The notes beneath the pieces were generated by a model. That model had not been told where the DNA came from. It searched no databases and saw only the letters and a list, made by a program, of their open reading frames with translations. Positions 1-64,000 of a stretch of 64,000 bases of DNA are shown piece after piece (the stretch's first letter is position 1; each line of letters opens with the position of its first letter). Made by a program: the position numbers and the translations under genes. This DNA is from Opitutia bacterium ISCC 52 (GTDB lineage: Bacteria; Verrucomicrobiota; Verrucomicrobiia; Opitutales; UBA2995): the NCBI GenBank assembly GCA_014529675.2, contig CP076040.1:806001-870000 (forward strand), given 5' to 3'.

Positions 1-2
1 GG

Positions 3-158
3 ATCCGTTATTTTCTACCTGCAATCCGTTCTCTGCGCCGGGAAAGTCTGCGATTTGATTTGTGTGAATACGGTTCTCACAAAAATCCAAGATATCATTT
101 AGGGAAGCCACCCGAGCAGTCTTTCCTGAGCATTTTCAAAGTCAAACCGGAACCTTAA
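3..158 (+). CDS. 3' end of an unidentified gene (partial)
   Basis: An open frame enters from the left edge and runs 51 residues to a TAA at 156-158. It is rich in Arg, Leu, Pro and aromatic residues and ends in VKPEP. Composition looks like real protein, but there is no start in the window and I do not recognise a family. The other two forward frames close earlier. It could equally be a chance open frame. Confidence 0.3.
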   Translation: MRYFLPAIRSLRRESLRFDLCEYGSHKNPRYHLGKPPEQSFLSIFKVKPEP

Positions 159-240
159 GATGGGATGAGCAGACTAAGCTTGTAGCGCTACGAGCTGATT
201 GTGGCTTTACAAGCGAGTGTTTCGAAGCATGTCTTAAGGG

Positions 241-1656
241 GTGTCTAAGCAGTTTTATATTCCAGGGAAGTTGAAGGTGGTGAGTGCACTTTTCTGGTTT
301 CTTTGTGTTTTGGGCCCACTTTCCCTTGGAGGTGCTGAGAATCCGCCCTTCCTTCTCGCATATACCCAGGTAAGAAAACCCACTCGTTTAGTCCCTCAAG
401 CTGAAGTCTCTTTGCCTCAGGAATTTTCGAAGTATCCATTTTCTGTTTACCACGTATTCAGCTCCCATAGCTCCACCAGTTTGGAATCAGTAGTTGTAGT
501 TCCCAAAGATGCGTCGGGTGTATGGACGTCACTTGCTAACAAGCGATCTTGTGTGTCTGTGGAATCGGAGCTTTTCGTGCTCTTTATTAAGGAGGGAAGT
601 GATCTACTCGAATCCACCGCGCTCCATTCTCGGATTGCCGAACATCTGCGTTTTTCTCCTTCCTCTATCGCTTCAGGCGGGCTGATGAGTGACTGGGAGC
701 CCTTTCTAACTTATGCTCAAAACTCCGCCGACTTGAAGCAGGCAGTCCTGGAGGCAGTTCTACCTCTGAATGAAAACCTAGTAACGGAGTTTGGAGAATT
801 CAGTCATTGGTTGCTCGAAGAGCTATCGAATATTCAAGCCTTGGTTTGGGAAGTGGATCCGACCCAGAAGGCAGGTTCTTTCGCCGTCTCAATAACCGCC
901 AAACAAGGCAGTCGCCTGAGTCGTCTCTTCACGTTGGCCACAGGTGCTCCATCCAACGTATTTGGATTTGTACCAAAGGATACCTCCAAGCTAAATCTGG
1001 GATCCCTTAACAGCATAAACGCGAATAATTACTTCAACCATTTCTTTAAAGGCGCGAAGGGGCTGGAGAGTGAGTCTTATTCCGCCATAAGAAACAAATT
1101 AAATGCCCTCGATGCTGGCATATTTGACCGATGGGATGGAAGCTGGGCGTTGTGGCATCTAAATGGCGGTGATGAGCGTATATTGCTGCTGGGCGGTGGG
1201 TTTCAGGCGCCGGATCTTAGTGAGTTATTTGACGTATTGGCCGAAGTTTCGTTTTCAGGATTGTCCGGTCAGCTGAATCTTGATGAACAAAACTCTGTTG
1301 TTGGATTTACCCGAGTTCGAAGTCTTGAGTGGGTCGATGAAGGCGAGGAAACCTTGTTAGGTCGTTTGCTTCCTGAACCCATATATATGGGTGTCGCAAA
1401 CGGTTTCGTCGCCATTTCCGAAAGTGATACGGCATTGATGGAGCTGGTTTTTGCCTTAAACTCCAGGAGACCTCTAAAGGAGTCTGCATTGAAATTGCTT
1501 GAAGAAGAAAAGAACCAATCGGTGCTGCATTATGTGGATGATCAATTGGTTCAGTCTCTAGCCTTGAGAAACGGTCGACTTGTTTTGAGGACGCCAACGC
1601 CACCGAGTTGGTTCTATTCGTATTTTGCAAGAATGACTAAGAATCTTTCTGATTAG
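241..1656 (+). CDS. Secreted protein of unknown function
   Basis: Predicted 471-residue protein from a GTG start. The N-terminus has a basic patch (KLK) followed by a hydrophobic run of about 18 residues ending LGGA, typical of a Sec signal peptide, so it is probably exported to the periplasm or outer membrane. The body is a mixed alpha/beta-like sequence with no motif I can name; the repeated 'fraction of fit' style (ALWHLNGGDERILLLGGG) loosely recalls DUF3352-like proteins, which is only a guess. It stands alone, with 82 bases before the next gene on the same strand, so the two could be co-transcribed. Length and clean composition argue for a real gene. Confidence 0.7.
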   Translation: MSKQFYIPGKLKVVSALFWFLCVLGPLSLGGAENPPFLLAYTQVRKPTRLVPQAEVSLPQEFSKYPFSVYHVFSSHSSTSLESVVVVPKDASGVWTSLANKRSCVSVESELFVLFIKEGSDLLESTALHSRIAEHLRFSPSSIASGGLMSDWEPFLTYAQNSADLKQAVLEAVLPLNENLVTEFGEFSHWLLEELSNIQALVWEVDPTQKAGSFAVSITAKQGSRLSRLFTLATGAPSNVFGFVPKDTSKLNLGSLNSINANNYFNHFFKGAKGLESESYSAIRNKLNALDAGIFDRWDGSWALWHLNGGDERILLLGGGFQAPDLSELFDVLAEVSFSGLSGQLNLDEQNSVVGFTRVRSLEWVDEGEETLLGRLLPEPIYMGVANGFVAISESDTALMELVFALNSRRPLKESALKLLEEEKNQSVLHYVDDQLVQSLALRNGRLVLRTPTPPSWFYSYFARMTKNLSD

Positions 1657-1738
1657 TCCGTTTGCTTTAAAAAGCAGAGCCTCCAATTATTGAAGAATCC
1701 GGCTTGCTGGAAATACCGTATACAACTACCTTATATCT

Positions 1739-2569
1739 ATGGACGAATCGCACTTTGAGGATACCGGAGCACGAGTTTTTAGATACTCGTTTTTCGCCTT
1801 TCTGTCGTTGGTCACTTCTGTAGGTATATGGAAGAAAGACGAGATCCTAAACTACTTTTCATTTCGTGAGCATGGGGAGTCGCGAATCGTTATCTACGGA
1901 CTTTCCGGCACGAGCGTAAATATCCTGGATGAGAAGCGAAACAAACGTGAGCTGGGTTTAATAGGAAGAGATGGAAAGTTTACGTTGGTTGAACAGGGTG
2001 GAATTGCATCCACCCTCGTGTATTTGAACCATCCTTATTACTTTCCTGAGGAAAAGCTGTTTGAGCGGGTTCCGAAGGGGGAAACCATTCATTACACGGC
2101 GCAGATGAAGCCCATGTTTGGGAGTCTGAGTGTCCGAAGCTTCCCCCAAGGAGCCACGATACGTGTGAATGAAGAGGAGGTAGGCGAAGCACCCTATAAG
2201 AAGAAGGATATTCGTGATGGAACGAAGCTCTATATTGAAGCCTTTTTGGGTGGGTATATTCCACAATTCCGAGATGTTGAAGTTCGTGGAGGTAGTGAAG
2301 AGGAAGTGGTCTTCAGCCTGGCTTCAACTGAGTGCTCCATCCTGTTGGAGACCAGTAAACCTGGATTCGCCTACGATACCCTTTCGATCTTCATCGATGA
2401 GGTGCCTGTTTCCTTAGACGGGCAACGCTTAAGGTATATCCCCCCAGGCCTGCACGATCTGCAAGTCATAGCACATGATGGCCTCAAATTACAAAAATCG
2501 TTCAACATCAAACCGGGGCAGACAATACGTCTTCAATTGCCCGATTGGTTTGTCGATGACGGGAGTTGA
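1739..2569 (+). CDS. Membrane-anchored PEGA-domain protein
   Basis: 276 residues. A hydrophobic stretch near residues 11-30 (FFAFLSLVTSVGIW) probably anchors the protein in the inner membrane with the rest in the periplasm. Around residues 120-190 the pattern GSLSVRSFPQGATIRVNEE followed by GEAPYKKKDI matches the PEGA fold (surface-layer-like beta domain) in which a short strand-turn-strand unit precedes a G-x-x-P loop. A second, weaker copy of the same pattern follows at about 200-270 (DTLSIFIDEVPVSLDG). Such domains usually sit on envelope or signalling proteins as carbohydrate- or protein-binding modules. Specific role unknown. Confidence 0.7.
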   Translation: MDESHFEDTGARVFRYSFFAFLSLVTSVGIWKKDEILNYFSFREHGESRIVIYGLSGTSVNILDEKRNKRELGLIGRDGKFTLVEQGGIASTLVYLNHPYYFPEEKLFERVPKGETIHYTAQMKPMFGSLSVRSFPQGATIRVNEEEVGEAPYKKKDIRDGTKLYIEAFLGGYIPQFRDVEVRGGSEEEVVFSLASTECSILLETSKPGFAYDTLSIFIDEVPVSLDGQRLRYIPPGLHDLQVIAHDGLKLQKSFNIKPGQTIRLQLPDWFVDDGS

Positions 2570-2605
2570 CTTCTCTTAATCAGAGGGAGATTGAATAAGG
2601 TTTAA

Positions 2606-3100
2606 ATGACACCTGAAAGATCTGATAAAATGATCCCTCTCGGTCCTGTGGATGCAATCGCGGAGATGATCGACGCCTGGCACCACCGGTTGTCTTGGGA
2701 TGAATATTTTATGGCGACTGCCTTCCTGATTGCGAGTCGAAGCAGCTGTGAACGTCTTAATGTGGGCTGTGTCATTGTTTCAGGTGGCAAGGGCAAGAAC
2801 CGTTTAATTGCCGCCGGTTACAATGGCTTTCTGCCAGGGGCTCCCCATAAATCGCGTGTGAGGGATAATCACGAGCAAGGAACGGTCCATGCCGAGCAAA
2901 ATGCCATCGCCGATGCTGCGCGTCGAGGGATTAGCCTGGGCGGAGCAACGGCCTACGTAACCCATTTCCCGTGTATCAACTGCGCAAAGGTCCTCGCTGC
3001 AGCAGGCATTTCAGTCATCAAATTTCACAACGATTACAAAAATGATCCCATGGTCCCAGATTTGCTAAAGGAAGCCGGTGTATCCATTGAGAAGTTTTAG
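2606..3100 (+). CDS. dCMP deaminase-like cytidine/deoxycytidylate deaminase
   Basis: 164-residue cytoplasmic enzyme of the zinc-dependent deoxycytidylate deaminase family (ComEB/Dcd-like), which converts dCMP to dUMP for thymidylate synthesis. The zinc and catalytic signature is plain: HAEQNAIA, where His binds zinc and Glu shuttles the proton, followed about 30 residues later by PCINCAK, whose two Cys complete the zinc site. The N-terminal SWDEYFMATAFLIASRS is the usual first helix of the family. ATG at 2606 has AAGG a few bases upstream; a second ATG at codon 9 is possible. It ends two bases before the YqgE gene, so the two are probably one transcript. Confidence 0.88.
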   Translation: MTPERSDKMIPLGPVDAIAEMIDAWHHRLSWDEYFMATAFLIASRSSCERLNVGCVIVSGGKGKNRLIAAGYNGFLPGAPHKSRVRDNHEQGTVHAEQNAIADAARRGISLGGATAYVTHFPCINCAKVLAAAGISVIKFHNDYKNDPMVPDLLKEAGVSIEKF

Positions 3101-3102
3101 AC

Positions 3103-3663
3103 ATGGAGAATATCAGCCAATTTTCAGAGAATTATTCGGGCACTCTCTTGATTTCTCATCCCAGAATGCTGGACCCCAATTTTAAGAGGACGGTGGTGTT
3201 ATTGTCTGCCCATTCCAAGGAGGAAGGAGCTCTTGGGGTGGTTTTAAATCGTCCGACTCAAAAGTGTCTGGGGGAAATTGAAGAGAAGTTCACCTTCGGG
3301 CCTTTAGCTCAGGTTCCCATTTATGAGGGAGGACCTGTCGCAACAGATCAGATCCTTCTTGTGGCTTGGACTTGGTCTCCATCGGATTCCGTATTCAAGC
3401 TATTTTTCGGTATCGATCCCGACCGTGCCTCTGAGTTGATGGAATATTCTCAAGCCACTGTTCGTGCATACCAAGGTTATTCTGGGTGGTCTGGTGGGCA
3501 GCTGGAAGTCGAAATGGAAGAAGACTCCTGGATTGTCTCTCAAGTAAAAGATCAGTTCGTAGACGGGTTGGATGGCGATTCTCTCTGGCAGAAATTCCTT
3601 CGCGATCAAGGTCCGAAGTATCAACTGGATGCTCAGGCACCAGAGGATCCTTCACTGAATTAA
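3103..3663 (+). CDS. YqgE/AlgH family protein
   Basis: 186 residues, the usual length of the YqgE/AlgH (DUF179) family. The hallmark N-terminal block is present: [20 protein letters not shown], then [11 protein letters not shown], and the mid-protein PIYEGGPV and the C-terminal [10 protein letters not shown] block. The family is a compact cytoplasmic domain whose biochemical activity is unsettled; AlgH was first linked to alginate regulation in Pseudomonas. Start ATG lies directly after the stop of the deaminase gene, which suggests translational coupling. Confidence 0.92.
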
Positions 3664-3770
3664 GGAATTCCTGTGGCAGCGGGGTTTTCGCATGTGTGGG
3701 ATATCTCAATTTCCCCATTGACAAGCCCTGTCCAGGACGGTTTTTTCCTTCTCTTTTTCCCATTTTAGAC

Positions 3771-3896
3771 ATGAAAGTTGCATCATCTATTAAATCCTTG
3801 AAGAACCGGCATCCGGACTGCCAAGTAGTCCGCCGTAAAGGCCGCGTTTACGTAATTTGCAAATCCAATCCCCGCTTTAAAGCGCGTCAGGGATAA
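3771..3896 (+). CDS. rpmJ: Ribosomal protein L36 (bL36)
   Basis: 41 residues, [14 protein letters not shown] at the start and [23 protein letters not shown] at the end, a clear bL36. It lacks most of the Cys/His zinc ligands of the canonical form, as in the C-minus paralogue. The gene is short enough to be missed by length filters. It lies just upstream of the L31 gene on the same strand, a pairing known from other bacteria where alternative L31 and L36 are co-transcribed. Confidence 0.93.
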
Positions 3897-3916
3897 TAAA
3901 CGACCTATTTAGATCC

Positions 3917-4165
3917 GTGAAATCCGACATCCATCCCGCATCCCATCCTGTCTGCTTTGTAGACGTATCTTCAGGAAAGAAATTTCTGACTCGCTCCACC
4001 GTTACTTCCAAGAAGACGGAAACCATCGACGGTGTTGAGTACCAAGTGATCGTTCAGGACGTCACCTCCGACTCTCATCCAGCCTATACCGGTGAGAAAC
4101 GCTTCGTTGATAGCGCCGGTCGTGTTGAGAAGTTCAACAACAAATTTCGTCGCACTCGTAAGTAA
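3917..4165 (+). CDS. rpmE2: Ribosomal protein L31 type B (bL31B)
   Basis: 82 residues from a GTG start. MKSDIHPASHPVCFVDVSSG and FLTRSTVTSKKT are the diagnostic N-terminal blocks of type B L31, and the C-terminal HPAYTGEKRFVDSAGRVEKF block is also intact. Type B proteins lack the CxxC zinc ribbon, and none is seen here. In several bacteria type B L31 together with C-minus L36 frees zinc under limitation; that regulation is an inference, and I saw no Zur-like operator. A strong terminator follows. Confidence 0.95.
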   Translation: MKSDIHPASHPVCFVDVSSGKKFLTRSTVTSKKTETIDGVEYQVIVQDVTSDSHPAYTGEKRFVDSAGRVEKFNNKFRRTRK

Positions 4166-4194
4166 GCGCGATAAAGAACTACATACTACATTCG

Positions 4195-4221
4195 AAAAAC
4201 CCTCCTCTCGGAGGGTTTTTT
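4195..4221 (+). terminator. Rho-independent terminator after rpmE2
   Basis: Perfect 6-bp stem CCCTCC / GGAGGG with a TCTC loop, flanked by five A on the left and six T on the right, so it could work in both directions. It lies 30 bases after the rpmE2 stop. Confidence 0.9.
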
Positions 4222-4418
4222 CTTGGACGCCTTTCCTGACAAGAATGTAACCCGATTTCTGGAAACAATTCCGGCCAATTCTGCTGCTTCACCATTTTTA
4301 CAGCGGTCATAGCTTTTGCACCTGCTAAGGGGATCCGATCTCTTTGCCACTTGCAGTTCCCAAATCAATTTTAAATTGGTTCGCTGTGTGGCCGACTTGT
4401 GAGCCTAAGGCTCGATGC

Positions 4419-5636
4419 CTAAATCGTATGTACAAACAATCCGCTTCTTAGCTTCGGTTCGAACCATGTGCTTTTGGGAGGCATGGTTGCTCCAGCATCG
4501 GCGATGTCCATGAGCTGCCCAATCGTGACTGGATACATTGAAAATGCGACGGGACCATCTCCATTATGAACGCGCTTTTCTAACTCTTCGGTCCCTCTGA
4601 TTCCACCAATGAAATCAATACGATCACTGGTTCGTGGATCCTCGATCCCGAGAATTGGACTTAAGATGCTGTCTTGCAATCGACTGATGTCGAGGCGACT
4701 CACAGGGTCGAGCGATTCGTCTGGAGCAAACTCCAACCCATACCAGCGGTTGTTAAAATACATGCTTACTTTTCCGACTTGGTTGGGAGAAGGATCGACG
4801 TCTTCGGTAACTGTAGCTACGGATTTTACTCTCTCAAGGAAGTCCTCTTCGCTGTGGCCATTTAAGTCAAATACGAGGCGGTTGTAGGGGAGGATCTTCA
4901 GTTGGCTGGCAGGAAAGTTAACCGCTAGAAACCAGTTGTAATCTTCCTCACCGGTGTGGTTCGGATTGTTGGCTTTACGCTCGGCACCCACGCGCGCTGC
5001 ACTGGCACTGCGGTGGTGCCCATCTGCCACATAAGAGAAAGGAATATCGGCAAAGGCGCTTACCAATGCCTCCGTTTGCGCCACGCGCCACACGGTATGT
5101 TGAACTCCGTCAGGTGCGGTGAAGTCGATCAGTGGCTCTTCTTGGGTGATTTGATCTATGGACTCGTTGATTGTCGCTTCGTCCCGATAGGTCAAAAAGA
5201 CGGGCCCAGGATGTGCATTGAGGGTCGCGTTCAGTTTTGTCCGGTCGTCTTCCTTTTGCGGACGCGTTTTCTCGTGCTTCTTAATCAGATCATTGAGGTA
5301 GTCTTCAATGTGGCAAACGCTCACCAGGCCCTTTTGTTTGTGCCCATCCATCACCTGTTGATAGACGTAGAGACTGGGCGCCTCTTCGCGGACGATTGCA
5401 CCTGTTGCTTTCAACTGGTCCAGATTCTCCTTCGCTTTGGTATAAACGGGATCTGAGTAAAGGTCAGTTCCTTCCGGTAAATCAATCTCAGCTCGAACAA
5501 CATGGAGGAAGCTATGAGGATTTCCTTGGGCGAGCTCTCGGGCTTCAGATGTGTTGACTACATCGTAGGGTAAAGAGGCTACTTTGGCAGCATGTTGCGG
5601 ATCAGGGCGGAGACCTTTGAAGGCGCGAATTTTCAT
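4419..5636 (-). CDS. DUF1015 family protein
   Basis: About 405 residues. The opening MKIRAFKGLRPDPQHAAKVASLPYDVV and the following NPHSFLHVVRAEID are the family signature of DUF1015 (COG4198), as are FSYVADGHHRSASAA in the middle and the C-terminal DFIGGIRG. The ADGHHR block resembles a metal or nucleotide site, and some authors relate the fold to ParB-like kinases; no activity is established for bacterial members. I start at the ATG at 5636 because homologues begin at this methionine; an in-frame TTG 18 bases upstream would add six residues. Convergent with rpmE2 and divergent from the kinase gene. Confidence 0.88.
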   Translation of the reverse strand: MKIRAFKGLRPDPQHAAKVASLPYDVVNTSEARELAQGNPHSFLHVVRAEIDLPEGTDLYSDPVYTKAKENLDQLKATGAIVREEAPSLYVYQQVMDGHKQKGLVSVCHIEDYLNDLIKKHEKTRPQKEDDRTKLNATLNAHPGPVFLTYRDEATINESIDQITQEEPLIDFTAPDGVQHTVWRVAQTEALVSAFADIPFSYVADGHHRSASAARVGAERKANNPNHTGEEDYNWFLAVNFPASQLKILPYNRLVFDLNGHSEEDFLERVKSVATVTEDVDPSPNQVGKVSMYFNNRWYGLEFAPDESLDPVSRLDISRLQDSILSPILGIEDPRTSDRIDFIGGIRGTEELEKRVHNGDGPVAFSMYPVTIGQLMDIADAGATMPPKSTWFEPKLRSGLFVHTI

Positions 5637-5900
5637 AGAAATGGACCGGAACAAAGCTCCATGTACATGGCAAGTTTAATTGGGGGATTTTTACCTTTCT
5701 GATGGAGATTGCTTTTTGCTCCCAATATCCATCTCCCAGGGCGGCGGATATGAAAAGGCACGCTTTCTAGATAAACCGCTCGAAATCGCGTCAAGAAATT
5801 GTAAAAAAAGAGTTCAGGCTTGAATGGAGAGCGGCCTCACCGGGCTTCTGGACCAGCTTTGATACTTCTCAAACTATCAATTCTCATCCTGCTCCATCCA

Positions 5901-8621
5901 ATGTTTCCTAAGTCGTCCAGACTGAGTACACATGAAGAACTGCAGCGCACAAAACGTGAGCTAGCACGCTTCCAACGGCGTACTCAACTTCTGGAACAGC
6001 GGCTAAGGAATAACCAACAAGTTTTTGTGGATTTTGAATCGATAGCAAAAGCGGTCGGTCACTTGATCGGTTCGCGAAATTCCGAAGAGGCAGTGAGTGA
6101 GTCACTGGCTCTTATCGGTCGTGGCTCAGGCCTTGATCGAATCTATATGCTCAAGAACGTGTCGGGTGGACATCAGGGTTCAGTGATCGACCAGATTCAT
6201 ACCTGGGTTCGCGAAGACTCAGACATTACTGCTCCCGGTTTTCAATCGCTCCCGTTTGAAGTATTTTTCCCGACTTGGTTGGCTAGTCTAAAACAAGGCG
6301 AACCCATTTTTGGCTCTCTCGATAATGCACCGGATATCGAGCATCTGACATTGGCCAAGCAGGGAGTGATGTCATTTTTGTGGATTCCTATTCTCGTCGA
6401 CGGAAAGTGGTGGGGAGTTATGGGTTTTGATCAAGTGGCTCAAAATCGTAGCTGGCATCCCAAAGAGATTACGGGCTACGCCTTACTGGTCGATAGCATC
6501 TTGGAATTTATACGTCGTCAGAAGCTGGAGCAGAATCTTCGGGTTTTTCAGGAGCGTTATGAAATGGCTTCTCAAGCAGGCCAAGTCGGTGTCTGGGACT
6601 GGGATATTGATGACGAGCGAGTCTTCTTAGATTCCACCATCAAAAGCATGGCTGGTTATCCTCTGGAGGAAGATTTAGAGAGTCTGAAGCAATGGGAATT
6701 GGTATTTATCCTGGAGGGTAAGGCGAAATGGGTCGAGCTACTCAATGAGCGTATTATCAATAAGGAAAAGGATTTTGAATTGGAACATCGCCTCAGGCAT
6801 ACCAATGGTCATTTGGTGGAAGCTTTTTCCCGAGGTAAGATTGTTTACGACAAGAATGGCAAGGCGATCCGAGTATTGGGAACCACCACTGACATCACTC
6901 AGTTGAAAGCCATCCAAATGGATCTTCGTAAGGCTCGTGATTTGGCAGAGGAGGGAAGTAAGTCGAAGTCTGAATTTATGGCGAAGATGAGTCATGAAAT
7001 TCGTACACCGCTAAACGCGATAATGGGATTTTCCACTTTGCTGAAGCACACTGAGATGGACTCCGAACAAGGAGACTACCTAGTGAACCTGGAAACAAGC
7101 AGCCGCATTCTTCTTTCCATGGTGAATAACATTTTAGACTTTTCCAAAATTGAAGCGGGGAAGCTTGATCTCGAAAGGAAACCTTTCGATATCGAAGGGA
7201 CCATCGATACTATCCTCCACGTGTTTGGAGATTCCGTAATCAAAAAGGGGATCGAAATGAAATACGTGGCTGGTGACGGGATTCCTGTAAGTGTGATTAC
7301 AGATCCTTTAAGGATTCAGCAGGTGATTCTGAATCTAGTAGGTAACGCTGTAAAATTTACTGAGAGTGGAAGTATTCAAGTGCACTCCGACTGGACTGAA
7401 TCAGCACCTGGAAAAGGAAAATTGCGTATAGTCGTGAAAGATGCCGGGATTGGTATCGAAGCTGATCGCTTAGCCGCAATCTTTGAACCTTTTACTCAAG
7501 CAGATTCATCTATGACTCGACGCTTTGGCGGTTCCGGGTTGGGACTCACTATTTGTCAGAATATTCTGCAGGCAATGGGCTCGAAATTGGAAGTAGCCAG
7601 TGAACCTGGAAAGGGGACTGAATTCTCTTTCGCGATCCGCGTTGATGAAGCACCCGAAGAGGTGGTGCAGCAGATAGAAAAAATCAAAGAGTCCATTGAA
7701 GATTCTAAATCGACTCAGATGTCCTCTGGTAAAATGGAGCAACGGGCCAAAGCCAAGATCCTTCTAGCTGAGGATAATACATTGAATCAGCAAGTGATTT
7801 CAAAGCTGCTCAATCGATTGGGATACAATGCCGTACTCGTCGAGGATGGGAAGGAAGCTGTGGATGCGCTGAATCGATGGGAATTTGATTTGGTGTTTAT
7901 GGATTTAATGATGCCGATTCTAGATGGCGTATCCGCTACTAAAACGATTCGCGAGACTCTGCCTCCCGCCAAACAACCGGTGATAATTGCACTCACCGCT
8001 AATTCGTCCGAGGAAGACATCAACTCCTGCATGGAGGCTGGAATGAATGATTTTCTCAGTAAGCCTGTGGAGTTGGAGACGCTCGAGAAGACCCTGATCG
8101 AACATTTGGATCTTAATCGCTTAAGTCAGACTGAAGCAGATTCTGAAACTGAAGAAGAAACGGAAAGTTCTGAGGACGATTTTGTAGATTTAGACAGTGA
8201 GATCTTGGAGGATTCGGAAACTCAAGATGAGAAACCTTTCGAGCATTTTGATCCGGAGTTCATGCGCAATTTAATGGGGAGTAGTTCACCGCCTGAAGTG
8301 CAGGATGAGTTTTCTATCGATGCTATGGAGATTTTTGCTGAAACAACTCCGGAAGTCTTTGAGTCGCTCGCTGTTCATTATAAGGCGGAAGACTGGAAAA
8401 GTTTTGAATTGGCCGCACACAGTTTAAAAGGAACGGCAAAGACGGTAGGCGCTCTGATCCTTGGGAATATGGCACTGCAAATTGAATTGTGGGTTAAGGA
8501 CGGACACTCAGGAAACCGTGAGGGAGAAATCGAGCAAATTGAACAAGAGTTTCAGGCACTGCTTGTAGAACTTGATCGCTACTGTGATCAGTTGAAGAAA
8601 AACCAATCTAAGATCTCCTAA
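5901..8621 (+). CDS. Hybrid sensor histidine kinase with receiver and HPt domains
   Basis: About 906 residues. Order: short N-terminal coiled coil, GAF domain, PAS domain (GVWDWDIDDERVF onward), HisKA with phospho-acceptor His365 in KMSHEIRTPLNAI, HATPase with N box NLVGNAVKF and glycine boxes DAGIG and GGSGLGL, receiver with phospho-acceptor Asp668 in MDLMMPILDG and conserved Lys in LSKPVE, and C-terminal HPt with His840 in AAHSLKGT. All relay residues are present, so it can pass phosphate from His to Asp to His within one chain. No clear transmembrane helix from the ATG at 5901, so sensing is probably cytoplasmic. A TTG at 5820 would add a hydrophobic N-terminus of doubtful reality. No cognate regulator is adjacent. 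Confidence 0.93.
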   Translation: MFPKSSRLSTHEELQRTKRELARFQRRTQLLEQRLRNNQQVFVDFESIAKAVGHLIGSRNSEEAVSESLALIGRGSGLDRIYMLKNVSGGHQGSVIDQIHTWVREDSDITAPGFQSLPFEVFFPTWLASLKQGEPIFGSLDNAPDIEHLTLAKQGVMSFLWIPILVDGKWWGVMGFDQVAQNRSWHPKEITGYALLVDSILEFIRRQKLEQNLRVFQERYEMASQAGQVGVWDWDIDDERVFLDSTIKSMAGYPLEEDLESLKQWELVFILEGKAKWVELLNERIINKEKDFELEHRLRHTNGHLVEAFSRGKIVYDKNGKAIRVLGTTTDITQLKAIQMDLRKARDLAEEGSKSKSEFMAKMSHEIRTPLNAIMGFSTLLKHTEMDSEQGDYLVNLETSSRILLSMVNNILDFSKIEAGKLDLERKPFDIEGTIDTILHVFGDSVIKKGIEMKYVAGDGIPVSVITDPLRIQQVILNLVGNAVKFTESGSIQVHSDWTESAPGKGKLRIVVKDAGIGIEADRLAAIFEPFTQADSSMTRRFGGSGLGLTICQNILQAMGSKLEVASEPGKGTEFSFAIRVDEAPEEVVQQIEKIKESIEDSKSTQMSSGKMEQRAKAKILLAEDNTLNQQVISKLLNRLGYNAVLVEDGKEAVDALNRWEFDLVFMDLMMPILDGVSATKTIRETLPPAKQPVIIALTANSSEEDINSCMEAGMNDFLSKPVELETLEKTLIEHLDLNRLSQTEADSETEEETESSEDDFVDLDSEILEDSETQDEKPFEHFDPEFMRNLMGSSSPPEVQDEFSIDAMEIFAETTPEVFESLAVHYKAEDWKSFELAAHSLKGTAKTVGALILGNMALQIELWVKDGHSGNREGEIEQIEQEFQALLVELDRYCDQLKKNQSKIS

Positions 8622-8727
8622 GGTTGAATTAGTTGATTTAGTAAGGGGTTACTTGATCTCTCCATAGAATTGCTCCTTACTGAGGTTATATCTGAATCCT
8701 TTGTTTCGGATGTGCTCAGCAGGAAAT

Positions 8728-9108
8728 ATGGAAGACAGTTCGAAATTTAGAAATACCGGTATTAAACGGGTCATACTGGCCACAAAGTATTCCATGGAGG
8801 GACTCGGCTATGCCTTTAAGAATGAGGCTGCGTTTCGCCAGGAAGCACTGATGTCGATTGTGCTCATACCTGTAGCAATCTGGCTGCAGCCTGGTTTTGT
8901 GCCCTTTTGCTTATTGGTCGGAAGCTTGTTACTCGTCATGATCGTCGAGCTGCTGAACACGGGCATTGAAACGGCGATTGATTATCAATCGATGGAAATC
9001 CACCCCATGGCGAAACTGGCCAAAGACTTTGGCAGTGCGGCTGTTTTTCTAAGCTTAGTAAATCTTACTTTGGTGTGGGGATTTTATTTGTGGGATCGCT
9101 TTCTTTAA
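8728..9108 (+). CDS. dgkA: Diacylglycerol kinase family protein
   Basis: About 126 residues with three membrane helices, the usual size of bacterial DgkA. The active-site block VELLNTGIETAIDYQSME, including the catalytic Glu and the Asn-Thr pair, is intact, as is the N-terminal YAFKNEAAFRQE. It phosphorylates diacylglycerol or, in Gram-positive relatives, undecaprenol, at the inner membrane. I chose the ATG at 8728 because AGGA sits just before it; upstream TTG (8701) and ATG (8710) starts are in frame. Confidence 0.92.
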   Translation: MEDSSKFRNTGIKRVILATKYSMEGLGYAFKNEAAFRQEALMSIVLIPVAIWLQPGFVPFCLLVGSLLLVMIVELLNTGIETAIDYQSMEIHPMAKLAKDFGSAAVFLSLVNLTLVWGFYLWDRFL

Positions 9109-9126
9109 GTAGAGTGTTTCTACCCC

Positions 9127-11181
9127 ATGGTAAAACCGTCTTCGTCTTCTAAGCTCATTTCCTGGGTGGACTATTCATTGTTCCACTCCAGTGATTTTAA
9201 TTGGGTCAAAGGAAGTATTGCCATTGCACTGTGTGTTCACGCTTGGGCGTTGCGTGTTATGGTCGAGTTTGTTCCTCCGAGTGGGTTGCTCTATTTCCTT
9301 GTTCATTGCGGACTTGTCGTTGGCACCACGCTCTCCTTTGCCCTCCTGGCACCTCCACTTATTCTTGAAACTATTCGGGGTTGGAACGATAGACGAATTT
9401 CGGTGGAGGCTTGTTTTTTGTTCGGGCTGGTTCTGATGTTTTTCATCTCTTTATCGGCCTCGTTGCAAAGCCAGCCTTGGTTTTACTATGAGGTTATCTC
9501 AACCGCCCTTATGGTTTACGGTGGTGGACGTCATTGGCTGACTCGGAAAATGAGGCTCATCAAGGAGGCTCTCCCGTTACACTTCAATCGGATTGAGCGG
9601 TGCAATCGAGTGGAGGCTGACGGATCGGTCGTGCGCATTCCATTAGTCGACCTGAAAGCGGGCGATGAGATAAAAGTATCTACCTCCCAGGTGATTCCCG
9701 TAGATGGCGTGGTTGTTCGCGGTGAGGGATACGTATCGGAAGCTTCACTCAAAGGAACTACATTTCCCGTAATTAAACAACCTGGTGATCCGATCCTTGC
9801 AGGGAGTGTTTCTCAAGATGGAATCTTTACTCTGAAAACGTTAGCTCCTTACTTGCCCAGAAAGTTTCAAATCATCTCGAACCCGTTGTTAAATACTGAA
9901 GGTTATGACAACAACTTAAGGGTGAGTTCCATGTATGCGTCACTGATACTTGGAGTGCTTGCCGGTATTGGTTTTGTTGCGGGAGCGGATCGCTCGGGAT
10001 TTTATCCAGCTTTAGTTCAGGCATCAGGCATTCTAATTGCCGGAGGTGCTCTTGTATGGGTTTCGGGTATCCCCGTCCATTACTGGACAGGGCTTGTTCA
10101 TTTGACCAAACGCAAGCTGTACGGACGAGGTCCTGAATTTGTTACTCAAATGGCAAACGTGGATTGTGCATTTTTTGGTAAAACCGGTGTGGTATCGCGT
10201 AACGACCTCAAGCTAGAGCGCTTATTTGTCATGCCTGCTTTTCAAGATCGAGAGGATTGGATAATTTCTCTTATTCATCAAACCAAGCGAATGGTCCATC
10301 ATCCTCTTCTTAATTCTCTGAGTGGTGTCGGAGGATTGATTGATGGCGAACCGGTTCTGGAAGACCTTCAATACAATATTATCCCAGGATCCGGTGTTGA
10401 AGTGAACCTAACTGACGGTTTGGGAAATCGTAGAAAGCTAAGGATTGGCGAACAGCACTACATTCTTGGTCAAAATGGAGAATCTAAATTTAGAGCGATA
10501 CTCGAAGAGCATGATTTTACTTCCGGGAAGAGAATATGGTTCAGCTTGGATGATCGTTTGTGTGCCCTCGCAAAATTGAAAGAGGCGTGGAACATATCTC
10601 CCCAACCTTTCTTTGCTCAAATGAAATATCTGGGAGTTCCCTCAGGGATCCTGACCGGGGACTCTGAATTTGATGATGCCAGATTGGAGGGCCTGGACCT
10701 TGAGAAAAATCTTTCATCACGACAAAAGCAGGACCGCGTCGTGACTGAAATGGAATCGGACCAACGAGTATTATTTGTCGGGGACGGATTAAATGACTTT
10801 CGTGCTATGAGTGCCTCTTATGTATCGATTGCCTTGCGTCATTCACCTGATCCTTTACTTGCTTCAGCTTCAGCTGTGCTAGCCTCAAACAGACTCTCTA
10901 CAATCGCGTTCTCAATCCCTTATTGCCGAAGAATTATTCGGCTGTCCAAAATTAACGAATGGGCTTTTCTAGGAGGAACGACTTTGGTGAGTTTCGGGCT
11001 TATATTAGGCTGGTTGAATCCACTGGCCGCTCTTTCGGCACAGGTGATTGCTTCAGTTGTAATTGCTGCGCAATCTTACTTCTTAGGAAGCAGTGTGCTT
11101 TCCAGCGTGAAGAAACGTTCTCGACGGCGTGTCAGCCAACGCGAAATCCTGGAAGATGTCGCTCCTTACCGTAGGCGCTGA
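9127..11181 (+). CDS. P-type ATPase homologue lacking the catalytic Asp (pseudoenzyme)
   Basis: 684 residues with the layout of a heavy-metal (P1B) ATPase: membrane helices, actuator domain (about 150-260), helices, P and N domains, two last helices. The actuator core VSEASLKGTTFPVIKQPGDP aligns with the family's DESxLTGESxPVxKxxGD, but TGES is replaced by K209-G-T-T. The phosphorylation motif DKTGT is G351-K-T-G-V, so the phosphorylated Asp is missing. The HP motif of the N domain (VHHPLLN) and the hinge GDGLND (552-557) remain. The transmembrane CPC/SPC metal site is replaced by SGIPVHYW. There is no N-terminal metal-binding domain. ATP-driven transport by the standard cycle is therefore unlikely; a regulatory or scaffold role is inference. 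It follows dgkA by 18 bases. Confidence 0.85.
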   Translation: MVKPSSSSKLISWVDYSLFHSSDFNWVKGSIAIALCVHAWALRVMVEFVPPSGLLYFLVHCGLVVGTTLSFALLAPPLILETIRGWNDRRISVEACFLFGLVLMFFISLSASLQSQPWFYYEVISTALMVYGGGRHWLTRKMRLIKEALPLHFNRIERCNRVEADGSVVRIPLVDLKAGDEIKVSTSQVIPVDGVVVRGEGYVSEASLKGTTFPVIKQPGDPILAGSVSQDGIFTLKTLAPYLPRKFQIISNPLLNTEGYDNNLRVSSMYASLILGVLAGIGFVAGADRSGFYPALVQASGILIAGGALVWVSGIPVHYWTGLVHLTKRKLYGRGPEFVTQMANVDCAFFGKTGVVSRNDLKLERLFVMPAFQDREDWIISLIHQTKRMVHHPLLNSLSGVGGLIDGEPVLEDLQYNIIPGSGVEVNLTDGLGNRRKLRIGEQHYILGQNGESKFRAILEEHDFTSGKRIWFSLDDRLCALAKLKEAWNISPQPFFAQMKYLGVPSGILTGDSEFDDARLEGLDLEKNLSSRQKQDRVVTEMESDQRVLFVGDGLNDFRAMSASYVSIALRHSPDPLLASASAVLASNRLSTIAFSIPYCRRIIRLSKINEWAFLGGTTLVSFGLILGWLNPLAALSAQVIASVVIAAQSYFLGSSVLSSVKKRSRRRVSQREILEDVAPYRRR

Positions 11182-11186
11182 GGATA

Positions 11187-11957
11187 CTAAAAGATGAGGT
11201 GTTTGATGGATGCCTTGCTTTCTGCCAGTTGTTTGAGCGCTTCAATGCCGATCTTTACATGAGTGGAGGTAAAATTCTGATTAACCATTGCATCACTCTC
11301 CTCTGTTTTGATGCCCTCAGGAATCATGGGTTCATCGGAGACCAGCAGTAGTGCTCCGGTAGGAATTCGATTGTTAAATCCCACAGAGAAAATAGTGGCC
11401 GTTTCCATTTCGATGGCGTTGCAGCGAATCTTAGTCAGGTAGTCCTTAAACTCCTCATCATGTTCCCAGACTCGGCGGTTGGTTGTGTAGGCAACCCCGG
11501 TGTAGTAATCCTGTTCCTGATCACGGATGGCTTCGGATGTGGCTCTTTGCAGTTCGAATGCGGGCAATGCAGGCACTTCTGGCGGAAAGTAATCGTTGGA
11601 AGTTCCTTCACCTCGGATGGCTGCAATGGGTAATAAAAAGGATCCGATCGGCATATCGCTCTTTAAACTGCCACATTTTCCCAAAAACAGAACTCCCTTG
11701 GGATTGATCGCGGTCAATAGATCCATGATGGATGCAGCGTTGGCGCTACCCATTCCAAAGTTTATCATGGTGATATTATCCGCCGTCGCTGTTGGCATCG
11801 GTTTCCCCTTGCCTTGGACCTTCACACGATTCCAACGAGCAAATTTGTTTAAGTAGTCGTTGAAGTTGGTGAGCAGGATGTACTCCCCGAAATCTTTTAG
11901 TGCAACTCCGGTGTATCTAGGAAGCCAGTTTTCAACAATTCCCTCTTTGGTAACCAT
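11187..11957 (-). CDS. amn: AMP nucleosidase
   Basis: 256 residues from the ATG at 11957; an upstream TTG would add nine. The sequence TKEGIVENWLPRYTG, followed by GEYILLTNF and the phosphorylase-fold blocks MINFGMGSANAAS, LFLGKCGSLK and CNAIEMETATIFSVG, marks it as the short AMP nucleosidase type common in Bacteroidota. It hydrolyses AMP to adenine and ribose 5-phosphate in purine salvage in the cytoplasm. The EMETA block carries the ribose-binding Glu of the purine-phosphorylase superfamily. Convergent, six bases from the end of the ATPase-like gene. Confidence 0.92.
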   Translation of the reverse strand: MVTKEGIVENWLPRYTGVALKDFGEYILLTNFNDYLNKFARWNRVKVQGKGKPMPTATADNITMINFGMGSANAASIMDLLTAINPKGVLFLGKCGSLKSDMPIGSFLLPIAAIRGEGTSNDYFPPEVPALPAFELQRATSEAIRDQEQDYYTGVAYTTNRRVWEHDEEFKDYLTKIRCNAIEMETATIFSVGFNNRIPTGALLLVSDEPMIPEGIKTEESDAMVNQNFTSTHVKIGIEALKQLAESKASIKHLIF

Positions 11958-12008
11958 GGCTAAGCAGAACTGCTTAGTCGGCAAATATCAACTATGAACC
12001 TACTTGGA

Positions 12009-12884
12009 TCAGGCCGATCTGGCTGAATGATCTCTGGGAGCGTACTTTTCCGATTGTTCTTCAGCATGGTACGAACTCCGGACCAAGGGTGCTGATTCAA
12101 TCACTCCAAATCCGATATCGAGACCGAACGTTTTCCAATGTTCGAACTCATCAGGTGTTACCCAGCGCTCTAGTGGAAGATGCTTCGGTGTGGGTTGCAG
12201 GTATTGGCCAATAGTTAAAATATCGATCTCTGCATCCCTCATATCCCGGAGGCATGCTTCAATCTCTTCTGCTTTCTCTCCCAGTCCGAGCATGATGCCG
12301 GATTTGGTCGTAAACCCGCGTTTCTTGGCATGCCGAAGCACAGTCAAAGATTGTTGGTAATCGGCTGTTTTTCTGACCGATCTTTGCAGTCGCTCAACCG
12401 TCTCTACGTTGTGGTTAAGTATATCGGGCTTAGCTTCCAGCACGATATCCAAGTGATCATTGTTACCTTGAAAGTCTGGAATTAATACTTCGACCGCAGT
12501 TTGTGGGTTTCTGTGGCGTATAGCGCGGATGGTTGCAGCCCAAAGGGACGCACCACCATCTTTCAGGTCATCCCGTGCAACGGATGTTATTACGGCATGT
12601 TTGAGCCCCATTTTCGCGACTGCATCTGCTACTCTGGCTGGCTCCCCTAAATCGAGTTCAGGAGGTCTTCCTGTTTGGATAGCACAAAAACCACATGATC
12701 TTGTGCAGACATTTCCCAAGATCATTAAAGTGGCTGTTCCACGTGTCCAACATTCACCCATATTAGGGCATGCGGCACTCTTGCATACGGTATGCAACTT
12801 ATTGGTCTCTACCAATTCATTTACCGCATGGTATTCCGGTCCGGAAGGCAATTTGGCTCTCAACCACTCGGGTTTGTTTTTCAT
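12009..12884 (-). CDS. lipA: Lipoyl synthase
   Basis: 291 residues. A radical-SAM enzyme that inserts two sulfurs into octanoyl groups on lipoyl domains of 2-oxoacid dehydrogenases and the glycine cleavage H protein. The auxiliary cluster ligands Cys34, Cys39 and Cys45 (CKSAACPNMGEC) and the radical-SAM cluster ligands Cys60, Cys64 and Cys67 (CTRSCGFC) are all present, as is the C-terminal RSSYHAEE with the conserved Ser ligand. lipB lies 1.2 kb away on the same strand, separated by an opposing glycosyltransferase gene. Confidence 0.97.
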   Translation of the reverse strand: MKNKPEWLRAKLPSGPEYHAVNELVETNKLHTVCKSAACPNMGECWTRGTATLMILGNVCTRSCGFCAIQTGRPPELDLGEPARVADAVAKMGLKHAVITSVARDDLKDGGASLWAATIRAIRHRNPQTAVEVLIPDFQGNNDHLDIVLEAKPDILNHNVETVERLQRSVRKTADYQQSLTVLRHAKKRGFTTKSGIMLGLGEKAEEIEACLRDMRDAEIDILTIGQYLQPTPKHLPLERWVTPDEFEHWKTFGLDIGFGVIESAPLVRSSYHAEEQSEKYAPRDHSARSA

Positions 12885-13242
12885 ATGCGAATCTCTGGTC
12901 CTATCTTACCAATATCAAAATTCATTGGCGACTATGGAGGGCCTATAAGTCATTTCAATGGGAAAACAGGCTTTATCGATCACGATCGACTTTTGCCTGC
13001 AAGATTTCCTGTTTTGAGTGCAGGAACAAAGTATGAATTGTCCGTTGGGAAACGCTTTCCATTTTCATTTTGAGGTGCTTGGATCATGAAAATACAAAAA
13101 TGAATGTCAAAATTGCGTAAAAGCTCTGAGCCGGGTAATTCAACGCTCTTTTTATTCATTCACTTTGAATTAAATTGGTTATTCATTTTTGTTTAAATAG
13201 CTCTCAGGAGCGCTCATCTCATCCCTTTCTTAATTTCCTCTC
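12885..13242 (+). other. Divergent intergenic region between lipA and the glycosyltransferase
   Basis: 358 bases with no gene I can defend. An ATG directly abutting the lipA start codon opens a 62-residue frame (12885-13073) whose middle, HFNGKTGFIDHD, faintly resembles a cold-shock RNP motif; the match is too short to call. The right half is AT-rich and probably carries the promoter of the glycosyltransferase gene. No riboswitch or terminator was recognised. Confidence 0.4.
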
Positions 13243-14094
13243 ATGAATGCAAATAGAGGTGTCGTTTACATTTCTACTGGCGACAGGTTTTATGACGAAT
13301 GTCTAAAATCAGTCGGTAGCCTGAAGCAGCATAATCCAGATTTATCGGTAACGATATTTACGGATCGTGAGGAGGTGGACCCACTCTTTGATAACTTTGT
13401 CCAAATTGAGAAGCCCTATTTCTCGGTGTTGGACAAAATCTGCAATATCTGGAAAACTCCTTATGATCAGACTCTCTTCATCGATTCTGATACTTACATA
13501 ACGGGCAGCCTTGATGAATACTTTGATGTTCTAGAATACTGCGATTTTGCCGGAACGATTGCGTCTGCACGCGGGTATTGGTACGAAGGTGAGATGGATA
13601 TCCCTCGAGGCCTGTGTGACATCAATGGAGGAGTCCTTTGTTTCCGAAATACCCTGGCAGTAATGAATGCGTTAAAACAGTGGCATTCGGAATATCTAAA
13701 AACTGCCGGATGGCTTGAGAAATACGGACCTGATGAGTGGTATCTCACGAACGATCAACCGAGTCTTCGAAAATTAATTTGGACCAACCGCGACATACGT
13801 GTGGCCATTTTACCAGATGAATACAACGCGTTAAGGTTATTTGGAACCCGTCTATGGGGAGAAGCGAAGATCGTCCACGGTAGATGCGATATTCTTCGAA
13901 TTGCCAAAGAGATGAATGAAAATGCAGGAGAGAACAGAGTCTTTCTTCAAGGAGCTGGAACGGATATGCCTATTCAAAACATTTCAGTCTGGAATGGATT
14001 GAAGCAAAGCTTCCGCATGTTTATCTCCATTTTCTATCTGAAATTTAAATTGTTTGAGAGTCCTGTTCTCCAGTTGATACGGAAGAAGACTTAG
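13243..14094 (+). CDS. Nucleotide-sugar glycosyltransferase (GT-A fold)
   Basis: 283 residues, no signal peptide. The N-terminus GVVYISTGDRFYDECLKSVGSLKQ and IFTDRE resembles GT8-like and related GT-A transferases, and FIDSDTYI supplies the metal-binding DxD motif around residue 80. DINGGVLCF and NDQPSLRKLIW fit the acceptor side of the pocket. It probably transfers a sugar to a cell-surface glycan in the cytoplasm; donor and acceptor are unknown. It is a single gene on the strand opposite to its neighbours and its upstream region is AT-rich, compatible with late insertion between lipA and lipB. Confidence 0.78.
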   Translation: MNANRGVVYISTGDRFYDECLKSVGSLKQHNPDLSVTIFTDREEVDPLFDNFVQIEKPYFSVLDKICNIWKTPYDQTLFIDSDTYITGSLDEYFDVLEYCDFAGTIASARGYWYEGEMDIPRGLCDINGGVLCFRNTLAVMNALKQWHSEYLKTAGWLEKYGPDEWYLTNDQPSLRKLIWTNRDIRVAILPDEYNALRLFGTRLWGEAKIVHGRCDILRIAKEMNENAGENRVFLQGAGTDMPIQNISVWNGLKQSFRMFISIFYLKFKLFESPVLQLIRKKT

Positions 14095-14124
14095 ACATCC
14101 AACCGGTCTGTTGTAAGTCCCAAA

Positions 14125-14796
14125 TCAGATGCCAACGAAATAGGATCTGAATACTGATTCGAAGGATTGAGATACGACAGACTGAAGGTGACTCATATCC
14201 ACCTCATACCCCAATTCCTGTTTTAGAGAAGTGACTGTTCCATCGACAATGCCACAAGGAACAATACCTGTAAACGGGCTAAGGTCATTGTTAGCATTTA
14301 ATGCAAATCCGTGGTAGCTGACCCACGATTTTACCGCTACGCCGATGGCGGCAATTTTGCGTTTTTCTATCCAGATTCCGGTCAATCCATCGCGACGTTT
14401 AGCCTTCAGATCAAATCGACCGACAATGTCTATTAACACGTCCTCCATTAAACGAAGGTATGCGTGAAGGTCTCTCAGTTTTTCGAGGCTGATGATAGGG
14501 TAAGTAGTTAGTTGACCAGGACCATGATAAGTTATGTCACCACCTCGGTTTGTTTTGTGCAGAGTGATGCCTTTTTCGTTCAAGGTATCTTCATCCCAAA
14601 TCAGGTGGTTTTCAGCGCCCTTGCGTAAACCCATTGTGTAGGCGGGTAGGTGCTCCGTGAATACGAGCGTATCTTTCCGCTTTCCGTCTATTCTTTCACG
14701 CACATAGCCTTGCTGCTTTTCAAGGGCGCTATCATAATCGGTATTCCCCCAATCCTCTATCTCGAAAGGAAATGGTTTGGCGGCTTTGTCTTTCAT
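14125..14796 (-). CDS. lipB: Octanoyltransferase
   Basis: 223 residues. LipB moves octanoyl from acyl carrier protein to lipoyl domains, the step before LipA. The RGGDITYHGPGQLTTYPI block is the family signature; KIAAIGVAVKSWVSYHGFALN holds the conserved Lys of the catalytic dyad, and GIVPCGI holds the catalytic Cys. It starts 61 bases after the last gene of the antiporter operon on the same strand, so it may be read from that transcript. Confidence 0.96.
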   Translation of the reverse strand: MKDKAAKPFPFEIEDWGNTDYDSALEKQQGYVRERIDGKRKDTLVFTEHLPAYTMGLRKGAENHLIWDEDTLNEKGITLHKTNRGGDITYHGPGQLTTYPIISLEKLRDLHAYLRLMEDVLIDIVGRFDLKAKRRDGLTGIWIEKRKIAAIGVAVKSWVSYHGFALNANNDLSPFTGIVPCGIVDGTVTSLKQELGYEVDMSHLQSVVSQSFESVFRSYFVGI

Positions 14797-14856
14797 TCTG
14801 AATCAGACCAGCGTCTGGATCGGGCTGGTCACTTGGAACTAGCCCAGGAACTTGCT

Positions 14857-16635
14857 TTAGAAAAGGAAAAGCAAGGCCAGAAATAGAACCGAAAGCCAAG
14901 CCGTGATACCGATAGGGAATGCACCTTTATCAACCTGGGTTTGGATCGTTGTTTTTAATGTCTGTTGGTCTTCCTTGTTTTTCCCGGTCAGAGTCCAATA
15001 AGGAGTCAGAATTAAAAGCAGTGCGCGCGTGGGTCCGGTAGCAGCGAGCTCTCCCAGTTTGGTGGTAAATCCGCCAATAAAAGTTTGATGTGCAATTCCG
15101 TTGATACCGTTCAGTCCACGATCCATCAGACCATAAAATGCTTTGCCTCCTTTTCGGTAGAGCCAGTCAGTATCCAAACTGATGGTGGCCGTGCGCTTGA
15201 GCATCGGCAGGAAAAGGAAGAACACTAAGGCAGAAAACATCAGCAACTGCATCTGCGTTACCAGGTGCGGTACCGTGTAAGCCTTATAATCAACTGCAAA
15301 CGGTAGTATACTGTAGAGCTCGTTGGGGCGTAGCCCCATATAGATACAGAGGAAGGATAAAAAGGCCATGGCCAGAAGCATGGTCTTGGGGGCTTCCTTC
15401 GGACGGAGTCCACGGTCTACATTGAAGAATACAAAATAGGGAAACTTGATGCCCGCGTGCAGGAATACGCCTGCTGAGGCTAGCTCCAGGACTATCCAGG
15501 GCCAAAAGAGATGCGAGTACTCCGTTGCTGCGATGATAATCGTCTTAGACGTAAAGCCGCTAGTGAACGGCACTGCGGAAATCGCTAAGGCGCCGATCGT
15601 TCCAAATATGAGCGTCAGGGGCATCGTTTTATAGAGCCCACCCAGTTCGGTACATTTGCTTTTCCCGGTCCGGTAGAGCACCGCACCCGCTGACATCCAA
15701 AGCAGCGATTTATAAATGATGTGACAGAATGCGTGCGCAACGGCCCCACTGATCGCCATCTTGGTACCGATGCCTGCGGCACACACCATGAAACCTACCT
15801 GGTTAATGATAGAGTAGGCGAGGATACGACGCATGTCGTTTTCCAGCAGGGCGTAAATGATCCCAAAGACCGTCATCGCGCAACCCACCCAAATCAGTGG
15901 TTCCCAACCGGCGAAACCTCGCAGCAGTACGTAGACTGCGGTCTTGGTTGTGTAAGCACTCAGAATGACCCCGCCCGTTACACTGGCTTCCGGGTAAGCA
16001 TCGGACAACCAGGCAGACACCCCGGGAGCTGCTGCGTTTACCAGGAATCCCAAAAGGATTAAGGTGCTGGCCGTGTTTGCATTCTCAAATTGAAAACCAT
16101 CGAATGCGATTCCGTCTCCGGCTGAGATGGTCATGACTATTCCTGCCAGGAGAAGTAGGCCACCAAAGATATGGACCAATACGTAGCGGAAGGCGGCACT
16201 TTTGGCTTTCTCCGTGTTACGCGCCATAATGACGAAGGTGGAGGAAATCGCCATGAGCTCCCAATTGATGTAGAGCGTGATTAAGTCACCTGAGAAAATT
16301 ACCCCTAAGGCCGAGCCAATGTATACGAGTGCCCAGGTATGCTGAAAGGCCTTTTTCACATAGAAGGCAAAGAGCATCGCCGCCGCGGCGTTCAGCGTAA
16401 AAATATAGCCGAAGGCCTTACTGAGTTTATCGACCCTGAGTGGCTCGATTTCCCCGAATCCTGGAAGGAATGAGAAGGAAGGTCCATCGCCTACAGGCAA
16501 CGCGGCAATATAGAAAAAGACAACAGCTGGAACCAGAATGAGAAATACATTACGAGCCACACCCTTGATGACGGGGGTTAGGCAGGCAGCTACGAAGAGC
16601 AGAAATGCGGGAGGAATATTACTGAGCGTCTCCAT
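14857..16635 (-). CDS. MrpD/NuoL-type antiporter subunit (third copy)
   Basis: 592 residues, about 14 or more membrane helices plus a long hydrophilic C-terminal stretch and a final anchor helix. The core NWELMAISSTFVIMA carries the conserved Glu of helix 5 of proton-pumping subunits, and AYTTKTAVYVLLR holds the conserved Lys of helix 7. It belongs to the NuoL/M/N-MrpA/D superfamily and would form one of the proton or sodium channels of the antiporter. It overlaps the small upstream gene by 17 bases and is the most divergent of the three copies; it is the last antiporter gene of the operon. Confidence 0.88.
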   Translation of the reverse strand: METLSNIPPAFLLFVAACLTPVIKGVARNVFLILVPAVVFFYIAALPVGDGPSFSFLPGFGEIEPLRVDKLSKAFGYIFTLNAAAAMLFAFYVKKAFQHTWALVYIGSALGVIFSGDLITLYINWELMAISSTFVIMARNTEKAKSAAFRYVLVHIFGGLLLLAGIVMTISAGDGIAFDGFQFENANTASTLILLGFLVNAAAPGVSAWLSDAYPEASVTGGVILSAYTTKTAVYVLLRGFAGWEPLIWVGCAMTVFGIIYALLENDMRRILAYSIINQVGFMVCAAGIGTKMAISGAVAHAFCHIIYKSLLWMSAGAVLYRTGKSKCTELGGLYKTMPLTLIFGTIGALAISAVPFTSGFTSKTIIIAATEYSHLFWPWIVLELASAGVFLHAGIKFPYFVFFNVDRGLRPKEAPKTMLLAMAFLSFLCIYMGLRPNELYSILPFAVDYKAYTVPHLVTQMQLLMFSALVFFLFLPMLKRTATISLDTDWLYRKGGKAFYGLMDRGLNGINGIAHQTFIGGFTTKLGELAATGPTRALLLILTPYWTLTGKNKEDQQTLKTTIQTQVDKGAFPIGITAWLSVLFLALLFLF

Positions 16636-16918
16636 CTATGTCCTCCGGTAAGCTGGTTTCTTCCACTTCTCCATAGTAGTTGTCATCGCGTTTCAAAATG
16701 AAGCCCAGGCCCTTGGCACCGATTATCATGATCGCACAGCCAATGAAGCCGGTAATCGCGTAAAATGAAAAGACAGCATCGATGTCAAAGTGTGGATGAC
16801 GGTGGATGAATAGTTCCGCGACCACGGTCAGTCCGCAGGTGATCCATAAAAGCCACCAAAGGAGCTTTCTTGAGGACTTGTGGTCAAACCAATCGAATTC
16901 TTTTTTGGGATTTTCCAT
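16619..16918 (-). CDS. Small two-helix membrane protein of the antiporter operon
   Basis: 99 residues: a polar N-terminus with FDWFDHKSSRK, two hydrophobic segments (about 19-37 and 49-73), and an acidic C-terminus (EEVEETSLPEDIDGD-like). Not one of the seven named Mrp subunits. It sits nine bases after the second MrpD-like gene and overlaps the third by 17 bases, so it is almost certainly translated as part of the operon and may be an accessory subunit tying the extra MrpD copy to the complex. Function unknown. Confidence 0.8.
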   Translation of the reverse strand: MENPKKEFDWFDHKSSRKLLWWLLWITCGLTVVAELFIHRHPHFDIDAVFSFYAITGFIGCAIMIIGAKGLGFILKRDDNYYGEVEETSLPEDIDGDAQ

Positions 16919-16926
16919 GGTTCAGA

Positions 16927-18420
16927 TTATCCGCCTGATCCGAGCATGAGCCCGGCGAGGTTGATTAAAAATTGAGGTTTAATAAACAGCACCAGTGCCA
17001 AGGTGGATGTGATGCAAACGGGCAGAACGCAGGGCAGAGAAGCTTCTTCCACGGCCTTCCAGGAGAATGGAGTTTTTGATAGCTCCTTGTCTTTCGGGAA
17101 AAATGCACGGTAGCCAATAGGGAGCAGGTAGGCCGCGTTTAGGATGGTGCTGATCAAGAATATCACAAGCAGAGCTATCTGGCCTGCGTCGACAGTCCCG
17201 GTCACCAAGTAAAATTTACTGATCAATCCCCCGGTTGGAGGCAGTCCGGTTACGCTCAGCGCACCAATCGTGAAGGCGGCAAAGGTGAATGGCATCTTCT
17301 TGCCCAAGCCGTCCATTTGGCTGATGTACTTTTTACCGGTGGCCACAAAGACCGCGCCGGCACACATGAACAGAGTGATCTTACCAACCGCGTGCATCGC
17401 GATATGGGTCATTGACCCGGTAACGGCTCGGTCACTCAAAAGCGCTACCCCCAGAATGATGTAAGACAGTTGCCCAATCGTGGAGAAGGCTAAGCGCCGT
17501 TTCAGATTGTCTTGGCTCAGCGCTATCAGTGACGAAGTAATCACCGTAAAGGCAGCGATCCAGGCAATCACGGTTGCGATATCCATACTCTCTAGGAAAT
17601 CGATGCCGAAGACCCCGGTGAATACACGCAGGATACAAAATACACCCACTTTCACTACCGCCACCGCGTGGAGCAGGGCACTGACTGGAGTGGGAGCGAC
17701 CATCGCTCCTGGCAACCAGGAGTGAAAGGGCATGATCCCCGCCTTGGCAAAACCGAAGGTGAAAAGTAACAACAGGACCAACGCAGTCGAGGGGCTGACG
17801 TGCCCAGCCAGAAATCCTTCCGGACTAAAGTCCATACTGCTGCCTGTCTTAACAAAGACGAATATAAGCGCAGGAAGAACAAATCCGATGGACGTTGTTA
17901 GCAGATAGGTCAGGTAAGTTCTTCCACCTGTTCTGGCTTCCTTATCCTGGTGGTGTGTCACCAGTGGATAGGTCGCCAGTGACAGCATTTCGTAGAAGAG
18001 GTAAAGCGTGAACAAGTTACCAGAGAAGGCCACACCGATGGTTGCGGACAAGGAAACAGCAAAGAATGAAAAGAACCGGGTTTGCGAGTGTTCCTTCAAC
18101 CCCCGCATGTATCCAATCGAATAAAGGGAGGTCACAATCCAAAGGGATGAGGCGACCAGGCCAAATAGCATTCCCAGTCCATCCACCCGAAATTCGATAG
18201 CGATGTTTGGTAAAATTTGCCACAGGGTATATTCGATCTTGGTGCCGGCCAAGACCGTGGGAAGCATGTAGAGCACCAGCCCAAATTTTATGATCCCAGC
18301 TACAAACGTAGCGCCTTCCCGTGCGTTGGGTGATTTGCGCAGCAGCACAATCGGCAACACTGCGATGAGCGAAACCAGGCAGGCCAGAAGGGGAGTGATA
18401 CTTGTAATCGTAGAACTCAT
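16927..18420 (-). CDS. MrpD/NuoM-type antiporter subunit (second copy)
   Basis: 497 residues, about 14 membrane helices. FLFYEMLSLATYPLV has the helix-5 Glu, and the block MPFHSWLPGAMVAPTPVSALLHAVAVVKVGVF with its Lys is the classical proton-channel signature of the NuoL/M/N-Mrp superfamily. Starts one base after the stop of the first MrpD gene, so translation is coupled. It is closer to MrpD/MbhH proteins than to the third copy. Confidence 0.92.
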   Translation of the reverse strand: MSSTITSITPLLACLVSLIAVLPIVLLRKSPNAREGATFVAGIIKFGLVLYMLPTVLAGTKIEYTLWQILPNIAIEFRVDGLGMLFGLVASSLWIVTSLYSIGYMRGLKEHSQTRFFSFFAVSLSATIGVAFSGNLFTLYLFYEMLSLATYPLVTHHQDKEARTGGRTYLTYLLTTSIGFVLPALIFVFVKTGSSMDFSPEGFLAGHVSPSTALVLLLLFTFGFAKAGIMPFHSWLPGAMVAPTPVSALLHAVAVVKVGVFCILRVFTGVFGIDFLESMDIATVIAWIAAFTVITSSLIALSQDNLKRRLAFSTIGQLSYIILGVALLSDRAVTGSMTHIAMHAVGKITLFMCAGAVFVATGKKYISQMDGLGKKMPFTFAAFTIGALSVTGLPPTGGLISKFYLVTGTVDAGQIALLVIFLISTILNAAYLLPIGYRAFFPKDKELSKTPFSWKAVEEASLPCVLPVCITSTLALVLFIKPQFLINLAGLMLGSGG

Positions 18421-18421
18421 G

Positions 18422-19939
18422 TTAACGAATGCTGGTTGCGAGGTTGAATTGGGAGAGGAAGTCCTGAATCACGAAAACCAGTTCTTTATTATAAAGTCCA
18501 ATGAGGATGAGAATGGCCGCAGTGCTAAGTAGCGGAAACAGCATGGTGAAGGATGCCTCGGATACTTTCGCGTGGTCATCGCCATGATGATGGCCGTGTC
18601 CTTCTGCTGGTTTTTTCCCAAAGTAGGCGATTTCGATTAGGCGGAAGAAAAGGACCGCATTGATCAGACTGGAAATGAGAAGCGCCACGACGTATTCCCA
18701 GTTTCCGGAATTAATGCCGCCTTGGACCAAATACCATTTACTGAAGAATCCAGCTGTTGGAGGAATGCCGATGAGTGAGAGCGCCCCCACCAAGAACCCG
18801 ACCATGGTCAGTGGCATTTTCTTGAACATACCCTCAAGGGCGTAGATGTCGCGCGCTCCAGTCTTGGCAAAAACGATTCCTGCAAAGAGGAAAACGCAGA
18901 GCGTCATGAAGGCATCGCTGATGATATGGAAAATCGTTCCGGTGATTCCGGTTTCGTCCGCCAACCACAAACCACCAACCATGTAGCCCACTTCCGCGAT
19001 GATGAGGAAGGTCAGCATCTTGCGCAGGTCTTTCTGGGCCAGTGCACCGATCGATCCGGCGAGGATGGCGATGACGGCCAGCCAGACGACGATGTTGTCC
19101 CAATCCAAAATTTCAAAGGCGTAGTTCGGTCCAAACACCGTAAGCACCATGCGCACCATGACGTAGATCATTACCTTCGTAACGAGTGGGGCCATGATGT
19201 TACTACTCGTCGTTGGAGCAGAGGCGTAACTGTTTGGGAGCCACGAGTGGAGTGGGAAGAAAGCCATTTTGATCCACACCCCGACTGTGATCATAATGAA
19301 GGCCACCAGAATCGTAGGTGAGTCGAACAGCTCAGCCGTTTCGAGGATATCGCGGATATCCAGCATGTTCAGTGAACCCGTCTTAATGTAGAGGTATCCT
19401 ACACCTAACAGATAGAAGGATGCACCGATCGTTCCCATGATCAGGTATTTAAACGCAGCCAAGGTGGCGCGTTTTTTACCCATGGCAATCAAAGCATAAC
19501 TGGTCAAAGCCGAGACTTCCAACAGCACATACAAATTGAAGGCATCACCGGTAATCACGATGCCAAGGAGGCCGGATACCAAGAGTAGAAACAAGCAGTA
19601 ATACTGAGACGACTTATCTGGAGTCTCCGCATCTACGTTATCCTTCGAATAGATGGCTGTAAGTAGTGCAACCACTGAAACGGTTACCGCTACCAAGGCG
19701 TTCAGTCCGTCAATATGGAATTCTATGCCAAAGGGAGGAGACCAACCACCTAGCTTATAGCGGATGGGGCCATGTTCTACGACTTGAGCGAGCGTTGTTA
19801 GACTCGCGCACACCGAGGCACCCAAGCTGACCAAAGCGAGTGGCCAACTAAGCGATTTATAACGAAGTCCAACCAGGGCTACAATAACAGCCGTCAGGAA
19901 GGGAAATAACAGAATGAGTATGGGTGCCTGTTCAGTCAT
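18422..19939 (-). CDS. mrpD: Monovalent cation/proton antiporter subunit MrpD
   Basis: 505 residues. YVLLEVSALTSYALIA (helix-5 Glu) and MAFFPLHSWLPNSYASAPTTSSNIMAPLVTKVMIY (helix-7 Lys region) identify an MrpD/NuoM-type proton channel. The C-terminal loop carries a short His-rich run, GHGHHHGDDH, near residue 460, which echoes the His-rich insert in the neighbouring MrpC. It overlaps mrpC by four bases. Confidence 0.93.
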   Translation of the reverse strand: MTEQAPILILLFPFLTAVIVALVGLRYKSLSWPLALVSLGASVCASLTTLAQVVEHGPIRYKLGGWSPPFGIEFHIDGLNALVAVTVSVVALLTAIYSKDNVDAETPDKSSQYYCLFLLLVSGLLGIVITGDAFNLYVLLEVSALTSYALIAMGKKRATLAAFKYLIMGTIGASFYLLGVGYLYIKTGSLNMLDIRDILETAELFDSPTILVAFIMITVGVWIKMAFFPLHSWLPNSYASAPTTSSNIMAPLVTKVMIYVMVRMVLTVFGPNYAFEILDWDNIVVWLAVIAILAGSIGALAQKDLRKMLTFLIIAEVGYMVGGLWLADETGITGTIFHIISDAFMTLCVFLFAGIVFAKTGARDIYALEGMFKKMPLTMVGFLVGALSLIGIPPTAGFFSKWYLVQGGINSGNWEYVVALLISSLINAVLFFRLIEIAYFGKKPAEGHGHHHGDDHAKVSEASFTMLFPLLSTAAILILIGLYNKELVFVIQDFLSQFNLATSIR

Positions 19940-20502
19940 TTTCCGGTTCGAATCTGTTCAATGATTTCGCTTTCCTCAATGGAGCCGAACTCTCCGTAAA
20001 GTTTCTGTGTGATGGCCAATCCAACACCGAGTGTTGCAACACCTACCACAATAGCCGTGAGCATGAGCACGTGGACAAGGGGATTGGCAAATTCTTCTGC
20101 ATCGAACGCTGAGCTGCTGAGAGTATCATGACTGACTGCATGAGAATCATGGTCATCGGCATGAGAATCGTGACCATCCGCATGGTTTTCAGCAGCGGCG
20201 TGTATCTCCTTAGCCGCTTCCTTAACCGCGTGCTCCACGTCGTGATGTGCTTCTTCCGCTTCACCATGTCCTTCATCATGGTGGCCATGATGGGCCTGGT
20301 GTTCGTAAAGAATCGGAATCGTTGCGCCGTCTTTGTAACCAATGGAAACGTAAAAGAGGATGATCGCCGTTTGGAAGATCGACATCCCAATCAGCTTCTT
20401 AACCAAATTATTTTTGGCTACCAAGGCATAGAGCCCAATCATCATAATGATGATGTAGATCCAATAGTTAAAACTATCTGCTATAGATTGTAGGAGTTCC
20501 AT
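19936..20502 (-). CDS. mrpC: Antiporter subunit MrpC with a His-rich insert
   Basis: 188 residues, where the NuoK-like MrpC family is usually about 110-125. Helices 1 and 2 (YIIIMMIGLYALVAKNNLVKK and MSIFQTAIILFYVSIGY) and helix 3 (NPLVHVLMLTAIVVGVATLGVG) are normal. Between helices 2 and 3, residues about 67-130 form an insert with some 16 His mixed with Asp, Glu and Ala (HHGHHDEGHG, HADGHDSHADDHDSH). Such loops often bind zinc, nickel or cobalt or sense pH; that is inference. The gene follows a 267-base gap after mrpB, the only real gap in the operon. Confidence 0.93.
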   Translation of the reverse strand: MELLQSIADSFNYWIYIIIMMIGLYALVAKNNLVKKLIGMSIFQTAIILFYVSIGYKDGATIPILYEHQAHHGHHDEGHGEAEEAHHDVEHAVKEAAKEIHAAAENHADGHDSHADDHDSHAVSHDTLSSSAFDAEEFANPLVHVLMLTAIVVGVATLGVGLAITQKLYGEFGSIEESEIIEQIRTGK

Positions 20503-20769
20503 TTACAAACCTGGCTTTCTCACGGAGTGGTTCCGAAGAACGAAGTGATGACATGACCGAGCGCATTGCGCATCGGACCAATGTTGAGGTTGACGACCGA
20601 CAGACGAAGGAGCGCACCTGGGTGCGTAACTGAGTCGAGAGGAAGGAATACTCAGCATCTCCGCCCGAAAATGCGTCCAAGCCGCATTTCTATGAGAGCT
20701 ATTTTCTGTTAAGGTCACGAATGGTTAATTGCTTTAAATTTTTTGGGCGCATTTGCTGGGGAGCCCAGG
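20503..20769 (-). repeat. Possible interspersed element inside the antiporter operon
   Basis: The genes on either side touch or overlap their neighbours, yet mrpB and mrpC are 267 bases apart. The gap holds no convincing ORF; two short minus-strand frames of 68 and 71 codons are Ser/Arg-rich and look like noise. It holds two small perfect hairpins: CGCACC-TG-GGTGCG near 20615 and a GCGC-ATT-GCGC palindrome near 20560. This resembles the structured intergenic repeats common in Verrucomicrobiota genomes; I could not find a second full copy in this window. Confidence 0.4.
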
Positions 20770-21525
20770 TTAGATGCCTTCCTCCATTTTGCCGTTAGAA
20801 GCTAGATTTGAATAGATGGAAAACATGATTGCCGTAACCGTGAATGCTACTCCGATCTCTACCCCTAACATGCTGTGGTAGCGCGCATCGATCGCGTCGC
20901 CTGGTAGAACCTTGGTCAAAATGCTGTAGTCGAGAAAATTCTCACCGAAGATTAGGGACAGAACACCGTGACCGGCGTAGATGAAGATACCGATTGCTGC
21001 CAGGTTTAGTACCCGATTTTCAGGTACCCACTTCTGCGCAGTCTGTAAATCACGTGCTAGTGCCAGCAAGATGAATGCCGCTCCGAATATCACGCCGCCC
21101 TGGAAACCTCCTCCTGGACTGTAGTGTCCGTGGGCAATAACGTAGAGAGCAAAGACCTGGATAACTGGGATCAACAGACGACAGGTGGTTTCGATGATTA
21201 GATCCGGTTTCTTGGTCTCCAGCGTGGGTTCTGGGTGCTCCAGTTTGGTAGAGGGACCATAAACCCGAAGGATGCCGATGATAGCGATTCCAGCGGTGAA
21301 GATCACCACGGTTTCAAACATGGTGTCGTAGCCCCGGTAATCAGCCAGCACCGCGGTTACCATATTGGGCACGCGCGTTTCGTTGATCGTTTCGGTTATG
21401 TAATGCTGGGATAGGCGGTTGTCACTGGCCGGGGACTCAGTATCGCCCCAGTCAGGAAAGTCGCGTTCAGCCTGGAGCAATAGAAAACCAGTGATGATGA
21501 CGGTGATGATGCCTAGTATCTTCAA
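20770..21525 (-). CDS. mrpB: MrpB with a fused MbhE-like N-terminus
   Basis: 251 residues. The first about 100 residues (two helices with NMVTAVLADYRGYDTMFETVVIFTAG between them) match the MbhE-like end of MrpA. The rest, PDLIIETTCRLLIPVIQVFALYVIAHGHYSPGGGFQGGVIFGAAFIL, is the MnhB/MrpB domain, whose GHYSPGGGFQGG loop is diagnostic. It is therefore a natural fusion of the last MrpA segment with MrpB, and helps explain why no full-length mrpA is present. Overlaps the preceding gene by four bases. Confidence 0.9.
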   Translation of the reverse strand: MKILGIITVIITGFLLLQAERDFPDWGDTESPASDNRLSQHYITETINETRVPNMVTAVLADYRGYDTMFETVVIFTAGIAIIGILRVYGPSTKLEHPEPTLETKKPDLIIETTCRLLIPVIQVFALYVIAHGHYSPGGGFQGGVIFGAAFILLALARDLQTAQKWVPENRVLNLAAIGIFIYAGHGVLSLIFGENFLDYSILTKVLPGDAIDARYHSMLGVEIGVAFTVTAIMFSIYSNLASNGKMEEGI

Positions 21526-21767
21526 TCTGATGACCTCCTTGATGTGCGGAGCACGGTTGAAATTAGAAATACAGCGCTCACGCCAGCTCCCACGGCTGCT
21601 TCAGTGAATGCGACGTCCACCGCACCCATGCCTGACCAGAGCAGACACATAAGGAAACTGTAGACGCCGAAGATCATCGCGGCACTCAACAGGTCTTTGA
21701 CCTGCAGTGAGATGATCGCGGTAATCACCAGGAAAACCAAAATGATGAGATCAAAAATCCAGATCAT
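21522..21767 (-). CDS. MbhD-like subunit (MrpA C-terminal segment, DUF4040)
   Basis: 81 residues, three helices: LIILVFLVITAIISL, LLSAAMIFGVYSFLMCLLW and VAFTEAAVGAGVSAVFLIST. The DVAFTEAAVG block is the mark of the MbhD/DUF4040 segment found at the C-terminus of MrpA or as a separate hydrogenase-type subunit. I start at the ATG at 21767, which has AAGGAG at good spacing; a longer frame to 21800 has no such site. Overlaps mrpG by four bases. Confidence 0.9.
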   Translation of the reverse strand: MIWIFDLIILVFLVITAIISLQVKDLLSAAMIFGVYSFLMCLLWSGMGAVDVAFTEAAVGAGVSAVFLISTVLRTSRRSSD

Positions 21768-22102
21768 TGTCCTTCTCCTTTCGAATCTTCCCGTTTCCAC
21801 ATCTTGATGCCTTCTTCAAACCCGGCTCTAATCAGAGCGTGAGTACTCGTCGGGCTTGTGATCATGATGAAAAAGGTGATGAAAAAGATTTTTCCCACGA
21901 CCAGGAAGTTGGCCAGGGTGGGGTCGTTGAGCTGGAAAAGCGATAGCCCGGTGAGGATGAGCAGCATGGAACAGGTGTCGCCCTTCCCGGCTGCGTGCAT
22001 ACGCGTGTAAAAGTCGGGGAAGCGAAGGACCCCAACGGCTCCACCTAGAAAGAATATGATTCCGGTAGAGACTAGGAAGATGCAGATCGCATTGAGTATC
22101 AT
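21764..22102 (-). CDS. mrpG: Antiporter subunit MrpG
   Basis: 112 residues, three helices. GAVGVLRFPDFYTRMHAAGKGDT is the family signature (in MrpG/MnhG: RFPDxxTRxHAxxKAxT). Small subunit of the inner-membrane complex. Start overlaps the end of mrpF by four bases. Confidence 0.94.
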   Translation of the reverse strand: MILNAICIFLVSTGIIFFLGGAVGVLRFPDFYTRMHAAGKGDTCSMLLILTGLSLFQLNDPTLANFLVVGKIFFITFFIMITSPTSTHALIRAGFEEGIKMWKREDSKGEGQ

Positions 22103-22404
22103 TTGGGTGCCTCCTCCGCTTTCATGGTTGAGTAATGCTTGTTCGGATTTACCCGATCCAGGAACCGAGCTGCAGCCAACGAACCGATAAAGTTGAGCAA
22201 CGCATAGGTCAGAGCGAAGTCCACAAACATTTCCACTCGACCAAAGAGAATGCCGATGATCACCAGCAGAACCGTTGTTTTAGTACCAATCACATTGACC
22301 GCTACAATGCGGTCGATAGCTGTGGGACCTGCCACGATGCGATACATGATCGGGAGCATAAGAATCAATATGGCGACTCCCGAGAAGACAAAAAAGGTTT
22401 CCAT
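22099..22404 (-). CDS. mrpF: Antiporter subunit MrpF
   Basis: 101 residues with three helices. RIVAGPTAIDRIVAVNVIGTKT is the conserved MrpF/MnhF block, in which the Asp is needed for transport in studied members. Starts two bases after the mrpE stop. Confidence 0.94.
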   Translation of the reverse strand: METFFVFSGVAILILMLPIMYRIVAGPTAIDRIVAVNVIGTKTTVLLVIIGILFGRVEMFVDFALTYALLNFIGSLAAARFLDRVNPNKHYSTMKAEEAPK

Positions 22405-22406
22405 AT

Positions 22407-22901
22407 TTAGCTGTCCCCTCCTTCAAAAACCTTAGCCACTTTCTTTTCCATAGAGTCGTCCTTTACGCCATCGGCGGTATGTTTGCTGATGGAGTGAATG
22501 AGCATTTCATTTTCTCCCACCTCAATTGTGATAGTTCCGGGAGTCAGGGTAATGGAATTGGCGAGCATATATTTGCCAAAGTCAGTCTTCAGCTTGGGCT
22601 TGATTCGGACTAAGGTCGGATCGAGCTCCTTGATATCTCCTGGAGTCAGAGCGAGCTTCAAAATGTGAACATTCGAAAGGACGATTTGCCACAGGAGCCA
22701 AAGACCATATCCTGGCAGGCGAATGATTTCTCCCATTCGTGATCCAAAACTTTTGGATCGATTACTAAAATAGAAACTCCCTGAGATGGCAGTTATGAAT
22801 AAGGAAGCAAGCGCACCGAGGAATAGGTGAAAGGCGTCAAACTTTCCTGAAAATACAATCCAGATGCCGAGTAACAGCAAGAAGATGGCAATACGGTACA
22901 T
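22407..22901 (-). CDS. mrpE: Antiporter subunit MrpE
   Basis: 164 residues from the ATG at 22901. Two N-terminal helices (IAIFLLLLGIWIVFSG and FLGALASLFITAI), then LWLLWQIVLSNVHILKLALTP, then the soluble C-terminal block ANSITLTPGTITIEVGENEMLIHSI, all standard for MrpE/MnhE. First gene of the operon, so its promoter should lie in 22902-23080. The frame is open 33 codons further upstream but without hydrophobic or homologous sequence. Confidence 0.93.
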   Translation of the reverse strand: MYRIAIFLLLLGIWIVFSGKFDAFHLFLGALASLFITAISGSFYFSNRSKSFGSRMGEIIRLPGYGLWLLWQIVLSNVHILKLALTPGDIKELDPTLVRIKPKLKTDFGKYMLANSITLTPGTITIEVGENEMLIHSISKHTADGVKDDSMEKKVAKVFEGGDS

Positions 22902-23189
22902 ATAGAGCGTTAGAGAAATTGCGGATGCGGACTTAGACTCGACCTTCGGATAACAGGTGAGCGAATATGTAAAAAAAGTGATCTGCCTAGTCTTGCACAA
23001 GTCTTTTCGGGTGAATTTTTAGATCTTCCGGTTCCAAGATCACCTCCCATCTTCGCAAATGGTATTCTCCAGCCTTGAATTTTGGTCATGTTTTACAGCT
23101 TGCGTGTATCTCTGGTTATTAGGAATCATGAAGCTCAAGGTCAGTCGACTTGTCTCATACTAGTATTACTTTCAACCACCTCTGCATCT

Positions 23190-24143
23190 ATGAATTGGCA
23201 CTATGCAATCAACGGCGAACAACAAGGTCCGAAAAGTGAAAACGAACTTAAACAATTGTTTGAGTCAGGGCAGCTTAAGGAAAATGACTTGATCTGGAGA
23301 GAAGGTCTTAGCGAGTGGGTTTCTTATGACTTTGTATTTGTTTCACCAACTTCCGAGGCTGCGAGGCAAGCTTCAGCACCGGTGTCTCATGGGGCTCAAG
23401 GTCCGGCTCTGGACGCGCCAGTGCTGGAAGGTTTTGGTACGGGCGGACGAACCCCCAACGCCGATTTAAGAAAACAAGCGCTCGAAGCCCTCAAGGGGCA
23501 GTGGGGAGTGGCCATCGGATTGGTAATAGTCAGCTATTTGGCATTTATAGTGATGGGATTCATTCCCATTCTTGGGCTACTCGCGACGGTGATATGCTCC
23601 GGACCCCTGATCATGGGAATCGTTGAGTTTTTTGTCCGGGTCTACCGAAGGGCTGGTCCTGAGTTCGGGCAACTGTTCAATGGATTCAAAAACTTCCCTC
23701 TGGGACTTGCTCTATACTTATTGTTATTTGTTATCTCTGTCGGTGCGACCCTCATTGCTATAATTCCTGGCGGTATTTTAATAGGAATCGCAGTAGCTTC
23801 GAGTCAAGGAGGCTCGGAGGCCTTTACTCCTCACATGGGTCTGGGATTTGGCCTCCTCTACATAATGATGTTTGGCATGTCTATTATGCTGTATCTGTAT
23901 TTTGGTCTCTCATTTTTTATTGCCCTCGATGAACCGGAATTAGGAGCCGTGCATGCTTTGAAAAAGAGTCCGGCCATGATCAAGGGACATAAAGGTAAAC
24001 TCTTTATGATGTACCTCGTATTTTTCGGATGGTCCTTGCTGACAGTATTCACCCTTTTTATCGGAATGTTGTGGGTTGGCCCTTACTGTATTACGAGTTT
24101 GGTCGCATTTTATGACGACCTTAAAGATCCTGCTGCGGCTTAG
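23190..24143 (+). CDS. Membrane protein with an N-terminal GYF_2 domain
   Basis: 317 residues from the ATG at 23190. Residues 1-50, MNWHYAINGEQQGPKSENELKQLFESGQLKENDLIWREGLSEW, are a textbook GYF_2 (DUF4339) domain, a short module thought to bind proline-rich peptides. After a linker come about six hydrophobic segments resembling the DUF975/YciC-like integral membrane fold (GQWGVAIGLVIVSYLAF, LGLALYLLLFVISVG, LGFGLLYIMMFGMSIMLYLYFG). Cytoplasmic sensor module plus membrane domain; role unknown. The open frame starts at 23082 but the extra residues lack similarity to the domain. Confidence 0.82.
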   Translation: MNWHYAINGEQQGPKSENELKQLFESGQLKENDLIWREGLSEWVSYDFVFVSPTSEAARQASAPVSHGAQGPALDAPVLEGFGTGGRTPNADLRKQALEALKGQWGVAIGLVIVSYLAFIVMGFIPILGLLATVICSGPLIMGIVEFFVRVYRRAGPEFGQLFNGFKNFPLGLALYLLLFVISVGATLIAIIPGGILIGIAVASSQGGSEAFTPHMGLGFGLLYIMMFGMSIMLYLYFGLSFFIALDEPELGAVHALKKSPAMIKGHKGKLFMMYLVFFGWSLLTVFTLFIGMLWVGPYCITSLVAFYDDLKDPAAA

Positions 24144-24218
24144 TCTAAGACCCTCTGGATTTTCCATTGCGCTTTTAGAGGCGCCTGTTCAAGGTTGCGC
24201 GTTTTTTAAATTAGCACC

Positions 24219-25706
24219 ATGAGCAAGAACACTTCGGACAATACCCACGACCTGTTTGCCGTACGAAAAGGCAAGCTGGACAAGTTGCGCGACGAGGGAA
24301 TCGATCCATTTCGACAGAATTGGGTGCAGAGCCATACCTCGACCACAGCAAAGGCGTTGTATAAACCGGAGGAAGACAACGAAATTGAGGTCTCCGTTGC
24401 CGGTCGCATCACTAATATGAATGTGATGGGCAAGGCCATGTTTGCCAAAATTCTCGACCGCGATGGCAAAATCCAGATTTACGCAAAGCGTGAAGAATTG
24501 GGTGAAGAGAAGTATTTCAAGCTCCGGAAGCACGATATTGGTGACATCATTGGTGTCTCCGGCCCGATGTTTGTCACAAAGACGGGCGAAGTGACCGTTC
24601 GGGTGACCGACTATGCGATCGTTTCTAAGTCCATGCGACCTCTACCTGAAAAGTGGCATGGTCTTGCCGATGCGGATACCATTTATCGGAATCGTCACCT
24701 CGACCTGATTACCAACGAAGAAAGTCGCGATCGCTTTAAAAAGCGTAGCGCGATCATTTCCTGTATCCGCCGATACCTGGAAGCTCAGGATTTCATGGAG
24801 GTGGAAACCTCCACACTTCATCACATCGCTGGTGGAGCTGCCGCTCGTCCATTTGTGACGCATTTTAATGCCCTGGATTGCGATTTCTATCTGCGCATTG
24901 CGCTGGAGCTGCACTTGAAACGTCTTCTGGTTGGAGGATTTGATCGTGTCTTTGAGATCGGTCGCGTATTCCGCAATGAGGGCCTTTCTCGTCGACACAA
25001 CCCGGAGTTCACCATGCTGGAGGTTTATCAGGCCTATTCTGATTTTCGCGGTATGATGGAACTCATCCATGGCATGATCCAGACCATCTGTAAGGATGTA
25101 TTGGGTACTACCACCATCGCCAATTCGGATGGAGTTGAGATCGAGCTCGGTGGGGATTGGCGTGAAGTCTCCTACAAGGAACTTATTTTAGAAGCGACTA
25201 AAGATCCCGAGTGGTTCAGCCGATCCAAGGAAGAGAAGCTGGCTGCGACTGAGGGGCTGGGGATTCAGGTGAATCCGGAACTCGAGGATTATGAAATCAC
25301 CAACAACGTCTTTGAGAAGTTGATCGAGCCTACTTTGATCCAACCAACTTTCGTAACACACATTCCAAAGGAACTGTGCCCGCTTGCGAAATTGAACGAG
25401 GACGATCCGGCCGTGTTGGACGTATTTGAACTTTGCATCAATGGGCAGGAGATTGCTCCCGCCTACTCTGAGCAGAACGACCCCTTTATTCAGAAAGAAA
25501 TGTTCGAAGCTCAGATCGGTGAAGAGACTCAGGATCTCGATACGGAATTCCTGGCTGCGATGGAGCAGGGGATGCCACCAGCAGGTGGTATGGGTGTCGG
25601 TATTGACCGCTTGATCATTCTTTTGACCGGTGCGGCTAATATTCGAGACACCATCCTTTTCCCAGCGCTGCGTCCCGAGAAACGAGAAGAGGCTGAGGAA
25701 GAGTAA
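24219..25706 (+). CDS. lysS: Lysyl-tRNA synthetase, class II
   Basis: 495 residues, full length. N-terminal OB-fold anticodon-binding domain (VAGRITNMNVMGKAMFAKI), then the class II core with motif 2 FRNEGLSRRHNPEFTMLE and motif 3 GGMGVGIDRLIILL. The QNDPFIQKEMFEAQ region and the FVTHIPKELCPLAK block are typical of bacterial LysS. Charges tRNA-Lys in the cytoplasm. The gene lies downstream of the GYF protein and upstream of a LolC/E-type permease, a neighbourhood seen in several bacteria. Confidence 0.98.
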   Translation: MSKNTSDNTHDLFAVRKGKLDKLRDEGIDPFRQNWVQSHTSTTAKALYKPEEDNEIEVSVAGRITNMNVMGKAMFAKILDRDGKIQIYAKREELGEEKYFKLRKHDIGDIIGVSGPMFVTKTGEVTVRVTDYAIVSKSMRPLPEKWHGLADADTIYRNRHLDLITNEESRDRFKKRSAIISCIRRYLEAQDFMEVETSTLHHIAGGAAARPFVTHFNALDCDFYLRIALELHLKRLLVGGFDRVFEIGRVFRNEGLSRRHNPEFTMLEVYQAYSDFRGMMELIHGMIQTICKDVLGTTTIANSDGVEIELGGDWREVSYKELILEATKDPEWFSRSKEEKLAATEGLGIQVNPELEDYEITNNVFEKLIEPTLIQPTFVTHIPKELCPLAKLNEDDPAVLDVFELCINGQEIAPAYSEQNDPFIQKEMFEAQIGEETQDLDTEFLAAMEQGMPPAGGMGVGIDRLIILLTGAANIRDTILFPALRPEKREEAEEE

Positions 25707-25800
25707 GAAGTAGAAGCAACCAGACAACTGGATGTGTTGGCACTTTTTTAGTTCTAAGGAAACAGGTGTCAGCTTTCAGGTGTTAGGTTTTTTTAATGCT

Positions 25801-25840
25801 AGCCTTCATCCTTCATCCTTTTACCTTCATCCTTTATCAA
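25801..25840 (+). repeat. Short direct repeats of CCTTCATC in a leader
   Basis: Three copies of CCTTCATC and one CCTTTATC lie head to tail with small spacers directly before the LolC/E-type gene. Probably replication-slippage sequence; it is part of a pyrimidine-rich leader with no visible Shine-Dalgarno site. Confidence 0.5.
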
Positions 25841-25842
25841 CA

Positions 25843-27111
25843 ATGCCTTGGTATCTCTATCTAGCCTTTAAACAACTCTTCCCGACTGGATCGAAAGTTT
25901 CGTTCTTTCTGGTTTTGTCTGTCATTGGAGTTGGGCTGGGAGTGAGTTTATTAATCATCGTTCTCACGGTCATGAATGGCTTCCAAAAGGAGATCCGTGA
26001 TAAGATTGTCGAAACATCCGGTGATATCAGGGTCGAAGATCGGGCTGTCATCTACGACTACGACGAGCTGATGGAGGTTGTAGCCGGTGTTGAATACAAG
26101 GGGAAACAAGTGGTCGAAGCGGTTTCACCTTATGCCTACGGATTTGTCATGGTGCAAAACCGCAATGTGCCAGTGTTCCCGGCCATACGTGGGATCGATG
26201 TTAATCTGGAGCAGGAGGTTATCTCCTACGAAAAGTTTATGAAGTCGGGTTCGATTGACGATCTGGACGACGACTCGGTTATTATTAGTTCAGGACTCGC
26301 TCGCAAGATTGGAGCCTTCAGGGGAGATACACTCGAAGTCATTTCGCCTTTGATCATGGAGAAGCTGGAAGAGGATGAGATCATGTTGCCGCGCCAACTC
26401 CGCATCGTTGGTATTTTCGAAACGGGCTGGACGGTCATCGATAACAATACTCTTTTTTGTACACTCACCTTGATGCAGGAGTTCTATGGGCTTGAGGATG
26501 GCATTCATGGGCTGACCGTGCGCTTAAAGCGCGGATATGAGGAAGACGTAGATCTCATCGCGGCGACCATCAACGATACCATCCTTTCTCACGATACACT
26601 TCCTTTAGGGGTGAAGGCATTTTCCTGGCTCGATCTAAACCGCGACTTTCTTTTTGTCCTCCAGCTGGAAAAATCAGTTATGTTTTTTTTGCTCTTGTTT
26701 GTCATCTTGAACTCGGCCTTTTCCATCACCAGTACCTTGCTCATCTCGGTAGTTCGAAAAACAAAGGAGATCGGACTTCTGGGTGCCATGGGTGCCTCGC
26801 CTCGCGCTTTGATGGCTTGTTTTACAGCTCAGGGATTTATTATCGGAACGGTGGGTAGTATATTGGGCGTTGTATTTGCAACCGTCTGCCTGGCATTTCG
26901 AAATCAAATCGTCGCCTTCGTAGCTGGTATCTTCAATAAGGAAGAAACGCTCATCCGGTTCTATCAATTTACCCACCTGCCTGCACATTATCAACTGGAC
27001 GACTTTTTGATCATTATCGGTTCAGCTGTAGTCGCCAGCACATTGGCTGGGCTGATTCCCGCCGTTCGCGCTTCGCTGATGCGCCCTGCCACTGCGCTCC
27101 GGAGCGAGTAG
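25843..27111 (+). CDS. Lipoprotein-releasing ABC permease (LolC/LolE family)
   Basis: 422 residues from the ATG at 25843. Start MPWYLYLAFKQLFPTGSK and SFFLVLSVIGVGLGVSLLIIVLTVMNGFQKEIRDKI are the LolC/E signature: an N-terminal helix, a large periplasmic domain (to about residue 270), then three helices ending VRASLMRPATALRSE. LolCE with the ATPase LolD extracts lipoproteins from the inner membrane and hands them to LolA. No lolD gene follows in this window. The reading frame is open further upstream (25732) but homologues start at this methionine. Confidence 0.9.
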   Translation: MPWYLYLAFKQLFPTGSKVSFFLVLSVIGVGLGVSLLIIVLTVMNGFQKEIRDKIVETSGDIRVEDRAVIYDYDELMEVVAGVEYKGKQVVEAVSPYAYGFVMVQNRNVPVFPAIRGIDVNLEQEVISYEKFMKSGSIDDLDDDSVIISSGLARKIGAFRGDTLEVISPLIMEKLEEDEIMLPRQLRIVGIFETGWTVIDNNTLFCTLTLMQEFYGLEDGIHGLTVRLKRGYEEDVDLIAATINDTILSHDTLPLGVKAFSWLDLNRDFLFVLQLEKSVMFFLLLFVILNSAFSITSTLLISVVRKTKEIGLLGAMGASPRALMACFTAQGFIIGTVGSILGVVFATVCLAFRNQIVAFVAGIFNKEETLIRFYQFTHLPAHYQLDDFLIIIGSAVVASTLAGLIPAVRASLMRPATALRSE

Positions 27112-27251
27112 ATCCAAACTATCTTTATAGAGTAGAATAGGCTTCCAGCCTGTTTTATTCAAGAAAGGAACCCTCACCTACACCGCTAATGGTGCAGTGA
27201 ATATGGAACTTTCAAGGTGATACACTGGCAAGATACCTGTACTACTCTGTC

Positions 27252-27431
27252 CTACTCCTCAGCTTGCAGCTGATCAATGAATGACTCGGCCTCTGCGATG
27301 GCTTCGTTCATCTCATTAATCAGATTCGCTACATCTTCCTCCAGACCGATGACTTCGTTACGAATCGACGCAATGGCGCGTGCATTGAGATTGTGCTTAA
27401 GAAAGATTACCTGATCGCTGAATAGGAACCG
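27252..27431 (-). pseudogene. 3' remnant of a DUF2959 gene
   Basis: A minus-strand frame without a start codon encodes SDQVIFLKHNLNARAIASIR, then EVIGLEEDVANLINEMNEAI and AEAESFIDQLQAEE before a TAG. This is the C-terminal block of DUF2959 proteins (FLKHNLNAxAIxxL ... DxxxLIxxMxxxIxEAxxFI). An in-frame TGA lies just upstream and the first about 150 residues of the family are absent, so it is a relic. It abuts the glycosidase-like remnant on the other strand. Confidence 0.65.
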
Positions 27432-27441
27432 TCACCTCTCC

Positions 27442-27999
27442 ATGGATGAACCGTACTGGGGCGGCACACTCGATGCGCGTTGCGAAGACAAAGAAGGAGC
27501 CTGGGCTGCACTCCAGGGATTTATGGCTTTGTACGATGTGACTGGAGAGCTAGCCTACCTCGATGCGGCGATTCACGCCGGTGATGTGGTGCTGAGCTAT
27601 GTGTATGTGTGGGATGTTGAATTACCGCCTGGCCGTTTGACCGATAACAATTTCAAAACCCGCGGATGGACGACCGTTTCCGCCCAGAACATGCACCTCG
27701 ATGTGTATGGAGTGCTGTGCACACCAGAGTTTTGGAAACTGGGTGAGCTGACTGGAAATAAAGATTACCAGCGACTCGCACGCATCATGTTGGTTGCCTG
27801 TGGCCAATTGATCGATCCGTCAGGCAGTCAGGGCGAACAAATGCACCAGACCAACTACGCTCAACATTACGACTATTAGGACCTTGACGGTGTCCGTGGC
27901 GACTACGTAGAAAACTGGAATGTTTATTGGATTTCCGCCCACTTCCTGGTTGCCACCTCGAAGTTGGATCAGATGGGCGTCGACTGGCTGAGCTGGTGA
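27442..27999 (+). pseudogene. Remnant of a six-hairpin glycosidase-like gene
   Basis: The frame DEPYWGGTLDARCEDKEGAW, GFMALYDVTGELAYLDAAIHAGD and LDVYGVLCTPEFWKLGELTG looks like the helical repeats of an alpha/alpha-toroid glycosidase. The frame reaches a TAG at 27877-27879 but continues in the same register with DLDGVRGDYVENWNVYWIS and SAHFLVATSKLDQMGVDWLSW to a TGA at 27997. No N-terminal half is present. So the gene lost its 5' part and carries a nonsense codon. The family assignment is tentative. Confidence 0.6.
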
Positions 28000-28010
28000 G
28001 GACTATTAAT

Positions 28011-28152
28011 GTAGCCACGGTGGTGACACCGAGGAGAACCCAGCTGAACTAGAGGACTGCATTGCGAGGACGCAATGGCCCTACCTTTCCTCAGTTCTTG
28101 AATGACGGTTCGTTTCCCTTTCTCAAGTAGTCGCGGTGGTAACAACGTGGAG
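28011..28152 (+). repeat. Imperfect pair of 26-bp intergenic repeats
   Basis: GTAGCCACGGTGGTGACACC at 28011 (continuing GAGGAG) is echoed at 28127 by GTAGTCGCGGTGGTAACAAC (continuing GTGGAG). The first copy can fold as CGGTG-GTGA-CACCG. They bracket about 90 bases of non-coding sequence after the glycosidase relic and before the end of the peptidase gene. Likely an interspersed repeat family; only these two copies were noticed. Confidence 0.45.
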
Positions 28153-28158
28153 CCATTA

Positions 28159-30042
28159 TCAGTTCATCTTATCCAGAATGGCTTCCATCTGATCCATCGT
28201 CTCCTCCATGCGTTTAACCAGCGCTCGGTAGGGTGCTGGTTGAGTGAGATCGACGCCTGCTTTCTTGAGTAATTCGTGTGGGTAGTCGGAACCACCGTCT
28301 TTAAGTAGTCGGATAAATCGATCGATGGCTGGTTGTCCTTCGGTTAACATGTTGTCGTAAAGAGCAGCCCCAGCTGTCTTGGAGGTGGCATACTGGTAGA
28401 CATACATATTATAATAAAAGTGAGGGATGAACATCCACTCGCGGGTGTAAGCGTCGTCAATAATAACTACGCCTTCACCGTGGCCATGGTAGCGGCGAAC
28501 AATCTCGGCATACATGGATGTGATCTTCTCACCCGATAGAGCTTCACCGCGTTCAATAGCTTCGTAGAGCGACAGCTCGAATTCAGCAAACATGGTTTGG
28601 CGGAAGAAGGTTCCGCGCATGGCTTCCAATCCATTTCCCAGGTAGGAGAGACGTTCTTTGTCGTTCTTGGCCTGCCGGATGGTATTTTCCTCCAAGAGTA
28701 ATTCGAGAGACGTGGACGGGATTTCTGCGATGAAGGTTGAGTAGTCGGCCGTTTCAAAGGGTTGTTCCGATTTGGCATAGAGCGTGTGCATGCCGTGACC
28801 CCACTCATGAGCAAAGGTAGAGACTGCATCGTAGGTCCCATTAAAGTTAAGCAACAAGTAAGGGTGCACGTCATAGGCTGAACCGTTTTGATAGGCTCCC
28901 GAGCGTTTGCCGGGTTGCGGATAAACGTGCATCCAACGCTTGTCCATCGCTTCGCGTTGCATGTTCACCCAGCCATCACCGAAGATCGACATGGCATCCA
29001 GGGTCATGGTCTTGGCTTGTTCCAGATCAAACTCCTGATCGAGTGACACGAGAGGTGGGTAAATATCGTAGTAATGCATCTGGTCGATACCGAGCATGCG
29101 CTTACGTAGTTTAAAATAACGATGCAGGGTAGGGAGGGATTTGTTCACCTCCTTCACCAGGGTTCTATAAATGTCCTCCGGCAGATTATCCTGAAACAGT
29201 TCCCGTTGCAGCACGCTGTCATAGTTGCGGGCTTTGGATAAAAAGACTTGGGCCTGCAGGTGAGAATTGAGGGTCATCCCAATGGTGTTTTCATACTCTC
29301 CCCATTTTCCCCAATAGGCATCAAAGACCTGCTTCCGATCGTCCCGATCTTCGCTTTGGCGATGGGTGGAATAGCCCTGGCTATTGATGGTAACCGTGTC
29401 GCCTGTTGAAAGCTCAATTTCCGGCCAGGGAATTTCTGCATTAGCCAGCAGACCATAGATCTTGTAACCAGCCTGAAGCGGTTGTGAGGCGGAAGCCAGA
29501 AGCTGTTCGCCTTCGTCGGTCAGGGTGTGGGATGCATTTCTCAGCGTATTACGTAGCGAATGAGCAAAGGGCGCAAGGCGTGGCTCTTCCTCTTGATAGG
29601 CTGCAATGGTGTCGGCCCCAAGCTTAAGGATCTCTGGGTCGATCCAGGATGCTGCCTCGGCTACACGGCTAAACATTTGTTGAGCGAGTTGGTCCTTCTC
29701 CTGATTAGGCGCATTCCCCAAGTCCTCGTCTGCCTTGAGACTGGCGTAGGAATAAACGCGCAGGGCTTTGCGGTAAAGGTCAGAAACCAGTTGGTGTGTT
29801 TCATAAAAACTCGTGGCGCCATCAGCTAGAGAACCTTTGCGGCTCTTGAGATCGTCCAGCTGAGCCAGCACACTCTCCCTCGCTGCATTCCAGGTCTCGT
29901 CGTTTGGATAGAGTTCGGTAAGATCCCAGACTGAAGCTGGGTCTACCTCTTTGGATTCGTGCTTATCAGCCAGAAGGTCAGATACAAGAAACAGGGTGAG
30001 CAGGAAAATTGTGTTCACTAGAAATATTTGAGTCAGACGCAT
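28159..30042 (-). CDS. Exported M3-family oligoendopeptidase (PepF-like)
   Basis: 627 residues from the ATG at 30042. The start RLTQIFLVNTIFLLTLFLVSDLLA is a signal peptide, unusual for the normally cytoplasmic PepF, so this form acts in the periplasm or is anchored there. VWDLTELYPNDETWNAA opens the M3B family domain. The zinc site is intact: H412-E-W-G-H416-GMH, with the downstream ELLLEE Glu ligand. It cleaves oligopeptides. Monocistronic, divergent from the PhoD gene. Confidence 0.92.
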   Translation of the reverse strand: MRLTQIFLVNTIFLLTLFLVSDLLADKHESKEVDPASVWDLTELYPNDETWNAARESVLAQLDDLKSRKGSLADGATSFYETHQLVSDLYRKALRVYSYASLKADEDLGNAPNQEKDQLAQQMFSRVAEAASWIDPEILKLGADTIAAYQEEEPRLAPFAHSLRNTLRNASHTLTDEGEQLLASASQPLQAGYKIYGLLANAEIPWPEIELSTGDTVTINSQGYSTHRQSEDRDDRKQVFDAYWGKWGEYENTIGMTLNSHLQAQVFLSKARNYDSVLQRELFQDNLPEDIYRTLVKEVNKSLPTLHRYFKLRKRMLGIDQMHYYDIYPPLVSLDQEFDLEQAKTMTLDAMSIFGDGWVNMQREAMDKRWMHVYPQPGKRSGAYQNGSAYDVHPYLLLNFNGTYDAVSTFAHEWGHGMHTLYAKSEQPFETADYSTFIAEIPSTSLELLLEENTIRQAKNDKERLSYLGNGLEAMRGTFFRQTMFAEFELSLYEAIERGEALSGEKITSMYAEIVRRYHGHGEGVVIIDDAYTREWMFIPHFYYNMYVYQYATSKTAGAALYDNMLTEGQPAIDRFIRLLKDGGSDYPHELLKKAGVDLTQPAPYRALVKRMEETMDQMEAILDKMN

Positions 30043-30178
30043 GCTTTGAATGTGTTTGGATTTGTTCACGCATGACAAGTCCAAGATGAGCTTTGTTCAT
30101 TTTTGTAGGTGAGGTTTTTAAAATCAGTCTCAGCTTTTCCTTGTTGAGTTGTTTCATTGGTGAAGTGAGAATAGCTGA

Positions 30179-31756
30179 ATGTCCTATTCCTATTATTCGC
30201 TTCCCGATACTCCCTTAATTAACCGTCGGAAATTTTTTCGCTTAACCGGTTCGTTGGCTGCGGCGGCCGCTTGGTCATCGGTTTCTGGTCAACCGGTTCA
30301 GCGGAACCCCAAATTATCGGCGTATCCATTTCAACTCGGAGTCGCATCCGGTGATCCGTCTCCTGACGGCGTAGTGCTATGGACACGGCTTGCTACGGAT
30401 CCATTGAATGGCGGTGGCATGCCGATGGAGCCAGTGGAAGTATCCTGGGAGATTGCTGCTGATGATAATTTTAGAAAAGTAGTGCAGAAGGGCACCAAAA
30501 TCGCCGTTCATGATTGGGGCCACTCGGTGCATGTAGAGCTCCAGGGACTTCAGCCAAGCCGCTGGTACTACTACCGCTTCAAAGTCGGCAATGAAACCAG
30601 TCAGGTAGGGCGCACGCGCACAGCTCCGCCCATTAATTCCACCCCCGACGAACTCCGATTTGCCTTCGCTTCCTGTCAGCATTACGAGACCGGACATTAC
30701 ACCGCCTATGATCACATGGTGCGCGAGGACTTGGATTTGATCATTCATTTGGGTGATTATATTTACGAAGGCAAAGGTGCCGACGGACGTTTCAGAAAAC
30801 ATCACGGGGATGAGATTTATACGGTGGATGACTACCGTACGCGTTACGCGCAGTACAAATCCGATCCTGCCTTGATGGCTGCTCATGCAGCCGCTCCCTG
30901 GTTGGTCACCTGGGATGACCATGAAGTCGATAACAACTACGCCGATGACGTTTCACAGGATAAGGGAGTGAGTTCGGCTCGTTTACTTCAGAGAAGAGCC
31001 AACGCCTACAAAGCCTACTACGAGCACATGCCTTTACGCTCGGCTCAATTACCTCACGGTCCAGATATGCCACTCTACCGTCGAGTTCCTTATGGAAATC
31101 TGGCCGATTTCTTTGTCCTGGATACCAGGCAATATCGCAGCGACCAGCCCTGTGGCGATGGAAACAAGATTCCCTGTGATGGCGTCTATGAGGAAGGCAC
31201 CTCAATCTTGGGGGTCCATCAGCGCAGCTGGTTGATGAATGGGCTAGAACATTCGGCTGCTCAATGGAACGTACTCGCACAACAAGTCATGATGGCAAAT
31301 CTTGATCGTCAGGTAGGCCCTGGAGTAGCGGTTAGTATGGATAAATGGGCAGCCTATGAATTGGAGCGTCGTGATTTATTAAATTGGTTCAATGAAGCCC
31401 AAATTACCAACCCAGTCGTTCTGACCGGAGACATTCATAAGAATTATGCCTGTGAATTGCTCCGCGATTTTAACGATCTTGATTCCAGCAGTGTGGGCAC
31501 CGAGTTTGTCGGAACTTCCATTTCATCCTCAGGCGATGGCTTCGATCAACCCGACAACATCGATCAGTTGTTATCGGAGAATCCATTTCTTAAGTACCAC
31601 AACGGTGAGCGAGGTTATGTTTCTTGTACTGTGAACCAAAAGGAATGGCGTACCAATTATCGGACCGTGCCGTTTGTCAGCAGACCCAATGCGCCCTTGA
31701 ATACACGCGCCAGCTTTGTAGTTGAGTCGGGGCGCTCGATTTTAAATAAAGTTTAG
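30179..31756 (+). CDS. phoD: PhoD-like alkaline phosphatase/phosphodiesterase, Tat-exported
   Basis: 525 residues. Tat signal NRRKFFRLTGSLAAAAAW at the N-terminus, then the PhoD N-terminal beta domain (FQLGVASGDPSPDGVVLWTRL) and the metallophosphatase core: FAFASCQHYE, LDLIIHLGDYIYEG, TWDDHEVDNNY, ANLDRQ and LTGDIHKNYACEL, which supply the iron/calcium ligands. It releases phosphate from phosphomono- or diesters in the periplasm and is usually induced under phosphate starvation; I saw no clear Pho box. Tat export fits cofactor loading in the cytoplasm. Confidence 0.93.
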   Translation: MSYSYYSLPDTPLINRRKFFRLTGSLAAAAAWSSVSGQPVQRNPKLSAYPFQLGVASGDPSPDGVVLWTRLATDPLNGGGMPMEPVEVSWEIAADDNFRKVVQKGTKIAVHDWGHSVHVELQGLQPSRWYYYRFKVGNETSQVGRTRTAPPINSTPDELRFAFASCQHYETGHYTAYDHMVREDLDLIIHLGDYIYEGKGADGRFRKHHGDEIYTVDDYRTRYAQYKSDPALMAAHAAAPWLVTWDDHEVDNNYADDVSQDKGVSSARLLQRRANAYKAYYEHMPLRSAQLPHGPDMPLYRRVPYGNLADFFVLDTRQYRSDQPCGDGNKIPCDGVYEEGTSILGVHQRSWLMNGLEHSAAQWNVLAQQVMMANLDRQVGPGVAVSMDKWAAYELERRDLLNWFNEAQITNPVVLTGDIHKNYACELLRDFNDLDSSSVGTEFVGTSISSSGDGFDQPDNIDQLLSENPFLKYHNGERGYVSCTVNQKEWRTNYRTVPFVSRPNAPLNTRASFVVESGRSILNKV

Positions 31757-31831
31757 ACGCAAGGGTAGCAGCTTTTGCCTTCCATTTTTCAGTTGTAGCC
31801 CAAGTAAAAAACACAAAGCCTATTAACTGTC

Positions 31832-32323
31832 ATGACCCGTCTTGCTTGCCTATTGAGTTTGATCCTCGCTCTGTCCGTTCATGGTCAGGGGCTTAACTTT
31901 CAATTCGATCCCGATGCTCGGCGCCCTGTCCAAAAGACACCGAAAATCACCGATCCCTTTCTGATCAAGAATGCAAAGCGGAAAGAGGTGGTTGAATTGC
32001 CGAGTGGGCTGCAGATTGAAATGCTCAATGTCGGTTATGGCAGAAAGCCAGGGCCTCGAGATACCGTTGTCATTGATTATAATGGATGGCTCACCGATGG
32101 AACCCTTTTTGATAGTTCCTATAAACGCGGTAAACCCGGTACCTTCAATGTGTCTGGAGTCGTCCAGGGTTTTTCAGAAGGCCTTCAACAAATTCGCATG
32201 GGTGGTCACGCCAAGATCTACATCCCCAGCCATATGGCTTACGGGAAAAAAGGTTCACCAGGCGCTGTGCCTCCGAATTCGACTTTAATATTTGAGATAG
32301 AGATACACGATGTGATTGAGTAG
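31832..32323 (+). CDS. Exported FKBP-type peptidyl-prolyl isomerase
   Basis: 163 residues with a signal peptide (RLACLLSLILALSVHG). The FKBP domain spans about residues 57-162: LPSGLQIEMLNVGYGRKPGP, VIDYNGWLTDGTLFDSSYKRGKP, VVQGFSEGLQQIRMGGHAKIYIPS, AYGKKGSPGAVPPNSTLIFEIEI. Key pocket residues (Tyr, Phe-Asp, Val-x-x-Gly, Ile, Tyr, Phe) are kept. A periplasmic folding catalyst. Monocistronic, 75 bases after phoD. Confidence 0.94.
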   Translation: MTRLACLLSLILALSVHGQGLNFQFDPDARRPVQKTPKITDPFLIKNAKRKEVVELPSGLQIEMLNVGYGRKPGPRDTVVIDYNGWLTDGTLFDSSYKRGKPGTFNVSGVVQGFSEGLQQIRMGGHAKIYIPSHMAYGKKGSPGAVPPNSTLIFEIEIHDVIE

Positions 32324-32525
32324 CTGTTTATCGCTCAGTCTGGGGACTGTCTTTTGGTTGGCGAATCGGCAGCTCGCGGAGGCATTATTTTTTCGTTAAT
32401 TATTTTTGTGGTAGCAATAACCGGTGTATTCGATCAATCTGCTGTCTAGTTTTAATGGCTTTCGAAAACACTGACTGTGGATTCTGATAATTTTTCCCCC
32501 GCCCTGAACACAATTTAAGCTCCTC

Positions 32526-34480
32526 ATGTCCACGACTCTTCAAGACAGCCCTTTACTCAGCTACCAAGCCTCAGTGAAGTTCTTCAGGCCATTAATCAGA
32601 TAGGTAGGACGGAGGACATTATCCTATCCGCTGATCAGGCACGCATAGCTTTAGCCGCTTTTCTTGAAAACAAGATATACATTCTGGATATTGATTTCGC
32701 ATCACCCGAAATTCGTATCACAGGTGTCAGAGTATTGGTTTCTGAGAATTTGAATGAGCCTAATGGTATTGCGTGTTTAGGCAACGATCACTTGGTGGTT
32801 TGTAATAGGGCCGAGAATGTTTCTGTCTTTCGGATTCCGGAGGCTTCTAATTCAGGGGAACCCATTCCCCCTATTGCTTTTATTTCGAGTCGAGGCATTT
32901 TCAGTACCAAGGTTAGGACGCCTGGCTCTGTGGCAGCCTATGAGGTTTCCAGCAACGAATACCGTATTCTGGTTTCGAACGATCAATGGCACTTTGTCAG
33001 TGCTCACAAGATTACTCTGGGCCCGTCTGTTCTCATTGAACATGAAGGGGTGTTGTTAGAAAATGAGCTCCAAATCCCCGATGGCGTTAGTATTAGCGCT
33101 GACCACCAATGGATAGCCGTGAGTAACAACACCGAAGGCGAAGTTCTCATCTTTGAAAATACTCCTGACCTGAACCGTACGACTTCGGCCGTGGCGAGGC
33201 TTCAAGGTGTGGTGTGTCCTCATGGCCTGGATTTTGATGCGCACGGCAATGTTTATGTCGCGGATGCGGCAAGCCCCTATTTGCATTCCTTTAAAATGCC
33301 ATCCGATGGATGGAAAGGGCAGCGTTTGAAATCCCGGCCAATTTTACTTATGGAGCGCGATACTTTTTATAAGGGCAGATTCGCTTCGAGAGAAGGTGGA
33401 ATAAAAGGACTCCACGTCCATAAGGCCAAACATATCCTGATGACTACTCATCAGCACGGAGTTCTGGAATTTTATGACCTGAATCGTTTCCAGGAATGTG
33501 CTTCCCATGTAGATGAAGAAGAATTGGATGCCATGCGTTTAGGAAGGGACCAAGAGATGTCCGGGAGCGCCGTCCTTTTCAGTCGTAGGTGGTCGATGAC
33601 CCAACGCTTGCGTGCTCAACTCGGTCGCATCAAAATTAAGTTGATTAACTTTCCAAGGCAATGGTCTGCATGGTGTAACCGACTTAGGTTGAGGTTCTGC
33701 AACCGATTTTCCCGGACTAAGATCAGTGATGCATCGAATGAAGTTGTGGTTTCCTCAGCTGCTCATGCGAGCCAGATTTCACATTTCTATCTCGCCATTG
33801 AGTCCATTGCCCAAGGGCTTCGAAAGCCGGGCAGGGCAATTCTATAGATCGCCGGCACTTGTAAGATTCCTGCTGCACTCAAGCGATTGCAAGACCGTGG
33901 ATTGGAGATCATCTTCAGTGAGGACTACGGAGCCCATACCAGCTACTTCGCCTATCTGAATTCAACAGAGGTCGATCCCTCCCAGCCATTGATTACGGCA
34001 AATCATAACAGGGTGTATCCATCGGAATGGTTAGACCGTTTGATGACAGCTCATCAGGAGCATCCATCCGTGATTCATTGTTTTGACGCGAAAAGGATAG
34101 GCATCAACAAGTATCATTTTGATCCCTTACATTTTTGGGATGTGAGTCAGGACGCACATCCTGACCGGCTTAACTTTTTAAATACGGAATTGGGCGTTAT
34201 TTATCCAGCTGAGTTTTTGAAGTTCGTAAAAGAACGGGGAACTGGATTTAGATCGGTTTCCCCGGATACGGAGGACGTTTGGATGAGTCACATGGCCTTT
34301 AAAGAAGAGGTCCTAATAGGCTCTCTCCAAAACGAAGGACTCGTTTTTGATCCGATCCCGGTTAAAGAAACCTACGATCTGCCTAGGATTCAGTTTATGT
34401 TCGGCGGGGCTCAAATTCAATTGGATCAAACTTACACTAGGGAAGATCGTCAGAAGTTGTTCCAGTTACACAGCGGCTGA
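32526..34480 (+). pseudogene. Broken NHL-propeller plus glycosyltransferase-like gene
   Basis: One long reading register from about 32553 to 34480 encodes NHL/six-blade propeller repeats (NEPNGIACLGNDHLVVCN, CPHGLDFDAHGNVYVADAA) and then a glycosyltransferase-like part (SDASNEVVVSSAAHASQISH, GLEIIFSEDYGAHTSYFAYL, ITANHNRVYPSEWLDRLM). The register is cut by TAG at 33845-33847, probably a former Trp, and the in-frame sequence resumes at once. The natural start, ATG at 32526, is in another frame, so an early frameshift is also likely. The ADDD metal motif expected in the transferase reads ANHN. All three defects point to a dead gene. The propeller half (32735-33847) may still be translated. Confidence 0.7.
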
Positions 34481-34642
34481 TTTAGGCAGTGCTGTGCTAA
34501 GAGTTGCTCCTTCAAATATTGCGATCCTGTTTCGTGACTACTGCGGGTGTAGTTTCCTTTCGTATTCTGGGAAGACCTTAAAATATCCTTTCTCAACGGA
34601 GGAACAGTATTTAGGCTACTTATTTTCACTTCATTCTACCCT

Positions 34643-36295
34643 ATGAATTTCCATATTTTTCCGAAGCTGTTTTTGGGAGCTCTCTTGTTCGTCCTTTGTT
34701 TTTCTATAACCTGGGCTCAGGCTCAGCGTCAGCGCCCGCAAGTCCCAACGCCGACCTTTGCCAATGCCGCCTATGGTGATCATCCGAGCCAAGTGCTGGA
34801 CTTTTGGCAGGCTGAAGTGGGGAATAGTGGACCTCTTGTCATCTACATTCACGGCGGTGGGTTTCGTGGGGGTTCCAAGAACGGCATCGCCGCAGCCAAA
34901 GTAAAAGCTTACCTGGAGCACGGTATCCATGTGGCATCCGTCGAATACCGCTTACTGGATGTAGCCAAGCTACCCGCTGCTCATGATGATGCCGTCCGTG
35001 CGATTCAGTTTATTCGCTCCAAGGCCAGAGATTGGAAAATAAATCGCAATAAGATCGGGGCCTTTGGGGGTTCTGCAGGAGCCCAATTAGTAGCCTATCT
35101 CGCCTGGCACGACGATATGGCAGATCCAGATAGTGAGGATCCAATCGCTCGCCAATCCACCCGTTTGGCTGCCGTGGCTCCTCTCAATGGACAGGCGACC
35201 ATGGATTTAGACTGGTGGATAGAAAACATTCCTGGCTATGAAGAACCTCATCGTAAGATAAGCGAATACACCGATCTTTCGGGAATCGCGTTAGATGCCG
35301 TGATCAAAGAAATCTCCGTCATCAACCATATCAGCTCGGACGATCCTCCCACCTACATGCGCTATGGAATGAAGCCGGATGATCAAATCCCTGACGACGA
35401 GCGACGGGCAGGTGGCTGGAAGGTTCACCATGTCAATTTCGGTGTCGCTATGGATGAAAAGCTAAGAAACGCGGGAGTCGAATCCACACTCAGTTATCCT
35501 CCCCTGGAAAAGCTCGAGGGATACTACGAAAACGAAGTCGAATTCTTTATTAACCACCTCCTCTGGGAAAACGGCCAAGATCAATACAAAGACTATGAGG
35601 CTCACAGCTTCACTGGTTCGTCTGGTGATTCCTTGAATTACCAGATCCTCAAACCCAGGAATTTTAACCCTAAAAAGAAATATCCCTTAGTCGTCTTTCT
35701 CCATGGCAGTGGCGGACGCGGTCCGGCAAATATTCGCAACGTAGTTGATGCGAGTATTCCAGCTCGATTGGCCTCTGACGATGTCTATGGGAAATACGAT
35801 GCTTTCTACTTGGTTCCCCAATGTCCTGGCCCAAACACCTGGGGGCAGGGAGATTGGTTGCTTGAGCGTTCACGAGCAAGCGGAAGGACTCCTCGTCCCA
35901 GTGTTCAGGATATTCTCTACGAGTTGATCGATGACACGATTGCGAATAACTCCATCGATACGCGTCGCTTGTATGTGACCGGTCTTTCCATGGGTGGTAT
36001 GGGAACATTCAGCGCCGTATCAGCCAGGCCAGACTTTTGGGCTGCCGCCGCACCGGTATGCGGAGGATGGGATCCAGCCGATGGTGCCAGCTTTAAAGAT
36101 ACTCCCACACGAGTCTATCACGGAGATGAGGACCAGGCCGTGGACGTGCAATATTCGCGCGATATGTTTGCAGCCATTAAAGCCGCCGGAGGCGATGTCG
36201 ACTACATCGAGTATCCGGGGGTGGGGCACAACTCCTGGCTCAATGCCTATTGGGAGCCCTCGCTCTGGAAATGGATGTTCAAACAAAAGCGATAG
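34643..36295 (+). CDS. Exported two-domain alpha/beta hydrolase (double esterase)
   Basis: 550 residues with a signal peptide ending about residue 27. The first domain (about 30-310) is a BD-FAE/lipase-like hydrolase: oxyanion HGGGFRGG, nucleophile Ser144 in GGSAGA, and a C-terminal VNFGVAMDEKLRN block. The second (about 320-550) is a PHB-depolymerase/dienelactone-like hydrolase: oxyanion LHGSGGRGP, nucleophile Ser449 in GLSMGG, Asp in YHGDEDQAVD and His in GVGHNSW. Both domains keep a nucleophile. Probably de-esterifies plant or algal polysaccharide decorations in the periplasm. Next to a sulfatase, it suits a polysaccharide-trimming pair. Confidence 0.88.
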   Translation: MNFHIFPKLFLGALLFVLCFSITWAQAQRQRPQVPTPTFANAAYGDHPSQVLDFWQAEVGNSGPLVIYIHGGGFRGGSKNGIAAAKVKAYLEHGIHVASVEYRLLDVAKLPAAHDDAVRAIQFIRSKARDWKINRNKIGAFGGSAGAQLVAYLAWHDDMADPDSEDPIARQSTRLAAVAPLNGQATMDLDWWIENIPGYEEPHRKISEYTDLSGIALDAVIKEISVINHISSDDPPTYMRYGMKPDDQIPDDERRAGGWKVHHVNFGVAMDEKLRNAGVESTLSYPPLEKLEGYYENEVEFFINHLLWENGQDQYKDYEAHSFTGSSGDSLNYQILKPRNFNPKKKYPLVVFLHGSGGRGPANIRNVVDASIPARLASDDVYGKYDAFYLVPQCPGPNTWGQGDWLLERSRASGRTPRPSVQDILYELIDDTIANNSIDTRRLYVTGLSMGGMGTFSAVSARPDFWAAAAPVCGGWDPADGASFKDTPTRVYHGDEDQAVDVQYSRDMFAAIKAAGGDVDYIEYPGVGHNSWLNAYWEPSLWKWMFKQKR

Positions 36296-36369
36296 CTCGT
36301 TTTCGTTTTGTCTTCTATCTGTCTCCCTCTTCGTCTTACTCTTTCTCTGTGTCTATTACTACAAACCTT

Positions 36370-37971
36370 ATGAAATCACTCACACGTCTGATTACCTTGA
36401 TCAGCCTCTTGGCTGGATTTGTTTCACTTCACGCGGCTGATGATCGGCCGAATATAGTATTTATCTTCACCGATGACCATGCTCCTCATTCCATTAGCGC
36501 CTACGATGGATGGTTGAAGGATGTGCGTGCTACACCGACCATTGATAAGTTGGCGGCCGAAGGCATGGTGTTTGTAAACAGCTTTTGCACCAATTCCATT
36601 TGTGGGCCCAGTCGCGCCGTCATCCAGACCGGTAAGCACAGTCACAAAAATGGATTTATGAATAATGGGAATTCTTTCGACTGGGATCAGCAGACCTTTC
36701 CCAAGCTCCTGCAGAAGGCAGGCTACCAGACGGCGATTTATGGAAAATCTCATCTGAAAGGAAAACCGCAGGGATTTGATTCCTGGGCGGTCTTGCCGGG
36801 ACAAGGGCTTTATTACAACCCCGACTTCATTACTCCGGAAGGCAACATCACGGTCGAAGGATATTGCACGGATCTTGTGACGGACATGGCTGTCGAGTTC
36901 CTCGAAGAAAAACGCGACGACGACAAACCTTTCATGCTGATGGTTCAGCACAAGGCACCTCACCGCAATTGGATGCCTGCGCTCCGTCACCTTGATCTCT
37001 ATGACAATGTGGTACTACCCGAGCCGGATACCCTGTTCGATAACTGGTCGGACAATGCTTCGGCTGCTCGCAATCAGGAGCTGGAAATCGATCGTCATAT
37101 GCATCTCAATTTTGACCTCTTTGTTGACCTGACTCCTGACTTTGAAGATCCCACTCCCAATCAACCGGCTGACAGGTCTGCCTGGAGAAACATGCAACGG
37201 ATGACGCCTGAGCAAATGAAAGTTTGGCGTGCAGCTTATGCTCCTCGTGACGCCGCTTTGCACGCAGCCAACTTAAAAGGGAAGGACCTTGTTCGCTGGA
37301 AGTATCAACGGTATGCCAAGAACTATCTTCGCTCTCTGGCGGGAGTCGATGAGAGTGTGGCTCGTGTGCAGCAGACACTTGCTGACTTGGACCTGGATGA
37401 TAACACCATCGTGATTTATTCATCTGACCAAGGCTTCTACATCGGTGATCACGGGTGGTTCGATAAGCGTTGGATGTATGAGGAATCACTCAAGATGCCA
37501 TTTATTATTAAGTGGCCTGGAAAGATCAAACCTGGTTCACGCAGTCACCAAATGATCCAAAACATTGATTACGCTCCCACCTTCCTGGATGTGGCTGGAG
37601 CAGCTATCCCTGATGATATTCAAGGTGTATCGATTGTTCCACTGCTCAATGGTGAAAAACCTGCCGATTGGCGGAAGAGTATATATTACCACTACTACGA
37701 ATACCCAAGTGTGCATATGGTGCCGCGCCACTATGGTATCCGAACCGGTCGTTATAAGCTCATGCACTTCTATGAGTTCGATGAGTGGGAGTTCTACGAC
37801 CTCAAGGAAGACGAGGATGAACTTGTCAATTTATACAATGATCCTGAATACGCCTCTCGTGTGAAGTCGTATAAAAAGCAGCTGAAAGATCTCCAACAGC
37901 ATTACGAGGACGATAGTGATATCTCGGTAAAACCCAAAGAGTGGCAGTATAAGGTCAGGGACCGCGGATAA
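36370..37971 (+). CDS. Exported type I sulfatase
   Basis: 533 residues from the ATG at 36370, with signal peptide (LITLISLLAGFVSLHA). RPNIVFIFTDDHAP gives the metal-binding Asp pair; C78-G-P-S-R82 is the Cys-type formylglycine motif that a maturase must oxidise; TGKHSHKNG follows; IVIYSSDQGFYIGDHGWFDKRWMYEESLKMPFIIKWPG provides the second metal-binding region. Removes sulfate esters from polysaccharides in the periplasm. Subfamily resembles the large S1 groups of marine polysaccharide degraders; substrate unknown. The open frame extends back into the end of the esterase gene, but the leader begins at this ATG. No maturase in the window. Confidence 0.94.
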   Translation: MKSLTRLITLISLLAGFVSLHAADDRPNIVFIFTDDHAPHSISAYDGWLKDVRATPTIDKLAAEGMVFVNSFCTNSICGPSRAVIQTGKHSHKNGFMNNGNSFDWDQQTFPKLLQKAGYQTAIYGKSHLKGKPQGFDSWAVLPGQGLYYNPDFITPEGNITVEGYCTDLVTDMAVEFLEEKRDDDKPFMLMVQHKAPHRNWMPALRHLDLYDNVVLPEPDTLFDNWSDNASAARNQELEIDRHMHLNFDLFVDLTPDFEDPTPNQPADRSAWRNMQRMTPEQMKVWRAAYAPRDAALHAANLKGKDLVRWKYQRYAKNYLRSLAGVDESVARVQQTLADLDLDDNTIVIYSSDQGFYIGDHGWFDKRWMYEESLKMPFIIKWPGKIKPGSRSHQMIQNIDYAPTFLDVAGAAIPDDIQGVSIVPLLNGEKPADWRKSIYYHYYEYPSVHMVPRHYGIRTGRYKLMHFYEFDEWEFYDLKEDEDELVNLYNDPEYASRVKSYKKQLKDLQQHYEDDSDISVKPKEWQYKVRDRG

Positions 37972-38594
37972 ACGTTGCAGTTACTTGTTCAGTATTTAAT
38001 GCGCCGTTGCTCAATTGGGTAACGGCGCCGTTTTTCCTCAGCCGGGTTTCGAGTTGAGCAATGCCCTCAGGTTCGCCGGAAGCGACGCTATGTTCCGTGG
38101 CCAGCGTAGAACCGAGATCCAATTGGTTATCCAGGTAAGCTTGGAGATCGTTCTCTGAAAGACGGATGGCCAGCATCGATCCTTCAGGAACGCTTTGAAC
38201 CAATTGTCCTCGTTTACAGATGGTTCGCATGGCAGCTTCTGGAGAAAAGACGCCTGATAGACATGCCGCTACGTATTCGCTTACACTGTGTCCGAGCATC
38301 GCAGTTGGATTTATATCCATTGATGCCAGAAGTCGTGATAATGCATATTCAACCGAGAACAAAGCTGGTTGTGCCACGATGGTCTGAGACAATTGGTGGC
38401 GGGCCTAAGCTTCTTCAAGGCCTTCTGGAAAATAAATGAGGTTTTAGCTCGAGACCCGAGAAAGTTTTCACCCAATCAAAGCACTGATCCATATCATTTT
38501 GAAAACTCTCTATGCCTTCATAGAGCTCGCGAGCCATATAAGGTCGTTCTGACCCATGGCCTGGAAATAAATACTGTATAGGAGGTCGGGACAT
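37955..38594 (-). pseudogene. Relic of a polyketide synthase acyltransferase domain
   Basis: The minus strand from ATG at 38594 reads SRPPIQYLFPGHGSERPYMA and RELYEGIESFQNDMDQCFDW, the AT-domain N-terminus (family FPGQGSQ). A frameshift in a TTTT run near 38430 moves the reading to PEGLEEA, a TAG, then ARHQLSQTIVAQPALFSVEYA and DINPTAMLGHSVSEYVAACLSGVFS, which holds the catalytic Ser of GHSxGEY (here GHSVSEY) and then CKRGQLVQSVPEGSMLAI. Homology fades near 38010 and the frame ends inside the sulfatase 3' end. No KS, ACP or other PKS domain is present, so this is a stranded fragment. Confidence 0.75.
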
Positions 38595-38763
38595 GGTGCT
38601 AGTGCTACATGTTTTCGTCAGAAGGGATTCAATAACCTATCTGAAAGGATCCACAAAACAATGAAGATCACTTCAAGTGCAATTCCTAGGTCATTTTCTC
38701 GCGCTTAATTTACACATGTTTGAGTAGTTAACGGGTCACCTTGGGCCAAGGGGGAAATGCATT

Positions 38764-40350
38764 TTGAAGCTAAGGATGAAGAAAAATCCTTTTCGTTTCG
38801 TGGCTTTGCTTACAGCGTGGGGGATCTTGTCTTCGTCCAAGCAGAATAAGTGGGTGGTCTGGTGCCTGCCTGCCTTCTTAATCCTCTTTTTTCTCAAAGT
38901 GGTGTACCTGGCTGTATTCGTAACCTTGCCTTGGGATATTTCTGACGAGATAGGGCATCTTGGTTATGTGAAGCACATCGCGTCCGGGGAAGGGTTGCCA
39001 CTCTTTCAGGAGACGAGAATGGATGAGGAAATGTGGCGCTCTATGGTGGGGGAAACAGGTCCGCCTGCGGATTTCAACTGGATCGCCCAGCACCCACCTC
39101 TCTACTACACACTCATGGTCCCGGCTTACTGGGTGGGGTCTCTGTTTGGCGATAGCTTTGAGGGCCCTTTGTATGCGGTTCGCGTGTGTAATGCTCTACT
39201 GATGGTGGTGGCTCTGGTATTGGTTAATCAATTGGCCCGACGATTCCTGGAAAATGATCTCCTCGCCTTTTGTCTAACTGTTATGGCGGGTTCGATTCCC
39301 TTGATCAGCCAAACCGCGGCCGGGGCCAATAATGATACCTTGATTGTATTGGTATCCGTGGCCCTCGCCATTCGATGGTTGTGCTTTAGCGAAACAACCA
39401 GTGCCAAGAATCTTCTTTTGGCAGGTGCAGCCATTGGGCTCTGTGGAATCACCAAATATACCTTGCTGCTTATCATGGCTCCCGTCTCGGCCTTGGTGCT
39501 TTGGCGGTTTGTTCAAGAGCGAGGATTCCAGTTGAAGCCGATCCTTGGATTCGTAGCCCTTGGGTGGCTGCCCTTGGGCATTTGGATCGTCAGGAATATC
39601 ACTCTGTCCGGCAAGCCAATGCCTACAGCTTTGGATCACTTAGTGTTTGAGTTGTCGACCAACTACAGCCTGGTAGAGTTTTTTCGTGTGTATCCATTTT
39701 TTACTCATAGCTTTCGGTCGTTCTGGGGGATATGGGGTTGGCATGGTTCTGGGCAGGATTTGATTTTAGCGACTTTGCATTTACCAACCTCGCATCAATT
39801 TTTGTATGCAGCCCTACTTGCGGGATTGGCCATACTGAGCCTGCATTTACTATATGCTCATTTTCGAAAGGAGAAAATGGATTGGGCGCCTCAGGCATTG
39901 ATCGCAGCCTCTTTTGTTACGGTCTGTGTTTATTTCGGGTCTCTATTTCCTCACGAGGCATTTTATGTCACCTGGCTGTTGTACATAACCGTATTCTCGT
40001 TGGTCTATATCCTCGTCTTAGGCGTGCCTGGTCTTTGGTTGACTCGACACCCCATTGTAAGTGACCGCCATCGCATTCAAATGGAGTCGATTCTGGTAGC
40101 TGCCTTTTTTCTAATGATGGTCATACGCCAAATGCACGCCTACAGCAACGAAGGGGGTGCGCTTCGAGGTACGCATGGGAGATACTATTTTGCTGCCATA
40201 GGCATTCTGTTAATGGCCTGGGTGCTTCCAGCGCTTCAACAGTTTCGCCACCGAAATTACGCTCTCATTTTAATCGCTACCTTAATGGTGCTTGCCGAAT
40301 TCTGGCTCATGTTGGATGAAATAGTTCCCTTCTTGAATCGAGATGTTTGA
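38764..40350 (+). CDS. Multi-spanning GT39/PMT-like membrane glycosyltransferase
   Basis: About 528 residues with roughly 12 hydrophobic segments. After the first helix comes DISDEIGHLGYVKHIASGEGLP, where the DE pair and the following H-x-x-Y correspond to the catalytic loop of dolichyl-phosphate-mannose-type and ArnT-like transferases, and HPPLYYTLMVPAYW matches the conserved second loop (QHPPLYY). It would transfer a sugar from a polyprenyl-phosphate donor at the periplasmic face. Start uncertain: TTG at 38764 with GGGGG about ten bases before, or ATG at 38776. It overlaps the next gene by eight bases. Confidence 0.75.
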   Translation: MKLRMKKNPFRFVALLTAWGILSSSKQNKWVVWCLPAFLILFFLKVVYLAVFVTLPWDISDEIGHLGYVKHIASGEGLPLFQETRMDEEMWRSMVGETGPPADFNWIAQHPPLYYTLMVPAYWVGSLFGDSFEGPLYAVRVCNALLMVVALVLVNQLARRFLENDLLAFCLTVMAGSIPLISQTAAGANNDTLIVLVSVALAIRWLCFSETTSAKNLLLAGAAIGLCGITKYTLLLIMAPVSALVLWRFVQERGFQLKPILGFVALGWLPLGIWIVRNITLSGKPMPTALDHLVFELSTNYSLVEFFRVYPFFTHSFRSFWGIWGWHGSGQDLILATLHLPTSHQFLYAALLAGLAILSLHLLYAHFRKEKMDWAPQALIAASFVTVCVYFGSLFPHEAFYVTWLLYITVFSLVYILVLGVPGLWLTRHPIVSDRHRIQMESILVAAFFLMMVIRQMHAYSNEGGALRGTHGRYYFAAIGILLMAWVLPALQQFRHRNYALILIATLMVLAEFWLMLDEIVPFLNRDV

Positions 40351-41644
40351 TACAAAGAAATTGTTTCCCGCTGCTCTCCTGGCATTTACACTTTTGGTGG
40401 TATGCCTGGGGCTTCTCTTTATTGGGTCTAAACTAGATGCGCTTGGGAAGCAGGTAGAGGAAGGTAGCGCAGTGGTTGCTGGCCCGTTGTCTGATGGAGT
40501 GACGATTGAACAAGTGATTGATGTTCCGGGAAATGCAGGGGATGACTCTTTGCACCTGGGCTTTCAGTTTGCAACTTACTCAAGGAAGAATCTGGGCCAA
40601 ATCCGCATTCAAATGGAGCAGGGGGAATTCGTTGGTGAACATACCCTTCTTTCCGGTCAGTTGCGTGATAATGAGATAGTCTACGTTTCCTTTCCCTATC
40701 TTCGACCGGGCAAAGCACGCTTAACCATAGAAGGTCAGTTCGGTCCTAAACACAACAGTGCAACCGTGTGGTGTCGTTACAGTTCTGAGCTGCCTGCCAT
40801 GCTCTTGGATGGTGAACTGAGTGATCGTCGGGTCGATGTCTGGTTCGCCAACAGAACCATTAACCGGGAAGAGGTTTTAAATCGGGTTGGAGTGGGAGGC
40901 TTAATTTTTCTGTCTCTGGTATTCTTTGCCGTTTTGATGACTGTGATTTATCGAGGATTGGTGGAGCAGGAATCCTTCAGTCTGCTGAATCCGGTAGTAT
41001 CTTCGCTACTTGCGTCCAATAATAACAGACGATTGTTGATCTCTGTGCCAGTCAGCCTTCTCGCAGGTGGTTTAATCGTTTTATTTTCATTTCTGCTGGC
41101 CGATGTTCCGATGAATTTCCTCCCCCTTAACGATGAGTATTCTGAAGACCGTGTTCCGATCGCTCCCCTGAGTAAGGGAGTCGTTGTAGAGCAGACTTTC
41201 GAAATCACATCTGAAATGGCCGGTAGCGATCTTGGTCTTGGGCTCATGTTTGGAACCTTTCTTCGAGAGAATAAAGCAAAGATCGAGTTGGAAGTTACGC
41301 AGGGAGACAAAAGCGATCGAGTCGTTTTTAACAGCGAATCCATTGTCGATGGAACGGAGCGGATCTTTGTCTTTTCTCCCTTCGATTTAGGTGAAGCGAC
41401 TTTGAGCATCTCCGGCGTAAATGGAAAGGGATCGAATTCTCCGACTATTTGGTTCGAGCCAGGTGAGGCTGAACCGCAAGCGATCGTAAATGGTGAGAGA
41501 GTGCCGCAGCACTTGGTGCTCTTTCGCTATATAGCCGTGCCGGAAGTAAATGCCGAAGATAACGAACTTCCGGTCAAATGGATAGCTGTGGTGATGGTCT
41601 TGGTGTTCGCGCTTCTCCAAATTCGGTTTATAGCAAAGAAATAA
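40343..41644 (+). CDS. Membrane protein with an internal duplication
   Basis: 433 residues: one N-terminal helix, a periplasmic segment, helices near residues 195 and 230, a second periplasmic segment and a C-terminal helix. The two soluble segments are clear copies: residues about 47-135 (GPLSDGVTIEQVIDVP, LGFQFATYSRKNLGQIRI) and about 274-360 (APLSKGVVVEQTFEIT, LGLMFGTFLRENKAKIEL). Each looks like a beta-sandwich. No family recognised. It is translationally coupled to the GT39-like transferase and so likely works with it, for example as an accessory binding subunit; that is inference. Confidence 0.75.
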   Translation: MFDTKKLFPAALLAFTLLVVCLGLLFIGSKLDALGKQVEEGSAVVAGPLSDGVTIEQVIDVPGNAGDDSLHLGFQFATYSRKNLGQIRIQMEQGEFVGEHTLLSGQLRDNEIVYVSFPYLRPGKARLTIEGQFGPKHNSATVWCRYSSELPAMLLDGELSDRRVDVWFANRTINREEVLNRVGVGGLIFLSLVFFAVLMTVIYRGLVEQESFSLLNPVVSSLLASNNNRRLLISVPVSLLAGGLIVLFSFLLADVPMNFLPLNDEYSEDRVPIAPLSKGVVVEQTFEITSEMAGSDLGLGLMFGTFLRENKAKIELEVTQGDKSDRVVFNSESIVDGTERIFVFSPFDLGEATLSISGVNGKGSNSPTIWFEPGEAEPQAIVNGERVPQHLVLFRYIAVPEVNAEDNELPVKWIAVVMVLVFALLQIRFIAKK

Positions 41645-41735
41645 ACCGGAGCTTCTTATCGAATGGCTCGGATATCCTCTTTGGTCCTCAGGCAAACCGA
41701 GTTGCCAGAGAAAATGAGTAAACTTAAGTTGTGTT

Positions 41736-42617
41736 CTAATCTTCAATTTTTCTTCCCTTGGCACTTCTGCCACTGGTCCGACGGGCGGTACTTTTGAACT
41801 TCTTGGTGACGACCGAAGCATCTAGAAAGGCATCTGCATAGCGTTGGCCGAATATTCGAAGCGACTTGGAATCGAAGTGAGTATTGTCCTCCATCGGCGT
41901 GAGGCCGTTAGAGCTCACGAAGTCCATTTGCGGGAAATACTGAACGACTGCCTGCTGTGCACGATCGACCCGCTTACGGTGTTCGTCCCATGGCTTTTCC
42001 GGAAACTGGCCCAGTTGGCCAATCACCATGGGCAATTCGGGATTATTAAATTCTCCGCGAAAGCGTTTTACTAATGCCCGTAGTCTTTTCTCATAGTGCC
42101 TTGCTCGATCTTTACGACTGTCGGATTCACCTTGGTGCCAAAGGATGCCTTTCAGGACGCCGTCCTTTAACGCAGTCCTTGTCCGGCTGATCGCATCGTC
42201 ATAGGGAGGGCTGTGCGTCTGGATATGGTAGCCTCCCGGTTGCCAACTCTCAATCGGAGAACCTCCGCAGGCGGCCGGTATGAGGCCGATCGTAATCTCT
42301 GGGTCCGCCTCGACCATTTCAAGGGCGAAGGACTTGGCTAGACCAACCCCGGCTTGCTTCTTGTCGAAGTGGATGGGCGCAACAGCCGGAATCCATTCAC
42401 GATCTGCAGACAATGCCAGGATACGAGGGTGGGCTACTTTATCCTGTTCTTCAATATGGCCGCGACCCGCCATGTTGGATTGTCCGGCCAGGATGAATAG
42501 ATGAAAGTTCTTTTTGGAGGGTAGCTCTACTGGACTGCTTTGGGCATTCAGGCAGGTCGATAGGGACATCAATGCGATTACCAGTGTGCCAAGTAAATGG
42601 GGTCGGTTGTTCATCAT
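41736..42617 (-). CDS. SASA-family (sialate O-acetylesterase-like) hydrolase
   Basis: 293 residues with a signal peptide. FHLFILAGQSNMAGRG is the DUF303/SASA signature, where Ser is the catalytic nucleophile, and LWHQGESDSRK carries the conserved Gln-Gly-Glu-Ser block. The C-terminal NGLTPMEDNTHFDSKSLRIFGQRYADA gives the catalytic Asp/His. Family members remove O-acetyl groups from sialic acids, xylan or other glycans. Exported. Possibly functions with the other surface-glycan enzymes here. Confidence 0.9.
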   Translation of the reverse strand: MMNNRPHLLGTLVIALMSLSTCLNAQSSPVELPSKKNFHLFILAGQSNMAGRGHIEEQDKVAHPRILALSADREWIPAVAPIHFDKKQAGVGLAKSFALEMVEADPEITIGLIPAACGGSPIESWQPGGYHIQTHSPPYDDAISRTRTALKDGVLKGILWHQGESDSRKDRARHYEKRLRALVKRFRGEFNNPELPMVIGQLGQFPEKPWDEHRKRVDRAQQAVVQYFPQMDFVSSNGLTPMEDNTHFDSKSLRIFGQRYADAFLDASVVTKKFKSTARRTSGRSAKGRKIED

Positions 42618-42679
42618 TTGCTTTTAACACAGATGGATTTCGAATGTGAAGGGGTTACTGACGAAAAATTTCAATGCGG

Positions 42680-42811
42680 CTACCCGGTAGATAGGAAAAT
42701 GATTGGAAGAGTTGCCTCATCCCTCATAGCGAGTCTGGAAATGGGCCGGTGTTTACATCCTGTGAGGGTGATCAGGAATAGCATGCCAAGCGAGAGAAGG
42801 GTGTTCTTCAT
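42680..42811 (-). CDS. Short lipoprotein-like ORF
   Basis: 43 residues: MKNTLLSLGMLFLITLTGCK gives a complete lipoprotein signal with lipobox LTGC, then only 24 more residues before a TAG. No ribosome-binding site is visible. It sits in the gap between the SASA gene and the propeller gene, both on the same strand. It may be a small lipoprotein or the left-over 5' end of a longer one. Confidence 0.35.
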   Translation of the reverse strand: MKNTLLSLGMLFLITLTGCKHRPISRLAMRDEATLPIIFLSTG

Positions 42812-42892
42812 GAGGGGGTGAGTTGAGGCTTCTAGTGAATCGTTCTCTTGCTACCACGCACAGAATGCCATCACTGGATAAGAACAAACGCT

Positions 42893-44350
42893 CTATTGTT
42901 TCCTGAGATCGTAACAGATGAAACGCGTCGAGCTGCCGTCCAGCCCTTCATCGTTTTGTCCCACAAACAAGAGTCCTTTGCTGAGTGCCGGCATGGCCCA
43001 GGTTTGGCGGGCCAGAAAGAGGTGGGTAAGCTCTAGCTCCTTATAACCTTCAGGATTCAGGTCGAGCCAGGCGAGATGACCATATTGTCCAAGCACCAGG
43101 GTGCGTCCGTCGACTTCGATGAAGGAAGCCAAGGCAGGCATGAGGTTATAGCTTTGAGGCCCGTTGGGCGATTCCGTGGATGCCATCCATTCGGGTTCGT
43201 GTTTCCACATCAGCTCACCGGTTTCCATCTTTATGCAAACGATGGGCGCGTTTCTGGGACCGTGGCCATCTACGCCATAGAGATAACCGTCTTTGTGAAT
43301 GGCGGTCATGAAGTGCGTATTGAGAATTGCGTTACGCCACAGTTCTTTGCAGCTTCCGTCTTCCTGGATCATAAGACAGACACCTCCTGCACCATAGCAT
43401 TCAGAAATGTATACCATGTTGTCGACGACTACAGGAGAAGAAGCGTTCACCGATTCATAGCGACCACCTCGCCAGGGAAAACTGCTGTTGACCTCTCCGT
43501 TCTCAGGATCGATTACAAGCAGGCCACCCGTAGCTGGTCGGCTTTCTCCTCCGGCAAATACAAACAGCTTTCGGCCAGCGTGTGTGTTGGCCGGGACAGG
43601 GGAGGAGTAACTCGGTCCCCATTCATTGCCTGCTCCCCAGACCATCTTGCCCGTTCGTTTATCGAATGCGGCTACGCAGGGACCTTCGGGAGCGCCAACA
43701 TTGACGATCACATTTTCTCCCTCTATCAGCGGGGCGCCTCCGACCCCAAAGAAATCGAGTGTCAGATCAAACTCCGACTTTAAGTCACGTTCCCAGAGCA
43801 CCCGGCCGGTGCTAAGTTCCAGGCAATGTAGCTGCGCTTCAACACCCAGAGTATAGACGTATTCACCATCTGATATGGGGCGGCATCGCGGACCATTTCC
43901 AAACCCATAGCGGTCCTTGTAATTGGAGCGGTAGGCATGCATCCAGATGCGTTTCCCGGTTTCTGATTCCAGGCATTCGATGACTTCACGGTCACCACTG
44001 CGGTGAAAGATGACGACCTTATCGTCGATGGCAGCGGCCGCCGCATAACCTTCGCCACGCGATACCTCCCAGACCTTTGCAGGTCCTGTCTCGCCAAATG
44101 AAGTGATCAGGTGAGTTTCTGGCGAATAACCATTGTGGGTGGGTCCCAGGAAATCGCGCCAGTCACTGGTAACCGCCTGGGGTGAAAGTGGCTTCGGCGA
44201 TTTATAAAAGGTTAGCTCTTTTTGAGTTTCCGGAGTCGGGGGAATGATGGCTTCCAGCTTGTGTGGAGTGGGTGGGGCAGGGTCCTCAAACCCCATCAAA
44301 GGCATGCAGGCTGCAAGCAGAGAAATAATAGTAAGGCGATAAACTTGCAT
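42893..44350 (-). CDS. Exported PQQ-like beta-propeller protein
   Basis: 485 residues with signal peptide (LTIISLLAACMPLMG). Repeated propeller blades with the motif ending GKxxW: LESETGKRIWMHAY, LELSTGRVLWERDL, FDKRTGKMVWGAGN, IKMETGELMWKHEP. The DWRDFLGPTHNGYSPE opening is typical of Planctomycetes/Verrucomicrobia 'PQQ-binding-like' proteins. Whether PQQ is bound is doubtful: no Cys-Cys disulfide ring of quinoprotein dehydrogenases is evident. Periplasmic, role unknown. Confidence 0.9.
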   Translation of the reverse strand: MQVYRLTIISLLAACMPLMGFEDPAPPTPHKLEAIIPPTPETQKELTFYKSPKPLSPQAVTSDWRDFLGPTHNGYSPETHLITSFGETGPAKVWEVSRGEGYAAAAAIDDKVVIFHRSGDREVIECLESETGKRIWMHAYRSNYKDRYGFGNGPRCRPISDGEYVYTLGVEAQLHCLELSTGRVLWERDLKSEFDLTLDFFGVGGAPLIEGENVIVNVGAPEGPCVAAFDKRTGKMVWGAGNEWGPSYSSPVPANTHAGRKLFVFAGGESRPATGGLLVIDPENGEVNSSFPWRGGRYESVNASSPVVVDNMVYISECYGAGGVCLMIQEDGSCKELWRNAILNTHFMTAIHKDGYLYGVDGHGPRNAPIVCIKMETGELMWKHEPEWMASTESPNGPQSYNLMPALASFIEVDGRTLVLGQYGHLAWLDLNPEGYKELELTHLFLARQTWAMPALSKGLLFVGQNDEGLDGSSTRFICYDLRKQ

Positions 44351-44459
44351 TCTGGATCTACTATATTGGCCATTTTCAGTGATGCTAGCCTTTTTAGTTG
44401 AAACATTGACAGACTCTCATTGCGCAAAGAATCTGCGACATAGAATCCTTTAGACTTTC

Positions 44460-44601
44460 CCCGTTGCTTGCTTCGGGGTTCTAAAAATAACTTTCATCAG
44501 TCGTTGTGCGATCCCGCCCGATGTGTCCACCGAAGCCTGAAAGGCGGAGTTGGAAGGGTGGGGCGAAAGGACCTTGAAATACCCCGTGGCTTGCCTCGGG
44601 G
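44460..44601 (+). repeat. Two similar GC-rich hairpins in the leader of the allantoicase gene
   Basis: CCCGTTGCTTGCTTCGGGG at 44460-44478 and CCCGTGGCTTGCCTCGGGG at 44583-44601 differ at two positions that face each other in the inner stem. Each folds as a CCCG/CGGG outer stem with a small inner stem and a TT loop. Between them lies CCACCGAAGCCTGAAAGGCG, a phrase that looks like a known kind of interspersed repeat. Function unknown; they could be terminators or mobile repeat units. Confidence 0.55.
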
Positions 44602-44639
44602 AGTGGTCCTTTTGAGCGAAACGACTTCATTCAGGCAGT

Positions 44640-45632
44640 ATGCAAAACCACTTTTTATCGAATCGAGTCAACCTGGCCTCCGCCAAATTTGGGGCCGAAG
44701 CCATTTACGCCACGGACGATTTCTTTGCCGACAAGTCGCGTATGCTCTTGGACAGCAAACCCGTTTTTATTGAAGATAAATACGATGAAAACGGAAAATG
44801 GATGGACGGCTGGGAGTCCCGCCGCAAGCGTGGTCCGGGATATGACTACTGCATCGTCAGGCTGGCCTTCCCGGGAAATATAGACGGTTTCTTAATCAAT
44901 ACGGCCCATTTCTCAGGTAATTTCCCTCCGGAAGCTTCAGTGGATGCCTGCACCTGTCCGGAAGGAGATCCCGATGAAGCCACTGAATGGACCAAAGTCT
45001 TGGCCAAGACGGGGCTGAAAGGAAACTCCGAGTTGCGCTATGAAGTGCCGGACGACCATATATATACGCACGTTCGTTTAAATATCTTTCCAGATGGTGG
45101 TATTGCTCGTTTCCATGTGTTTGGAACGGTTCACTGCCTTTGGGACACGCTCGATCCTAATGCTGAGTACGACCTGCTATCTTTGGCCAACGGTGGCCGA
45201 CCCGTGGATTGGAATGACGCCCATTTTGGTCACCCCGTTAATATGCTTGGTCAAGGGCGTGGAGTGAACATGGGTGACGGCTGGGAAACAGCACGTCGAA
45301 GAGAACCAGGAAATGACTGGTGCGTGTTACAGCTGGGCCATCCAGGGATCATTGACCGCATTGTTGTCGATACCGCTCACTTTAAAGGGAATTACCCCGA
45401 CCGCTGTTCTATTCAGGCAGCTTATGTGCCCGACGCACCTGATGCTCAGGTGGTCGATGAGAGTGTGGATTGGGCCGTCCTCATGCCGGAGTCGAAGTTG
45501 AGTGCACATGCTATTCACGAGTTTAGCAAGGAAGTGGAAGCTGTTGGGAAAATTTCTCATGTGCGACTAAATATATTTCCGGATGGTGGAATCAGTCGCT
45601 TAAGACTCTTTGGGAAGTTTATCAAAGCTTAG
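44640..45632 (+). CDS. alc: Allantoicase
   Basis: 330 residues in two homologous halves (NRVNLASAKFGAEAIYATDD, then LANGGRPVDWNDAHFGHPVN) each with the jelly-roll block MGDGWETARRREPGNDWCVLQLG / MDGWESRRKRGPGYDYCIVRLA and ending HVRLNIFPDGGI. This is the Alc architecture. It hydrolyses allantoate to ureidoglycolate and urea in purine breakdown. Cytoplasmic. The stop is two bases before allA. Confidence 0.96.
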   Translation: MQNHFLSNRVNLASAKFGAEAIYATDDFFADKSRMLLDSKPVFIEDKYDENGKWMDGWESRRKRGPGYDYCIVRLAFPGNIDGFLINTAHFSGNFPPEASVDACTCPEGDPDEATEWTKVLAKTGLKGNSELRYEVPDDHIYTHVRLNIFPDGGIARFHVFGTVHCLWDTLDPNAEYDLLSLANGGRPVDWNDAHFGHPVNMLGQGRGVNMGDGWETARRREPGNDWCVLQLGHPGIIDRIVVDTAHFKGNYPDRCSIQAAYVPDAPDAQVVDESVDWAVLMPESKLSAHAIHEFSKEVEAVGKISHVRLNIFPDGGISRLRLFGKFIKA

Positions 45633-45634
45633 AC

Positions 45635-46153
45635 ATGCCTCTTAACATCCAGATCGAACCCCTGACCGCGACCGCCTTTGCGCCTTATGGAGATGTCGTC
45701 GAGACCGAAGGGCGTTCCAGTTTTCCTATCAATGAGGGACGCGCAGATCGCTACGATGCCTTAGGGGTAGTGGATTGCGAAGGTCAGGACCAACTTCCCC
45801 AGCTTAGTTTGGTTGAAGCTCGTCAATACGACCTGCCACAAACCGTCACCTTCCTTGAACGACATCCTCATGGCAGTCAGGCATTCATTCCTACTACCGA
45901 TGTTCGCTTTATGGTGGTGGTTGCCGAACCCGGTGAAGAGATCGACGAATCAACACTCAAAGCCTTCGTGAGCAACGGCCAGCAAGGTATCAACTATCAT
46001 CGCAATACCTGGCACCATGTGATCCTTACACCGTTCGACGATGTCAGCTTTATCGTTGTCGATCGCAGTGACCCCGGAAGTAATTGCGTTGAGCACTGGT
46101 ATGCCGAGGAGGATCAGCCAGTTATAGATCCGTCTGGACTAAATGCTGAGTAG
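45635..46153 (+). CDS. allA: Ureidoglycolate lyase
   Basis: 172 residues. IEPLTATAFAPYGDVVE, FLERHPHGSQAFIP, FVSNGQQGINYHRNTWHHVI and FIVVDRSDPGSNCVEHW are the AllA family blocks, the His/Glu of which form the active site. Splits ureidoglycolate into glyoxylate and urea, the next step after allantoicase. Directly downstream of alc, so they form a two-gene operon. Confidence 0.96.
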   Translation: MPLNIQIEPLTATAFAPYGDVVETEGRSSFPINEGRADRYDALGVVDCEGQDQLPQLSLVEARQYDLPQTVTFLERHPHGSQAFIPTTDVRFMVVVAEPGEEIDESTLKAFVSNGQQGINYHRNTWHHVILTPFDDVSFIVVDRSDPGSNCVEHWYAEEDQPVIDPSGLNAE

Positions 46154-46213
46154 GTCCAGGAAGCCACGAGCAACGCTTCCCGCGAACTCTCAAAGCGAGT
46201 GATCTACTCCTTT

Positions 46214-46495
46214 TTACCTGAAGGGTCTGCTTGTCTTTGGTCCTTGGTGGCCAGGAATGCATCCTTTGTAGTGGTCGCGGATTTGGACAAAAGTAGGTCC
46301 TGAATAGAACGGCTTGTAGGCGATTCTGTGTTCTTCGCTGATTCTTTGGGACCAGTTCCCGCTGAGGTTATGTCTGAGTGGCTTCAGCTTTCCAATTCCT
46401 TCATGTGTTGACCTCAGGATGTCCTTTATCAGCAGATGGAAGCGCGTGACCATTCTCTTGTCATGTTTCTTCCAATACAGGTAACCCTCTCCCAA
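46214..46495 (-). pseudogene. YoeB/Txe-type toxin lacking its N-terminus
   Basis: The frame YLYWKKHDKRMVTRFHLLIK, STHEGIGKLKPLRHNLSGNW and SQRISEEHRIAYKPFYSG is the YoeB toxin core (normally (AW)EDYLYWQ ... [30 protein letters not shown]). The first about 15 residues, including the initiator, are missing: they have been replaced by the truncated FAD oxidoreductase gene, whose last codons overlap this ORF. The C-terminus also runs about 18 residues past the usual end. No YefM antitoxin gene is present. Expression would rely on a poor TTG start. Confidence 0.65.
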
Positions 46496-47037
46496 TAAGC
46501 CACCTCGGCGGCCGCAAGGAGATCTCCCTCGTAGGTAGCATCAACAAAGATCTTCGCCTTGACCGTCTCCCCTGTATCCATTTTAGCGGATACAATGCGC
46601 GTGCCTTCGCGCTCGACCGAGACCAGACAGCGCCGCAAACGCACTTTTACGCCTGCTTCCTCCAGCATTTTGAGATAGAGCGCCTCCGCCGCAGATGGAG
46701 AAAAGTTGCGGATGCGTCCGATCCGGTCATAGAACTCCCGAGCCAAGCCACCGATGGACTCATTCTCACCCACATCGGTGGCTGTTAGCCCACCCGAGGT
46801 CACCCCTCCAGCATGCTTGTCAAAGCTCAGGATGACGACTTTCTTCCCCATGCTTCCGGCTTGAATTGCTGCTGCCACCCCGGCAGGCGTTCCGCCGTAG
46901 ACGAGGACATCGCACGCGATTATTCTGGGTTTCCCAGCCTCCACCGGCCGATAATAATGAGGGCCGCCAGCGTGCGTCACGGCGCATAAGCTGAGGTTAA
47001 TCAGTCCAACTAACAGTAAAAGTATTCGATTTCTCAT
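46429..47037 (-). pseudogene. FAD-dependent oxidoreductase gene truncated at its 3' end
   Basis: Signal peptide (ILLLLVGLINLSLCAVTHA) then the FAD-binding fold of PF12831-type oxidoreductases: DVLVYGGTPAGVAAAIQAGS, AGGVTSGGLTATDVG, and the VDATYEGDLLAAA block. Homologues of this group are about 500-700 residues; here similarity stops after AAAEVAY and the next 22 residues are read out of frame from the YoeB remnant. Its ATG has AAGGAAG upstream, placed 13 bases after the attC site of the nos cassette. So a deletion has joined two broken genes at about 46,485-46,495. Confidence 0.7.
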
Positions 47038-47049
47038 ATGTCTTCCTTT

Positions 47050-47105
47050 GCCAACGTCGAAGGTCTGCCACGGCGTTAGCCGTTGGAAGCGCCGCCTTGT
47101 TCGGC
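47050..47105 (-). other. attC recombination site of the nos cassette
   Basis: On the minus strand the 56-base segment starts with GCCGAAC and ends with GTTGGC, enclosing an imperfect palindrome with the recognisable AACGGCTAACGCCGTGGC core and TTCGACGTTGGC end seen in attC sites. The nos stop codon lies inside it, a usual cassette arrangement. Recombination would occur between G and TT of the terminal GTTGGC box. Confidence 0.72.
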
Positions 47106-48254
47106 ATTCTTGTTTTTATTCTCAGGGGTGCTTAAGGGTGCAGTTTGAGCTGTCCCTTTGTGATCTTTCCATGCCTCCACTTGGGGCAGCAAGTTTGGCA
47201 ATCGCGGTTGCAACGGATAAAGGCGATGGAAAACACCTGTGGACGAGCCAGAAATGGGCGGCACGATCCATGACCACTCGGCCTGTACTTCGTGGCCTTG
47301 GGATTGCTCGCGCTCACAGTGGGCGAGGAATTCGCGCGAAGCTTGGTGGTGGTCCACCATGCGCACACCTTCACGGGCGAAGGAATGCAATACGGCTTCG
47401 TTGAGCACGAGCAGGGCACGGTCCTTCCACAGGTCGCTGTCACGCTGCAATCCGAGCCGCTCTGCCACTTCTGGCAGGAGGTTGTAGCGGTTGGCGTCGC
47501 CGAGGTTGCGGGCACCGATTTCGGTTCCCATGTACCAACCGTTGAAGGGGGCGCAGGGAAAGACATCGTCTAGGGTGACCAGTATCATGTCTGCGATCGC
47601 CGGCACGGCGTGCCACCGCAGCCCGAGTTTCGCGAACCAAGGATACTCAGGGTGCTCGAGCTCGACCTCCAGCACGACCTCGCGCGGCAATTCGCGGACG
47701 ATAACCCGTCCGTCCACCTCAATGACCAAAGGCAGCAAATCGAAGCGTCCGGGTTCGGCCGATGGCGCCCAGCCGAGCGAGCGGACCCGCTCGGTGAAGG
47801 CCACGTTCATGGGGTCGCCCAACACCGAGCCGTCTGGGTGGCGGTATCCGGCGTAGCGGATCAGCTGGTGGTTCCAGATCCGAATGCTCGGATGCCCTTC
47901 CCGCCACTGGGCGAAAACCGTCTGCGTTGGAATGATGCGACCACCGCTGGTGGCTACGCGCAGGTGCTCGACACAGGCCTCGAAAACCTCGTCGGCATCA
48001 TCCAGCGAGCGGGCGTCGACGACCTGCAGAGAGCGCCAATGCAGACGTCCGATGCAACGCACTGATTCGCGCCACGCCAGGCGAGCGGCATCGCCCAGCG
48101 TCATCTCGCCGGAGCCGTCCGACAAGGCTTGAACTAGCTTCCAAGCCTCGTCAGCCCGCCAGCGACGCGCATGGTCGAAAACACTCGCGGCATAAGGGCA
48201 TGCACCGCCAGATGTCGCTTCGCCGGTCGGTTCTTTATAGGAGATCGGATACAT
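47076..48254 (-). CDS. nos: Bacterial nitric oxide synthase, oxygenase domain
   Basis: 392 residues. Makes NO and citrulline from arginine using heme and a pterin, with electrons from general reductases since no reductase domain is fused. Diagnostic blocks are all present: the heme-ligand Cys67 in RCIGRLHWRSLQV, WNHQLIRYAGYRHPDG, the substrate region FNGWYMGTEIGARNLGDANRYN with the arginine-binding Glu, MVDHHQASREF, and the C-terminal pterin/dimer block WSWIVPPISGSSTGVFHRLY. Cytoplasmic. It is GC-rich, unlike the AT-rich genes just beside it. Framed by attC sites on both sides, it appears to be a single-gene integron cassette. Confidence 0.95.
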   Translation of the reverse strand: MYPISYKEPTGEATSGGACPYAASVFDHARRWRADEAWKLVQALSDGSGEMTLGDAARLAWRESVRCIGRLHWRSLQVVDARSLDDADEVFEACVEHLRVATSGGRIIPTQTVFAQWREGHPSIRIWNHQLIRYAGYRHPDGSVLGDPMNVAFTERVRSLGWAPSAEPGRFDLLPLVIEVDGRVIVRELPREVVLEVELEHPEYPWFAKLGLRWHAVPAIADMILVTLDDVFPCAPFNGWYMGTEIGARNLGDANRYNLLPEVAERLGLQRDSDLWKDRALLVLNEAVLHSFAREGVRMVDHHQASREFLAHCEREQSQGHEVQAEWSWIVPPISGSSTGVFHRLYPLQPRLPNLLPQVEAWKDHKGTAQTAPLSTPENKNKNAEQGGASNG

Positions 48255-48390
48255 GAATCTTCAGGGATGGGCCGGCGATAAGCGAAGGAATGTACTGTTA
48301 GGAGATTGCTTTGAATCCTGCGGCCATCGCTTCACCGGCGACCCGGGGTTGAAAGGGGTTCAGATTTCGTTTCCATCGGGCTGTTTCTCC

Positions 48391-48475
48391 GCCGAACGTC
48401 TTAGATGACCGATGAGAATGAGAATCAAACGAACGGAGTGAGTGGTTCTCATTCGAGTCAATCTTCTGGTTAGGC
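48391..48475 (-). other. attC recombination site of the SMI1 cassette
   Basis: On the minus strand the 85-base segment opens with GCCTAAC and closes with GTTCGGC. A long imperfect stem pairs GAATGAGAA with TTCTCATTC near its centre. It begins three bases after the reconstructed stop of the SMI1 gene. It marks the 5' boundary of the nos cassette. Confidence 0.75.
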
Positions 48476-48478
48476 TTT

Positions 48479-48981
48479 CTATTCATCATCATATAAATCG
48501 TTGACAAGTTCATCAATAACTTCATCCAACCATATCAGAGATATTTGAGAACTCAACATCTCTATCTTCATCTGCTTTCCACAAAACCAATAAGTTGATT
48601 TTTCGTTCCTCCGTCTTCTGCAACAAAATTTAAGCATAAGTGGCTACCACCTCCATTACTTAAGAATGGAACCCAACCTTTTCGCCAATATTTAGGATCT
48701 TCAAAGTCATAACCGATCATTCCATCCATTAGTTCTTTGATTTCAATGATTTCTTCAATAGGCATGAACATTCTATTTTCATAAAAAGAATGAAACTTTC
48801 TTGGATCTTGAGTGTTTTTCCACTTATACAGTTCGATAAATTCAGGAGGCAACTTTCCAGGTAATATCTTTTCAAGTTCTACAATTTTATCGTCACTTAC
48901 TTCATCTTGTAAGTAGCTATAATACTCAGGCCTTTTTTCTTTAAACAGAGAATCAATTTTTTCTAATTTTTCTTCAATCAT
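48479..48981 (-). pseudogene. SMI1/KNR4 (SUKH) family gene with 3' frameshifts
   Basis: The open part (to a stop at 48568) gives 137 residues: KLPPEFIELYKWKNTQDPRKFH, IGYDFEDPKYWRKGWVPFLSN and GGGSHLCLNFVAEDGGTKNQ are SMI1/KNR4 signatures. SUKH proteins often act as immunity proteins or in contact-dependent systems. The natural C-terminus seems to continue in other frames (ADEDRDVEFSNIS, then IWLDEVIDELVNDLYDDE) to a TAG at 48479, directly before the attC site. This needs two frame changes, so either the gene is decaying or the assembly has two small errors here. The full reading would be about 165 residues. Confidence 0.65.
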
Positions 48982-48989
48982 TTTAATTA

Positions 48990-49024
48990 GCCTAACCTGA
49001 ATTCAGTCCGCCCTCAGGTTAGGC
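48990..49024 (-). other. Very short attC-like palindrome
   Basis: Eleven-base perfect inverted arms GCCTAACCTGA / TCAGGTTAGGC with a 13-base centre. R'' and R' boxes (GCCTAAC and GTTAGGC) fit the attC consensus, but at 35 bases it is shorter than usual sites (about 55-140), so it may be a deleted attC. It overlaps the last codons of the 88-residue ORF. Confidence 0.5.
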
Positions 49025-49269
49025 TTTTTTCTTTTTATCTTTTCCCAGAAAAGTTTAGCTTTTTCTTTCGATTCATCTGTAGCTTGATCAATATCCAAAG
49101 TAAACTCTGTGATTTCTCTCATGATGTCTATCTTGTCTGCGTTTTCTCTGTCACCAAGTTGAACTTGCCCAGTTAATGGTAATCCCGTCAACCAACTTTT
49201 GATCTCTAAGTAAAGCTCTTCTGAAATGCTCTTTTCGTCTGAATAAAGAATAGCTGTTGTGTTCGCCAT
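49003..49269 (-). CDS. Small cassette protein of unknown function
   Basis: 88 residues, strongly acidic/lysine-rich (TDESKEKAKLFWEKIKRKKP). No family recognised. AT-rich compared with the chromosome around it. Its stop lies inside the short attC-like palindrome. It follows a 36-residue ORF by six bases, so the pair may be co-expressed. Confidence 0.6.
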   Translation of the reverse strand: MANTTAILYSDEKSISEELYLEIKSWLTGLPLTGQVQLGDRENADKIDIMREITEFTLDIDQATDESKEKAKLFWEKIKRKKPNLRAD

Positions 49270-49275
49270 CCCTCA

Positions 49276-49386
49276 TCAACCAGGCATTAAAAGTTCTAGA
49301 CTATTACCTTCTGCAAGCTTTTCTCTTATGTAGTCTTCAACTTCATCCTTAAAGCTTGGATCATTTTGTATATCATTTTTATCCAT
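49276..49386 (-). CDS. Tiny ORF upstream of the small cassette protein
   Basis: 36 residues, MDKNDIQNDPSFKDEVEDYI then REKLAEGNSLELLMPG, with plain codon content and six bases before the start of the 88-residue gene. It begins 13 bases after the attC site of the toxin-antitoxin cassette, where a cassette ORF would normally start. Function unknown. Confidence 0.4.
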   Translation of the reverse strand: MDKNDIQNDPSFKDEVEDYIREKLAEGNSLELLMPG

Positions 49387-49398
49387 ATAATTTTATTA

Positions 49399-49457
49399 GC
49401 CTAACGCTAATCGCACGAATCACGCTTGCCGTGATTTCGTGACGGGCCTTGTTCGGC
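49399..49457 (-). other. attC recombination site (59-base type) of the TA cassette
   Basis: On the minus strand: R'' GCCGAAC, stem CACGAAATCACG / CGTGATTCGTG with one unpaired base on one arm (the feature that directs integrase strand choice), and a consensus R' box GTTAGGC. Exactly 59 bases. The toxin stop codon touches its left edge. Confidence 0.85.
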
Positions 49458-49756
49458 TAGTCGATTTTCGGCTCTCCTCGGGCCGCATGCCAAACACGGA
49501 TAACATAAACTAATTTCTGTCCGTCCATAATTTCGTAAATGATCCGGTACGGAGAATAGATGAGTTCTCGAAGTTCCTCGATATTCGCTTCAGGAACTTT
49601 TCTTCCGCTCCAAGGCTGTAGGGACGCCTGCTCGAAATGATCTACAAGTCCAAGACCAAATCGTTCTGCCGCAACTGGATCGTCCGTAGCTATGAAGTTC
49701 ACAATTTGCTTCAGATCTTCCTGCGCTGATTCGGTCCAAACTACTTGGTAATCCAT
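49457..49756 (-). CDS. RelE/ParE-superfamily toxin
   Basis: 99 residues: YQVVWTESAQEDLKQIVNFIATDDPVAAERF and PEANIEELRELIYSPYRIIYEI, then LVYVIRVWHAARG, are the ParE/RelE blocks. Predicted to be a gyrase- or ribosome-targeting toxin. It overlaps the antitoxin by 16 bases. Typical integron cassette cargo that stabilises arrays. Confidence 0.92.
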   Translation of the reverse strand: MDYQVVWTESAQEDLKQIVNFIATDDPVAAERFGLGLVDHFEQASLQPWSGRKVPEANIEELRELIYSPYRIIYEIMDGQKLVYVIRVWHAARGEPKID

Positions 49757-49926
49757 TCCTTCAGGTTTTCTTTCACTTCCTGATGTGGAACGACTTTTCC
49801 TTTTCGGACATCCTGTCGACCGCGTTCTACCGCGGCGAGGAACTGGATTCTCTCTTCAATCTCTTCCCAGGAAACATTTTCGGGGAGCTTTCGAATCGTC
49901 TCCAAAGCTAATTCTTTTGTGCTCAT
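49741..49926 (-). CDS. Antitoxin of the RelE/ParE-type pair
   Basis: 61 residues: ALETIRKLPENVSWEEIEERIQFLAAVERGRQDVRKGKVVPHQEVKENLKEW. The VERGRxDxxxGxxxxHxEV block is common to antitoxins of ParD/RelB-like cassette pairs. Neutralises the toxin and represses its own promoter. Confidence 0.88.
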   Translation of the reverse strand: MSTKELALETIRKLPENVSWEEIEERIQFLAAVERGRQDVRKGKVVPHQEVKENLKEWITK

Positions 49927-49971
49927 ATTTTAAAGATGTAACATCTTCCAATTCAGGCAATCAATTCTTTC

Positions 49972-50028
49972 GCCGAACGCCCAAGTCATCCTACGCCTGA
50001 CCGAGGGCGCGCTCCGACTTCTGGATTG
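49972..50028 (-). other. Degenerate attC or attI-like site at the array's 5' edge
   Basis: On the minus strand it ends in GTTCGGC, the same R' box as the other sites, and keeps part of a palindrome with two unpaired bases (CCAAGTC facing GACTTCTGG). The outer R'' box cannot be recognised where the sequence passes into the truncated gene at 50033. Probably a site cut by a deletion. Confidence 0.45.
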
Positions 50029-50032
50029 ATGA

Positions 50033-50770
50033 TTGAAGGATCATGGCAGTTGGCGAATCAAGAGCGTGCTGAATAGATCTTTGGGGTTCATAGCCGGCAT
50101 CGGGGAGTTTGATCCTGAATCCGGTCAATTGGTGCAGCGAATCAAAGAGGGAGTATTTGGTGAACTAAGTACGCCTGTCGTGGACCAGACAGGAATTTTC
50201 GAAATCGAGGTGTCGATTGGGGAGTTGGCTGCGGCCGGTGTCAATTCCTCCAATTACTTGGGCGTCTTTTTTCATCACGACGACAATGGGGTGCTGTTTC
50301 AGGACGCGACGGACGATAACGAGAATCGCAACGATGTTTATCTGGTGAGTGACCTCGCTCTCGTTCGCTTAGCACAAGAGGTCGATTCAGACTTGGATGG
50401 GATGCCCGATTCGTTTGAAAACGATTTCGGTCTCAATGCCAATGACTCGAACGATGCGGCGGGTGATTTGGATAAGGATGGGTTAGCGAATGGCGTGGAG
50501 TTTCTGTTTGGGTCGCGTCCCGATGTAGCCTCCGTCGTTTTTCTTCCGGGCGTAGAAGCGGATGCTTCGAGTGCTCGCGTCTCAGTCTCGTCTGCAGATG
50601 TGATAGGAGGCCGTGTCTATATCTTGGAGTGGTCGCCCGATCTCGGGGTTGCTCAGCCGTGGAAAATTGTGGACTCCCGATCAGTGAGTATCGGTGAAGC
50701 AGGTACGGCTATTTCCTTTGCCCGTTCGGAGGCCGGGTTCTACCGCATTCGGGTAGAGTTGGCTAGGTAG
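50033..50770 (+). pseudogene. 5'-truncated secreted protein with Ca-binding repeats
   Basis: 245 residues from a doubtful TTG. The middle has EF-hand-like/thrombospondin-3 loops (DSDLDGMPDSFENDFGLNANDSN and DLDKDGLANGVEFLFGS), the usual C-terminal feature of large secreted proteins in Verrucomicrobia; the end SPDLGVAQPWKIVDS ... FYRIRVELAR is their common terminal domain. There is no signal peptide, and the sequence begins at the edge of the cassette array. So the 5' part has been lost to the event that shaped the array. Confidence 0.6.
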
Positions 50771-52466
50771 CTTTTTCGTTCTTCTTTTTGTTGAGCAAAG
50801 GCACTCCGAAGAGAACAAATGCCATGATTACACCCGCAATGATGATACCCAGTTCGAGGGTCTTCTCTCGTGTGGATTCTACGAGCCCCCAGGGTGAGAG
50901 AACGACGTAGGTGACAACCATGGCTACCGTTGCGAGAATAGCGACGGGTTTAAAATGTTTCCATGGGGTCGTGTCGACGCCTTCGATGTCTCGCTCTTTG
51001 ATCTCTTCCTTCTGGTGACCAGATAGTTTGCCTATGATCAAAGCCAGTCCCAGGAAGCAGGTAAAGAGAATGGCCATGTAGTGGAGGTAGTGAAGCTCTG
51101 GTTGGATGACCAACATGAGTGTGGCGTAGACGACCAGGAATAATATGACACAGCTGTTGGCCACTTTGGCCGAAACGGTCTTTGAGAAATAGGCCAGGAT
51201 CATCGTCATCAAAATGGGGGCGCCGAACAAGCTATCGACTTTGACCATGAAGGTGAAAATGCCCTCCGGGAAGTGCATGATGAAGGGAGCGATGATCATC
51301 GTAAGCACGGCCATGCCAACTCCGAATCGTTTACTTCGTTTAATGATTTCGTTGTCGCTGAGGCCAGGACCGAACAAGGGTTTATAAATGTCCAAAGCGA
51401 AGATGGTAACCGAGCTGTTAAGTACTGAGTTGAATGTACTCAATACGGCGCCGAAAAGAACGGCCGCGAAAAAGCCAACAAAGACTTGTGGCATGATATC
51501 GCGGATCAGGGTGGGGTAGACCCAATCTGGATTGGCAAAGTTGTTGGGACCGTAGAGGTGATAAGCGATCACGCCCGGGAAGGCGATGTAGCAAACGTTC
51601 AGGATCTTAAAGAAGGCGGCGAGCATGACACCCTTCTGTCCTTCTTTGAGGCTCTTGGCACCTAGGGTACGCTGCACAATAAACTGGTTGGTGCTCCAGA
51701 AGAACAGGTTGTGAATGAGCATCCCGGTAAAGAGCACAGAGAAGGGAATGCCGTCCGTGACATCGCCCACTGCATCCAGGATTTGGGTGTTCTTGGTCAG
51801 GATGGTTTGAAACCCATCCACCAGATTGTCCTGACCGACTTTATAGACTCCGATAAAGAAAACCATGGCTCCACCGATGAGCAGTCCCACGCCGTTGAGC
51901 GTGTCGGAAATCGCAACTCCCTTCAGCCCGCCAAACAAAGCATAAATACTTCCGATGGTTCCAAGGGACCATACGAGTATCCAGATCACGGTTTGCTGCT
52001 CGAGGTTGAACGCCTTGCTGACTTCGAAGAGTTCGTTCAGTGCGATCGATCCTCCATACAGGGCCACGGGCATCGCACTGATGATATAGGAAAACAAAAA
52101 CATGACCGCCACCAGCCTGCGGGTCGATTTGCCAAACCGGTTTTCCAGAAACTCCGGAATCGTGGTGAACCCGCCTTTAAGGAAAGTGGGCAGCAGGATT
52201 GCGCTAAAATAGATCAGCACCGGAATCACCGTGACCGTCCAGGCAATGGGGGAGAGGTTGCCCTTATAGACATTGGCCGTCATCCCGGTGAAGTTGGCCG
52301 CACTCAGGTTCGTCAGCATGAGCGAACCGGCGATGACCCAGCCATTCAGGCTGTTGCCGGCGAGAAAGTAACCTTTAGTCGAATGCAGGTTGTCGTTGTG
52401 CGTGCGGAGGTAGGTGATGAGGCCTACAAGACTGGTGAAGAAGAGAAAGGAAAGAAGCGTACCCAT
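50763..52466 (-). CDS. SSS-family sodium:solute symporter
   Basis: 567 residues, about 14 helices. NGWVIAGSLMLTNLSAANFTGMTANVYKGN, FTTIPEFLENRFGKSTRRL and IYALFGGLKGVAISDTLNG are the conserved blocks of SLC5-type transporters. Imports a small molecule (often a sugar) with sodium. The end overlaps the preceding opposite gene by eight bases. Two genes upstream lies the DUF1080 lipoprotein on the same strand. Confidence 0.93.
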   Translation of the reverse strand: MGTLLSFLFFTSLVGLITYLRTHNDNLHSTKGYFLAGNSLNGWVIAGSLMLTNLSAANFTGMTANVYKGNLSPIAWTVTVIPVLIYFSAILLPTFLKGGFTTIPEFLENRFGKSTRRLVAVMFLFSYIISAMPVALYGGSIALNELFEVSKAFNLEQQTVIWILVWSLGTIGSIYALFGGLKGVAISDTLNGVGLLIGGAMVFFIGVYKVGQDNLVDGFQTILTKNTQILDAVGDVTDGIPFSVLFTGMLIHNLFFWSTNQFIVQRTLGAKSLKEGQKGVMLAAFFKILNVCYIAFPGVIAYHLYGPNNFANPDWVYPTLIRDIMPQVFVGFFAAVLFGAVLSTFNSVLNSSVTIFALDIYKPLFGPGLSDNEIIKRSKRFGVGMAVLTMIIAPFIMHFPEGIFTFMVKVDSLFGAPILMTMILAYFSKTVSAKVANSCVILFLVVYATLMLVIQPELHYLHYMAILFTCFLGLALIIGKLSGHQKEEIKERDIEGVDTTPWKHFKPVAILATVAMVVTYVVLSPWGLVESTREKTLELGIIIAGVIMAFVLFGVPLLNKKKNEKAT

Positions 52467-52650
52467 AGAAAAGGAAGAGGATGGATGGCTAATCCTGCAG
52501 GGGAAAGGGAAAAGTAATGGAACTGTTGCCTGGCGGGTGAATGTAGCGTGCTGCCAATCTTATCCAAAGTAGAGATGCCCAGGTATTTTGTGTTTCGGCG
52601 TCTCAGAGAAAGACTGGTAGGGCGTGATCGCCGAGCGCGTCGAGCTTAAA

Positions 52651-52706
52651 GTAGGAGGAAGAGTAGGAGTAAGAGGAAGAGTAAGGGGACGAGTAGGAGG
52701 AAGAAT
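52651..52706 (+). repeat. Purine-rich degenerate tandem repeat
   Basis: Units of about 12 bases, GTAGGAGGAAGA at 52651 and again at 52693, with GTAGGAGTAAGAGGAAGA and GTAAGGGGACGA between. Non-coding, between the symporter and the DUF1080 gene. Likely slippage sequence. Confidence 0.6.
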
Positions 52707-52711
52707 GAACT

Positions 52712-53515
52712 TTAAAAATCCGTATCCGCTTCTTCGAAGTTCATTTCTTTAATCCATACCTTGCGGTAACGGACGTCGTGACCTTCCGCTTGCAGTTTCA
52801 ACCCTCCTGGGCGGTCGGTGATACCGAAGCCGTTGTCATTGCCACCGTCTAGCCCTGAGTTGGGGCCGCCCCATACTTTGTTGATCTGAACATTGGTGTG
52901 AACTTTTTCACCATTGAAGTAGACGGTTACGAGGGGTTTTTCAATTAGCACACCATCTTTGAAACGAGCTGCGCGAAACTGAATGTCGTAGGCGTTCCAC
53001 TTCCCGATGCCATTGTAGGCATGGTAGGGAGACTCAGACTCGTTGATGACGGCCGCCATGCCGTGCTTGGTCTTATCGCCATCGAGGATTTGAATCTCGT
53101 ACCTATTTTGCAAATACACTCCGCTGTTTCCACCTTCGGTGGTAATGAGAAACTCTACGTGCACGCGTTTGTCGCCGTATTTCTTTTTCGTGGTAATATC
53201 GGCCGCTCCATATTTTCCGCCTGCGGCTGCTGCATCGTTGGCGCTAATGGCTGGCCCTCCGTCAACCGGATCTTCAGTATCGAGCCACTTGATGGGCATC
53301 TCGGAACTGAATCTGGGTCCTTCCCAGTATTCCCAGTTGGCGTCCAGTGACGCACGGGTGCCATCGAGCAGGACTGCAGCGCCATCGACGGGGGCTGCAC
53401 CAACACCGATGTGGCTGCTGGAATCAGTCGAGGATGAGAGCTCCGACTTTTCTGACTGAGAGCAAGCGGCAAGAAGTATGGATGATAGAATGAGCAGTAT
53501 ACGAATGGGAGTCAT
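52712..53515 (-). CDS. DUF1080 (3-keto-disaccharide hydrolase-type) lipoprotein
   Basis: 267 residues. Lipobox ILLAAC after a hydrophobic start (IRILLILSSILLAAC), then an unstructured Ser-rich linker. The DUF1080 concanavalin-like domain covers about 45-265: EFLITTEGGNSGVYLQNRYEIQILD, HAYNGIGKWNAYDIQFRAA and GLKLQAEGHDVRYRKVWIKE. The family hydrolyses 3-keto-glycosides or binds glycans; residues cannot be placed more precisely. Surface or periplasmic lipoprotein. A member of the catabolic island. Confidence 0.93.
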   Translation of the reverse strand: MTPIRILLILSSILLAACSQSEKSELSSSTDSSSHIGVGAAPVDGAAVLLDGTRASLDANWEYWEGPRFSSEMPIKWLDTEDPVDGGPAISANDAAAAGGKYGAADITTKKKYGDKRVHVEFLITTEGGNSGVYLQNRYEIQILDGDKTKHGMAAVINESESPYHAYNGIGKWNAYDIQFRAARFKDGVLIEKPLVTVYFNGEKVHTNVQINKVWGGPNSGLDGGNDNGFGITDRPGGLKLQAEGHDVRYRKVWIKEMNFEEADTDF

Positions 53516-53575
53516 GATGGATGTGCTAGAAACTTTCTAGAATGAACGGTGAAGCGGGTTGTACTGGAAGGCAAA

Positions 53576-54841
53576 TCAAAGCTCCAAGGAGATTCCTGAG
53601 GTCGTGCTTCGGATAAACATATGGCCGTCACTGATAACAGGGGTGCCCCAACACTTCCCTTCGATGACGTCGGCCTCCGCTAACTCTTTATACTTAACGG
53701 GAGTGGGTTCTACGACGCTCATTCGACCAAAGTCACTTAATACAAAGAGCTTTTTGTCGGCCATGATCAGCTGACCCTGTCCAAACCCTTTTTTCTCCCA
53801 CTCAATCTTTCCGGTCACCATGTCGATGCATTTCAATTCGCCATCCCCAAACTCCTTGTAGCTATACAAGCCATACAAATGTCCTTCGTGAGCTACGGGC
53901 GTGCTCCAATGGCTTGCGACCGAGCTATTACCTCTTATGCGCCAGTGTTCTTTGGCGTCCCAGGCTTTATCTTTTTGGGTTACTTCTATCACGGCCGCTC
54001 CCGTGCCATAACCAGCGGTGACATGAATCAGGTTTCCGGATACAACTGGTGAAGCCGCTATCGACCCGCCAATCTTAAATGGATAGGTCCAAAGCTCTTT
54101 GCCCGTCTCGGGGTCCACGGATATCACTTCCTTTTTCAGGACGAAGAGAGCTTGTTCGATGCCATCAATGGTAGCCAGAACTGGAGTCGCGTGACTGACC
54201 CCATCGCTAGCTGTTTGCCAGAGGAGTGATCCATCGCTTACGCTAAATGCCAGTATGGCTTGTCCCTCGCCTCCGCCTGAAACGAACACCCGATCTCTGT
54301 GTACCAGAGGGGACATCGCATTTTGCCAACGAATCATTTTGCCGCCGAAGTCGTTTAGGATGTCTTGTTTCCATAGGAGTTTTCCGTTGCTGCTATCCAG
54401 GCAGTAAAGGTCGAACTGGCTTCCGTAGACAAAGACGCGTCCGTTGCTGACAACCGCGGTTGCTCTGGGGCCGTCTCCACCCTTGTTTGTGGGGGTGCCT
54501 CGATCGCCTCCCGGGTCGTAGCTAGCTTTTCCCAGTCCTGTGTTCCAGAGTAGCTTTCCAGTAGATGAGTCGAGTGCTACTACGATTTCACGGAGCTCTC
54601 CCTCGATTTTATTAAGTAGCACGGTGACAGCTTTCCCTTCTCCCACTACGAAAGAACTTAAGCCACCATTGCACTTTACTTGCCAGTTCGTGCTTGGTTT
54701 CCACGCGTCTTCGCCGATCTCTATGCTCTCAGTCGATATACGATCGTGGTTAGGGCCGTTAACCTGTGGCCAGTCGCCTGCGTGCACGCCTCTGAAAGAA
54801 AAAATGAGTAGGCCAATCAGGCACAAGGTTCCGAGGTTCAT
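53576..54841 (-). CDS. Exported PQQ-like beta-propeller protein
   Basis: 421 residues from the ATG at 54841, the natural start of a signal peptide (LGTLCLIGLLIFSFRGVHA). Blades with the GKxxW end: STGKLLWNTGL, SNGKLLWKQDI, ETGKELWTYPF, VTGKIEWEKKG. Opens with GDWPQVNGPNHDRIS. Start lies 23 bases after the stop of the next propeller gene on the same strand, so the two form an operon. Confidence 0.9.
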   Translation of the reverse strand: MNLGTLCLIGLLIFSFRGVHAGDWPQVNGPNHDRISTESIEIGEDAWKPSTNWQVKCNGGLSSFVVGEGKAVTVLLNKIEGELREIVVALDSSTGKLLWNTGLGKASYDPGGDRGTPTNKGGDGPRATAVVSNGRVFVYGSQFDLYCLDSSNGKLLWKQDILNDFGGKMIRWQNAMSPLVHRDRVFVSGGGEGQAILAFSVSDGSLLWQTASDGVSHATPVLATIDGIEQALFVLKKEVISVDPETGKELWTYPFKIGGSIAASPVVSGNLIHVTAGYGTGAAVIEVTQKDKAWDAKEHWRIRGNSSVASHWSTPVAHEGHLYGLYSYKEFGDGELKCIDMVTGKIEWEKKGFGQGQLIMADKKLFVLSDFGRMSVVEPTPVKYKELAEADVIEGKCWGTPVISDGHMFIRSTTSGISLEL

Positions 54842-54863
54842 GGGGCCGCTGTGTTCAGGGATG

Positions 54864-56138
54864 TTAGCTCTTGTTTCCGATGCAGTAGAGCGTAATTGCC
54901 GTGCGAACGTAGAGTTTGTCTCCATAGGGAACCGGAGTGGCGATCACAGGTTCGCCCATGTGATTCTCGGAAAGGACATCGATGCCGTCTTTGCCCAGCG
55001 CGCAGACAAACACGGTCCCATCATCCCGGCAGCAGATCAGGCGATCTCCAGCGATGATAGGGGAGGCGAAATATTTGTCTTTAGTCCGGGGTAGGGCGCT
55101 TTCCCAGATGATCTTACCGGAATCAATATCGATGGCATTAATGACGCCGCGGTCGGTAAGTACGATGGTCGAGTCGCCATAGATGGTGGGTGTTGGGACG
55201 TCCGGACCGATGCGTTGATGTTCCCACATGCGGGATTTGCTGGTGATATCTCCCTTGCCTGACATTTTGATGGCAGCAACGGCATAGCCACGACCATAGG
55301 GCACGATCGCGGTGTCACCCACGATGGTGTGGGAGGCAATGGTTCTCCAGTTTTTGTGATCGGTGGGGTTAAAATCTCCACAGGTCCAAATGGCTTTCCC
55401 GGTTTTTAAAGAGTGGCCGCTGAGTTGATCTGCTCCCCAGACGATCAATTGCTGTTGGCCATCCACTGTAGCGATGAGGGGGGTTGTGTAGGCATCGTTC
55501 GATTCTGTGTTGGCGCCAGTATTACGATCGACCTTCCAGACCTCTTTCCCGGAATCTTTGTCCAATGCGAGGACGTAGGTCTCTGCCTTTTCCCCGCTGC
55601 GGCGTGAGAGCTGCTGCATAACCGCTACGAATACCTTACCATTGGCCACTACGGGTGAAGTGCCGAGGTCCCACCATTGGCTGGTGATGCTGTATTCCTT
55701 TTGCAGGTCTTTTCGCCAGAGCTCTTTGCCCGCATGACTGAACTTAGCCAGAATGGCGGATTTGAAATAAACATAGACGCCGCTATCGTCCACGACGGGG
55801 CTAGGGTTGGCACCCGTGCCTTGGCGGTGGCTGCCACCTTCACCTTTGCCCACCTGGACTTCCCACTTCTTTTCCCCAGACAGATTGTAGGCGAAGAGCA
55901 TATTCGTGCCTCTGTCCATGCTGGTGATATATAAGCTGTTTTTCCAAATAGCCGGGGTGGAGGCTCCCTCACCGGGGAGCTCTGCGGACCACAGGACATT
56001 CTGGCTATCCGAAAATGCGTTGGGGAAATTTTGATTTCCCGACGTCAGGTTGAAGTTGGGGCCTCGCCAGTTGTTCCACTCAGCCGAGAGTGGAGATAGA
56101 GCGAAACAAAGAAGAATCAGGGTGTGTCTTAGGGTCAT
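54864..56138 (-). CDS. Exported PQQ-like beta-propeller protein
   Basis: 424 residues with signal peptide (TLILLCFALSPLSAE). WNNWRGPNFNLTSGNQ is the typical opening. Blades: GEKKWEVQVGK, AGKELWRKDL, SGKEVWKVDR, TGKAIWTCGD, SGKIIWESALP. Likely periplasmic. Upstream partner of the other propeller gene and divergent from the TonB receptor, with which it may share a regulatory region (56139-56331), where I see AT-rich sequence but no defined operator. Confidence 0.9.
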   Translation of the reverse strand: MTLRHTLILLCFALSPLSAEWNNWRGPNFNLTSGNQNFPNAFSDSQNVLWSAELPGEGASTPAIWKNSLYITSMDRGTNMLFAYNLSGEKKWEVQVGKGEGGSHRQGTGANPSPVVDDSGVYVYFKSAILAKFSHAGKELWRKDLQKEYSITSQWWDLGTSPVVANGKVFVAVMQQLSRRSGEKAETYVLALDKDSGKEVWKVDRNTGANTESNDAYTTPLIATVDGQQQLIVWGADQLSGHSLKTGKAIWTCGDFNPTDHKNWRTIASHTIVGDTAIVPYGRGYAVAAIKMSGKGDITSKSRMWEHQRIGPDVPTPTIYGDSTIVLTDRGVINAIDIDSGKIIWESALPRTKDKYFASPIIAGDRLICCRDDGTVFVCALGKDGIDVLSENHMGEPVIATPVPYGDKLYVRTAITLYCIGNKS

Positions 56139-56331
56139 GATGGATAAATATGATTTTGTATCATCAGGGAATTATTGTGCATTTTGTGTGATTTCAATCT
56201 TGGAGTGCCGACAAATTCCTACTTTATGTGTATCCTTCATTTTTTAACTACCCTGAAAATAACACTGATAAACTAGATGCTCGTTACCTTTTGGCCTAAC
56301 AAGACGTTACTTAAATCTACGCCAATAAACT

Positions 56332-58428
56332 ATGATACCAAAGAACCTTCACTTAGGGACCATCCTATCATTCTCACTGTCCACAGGTCTCCTGATGGGC
56401 CAGGACTCCTTCGATAGCTCGGAGATTGTCGATCTGGATCTCATGGAGATTAAGTCAGAATACCAATTTAACGACCTGGAAGTGGAGCTTTCACGGTCAG
56501 ACTTAAACGAGAATCTGTTGGGCATTTACGGTTCGAATCAGCTACAGGACCTATCAGGTCTGGCTCCCAACCTTTTCACCAGTCACAGTGACACCCGTGG
56601 GTTTGGGGATGTGATCAGCATGCGTGGTAGCGCCAACTCGCTGTTTTTCAGCCCTCCTTCGGTTGCACTCTACGTCGATGATGTGCCGCAAGGCTCTGTG
56701 GCATCTTATCCTGGGGAACTGCTCAATATTGGCTACGTGAGCATCTTGTCCGGCCCGCAGTCGACCAGCTTTGGACGGAATGCTACGGCGGGCATCATTA
56801 ATATCCATACGCGTGTTCCCGGCGATGAGCAGCGAGGAGCTGTGCAATTGGAGTATGGTTCGTTTGATTCAAGAATTGCCCGAGTCCTCTTCGATGGTCC
56901 TATGAGCAATGGTGCTGCTTACAGCGCCAGTTTTGGATATTCTGCCCGTGACGGTTATATTGATAATATTGTCTCTGGAAAAACCGAGGATGACCGCGAG
57001 TCATTCCAAGGAAGAGTAAACTTCTACATGAATCCAAGCGAGGATACCCAGATTCGTTTCGGTGTATTTGCGGAGTCGGTCAATGATGGGTCTACTCGCC
57101 TGAGCTCTTTGTGGAGCCCAGATCCGTTTGAAGTCTCTTCTAACATAGAAGGTGTGACAAAGCTCGACCGTCGCCAACTCAACTTTCAGCTGAAAAAGCT
57201 CATGGAGACCGGCTTGCTGATTGCAACCACCTCCTACCAGGACTGGGATTTGGATCCCTCTTTGACGGATCTTGATCTAAGTGTATTGGATTTTGGATTT
57301 TCAAAAGTGATTCAAGATGAAGAGCTTTGGACCCAGGAGATTCGCTTCGAGTCCGAGCCAGTCGCCAATGGTGTTGTTTGGACCACCGGACTCTTTTTCC
57401 TCGATTCAACAACCAATGGAGATGCCACCCGTGAGTTTCCCGTTCCACCCGGCGACTTTGTGCCTCCCGGATTCGTCCAGACTGAGCGGACGCAGTTCGA
57501 AACCGAACACACCAACATTGCTGGCTACCTGAATGGCGACATGCCCATTTCCGAGACTGTCGTTTTCAATATGGGTGCACGTATCGACAGCAATGACTCT
57601 TCGATCTACCGAATCAAAGAAGCGTCCAACAACTTTGGATTCCCAAGCCCACCAGAACCGATGGTCAATGAGGACCAGTCAGAAACCGAATGGTCTGCCA
57701 CGGCCGGCTTCACCGTCGAAGTAAACGAGAATGTCGATTTGATTGCCCGCGGTTCAATTTCCACCAAGCCAGAAGGCTACAGCGGATATACGGCCAATCC
57801 CAATTTCCTCAGTTTCGAGTCCGAGCACATGACCTCCTTGGAGGCTGGAATCAACTTTGAGTCATCCGATGGCCTTGTGAGCGGCTCCTTGGTTGCTTTT
57901 GCCAATGATACCGACGATTACCAGTTTGAGCGCACGGTTCCCTTTTCCACAGACTTTGTCGTCGTCAATGCGGACGAGGTCTCAGCTACTGGACTTGAAG
58001 GCAAATTGGTTTTCAACCCTGTTGAAGGGCTATTTTTTGACTTCCAAGGTGGATTCTCCAATGCCGAATTCGACAGACACCGCGACTCCCTCGGCATGGA
58101 CGTTTCTGGCAATCACGTGCCATTTATCCCTGAATACACACTCCGTTCCGGGATTCGCTACGAATCAGGCAGTGGATTCTTCGGTAGCACCTCCTACACG
58201 GCCTTTGGAAAAACCTATTACAATGAGCAAAATGATGTCACCTTTGCCCAATCGGCGTTTGGTGTTTGGGACTTACAACTCGGATTCCGGAAGAATAATT
58301 TTACCATCTCGGTCTTCGGGCGTAATCTGACAGACGAGTCTTTCTATCAATTCATCAACCCTGAAATTCAGGCTGGAAGCCCTGGCGCGCCTGAGAGATT
58401 TGGCTTGCGCATCGACTTTATCTATTAG
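56332..58428 (+). CDS. TonB-dependent outer-membrane receptor
   Basis: 698 residues with signal peptide (LSTGLLMG). Plug domain about 50-180: LQDLSGLAPNLFTSHSDTRG, ISMRGSANSLFF, PSVALYVDDVPQG, VSILSGPQSTSFGRNATAGIINIHTR. The rest forms a barrel ending with Phe-Ile-Tyr. No clear TonB box; the stretch EIVDLDLMEI may serve. Imports a siderophore, carbohydrate or other large substrate. Located between the two propeller pairs, so it probably feeds the same pathway. Confidence 0.95.
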   Translation: MIPKNLHLGTILSFSLSTGLLMGQDSFDSSEIVDLDLMEIKSEYQFNDLEVELSRSDLNENLLGIYGSNQLQDLSGLAPNLFTSHSDTRGFGDVISMRGSANSLFFSPPSVALYVDDVPQGSVASYPGELLNIGYVSILSGPQSTSFGRNATAGIINIHTRVPGDEQRGAVQLEYGSFDSRIARVLFDGPMSNGAAYSASFGYSARDGYIDNIVSGKTEDDRESFQGRVNFYMNPSEDTQIRFGVFAESVNDGSTRLSSLWSPDPFEVSSNIEGVTKLDRRQLNFQLKKLMETGLLIATTSYQDWDLDPSLTDLDLSVLDFGFSKVIQDEELWTQEIRFESEPVANGVVWTTGLFFLDSTTNGDATREFPVPPGDFVPPGFVQTERTQFETEHTNIAGYLNGDMPISETVVFNMGARIDSNDSSIYRIKEASNNFGFPSPPEPMVNEDQSETEWSATAGFTVEVNENVDLIARGSISTKPEGYSGYTANPNFLSFESEHMTSLEAGINFESSDGLVSGSLVAFANDTDDYQFERTVPFSTDFVVVNADEVSATGLEGKLVFNPVEGLFFDFQGGFSNAEFDRHRDSLGMDVSGNHVPFIPEYTLRSGIRYESGSGFFGSTSYTAFGKTYYNEQNDVTFAQSAFGVWDLQLGFRKNNFTISVFGRNLTDESFYQFINPEIQAGSPGAPERFGLRIDFIY

Positions 58429-58562
58429 TTCTTTAAACAGCGGTAAGCGGACAGAGTCCTGCCAGTTATACCCTTCTGGTAAGGAGGCGGTAAGGTGCTG
58501 TCTGTTATTATCCTTCACGAATCTTAAATTGCCTGTGTAACTCTGTTACACATCCCCAAGTT

Positions 58563-60815
58563 ATGAAATCGATCCGATCCCTTTCACTTCTTCTGGCAGT
58601 CCTCTTTAGTGTAGCTGAGTTATCGGCTGCCAGTGGCTGGCTCAACTGGCGTGGTCCCGACCAAAATGGGAATTCCCCTGCCAAAGTTTCGCTTCCTGAT
58701 TCTTTGAATCTTGAAGGTAGCGAGCACCGCTGGACTTATCCGGTGCGCGGAGCTGGAACACCGGTTGCGGCCGATGGACGCATCTACGCCTTTGGCTTTT
58801 ATGGCGAAACCGGCTTAGTGGAGGAAACGTTACTCTGCCTAGATGCCGAAACCGGCGAGAAGATCTGGGAGCATCGTTTTGCCGATTACATTTCTGATAT
58901 TGTATATAACCGTTATGCGGTAGGGGCTCCTGCAGTCGATCCGGAGACGGGCAATGTCTACGTCGAGTCCACCAACGGACACGTCATGGCTTTCAACAAG
59001 GATGGAGACATGCTCTGGGAGCACTCCATGATGGAAGAGTACGGACGCTTAACCTTTCCGAATGGAAGAACCGGGGCTCCCGGAATCGATGGTGATGTCG
59101 TAGTCATTCACTGCATCACCGCCAACTGGTCCACCAACGGTCCGGCCCGAAATCGTTTCTACGGCTTCGACAAGATTACCGGTGAGCTACTCTGGCACAG
59201 CACTCCCGGTGTTGGGCCGATTGACAGTTCTTTTTCCACCCCGGTCTTTGCTGACCTAGGTGACCAACGCGTGTTCTACGCCGGCACGGGTTGTGGAAAT
59301 GTAGTCTGTGTGAATGCTCGGACGGGTGAATCTGTCTGGCGTTTCCAACTCGCTACCGGTGGAGTTAACTCCGGAGTAATCCTGGTTGGAAAGGATGGGC
59401 TCATCGCCGTTCATGGTAAGGAGAATATTGATACCACGGCCAAGGGTCGTTTGGTTCGCTTGAAGATTCCTTCTGAGTACCCTGAAAATTTACCACTGAT
59501 TTTAGGCGCTGAGTCAGAAGTCTGGCGTAACGACGAACACGTCGCGTTCACCAGTTCGCCCACTTTGGTTGGTGATCGTGTTTATACAACCATTGCTACC
59601 GGAAGCCTTCTCGCTGTAGACATCAAAACTGGTGAAACGATTTGGTCGCAAAAATTGGCCCCTGACCAATTGCATGCATCGCCTACTTATGCCGACGGCA
59701 AATTCTACGTGCCTATGCTCGATGGAATCACTCACATCCTCAAGGATGGTGGTGAGGCTGCAGAAATGCTTCACTCAGATGAGATGGGAGCGAACTGCAT
59801 GGGAGCGCCTGCTGTTTATCATAACCGCGTTTACGTATTCACCAAAGAAGGACTCCACTGCTTCGGCGACAAGAAGCTCAAGAAGGTAAAATACAAAAAT
59901 GCGTCTACCAGGAAAGCTGGAAAAATTGCCCAGATTCAATTGGTCCCTGCTGAGTTCGCTCTGGGATCTGACGATCAAGTAGAGTTTAAGGTTTACGGAC
60001 TGGATGCCGGTGGACGTCGAGTGAAAGACATCACTGACCAAGCGAGCTTCGTCAAATGGAATCCACCCAGCGCTCCAAGACCTTCCGAGGTCGACGCAGC
60101 TCTTTCAGGCAATCGCCTCACCCGTCCTGGTCAGGGCAAGTTGACCGGAGGATACATTCAAGCCACCGTCGATGGCATGACCAGTGTGAGTCGTGGACGA
60201 GTCGTTGCCGGCAATGGTTACACCTCGGATTTTGAAGAGACCAAGTTGTTTCTAAAAGACAAGGACGGTGTCGCTGTATCTCCTCCTCCGGGAACCTGGC
60301 TCGGTGCTGGTCCCAAGTGGCACATCATGGAGCGTGATGGAAACAAAGTTGCGGCCTACCGTTTGGAGAACCTCCTATGGCAACGCAGTATGAACTTCAT
60401 CGGCAAGACCGACATGAAGAGCTACACCATTGAGGCTGATGTGATGACTGACGGTAATCGCCGTATCATGTCCACAGTTGGACTGGTTAATCAGCGTTAC
60501 CTCATCGCGCTTTCCGGTAACCAACGTTTGCTCGAAATTTCCAGTAACCACGAACGTGTGAAAGACTCCGTCAAATTTCCTATCAAGGCCAATGCCTGGT
60601 ATCGCCTGAAAACTCGGGTAGACACGAATGCAGATGGCAGTGGAGTTGTACGCGCTAAAGCCTGGGAAAAAGGGCAGCCAGAACCGGATGCCTGGACGAT
60701 CGAGTCCAAACAAGACAAAGTTCATAAACAAGGTGCGCCGGGTGTCTTTGCATTTGCACCGCAAAGTCAGAAGCGCGTCTTCATCGATAACATTTCCATT
60801 TCTTCTAATAACTAA
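58563..60815 (+). CDS. Large PQQ-like propeller with a C-terminal beta-sandwich
   Basis: 750 residues with signal peptide (LSLLLAVLFSVAELSA). Residues about 30-440 are a propeller opening WLNWRGPDQNGNSP, with blades AETGEKIWEHRF, ITGELLWHSTP, RTGESVWRFQL, KTGETIWSQKL. About 440-560 is a linker with an Ig-like stretch (VPAEFALGSDDQVEFKVYGLDAGGR). About 575-750 is a jelly-roll-like domain (MTDGNRRIMSTVGLVNQRYLI ... NAWYRLKTRVDTNADGSGVVR), like a LamG or DUF1080 carbohydrate module. Likely periplasmic. Its stop is 11 bases before the next gene. Confidence 0.9.
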   Translation: MKSIRSLSLLLAVLFSVAELSAASGWLNWRGPDQNGNSPAKVSLPDSLNLEGSEHRWTYPVRGAGTPVAADGRIYAFGFYGETGLVEETLLCLDAETGEKIWEHRFADYISDIVYNRYAVGAPAVDPETGNVYVESTNGHVMAFNKDGDMLWEHSMMEEYGRLTFPNGRTGAPGIDGDVVVIHCITANWSTNGPARNRFYGFDKITGELLWHSTPGVGPIDSSFSTPVFADLGDQRVFYAGTGCGNVVCVNARTGESVWRFQLATGGVNSGVILVGKDGLIAVHGKENIDTTAKGRLVRLKIPSEYPENLPLILGAESEVWRNDEHVAFTSSPTLVGDRVYTTIATGSLLAVDIKTGETIWSQKLAPDQLHASPTYADGKFYVPMLDGITHILKDGGEAAEMLHSDEMGANCMGAPAVYHNRVYVFTKEGLHCFGDKKLKKVKYKNASTRKAGKIAQIQLVPAEFALGSDDQVEFKVYGLDAGGRRVKDITDQASFVKWNPPSAPRPSEVDAALSGNRLTRPGQGKLTGGYIQATVDGMTSVSRGRVVAGNGYTSDFEETKLFLKDKDGVAVSPPPGTWLGAGPKWHIMERDGNKVAAYRLENLLWQRSMNFIGKTDMKSYTIEADVMTDGNRRIMSTVGLVNQRYLIALSGNQRLLEISSNHERVKDSVKFPIKANAWYRLKTRVDTNADGSGVVRAKAWEKGQPEPDAWTIESKQDKVHKQGAPGVFAFAPQSQKRVFIDNISISSNN

Positions 60816-60826
60816 GAAACCCAGTC

Positions 60827-62356
60827 ATGAATCTTAAGAAAACAATTTTACTTATTACTTCTCTCTGTGCCGCATGGTCGGTTCAAGCTGCCGACTGGCC
60901 GACTTGGGGCGGATCTGCGGATCGCAACATGGTTGGCGAAGCCAGCGGTATACCAACTGAAATCGAGAGTGGGGACTACCTGCCCAAGAGTGAGGAAATC
61001 AACATGGAAACAACCAAGGGCGTCAAGTGGGTCGCCAAGTTGGGTTCACAAACTTATGGCACCCCTGTGGCTGCCGGAGGCAGAATCTATGTTGGAACGA
61101 ATAATGAGTCTCCTCGCAACGAGGACCAGAAGGGTGACCGCGGAGTGCTGATGTGCTTTGACGAAAAGACCGGCGAATTCCTGTGGCAGCTTTTGATTCC
61201 CAAACTCGGTGCAGGTAAGGTCAGTGACTGGGAATTTGTAGGACTTTGTTCTTCCCCCGCGATCGAAGGTGATCGTGGCTGGATCATTACCAACCGCGGA
61301 GAAGCACTTTGCTTTGACGTAGAAGGCATGGCTAATGGCAACGACGGTGAGTTTCAGGATGAAGCCACCTACTTCTCATCCACACCGGGCGAAAAGGTTG
61401 AGGTAACAGAAACGGATGGAGACATCCTTTGGGTGGTCGATGCTCGTGAAGAACTCGGTGTATTTCCTCACAACGTTTCCAGTTGTTCTCCACTCATCTA
61501 TGGCGACAAAATTTATGCGGCTACTTCCAATGGAGTAGACTGGTCACATAAGAATATCCCTTCTCCGTTTTCACCAGCCTTGGTGGTTATGGACAAGAAT
61601 ACCGGTGAGCTTCTTGGTGAAGAAGTTTCTGGCGTATCCGAAAGAGTCTTACACGCAAGCTGGAGTACTCCTGCTATTGGTGAAATCAATGGCGAACCTA
61701 CCGTAGTTTGGGGTGGGGGAGACGGATGGGCTTATGGTTACGATCTGGAGCCTGTGATGCACGAAGACGGATTTCCTATTCTCAAAGAGCGCTTTCGCTA
61801 TGACGCCAATCTTCCTGAATATCGCGAGAAAGATGGCGAGCCGATCAAATACGCTACCTACGAAGGCGCCAGTGAGATCATCGCGACTACCATCATTGCC
61901 AACAACAAGGCTTATGCGATTATAGGACAGGACCCTGAGCATGGTGATGGTGTGGGTCGTCTAAGTTGTATCGACCCCAGCATGGAAGGTGATATCTCCG
62001 GAAAAGCGATTTGGACTTATGAAGGCATTGGTCGTTCTATCTCAACCGCCAGTGTAGCCGATGGACTTATCTTCCAAGCGGAATACGATGGCGATATCCA
62101 CTGCCTCGATGCCGAAACCGGTGAGCACCTCTGGGTTCACGAAACGAATAGCCGTATCTGGTCCTCTACTTTGGTAGCCGATGGGAAAGTCATCATTGGT
62201 AACGAGGATGGTGAGTTGGTTATGCTCAAAGCCTCTCGCGAAAAAGAAGAAATTTCCTTAGCCGACTTTTACACACCTATTTACTGTAGCCCGATTGTGG
62301 CTAACGATACGCTCTTTGTGACGACTCAAACTCACATGTACGCGATCGGCCAGTAG
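60827..62356 (+). CDS. Exported PQQ-like beta-propeller protein
   Basis: 509 residues with signal peptide (LLITSLCAAWSVQA). WPTWGGSADRNMVGEASGIP opens it; blades include EKTGEFLWQLL, KNTGELLGEEV, AETGEHLWVHE. The blade spacing with long insertions is typical of large Planctomycete/Verrucomicrobial members. Forms an operon with the preceding gene; a DUF3311/SSS pair follows on the same strand, so a common transcript is plausible. Confidence 0.9.
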   Translation: MNLKKTILLITSLCAAWSVQAADWPTWGGSADRNMVGEASGIPTEIESGDYLPKSEEINMETTKGVKWVAKLGSQTYGTPVAAGGRIYVGTNNESPRNEDQKGDRGVLMCFDEKTGEFLWQLLIPKLGAGKVSDWEFVGLCSSPAIEGDRGWIITNRGEALCFDVEGMANGNDGEFQDEATYFSSTPGEKVEVTETDGDILWVVDAREELGVFPHNVSSCSPLIYGDKIYAATSNGVDWSHKNIPSPFSPALVVMDKNTGELLGEEVSGVSERVLHASWSTPAIGEINGEPTVVWGGGDGWAYGYDLEPVMHEDGFPILKERFRYDANLPEYREKDGEPIKYATYEGASEIIATTIIANNKAYAIIGQDPEHGDGVGRLSCIDPSMEGDISGKAIWTYEGIGRSISTASVADGLIFQAEYDGDIHCLDAETGEHLWVHETNSRIWSSTLVADGKVIIGNEDGELVMLKASREKEEISLADFYTPIYCSPIVANDTLFVTTQTHMYAIGQ

Positions 62357-62397
62357 GGTGATTTCTCTCCGTCTCTAACCGTCACCCCAGTAACTCC

Positions 62398-62637
62398 ATG
62401 TCCAAGAAAACGCTCGTATTCGGCTACTTGGTCTTGCTTGCCATATTGCATCAAGACTTCTGGCTGAAAGATAACGCCTCCCTCGTATTCGGCTTTTTGC
62501 CTGCAACCTTAGCCTACCATATGGGCTTCGTTTGTGCTGCGGCCCTTGGTTGGCTCATGGTGATCAAGTTTGCCTGGCCCAAAGGCCTGGAAGGCAAACC
62601 TGATTCGGACAGCGCGAGTGAAGGAGGGGCAGAGTAA
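62398..62637 (+). CDS. DUF3311-type small membrane protein
   Basis: 79 residues, two helices (TLVFGYLVLLAILHQDFW and LPATLAYHMGFVCAAALGWLMVI), with the conserved HQDFW and LAYH. DUF3311 proteins are nearly always encoded directly before an SSS symporter and are thought to be an auxiliary subunit. Here the stop (TAA) overlaps the ATG of the symporter by one base. Confidence 0.9.
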   Translation: MSKKTLVFGYLVLLAILHQDFWLKDNASLVFGFLPATLAYHMGFVCAAALGWLMVIKFAWPKGLEGKPDSDSASEGGAE

Positions 62638-64000
62638 TGACTCAAGTTGTAATCATTTGTATCTACCTCGCCATGCTCATTGGGCTCGGTGTTGTTTCCA
62701 GGAAATTTTTTAGAGGAGGCTCGGCTGACTTCTTTGTCGCAAGTCGTTCGATTGGACCGTTCGTCCTCTTCATGTCCGTTTTCGGAACTACCATGACGGC
62801 ATTTGCCATGGTCGGAAGTACGGGGGAATCTTACCGCGTCGGTGTAGCCACCTTCGGCAAAATCGCTTCTTCATCTGCCTTAGTGCATTCGGCTGTGTTT
62901 TTTCTGATTGGTCTACGACTGTGGTCGTTGGGAAAACGGAATGGCTACATGACCCAGATCGAGCTTTTCCGTGATCGTTTTGAAAGTAAGGGGATCGGTT
63001 ATCTGTTATTCCCCATCCTGGTAGGGCTCATTATTCCTTACCTTTTGGTCGGACTACTCGGCGCCGGATCTTTTATCGGCGGAGTCACCCGGGGAGCATT
63101 TCCTGATGTCTTTGCTTCGACCGGTGGTGCGATTCCGCCCTGGTTAACATCCTTGGTCATTTGTGGCGTTGTTCTTTCCTACATTTTTATGGGGGGTGTT
63201 CGTTCCGCTGCCTGGGCTAATACTTTCCAGACCATCGTTTTCATGATCATGGGGGTTTTAGCCTTCACATTGATCTCGAGTAAACTGGGTGGATTTGCTG
63301 CCGCATCTGAGATGGCCAATGAAGCAAAAGCAGTTCGTTCCGGTAACATTACGGAGCTGCAGTTTCTAAGCTATATGTTCATTCCACTTTCGGTGGGCAT
63401 GTTTCCGCACCTGTTTCAAAATTTCCTTACCTCCAAGAATTCCAAGAACTTCAAGTTTATGCTGATCGCTCACCCGGTCAGTATCATGGTGACCTGGATC
63501 CCATGTATCCTGATCGGTTACTGGGCAACGGGAGCTCTTATGCCTGGAACCGATACTCCGATCGTACCCGGGGCAGCTTCCCCGAACGCGGTTCTGGGAA
63601 TCATGGTTGGTAAATTATCGACACCGATCATCGGCGGTCTGGTGGGCGCCGGAGTTTTGGCCGCCATCATGTCATCTCTCGATTCTCAATTTGTATCGGT
63701 GGGAACCATGTTTACCCGTGACATCGTCGCACATGGTTTTGGCAAAGATCGTTTCTCTGATGGGCAGATGGTCTGGTTGGCTCGCGGGTTCATCACTTCG
63801 ATCGTTATTATCACTTTCTTGTTCACCCTGGCCGAACCACGGTCGGTCTTCACACTCGGTGTGTGGTGCTTTAGTGGATACGCCAGTTTGTTTCCCATTG
63901 TGTTTGCGACCATTTATTGGAAACGCGTAACCAAGGCCGGTGCTTATGCCGCGATCCTTGCGACAGCAGTCTGCTGGTTTATGCTTTTTAAAGCCTCCGG
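62637..64000 (+). CDS. SSS-family sodium:solute symporter, partial at window end
   Basis: First about 454 residues; the frame is open at the right edge. LIGLGVVSRKFFRGGSADFFVASRSIGPFVLFMSVFGTTMTAFAMVGSTGESYRVG, YIFMGGVRSAAWANTFQTIVF and MSSLDSQFVSVGTMFTRDIV are the SSS signatures. It shares only general similarity with the other symporter of the window, so a different substrate is likely. Paired with the DUF3311 protein. Confidence 0.95.
   Translation, partial: MTQVVIICIYLAMLIGLGVVSRKFFRGGSADFFVASRSIGPFVLFMSVFGTTMTAFAMVGSTGESYRVGVATFGKIASSSALVHSAVFFLIGLRLWSLGKRNGYMTQIELFRDRFESKGIGYLLFPILVGLIIPYLLVGLLGAGSFIGGVTRGAFPDVFASTGGAIPPWLTSLVICGVVLSYIFMGGVRSAAWANTFQTIVFMIMGVLAFTLISSKLGGFAAASEMANEAKAVRSGNITELQFLSYMFIPLSVGMFPHLFQNFLTSKNSKNFKFMLIAHPVSIMVTWIPCILIGYWATGALMPGTDTPIVPGAASPNAVLGIMVGKLSTPIIGGLVGAGVLAAIMSSLDSQFVSVGTMFTRDIVAHGFGKDRFSDGQMVWLARGFITSIVIITFLFTLAEPRSVFTLGVWCFSGYASLFPIVFATIYWKRVTKAGAYAAILATAVCWFMLFKAS

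Follow-up and report, generated by a model that had tools for sequence, protein, structure and literature searches.

A conserved P1B-type ATPase homologue without key catalytic motifs, next to dgkA and a hybrid histidine kinase gene in Opitutales

P-type ATPases are viewed as pumps with a phosphorylated aspartate in common. A gene of Opitutia bacterium ISCC 52 encodes a homologue with a glycine at the aspartate position, which raises the question of whether this protein is a damaged pump or one that is kept for another task. The gene lies in the window, the stretch of 64,000 nucleotides analyzed here (G000:C1:806001-870000), taken from a single-contig 4.8-Mb genome. Its features, by window position, are:

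9127..11181, + strand: gene of the pseudo P1B-type ATPase, 684 aa, open frame
9751..9759, + strand: KGT for TGE in the A domain, codons 209-211, from the alignment
10072..10101, + strand: PVHYWTGLVH, codons 316-325, just past the CPC-aligned stretch; nine of the ten residues (not 319) invariant in five orthologues
10177..10191, + strand: GKTGV for DKTGT, codons 351-355, from the alignment; Gly351 at the Asp position

Loss and retention of the ATPase motifs

Common descent with the P-type ATPase superfamily is supported by matches to Pfam E1-E2_ATPase (PF00122; 2.2e-15, 57.1 bits against a cut-off of 28.1) and TIGR01494 (71 bits against 62.3), by a profile match to CopA (3j08; 128 bits, 3.7e-36, positions 74-652) and by the tree described below. 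TIGR01525 matches at 1.1e-44 with 153.3 bits, under its curated cut-off of 346.25, which is a weak test, as only one of the two active relatives scanned passes it (404) and the other just fails (336). No match to the HAD hydrolase model PF00702 was found in the protein at 0.001. Seven membrane stretches are visible in a hydropathy scan at the cut used; the long helices of an AlphaFold model would fit eight, but this model, built from four alignment rows, is unusable at a mean pLDDT of only 39.6. The genome has one other E1-E2 ATPase family match besides this gene, an ATPase at 3.69 Mb that is of the SPC type and has DKTGT.

The domain order is that of the P1B copper ATPases (CopA and the CopA2/FixI/CcoI branch), from which the protein differs by the absence of DKTGT, TGE, CPC, YN/MxxSS and the N-terminal Cys pair. 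Alignment with relatives bore out the original prediction, which had named the change of DKTGT to GKTGV, the loss of the TGES loop and of CPC, and the retention of the GDGxND hinge and the HP motif in an open frame of normal length. Residues 209-211 read K-G-T where the relatives have [TNS]-G-E, and the CPCALGLATP of the relatives aligns with GALVWVSGIP in a transmembrane stretch. Two further losses can be added to that prediction: Val replaces the last Thr of DKTGT, and the last two transmembrane helices no longer carry the YN and MxxSS residues, present in active relatives and presumably involved in copper binding.

All five orthologues, from five separate genomes, carry GKTGV within the motif F-[F/Y]-G-K-T-G-V, with no acidic residue substituting for Asp351. 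They also share [KN]G[ST] at the site of the TGE glutamate and lack a CPC/SPC membrane metal site. Invariant in the same five are T353, H392-P393, T510-G511-D512, K534 and, in the hinge, G552-D553-G554, N556 and D557. ATP may still be bound, as had been proposed: HP is kept, but it is preceded by Lys or Ser in place of the Glu often found in active relatives, and one of the five copies is without the second Gly of GxG.

In P1B ATPases, no phosphoenzyme should form without the aspartate, none could be resolved without TGE, and copper has no known site without CPC, YN and MxxSS. The protein is thus very probably non-transporting, as judged from these motifs. The earlier suggestion that it may bind metal is weakened, as the metal-coordinating residues of active relatives are gone.

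Distribution, divergence and selection of the family

Orthologues were found in five of the six genus genomes examined for this group of uncultured bacteria: besides the window genome (G000), these are G005, G002, G001 and G004, at 94%, 58%, 55% and 53% identity to the window protein, respectively (G004 being cut at its contig start). At the threshold used, the pseudo-ATPase was not found in G003 or in the sister genus, represented by two genomes. Among 372 genomes of the order, the five orthologues stand apart at 1174-1344 bits, followed by a best other match of 281. No further family members were found in three overlapping samples, of 372 genomes from the order, 384 from the class and 387 from the phylum, searched at 1e-35, 1e-75 and 1e-84, with at most three candidates scored per genome among the matches listed. 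The best non-orthologue in the class sample scores 285 bits, and two class matches fetched from outside the order both carry DKTGT and CPC. When named genomes were scanned, the matches were three of these orthologues and a DKTGT-bearing ATPase of Heyndrickxia.

Active relatives in the order are distant, at 22-29% identity to the window protein. DKTGT and CPC are kept in all 40 of their loci (L007-L020, L023 and L062-L086; 38 distinct, L072 and L077 duplicating L007 and L009), CPC being read from one alignment of 15 and another of 25. Among the 15 active relatives aligned, all have the TGE glutamate and 11 the N-terminal Cys pair; no Pfam match to a metal-binding HMA domain was found in the two that were scanned.

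In seven of the 15 neighborhoods viewed (G044, G045, G026, G016, G034, G038 and G009; some of the remaining ones are cut by contig ends), the active ATPase lies directly upstream of an operon resembling that of Alternative Complex III. The genes downstream of the ATPase in G044 encode, by Pfam, a multihaem cytochrome, an Fe-S protein and an NrfD protein, which we take to be the start of such an operon; the other six neighborhoods are alike. This adjacency suggests a role in copper supply for the respiratory cluster. A P1B ATPase with DKTGT and CPC was seen upstream of that operon at L038, L039, L040, L041, L047, L048 and L052. The operon of G000, G003 and G006 has no ATPase upstream and is preceded by an exporter cluster instead, of the FtsX/MacB type by Pfam in G000 and recognized by visual inspection in G003 and G006; the contig of G001 ends too early to show what precedes it. 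G000 has two COX1 (haem-copper oxidase) matches, yet no CPC-type ATPase was found there, the only other E1-E2 ATPase match being SPC-type.

In a tree of 54 proteins, the five pseudo-ATPases form a single clade (support 100/100); its stem, at 3.06 changes per site, far exceeds the median end branch of 0.34. The clade is nested among active relatives with weak support (89/68, 85/61); as 17 rows fail the composition test and the long stem is prone to misplacement, its sister is uncertain. For the G000-G005 pair, dN/dS is 0.051 (dN 0.028, dS 0.546; Nei-Gojobori); the values for dgkA and for the next gene after the pseudo-ATPase are 0.085 and 0.007. This is the only usable pair, the other nine being saturated at synonymous sites.

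Identity by region was compared between nine pseudo-ATPase pairs (the 94% pair left out) and 96 active pairs at 48-66% identity, from 37 sequences after two duplicates were dropped. Mean identity is higher in the pseudo-ATPases than in active relatives for the A domain (0.73 vs. 0.53) and the N domain (0.64 vs. 0.33), with separate ranges, and for the first 24 residues (0.78 vs. 0.33, ranges just overlapping). It is lower for the transmembrane segment of the CPC region (0.44 vs. 0.69, ranges separate), the first transmembrane segments (0.55 vs. 0.66) and the last transmembrane pair (0.41 vs. 0.58), the latter two with overlapping ranges. The two parts of the P domain give 0.59 vs. 0.56 and 0.58 vs. 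0.49. Constraint has shifted from the transport path to the cytosolic side, and the pattern is inverted relative to active relatives.

These data bear on several alternatives. A sequencing error or a recent loss is ruled out, as the same changes are shared by five separate genomes with open frames. Glycine is kept in all five orthologues of the genus and Asp in the far relatives, so a recent loss betrayed by homologues that retain Asp, the outcome that would have spoken against the original prediction, does not apply inside the genus. A decaying pseudogene or an assembly error would explain the lost motifs, and G003 seems to represent a decayed end state; either is hardly credible when five genomes agree, all frames are open even at 53-58% identity and the closest pair shows strong constraint on its protein sequence. 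Very improbable, too, is a pump or phosphatase that still works through another nucleophile. Thr353, TGD, Lys534 and GDGxND are invariant, but nothing acidic replaces Asp351 and the TGE glutamate is also gone, so both halves of the cycle were lost together. Without any need for phosphorylation, the protein could also conduct or bind a new substrate passively, be it a lipid, an ion or a metal, and could make use of the new, almost invariant PVHxWTGLVH just past the CPC position. We consider this unlikely, because the CPC-region segment and the last transmembrane pair are the least conserved parts, the opposite of active relatives. With Gly351 in five of five orthologues, the low dN/dS and five open frames, the view that this is a selected pseudoenzyme can be held with high confidence.

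The neighboring kinase and dgkA

Two genes upstream of the pseudo-ATPase are relevant to its possible role:

5901..8621, + strand: hybrid histidine kinase (GAF, PAS, HisKA, HATPase, receiver and Hpt by Pfam; conserved start)
8728..9108, + strand: dgkA, prokaryotic diacylglycerol kinase family (Pfam DAGK_prokar, 1.1e-31)

The predicted neighbor dgkA was confirmed directly upstream, ending 18 nt before the pseudo-ATPase start; the gap is 17-19 nt in the four genomes where both genes are visible. Six of the seven dgkA orthologues compared start with Met-Glu-Asp, and that of G007 with Met-Glu-Asn. In the spacer, a perfect 5-bp inverted repeat (GTAGA-TCTAC, 9109-9123) is present in G000 and G002 and absent from G001 and G005. 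Between the kinase and dgkA, the gap measures 106 nt, so these two need not share a transcript. Neither promoter-like sites (four, against a shuffle mean of 6.0) nor terminator-like sites (six, against 5.6 in shuffles) are in excess in 5600-11400. Further downstream, a glycosyltransferase-like gene (by eye; 13243-14091) occurs in G000 and G005 and is missing from the same block of G001, G002, G003 and G004.

The kinase orthologues compared share the start Met-Phe-[Pro/Ser]-Lys, and from this start onward no membrane-like stretch was found in the hydropathy scan. A longer start at 5820, also present in G005, would add a hydrophobic stretch; it was dropped, as G001 begins at the conserved Met and the extension in G002 is unrelated. 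Each of the five pseudo-ATPase genomes also has a kinase orthologue (66-95% identity). None was found at E<=1e-60 in the three family members that lack the pseudo-ATPase (G003, G006 and G007), all of which have dgkA. The whole kinase gene adjoins dgkA in G000, G001 and G002, and its 3' part does so at a contig end in G005; the contig of G004 begins inside the pseudo-ATPase gene, which places this adjacency outside the view.

In G003, a 20-kb block of the region is largely kept. The window and G001 have 15 genes of this block in common; 13 of them are found in G003 and the missing two are exactly the kinase and the pseudo-ATPase, dgkA being retained. This is one of 105 possible pairs, a post hoc figure for a single event. 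Upstream of dgkA, a relic of the kinase gene is firm by sequence comparison: its C-terminal tail scores 58 against a background maximum of 38 (0 of 2000), and an internal piece scores 87, reached by none of 400 shuffles and by two of 800 background stretches, which are perhaps other kinases. For a relic of the pseudo-ATPase gene, the main evidence is the junction with dgkA, comprising the spacer and the start codon (58 against a background maximum of 36, 0 of 3000). A C-terminal piece is weaker (6 of 2000 as DNA, 4 of 1000 as protein), and the whole-gene comparison is reached by 65 of 300 background stretches and the protein comparison by 15 of 400 shuffles. The sequence past the ATG alone, reached by 34 of 2000 background stretches, is not distinctive, which makes this relic probable rather than certain. 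If both relics are real, the kinase and the pseudo-ATPase were present in an ancestor of G003 and were removed on either side of the retained dgkA.

The genome of G003 measures 3.1 Mb, against 4.6-6.0 Mb in the others, and the double loss could be part of general genome shrinkage. The double absence in this one reduced-genome lineage suggests a working link between kinase and pseudo-ATPase. No convincing relics were found next to dgkA in G006 and G007 by DNA and protein comparison against shuffles. The observed DNA scores were reached downstream by 53 of 300 (G007) and 11 of 300 (G006) shuffles, and upstream by 11 of 300 (G007) and 25 of 300 (G006). For protein, the counts were 91 of 200 (G007) and 35 of 200 (G006; 14 nt tested) upstream, and 15 of 200 for each downstream.

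Possible role and comparison with known systems

Tentatively, the explanation that we prefer as a whole is that a disarmed P1B ATPase is kept as a non-transporting membrane regulator together with the hybrid kinase and DgkA. As predicted by alignment, selection retains the A and N domains, the conserved N-terminus and a HAD-type core including the end that would bind Mg2+; conformational signaling would be their likeliest use. The partner best supported by the genome evidence is the soluble hybrid kinase, and we infer a lipid link for DgkA. That the pseudo-ATPase acts as a regulatory partner of the kinase is conceivable, and is put forward with somewhat more caution than the explanation as a whole.

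In such a scheme, a copper-class P1B ATPase would have lost phosphorylation, dephosphorylation and metal coordination once, on the long ancestral branch, would have come to adjoin dgkA and would then have been held by purifying selection. Its HAD core and A and N domains would serve as a platform whose conformation responds to a small ligand, which might be a lipid (for example phosphatidic acid, the DgkA product), a nucleotide or Mg2+. The ligand state would be passed on to the soluble GAF/PAS hybrid kinase, which itself has no membrane segment. In its most specific form, a former bacterial P-type ATPase would now serve a phosphorelay as its membrane sensor, with the A and N domains reading the ligand, the kinase receiving the signal and DgkA between them as source or target of a lipid signal; this form is rather doubtful.

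Alternatively, the pseudo-ATPase could be a regulatory or scaffold subunit of DgkA only, with the kinase as an incidental neighbor. DgkA makes phosphatidic acid. The constant short distance between dgkA and the pseudo-ATPase in the four genomes showing both fits this alternative, as does TMEM94, a P-type-like protein whose membrane core holds a phosphatidic-acid-shaped lipid according to the accessible text of one report (PMC12134183). We regard it as rather unlikely, because G003, G006 and G007 have dgkA without the pseudo-ATPase, and it is the kinase that matches the pseudo-ATPase in presence and absence. A role in membrane homeostasis beside dgkA, as first proposed, is possible, but the stronger link is to the histidine kinase across dgkA.

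The membrane regulator proposed here can be compared with several known systems. Within the P1B copper ATPases, the CopA2/FixI/CcoI branch is described, in the available parts of two sources, as feeding copper to oxidases (PMC12617631; PMC8475189). Human TMEM94 (ERMA) shares with the pseudo-ATPase a P-type-like A/P/N fold without TGES. The accessible text of its report states that ATPase activity was not detected, that AMPPCP affinity was micromolar, that a phosphatidic-acid-shaped lipid was bound and that no nucleotide was seen in the structures (PMC12134183). Unlike the pseudo-ATPase, it is eukaryotic, has ten transmembrane helices and has an aspartate, D417, named at the P-like site (PMC12134183), and its status is disputed, with others reporting a Mg2+ ATPase in the text available (PMC13322241).

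The P4-ATPase-like domain of Plasmodium guanylyl cyclase beta is likewise degenerate and tied to a signaling enzyme, most of its signature residues not being identifiable according to the parts of the source at hand (PMC6592433). In contrast to the pseudo-ATPase, this domain is fused to its enzyme, of the P4 class and eukaryotic. The same parts report that the ATPase domain is dispensable for the function of the cyclase domain (PMC6592433), which makes it a weaker precedent for a needed sensor. In BceAB-BceS, PstSCAB-PhoR and DctA-DcuS, the kinase of a two-component system receives information from a membrane transport protein (PMC6978683, in the text available); the co-sensor transporters BceAB, PstSCAB and DctA belong to families other than P-type ATPases, and the term "P-type ATPase" is absent from the accessible text of that review (PMC6978683). 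No bacterial precedent for a pseudoenzyme P-type ATPase was found in searches of one open-access collection, as judged by titles and the starts of abstracts.

A 2023 review, in its accessible part, asks whether the name transceptor suits eukaryotic P1B pumps and when such functions developed (PMC10654040). The pseudo-ATPase family is a natural example of a pump that has lost its pumping while selection maintains the rest, with active sisters to compare and a candidate partner at hand. The role of a P-type scaffold without pumping thereby becomes directly testable.
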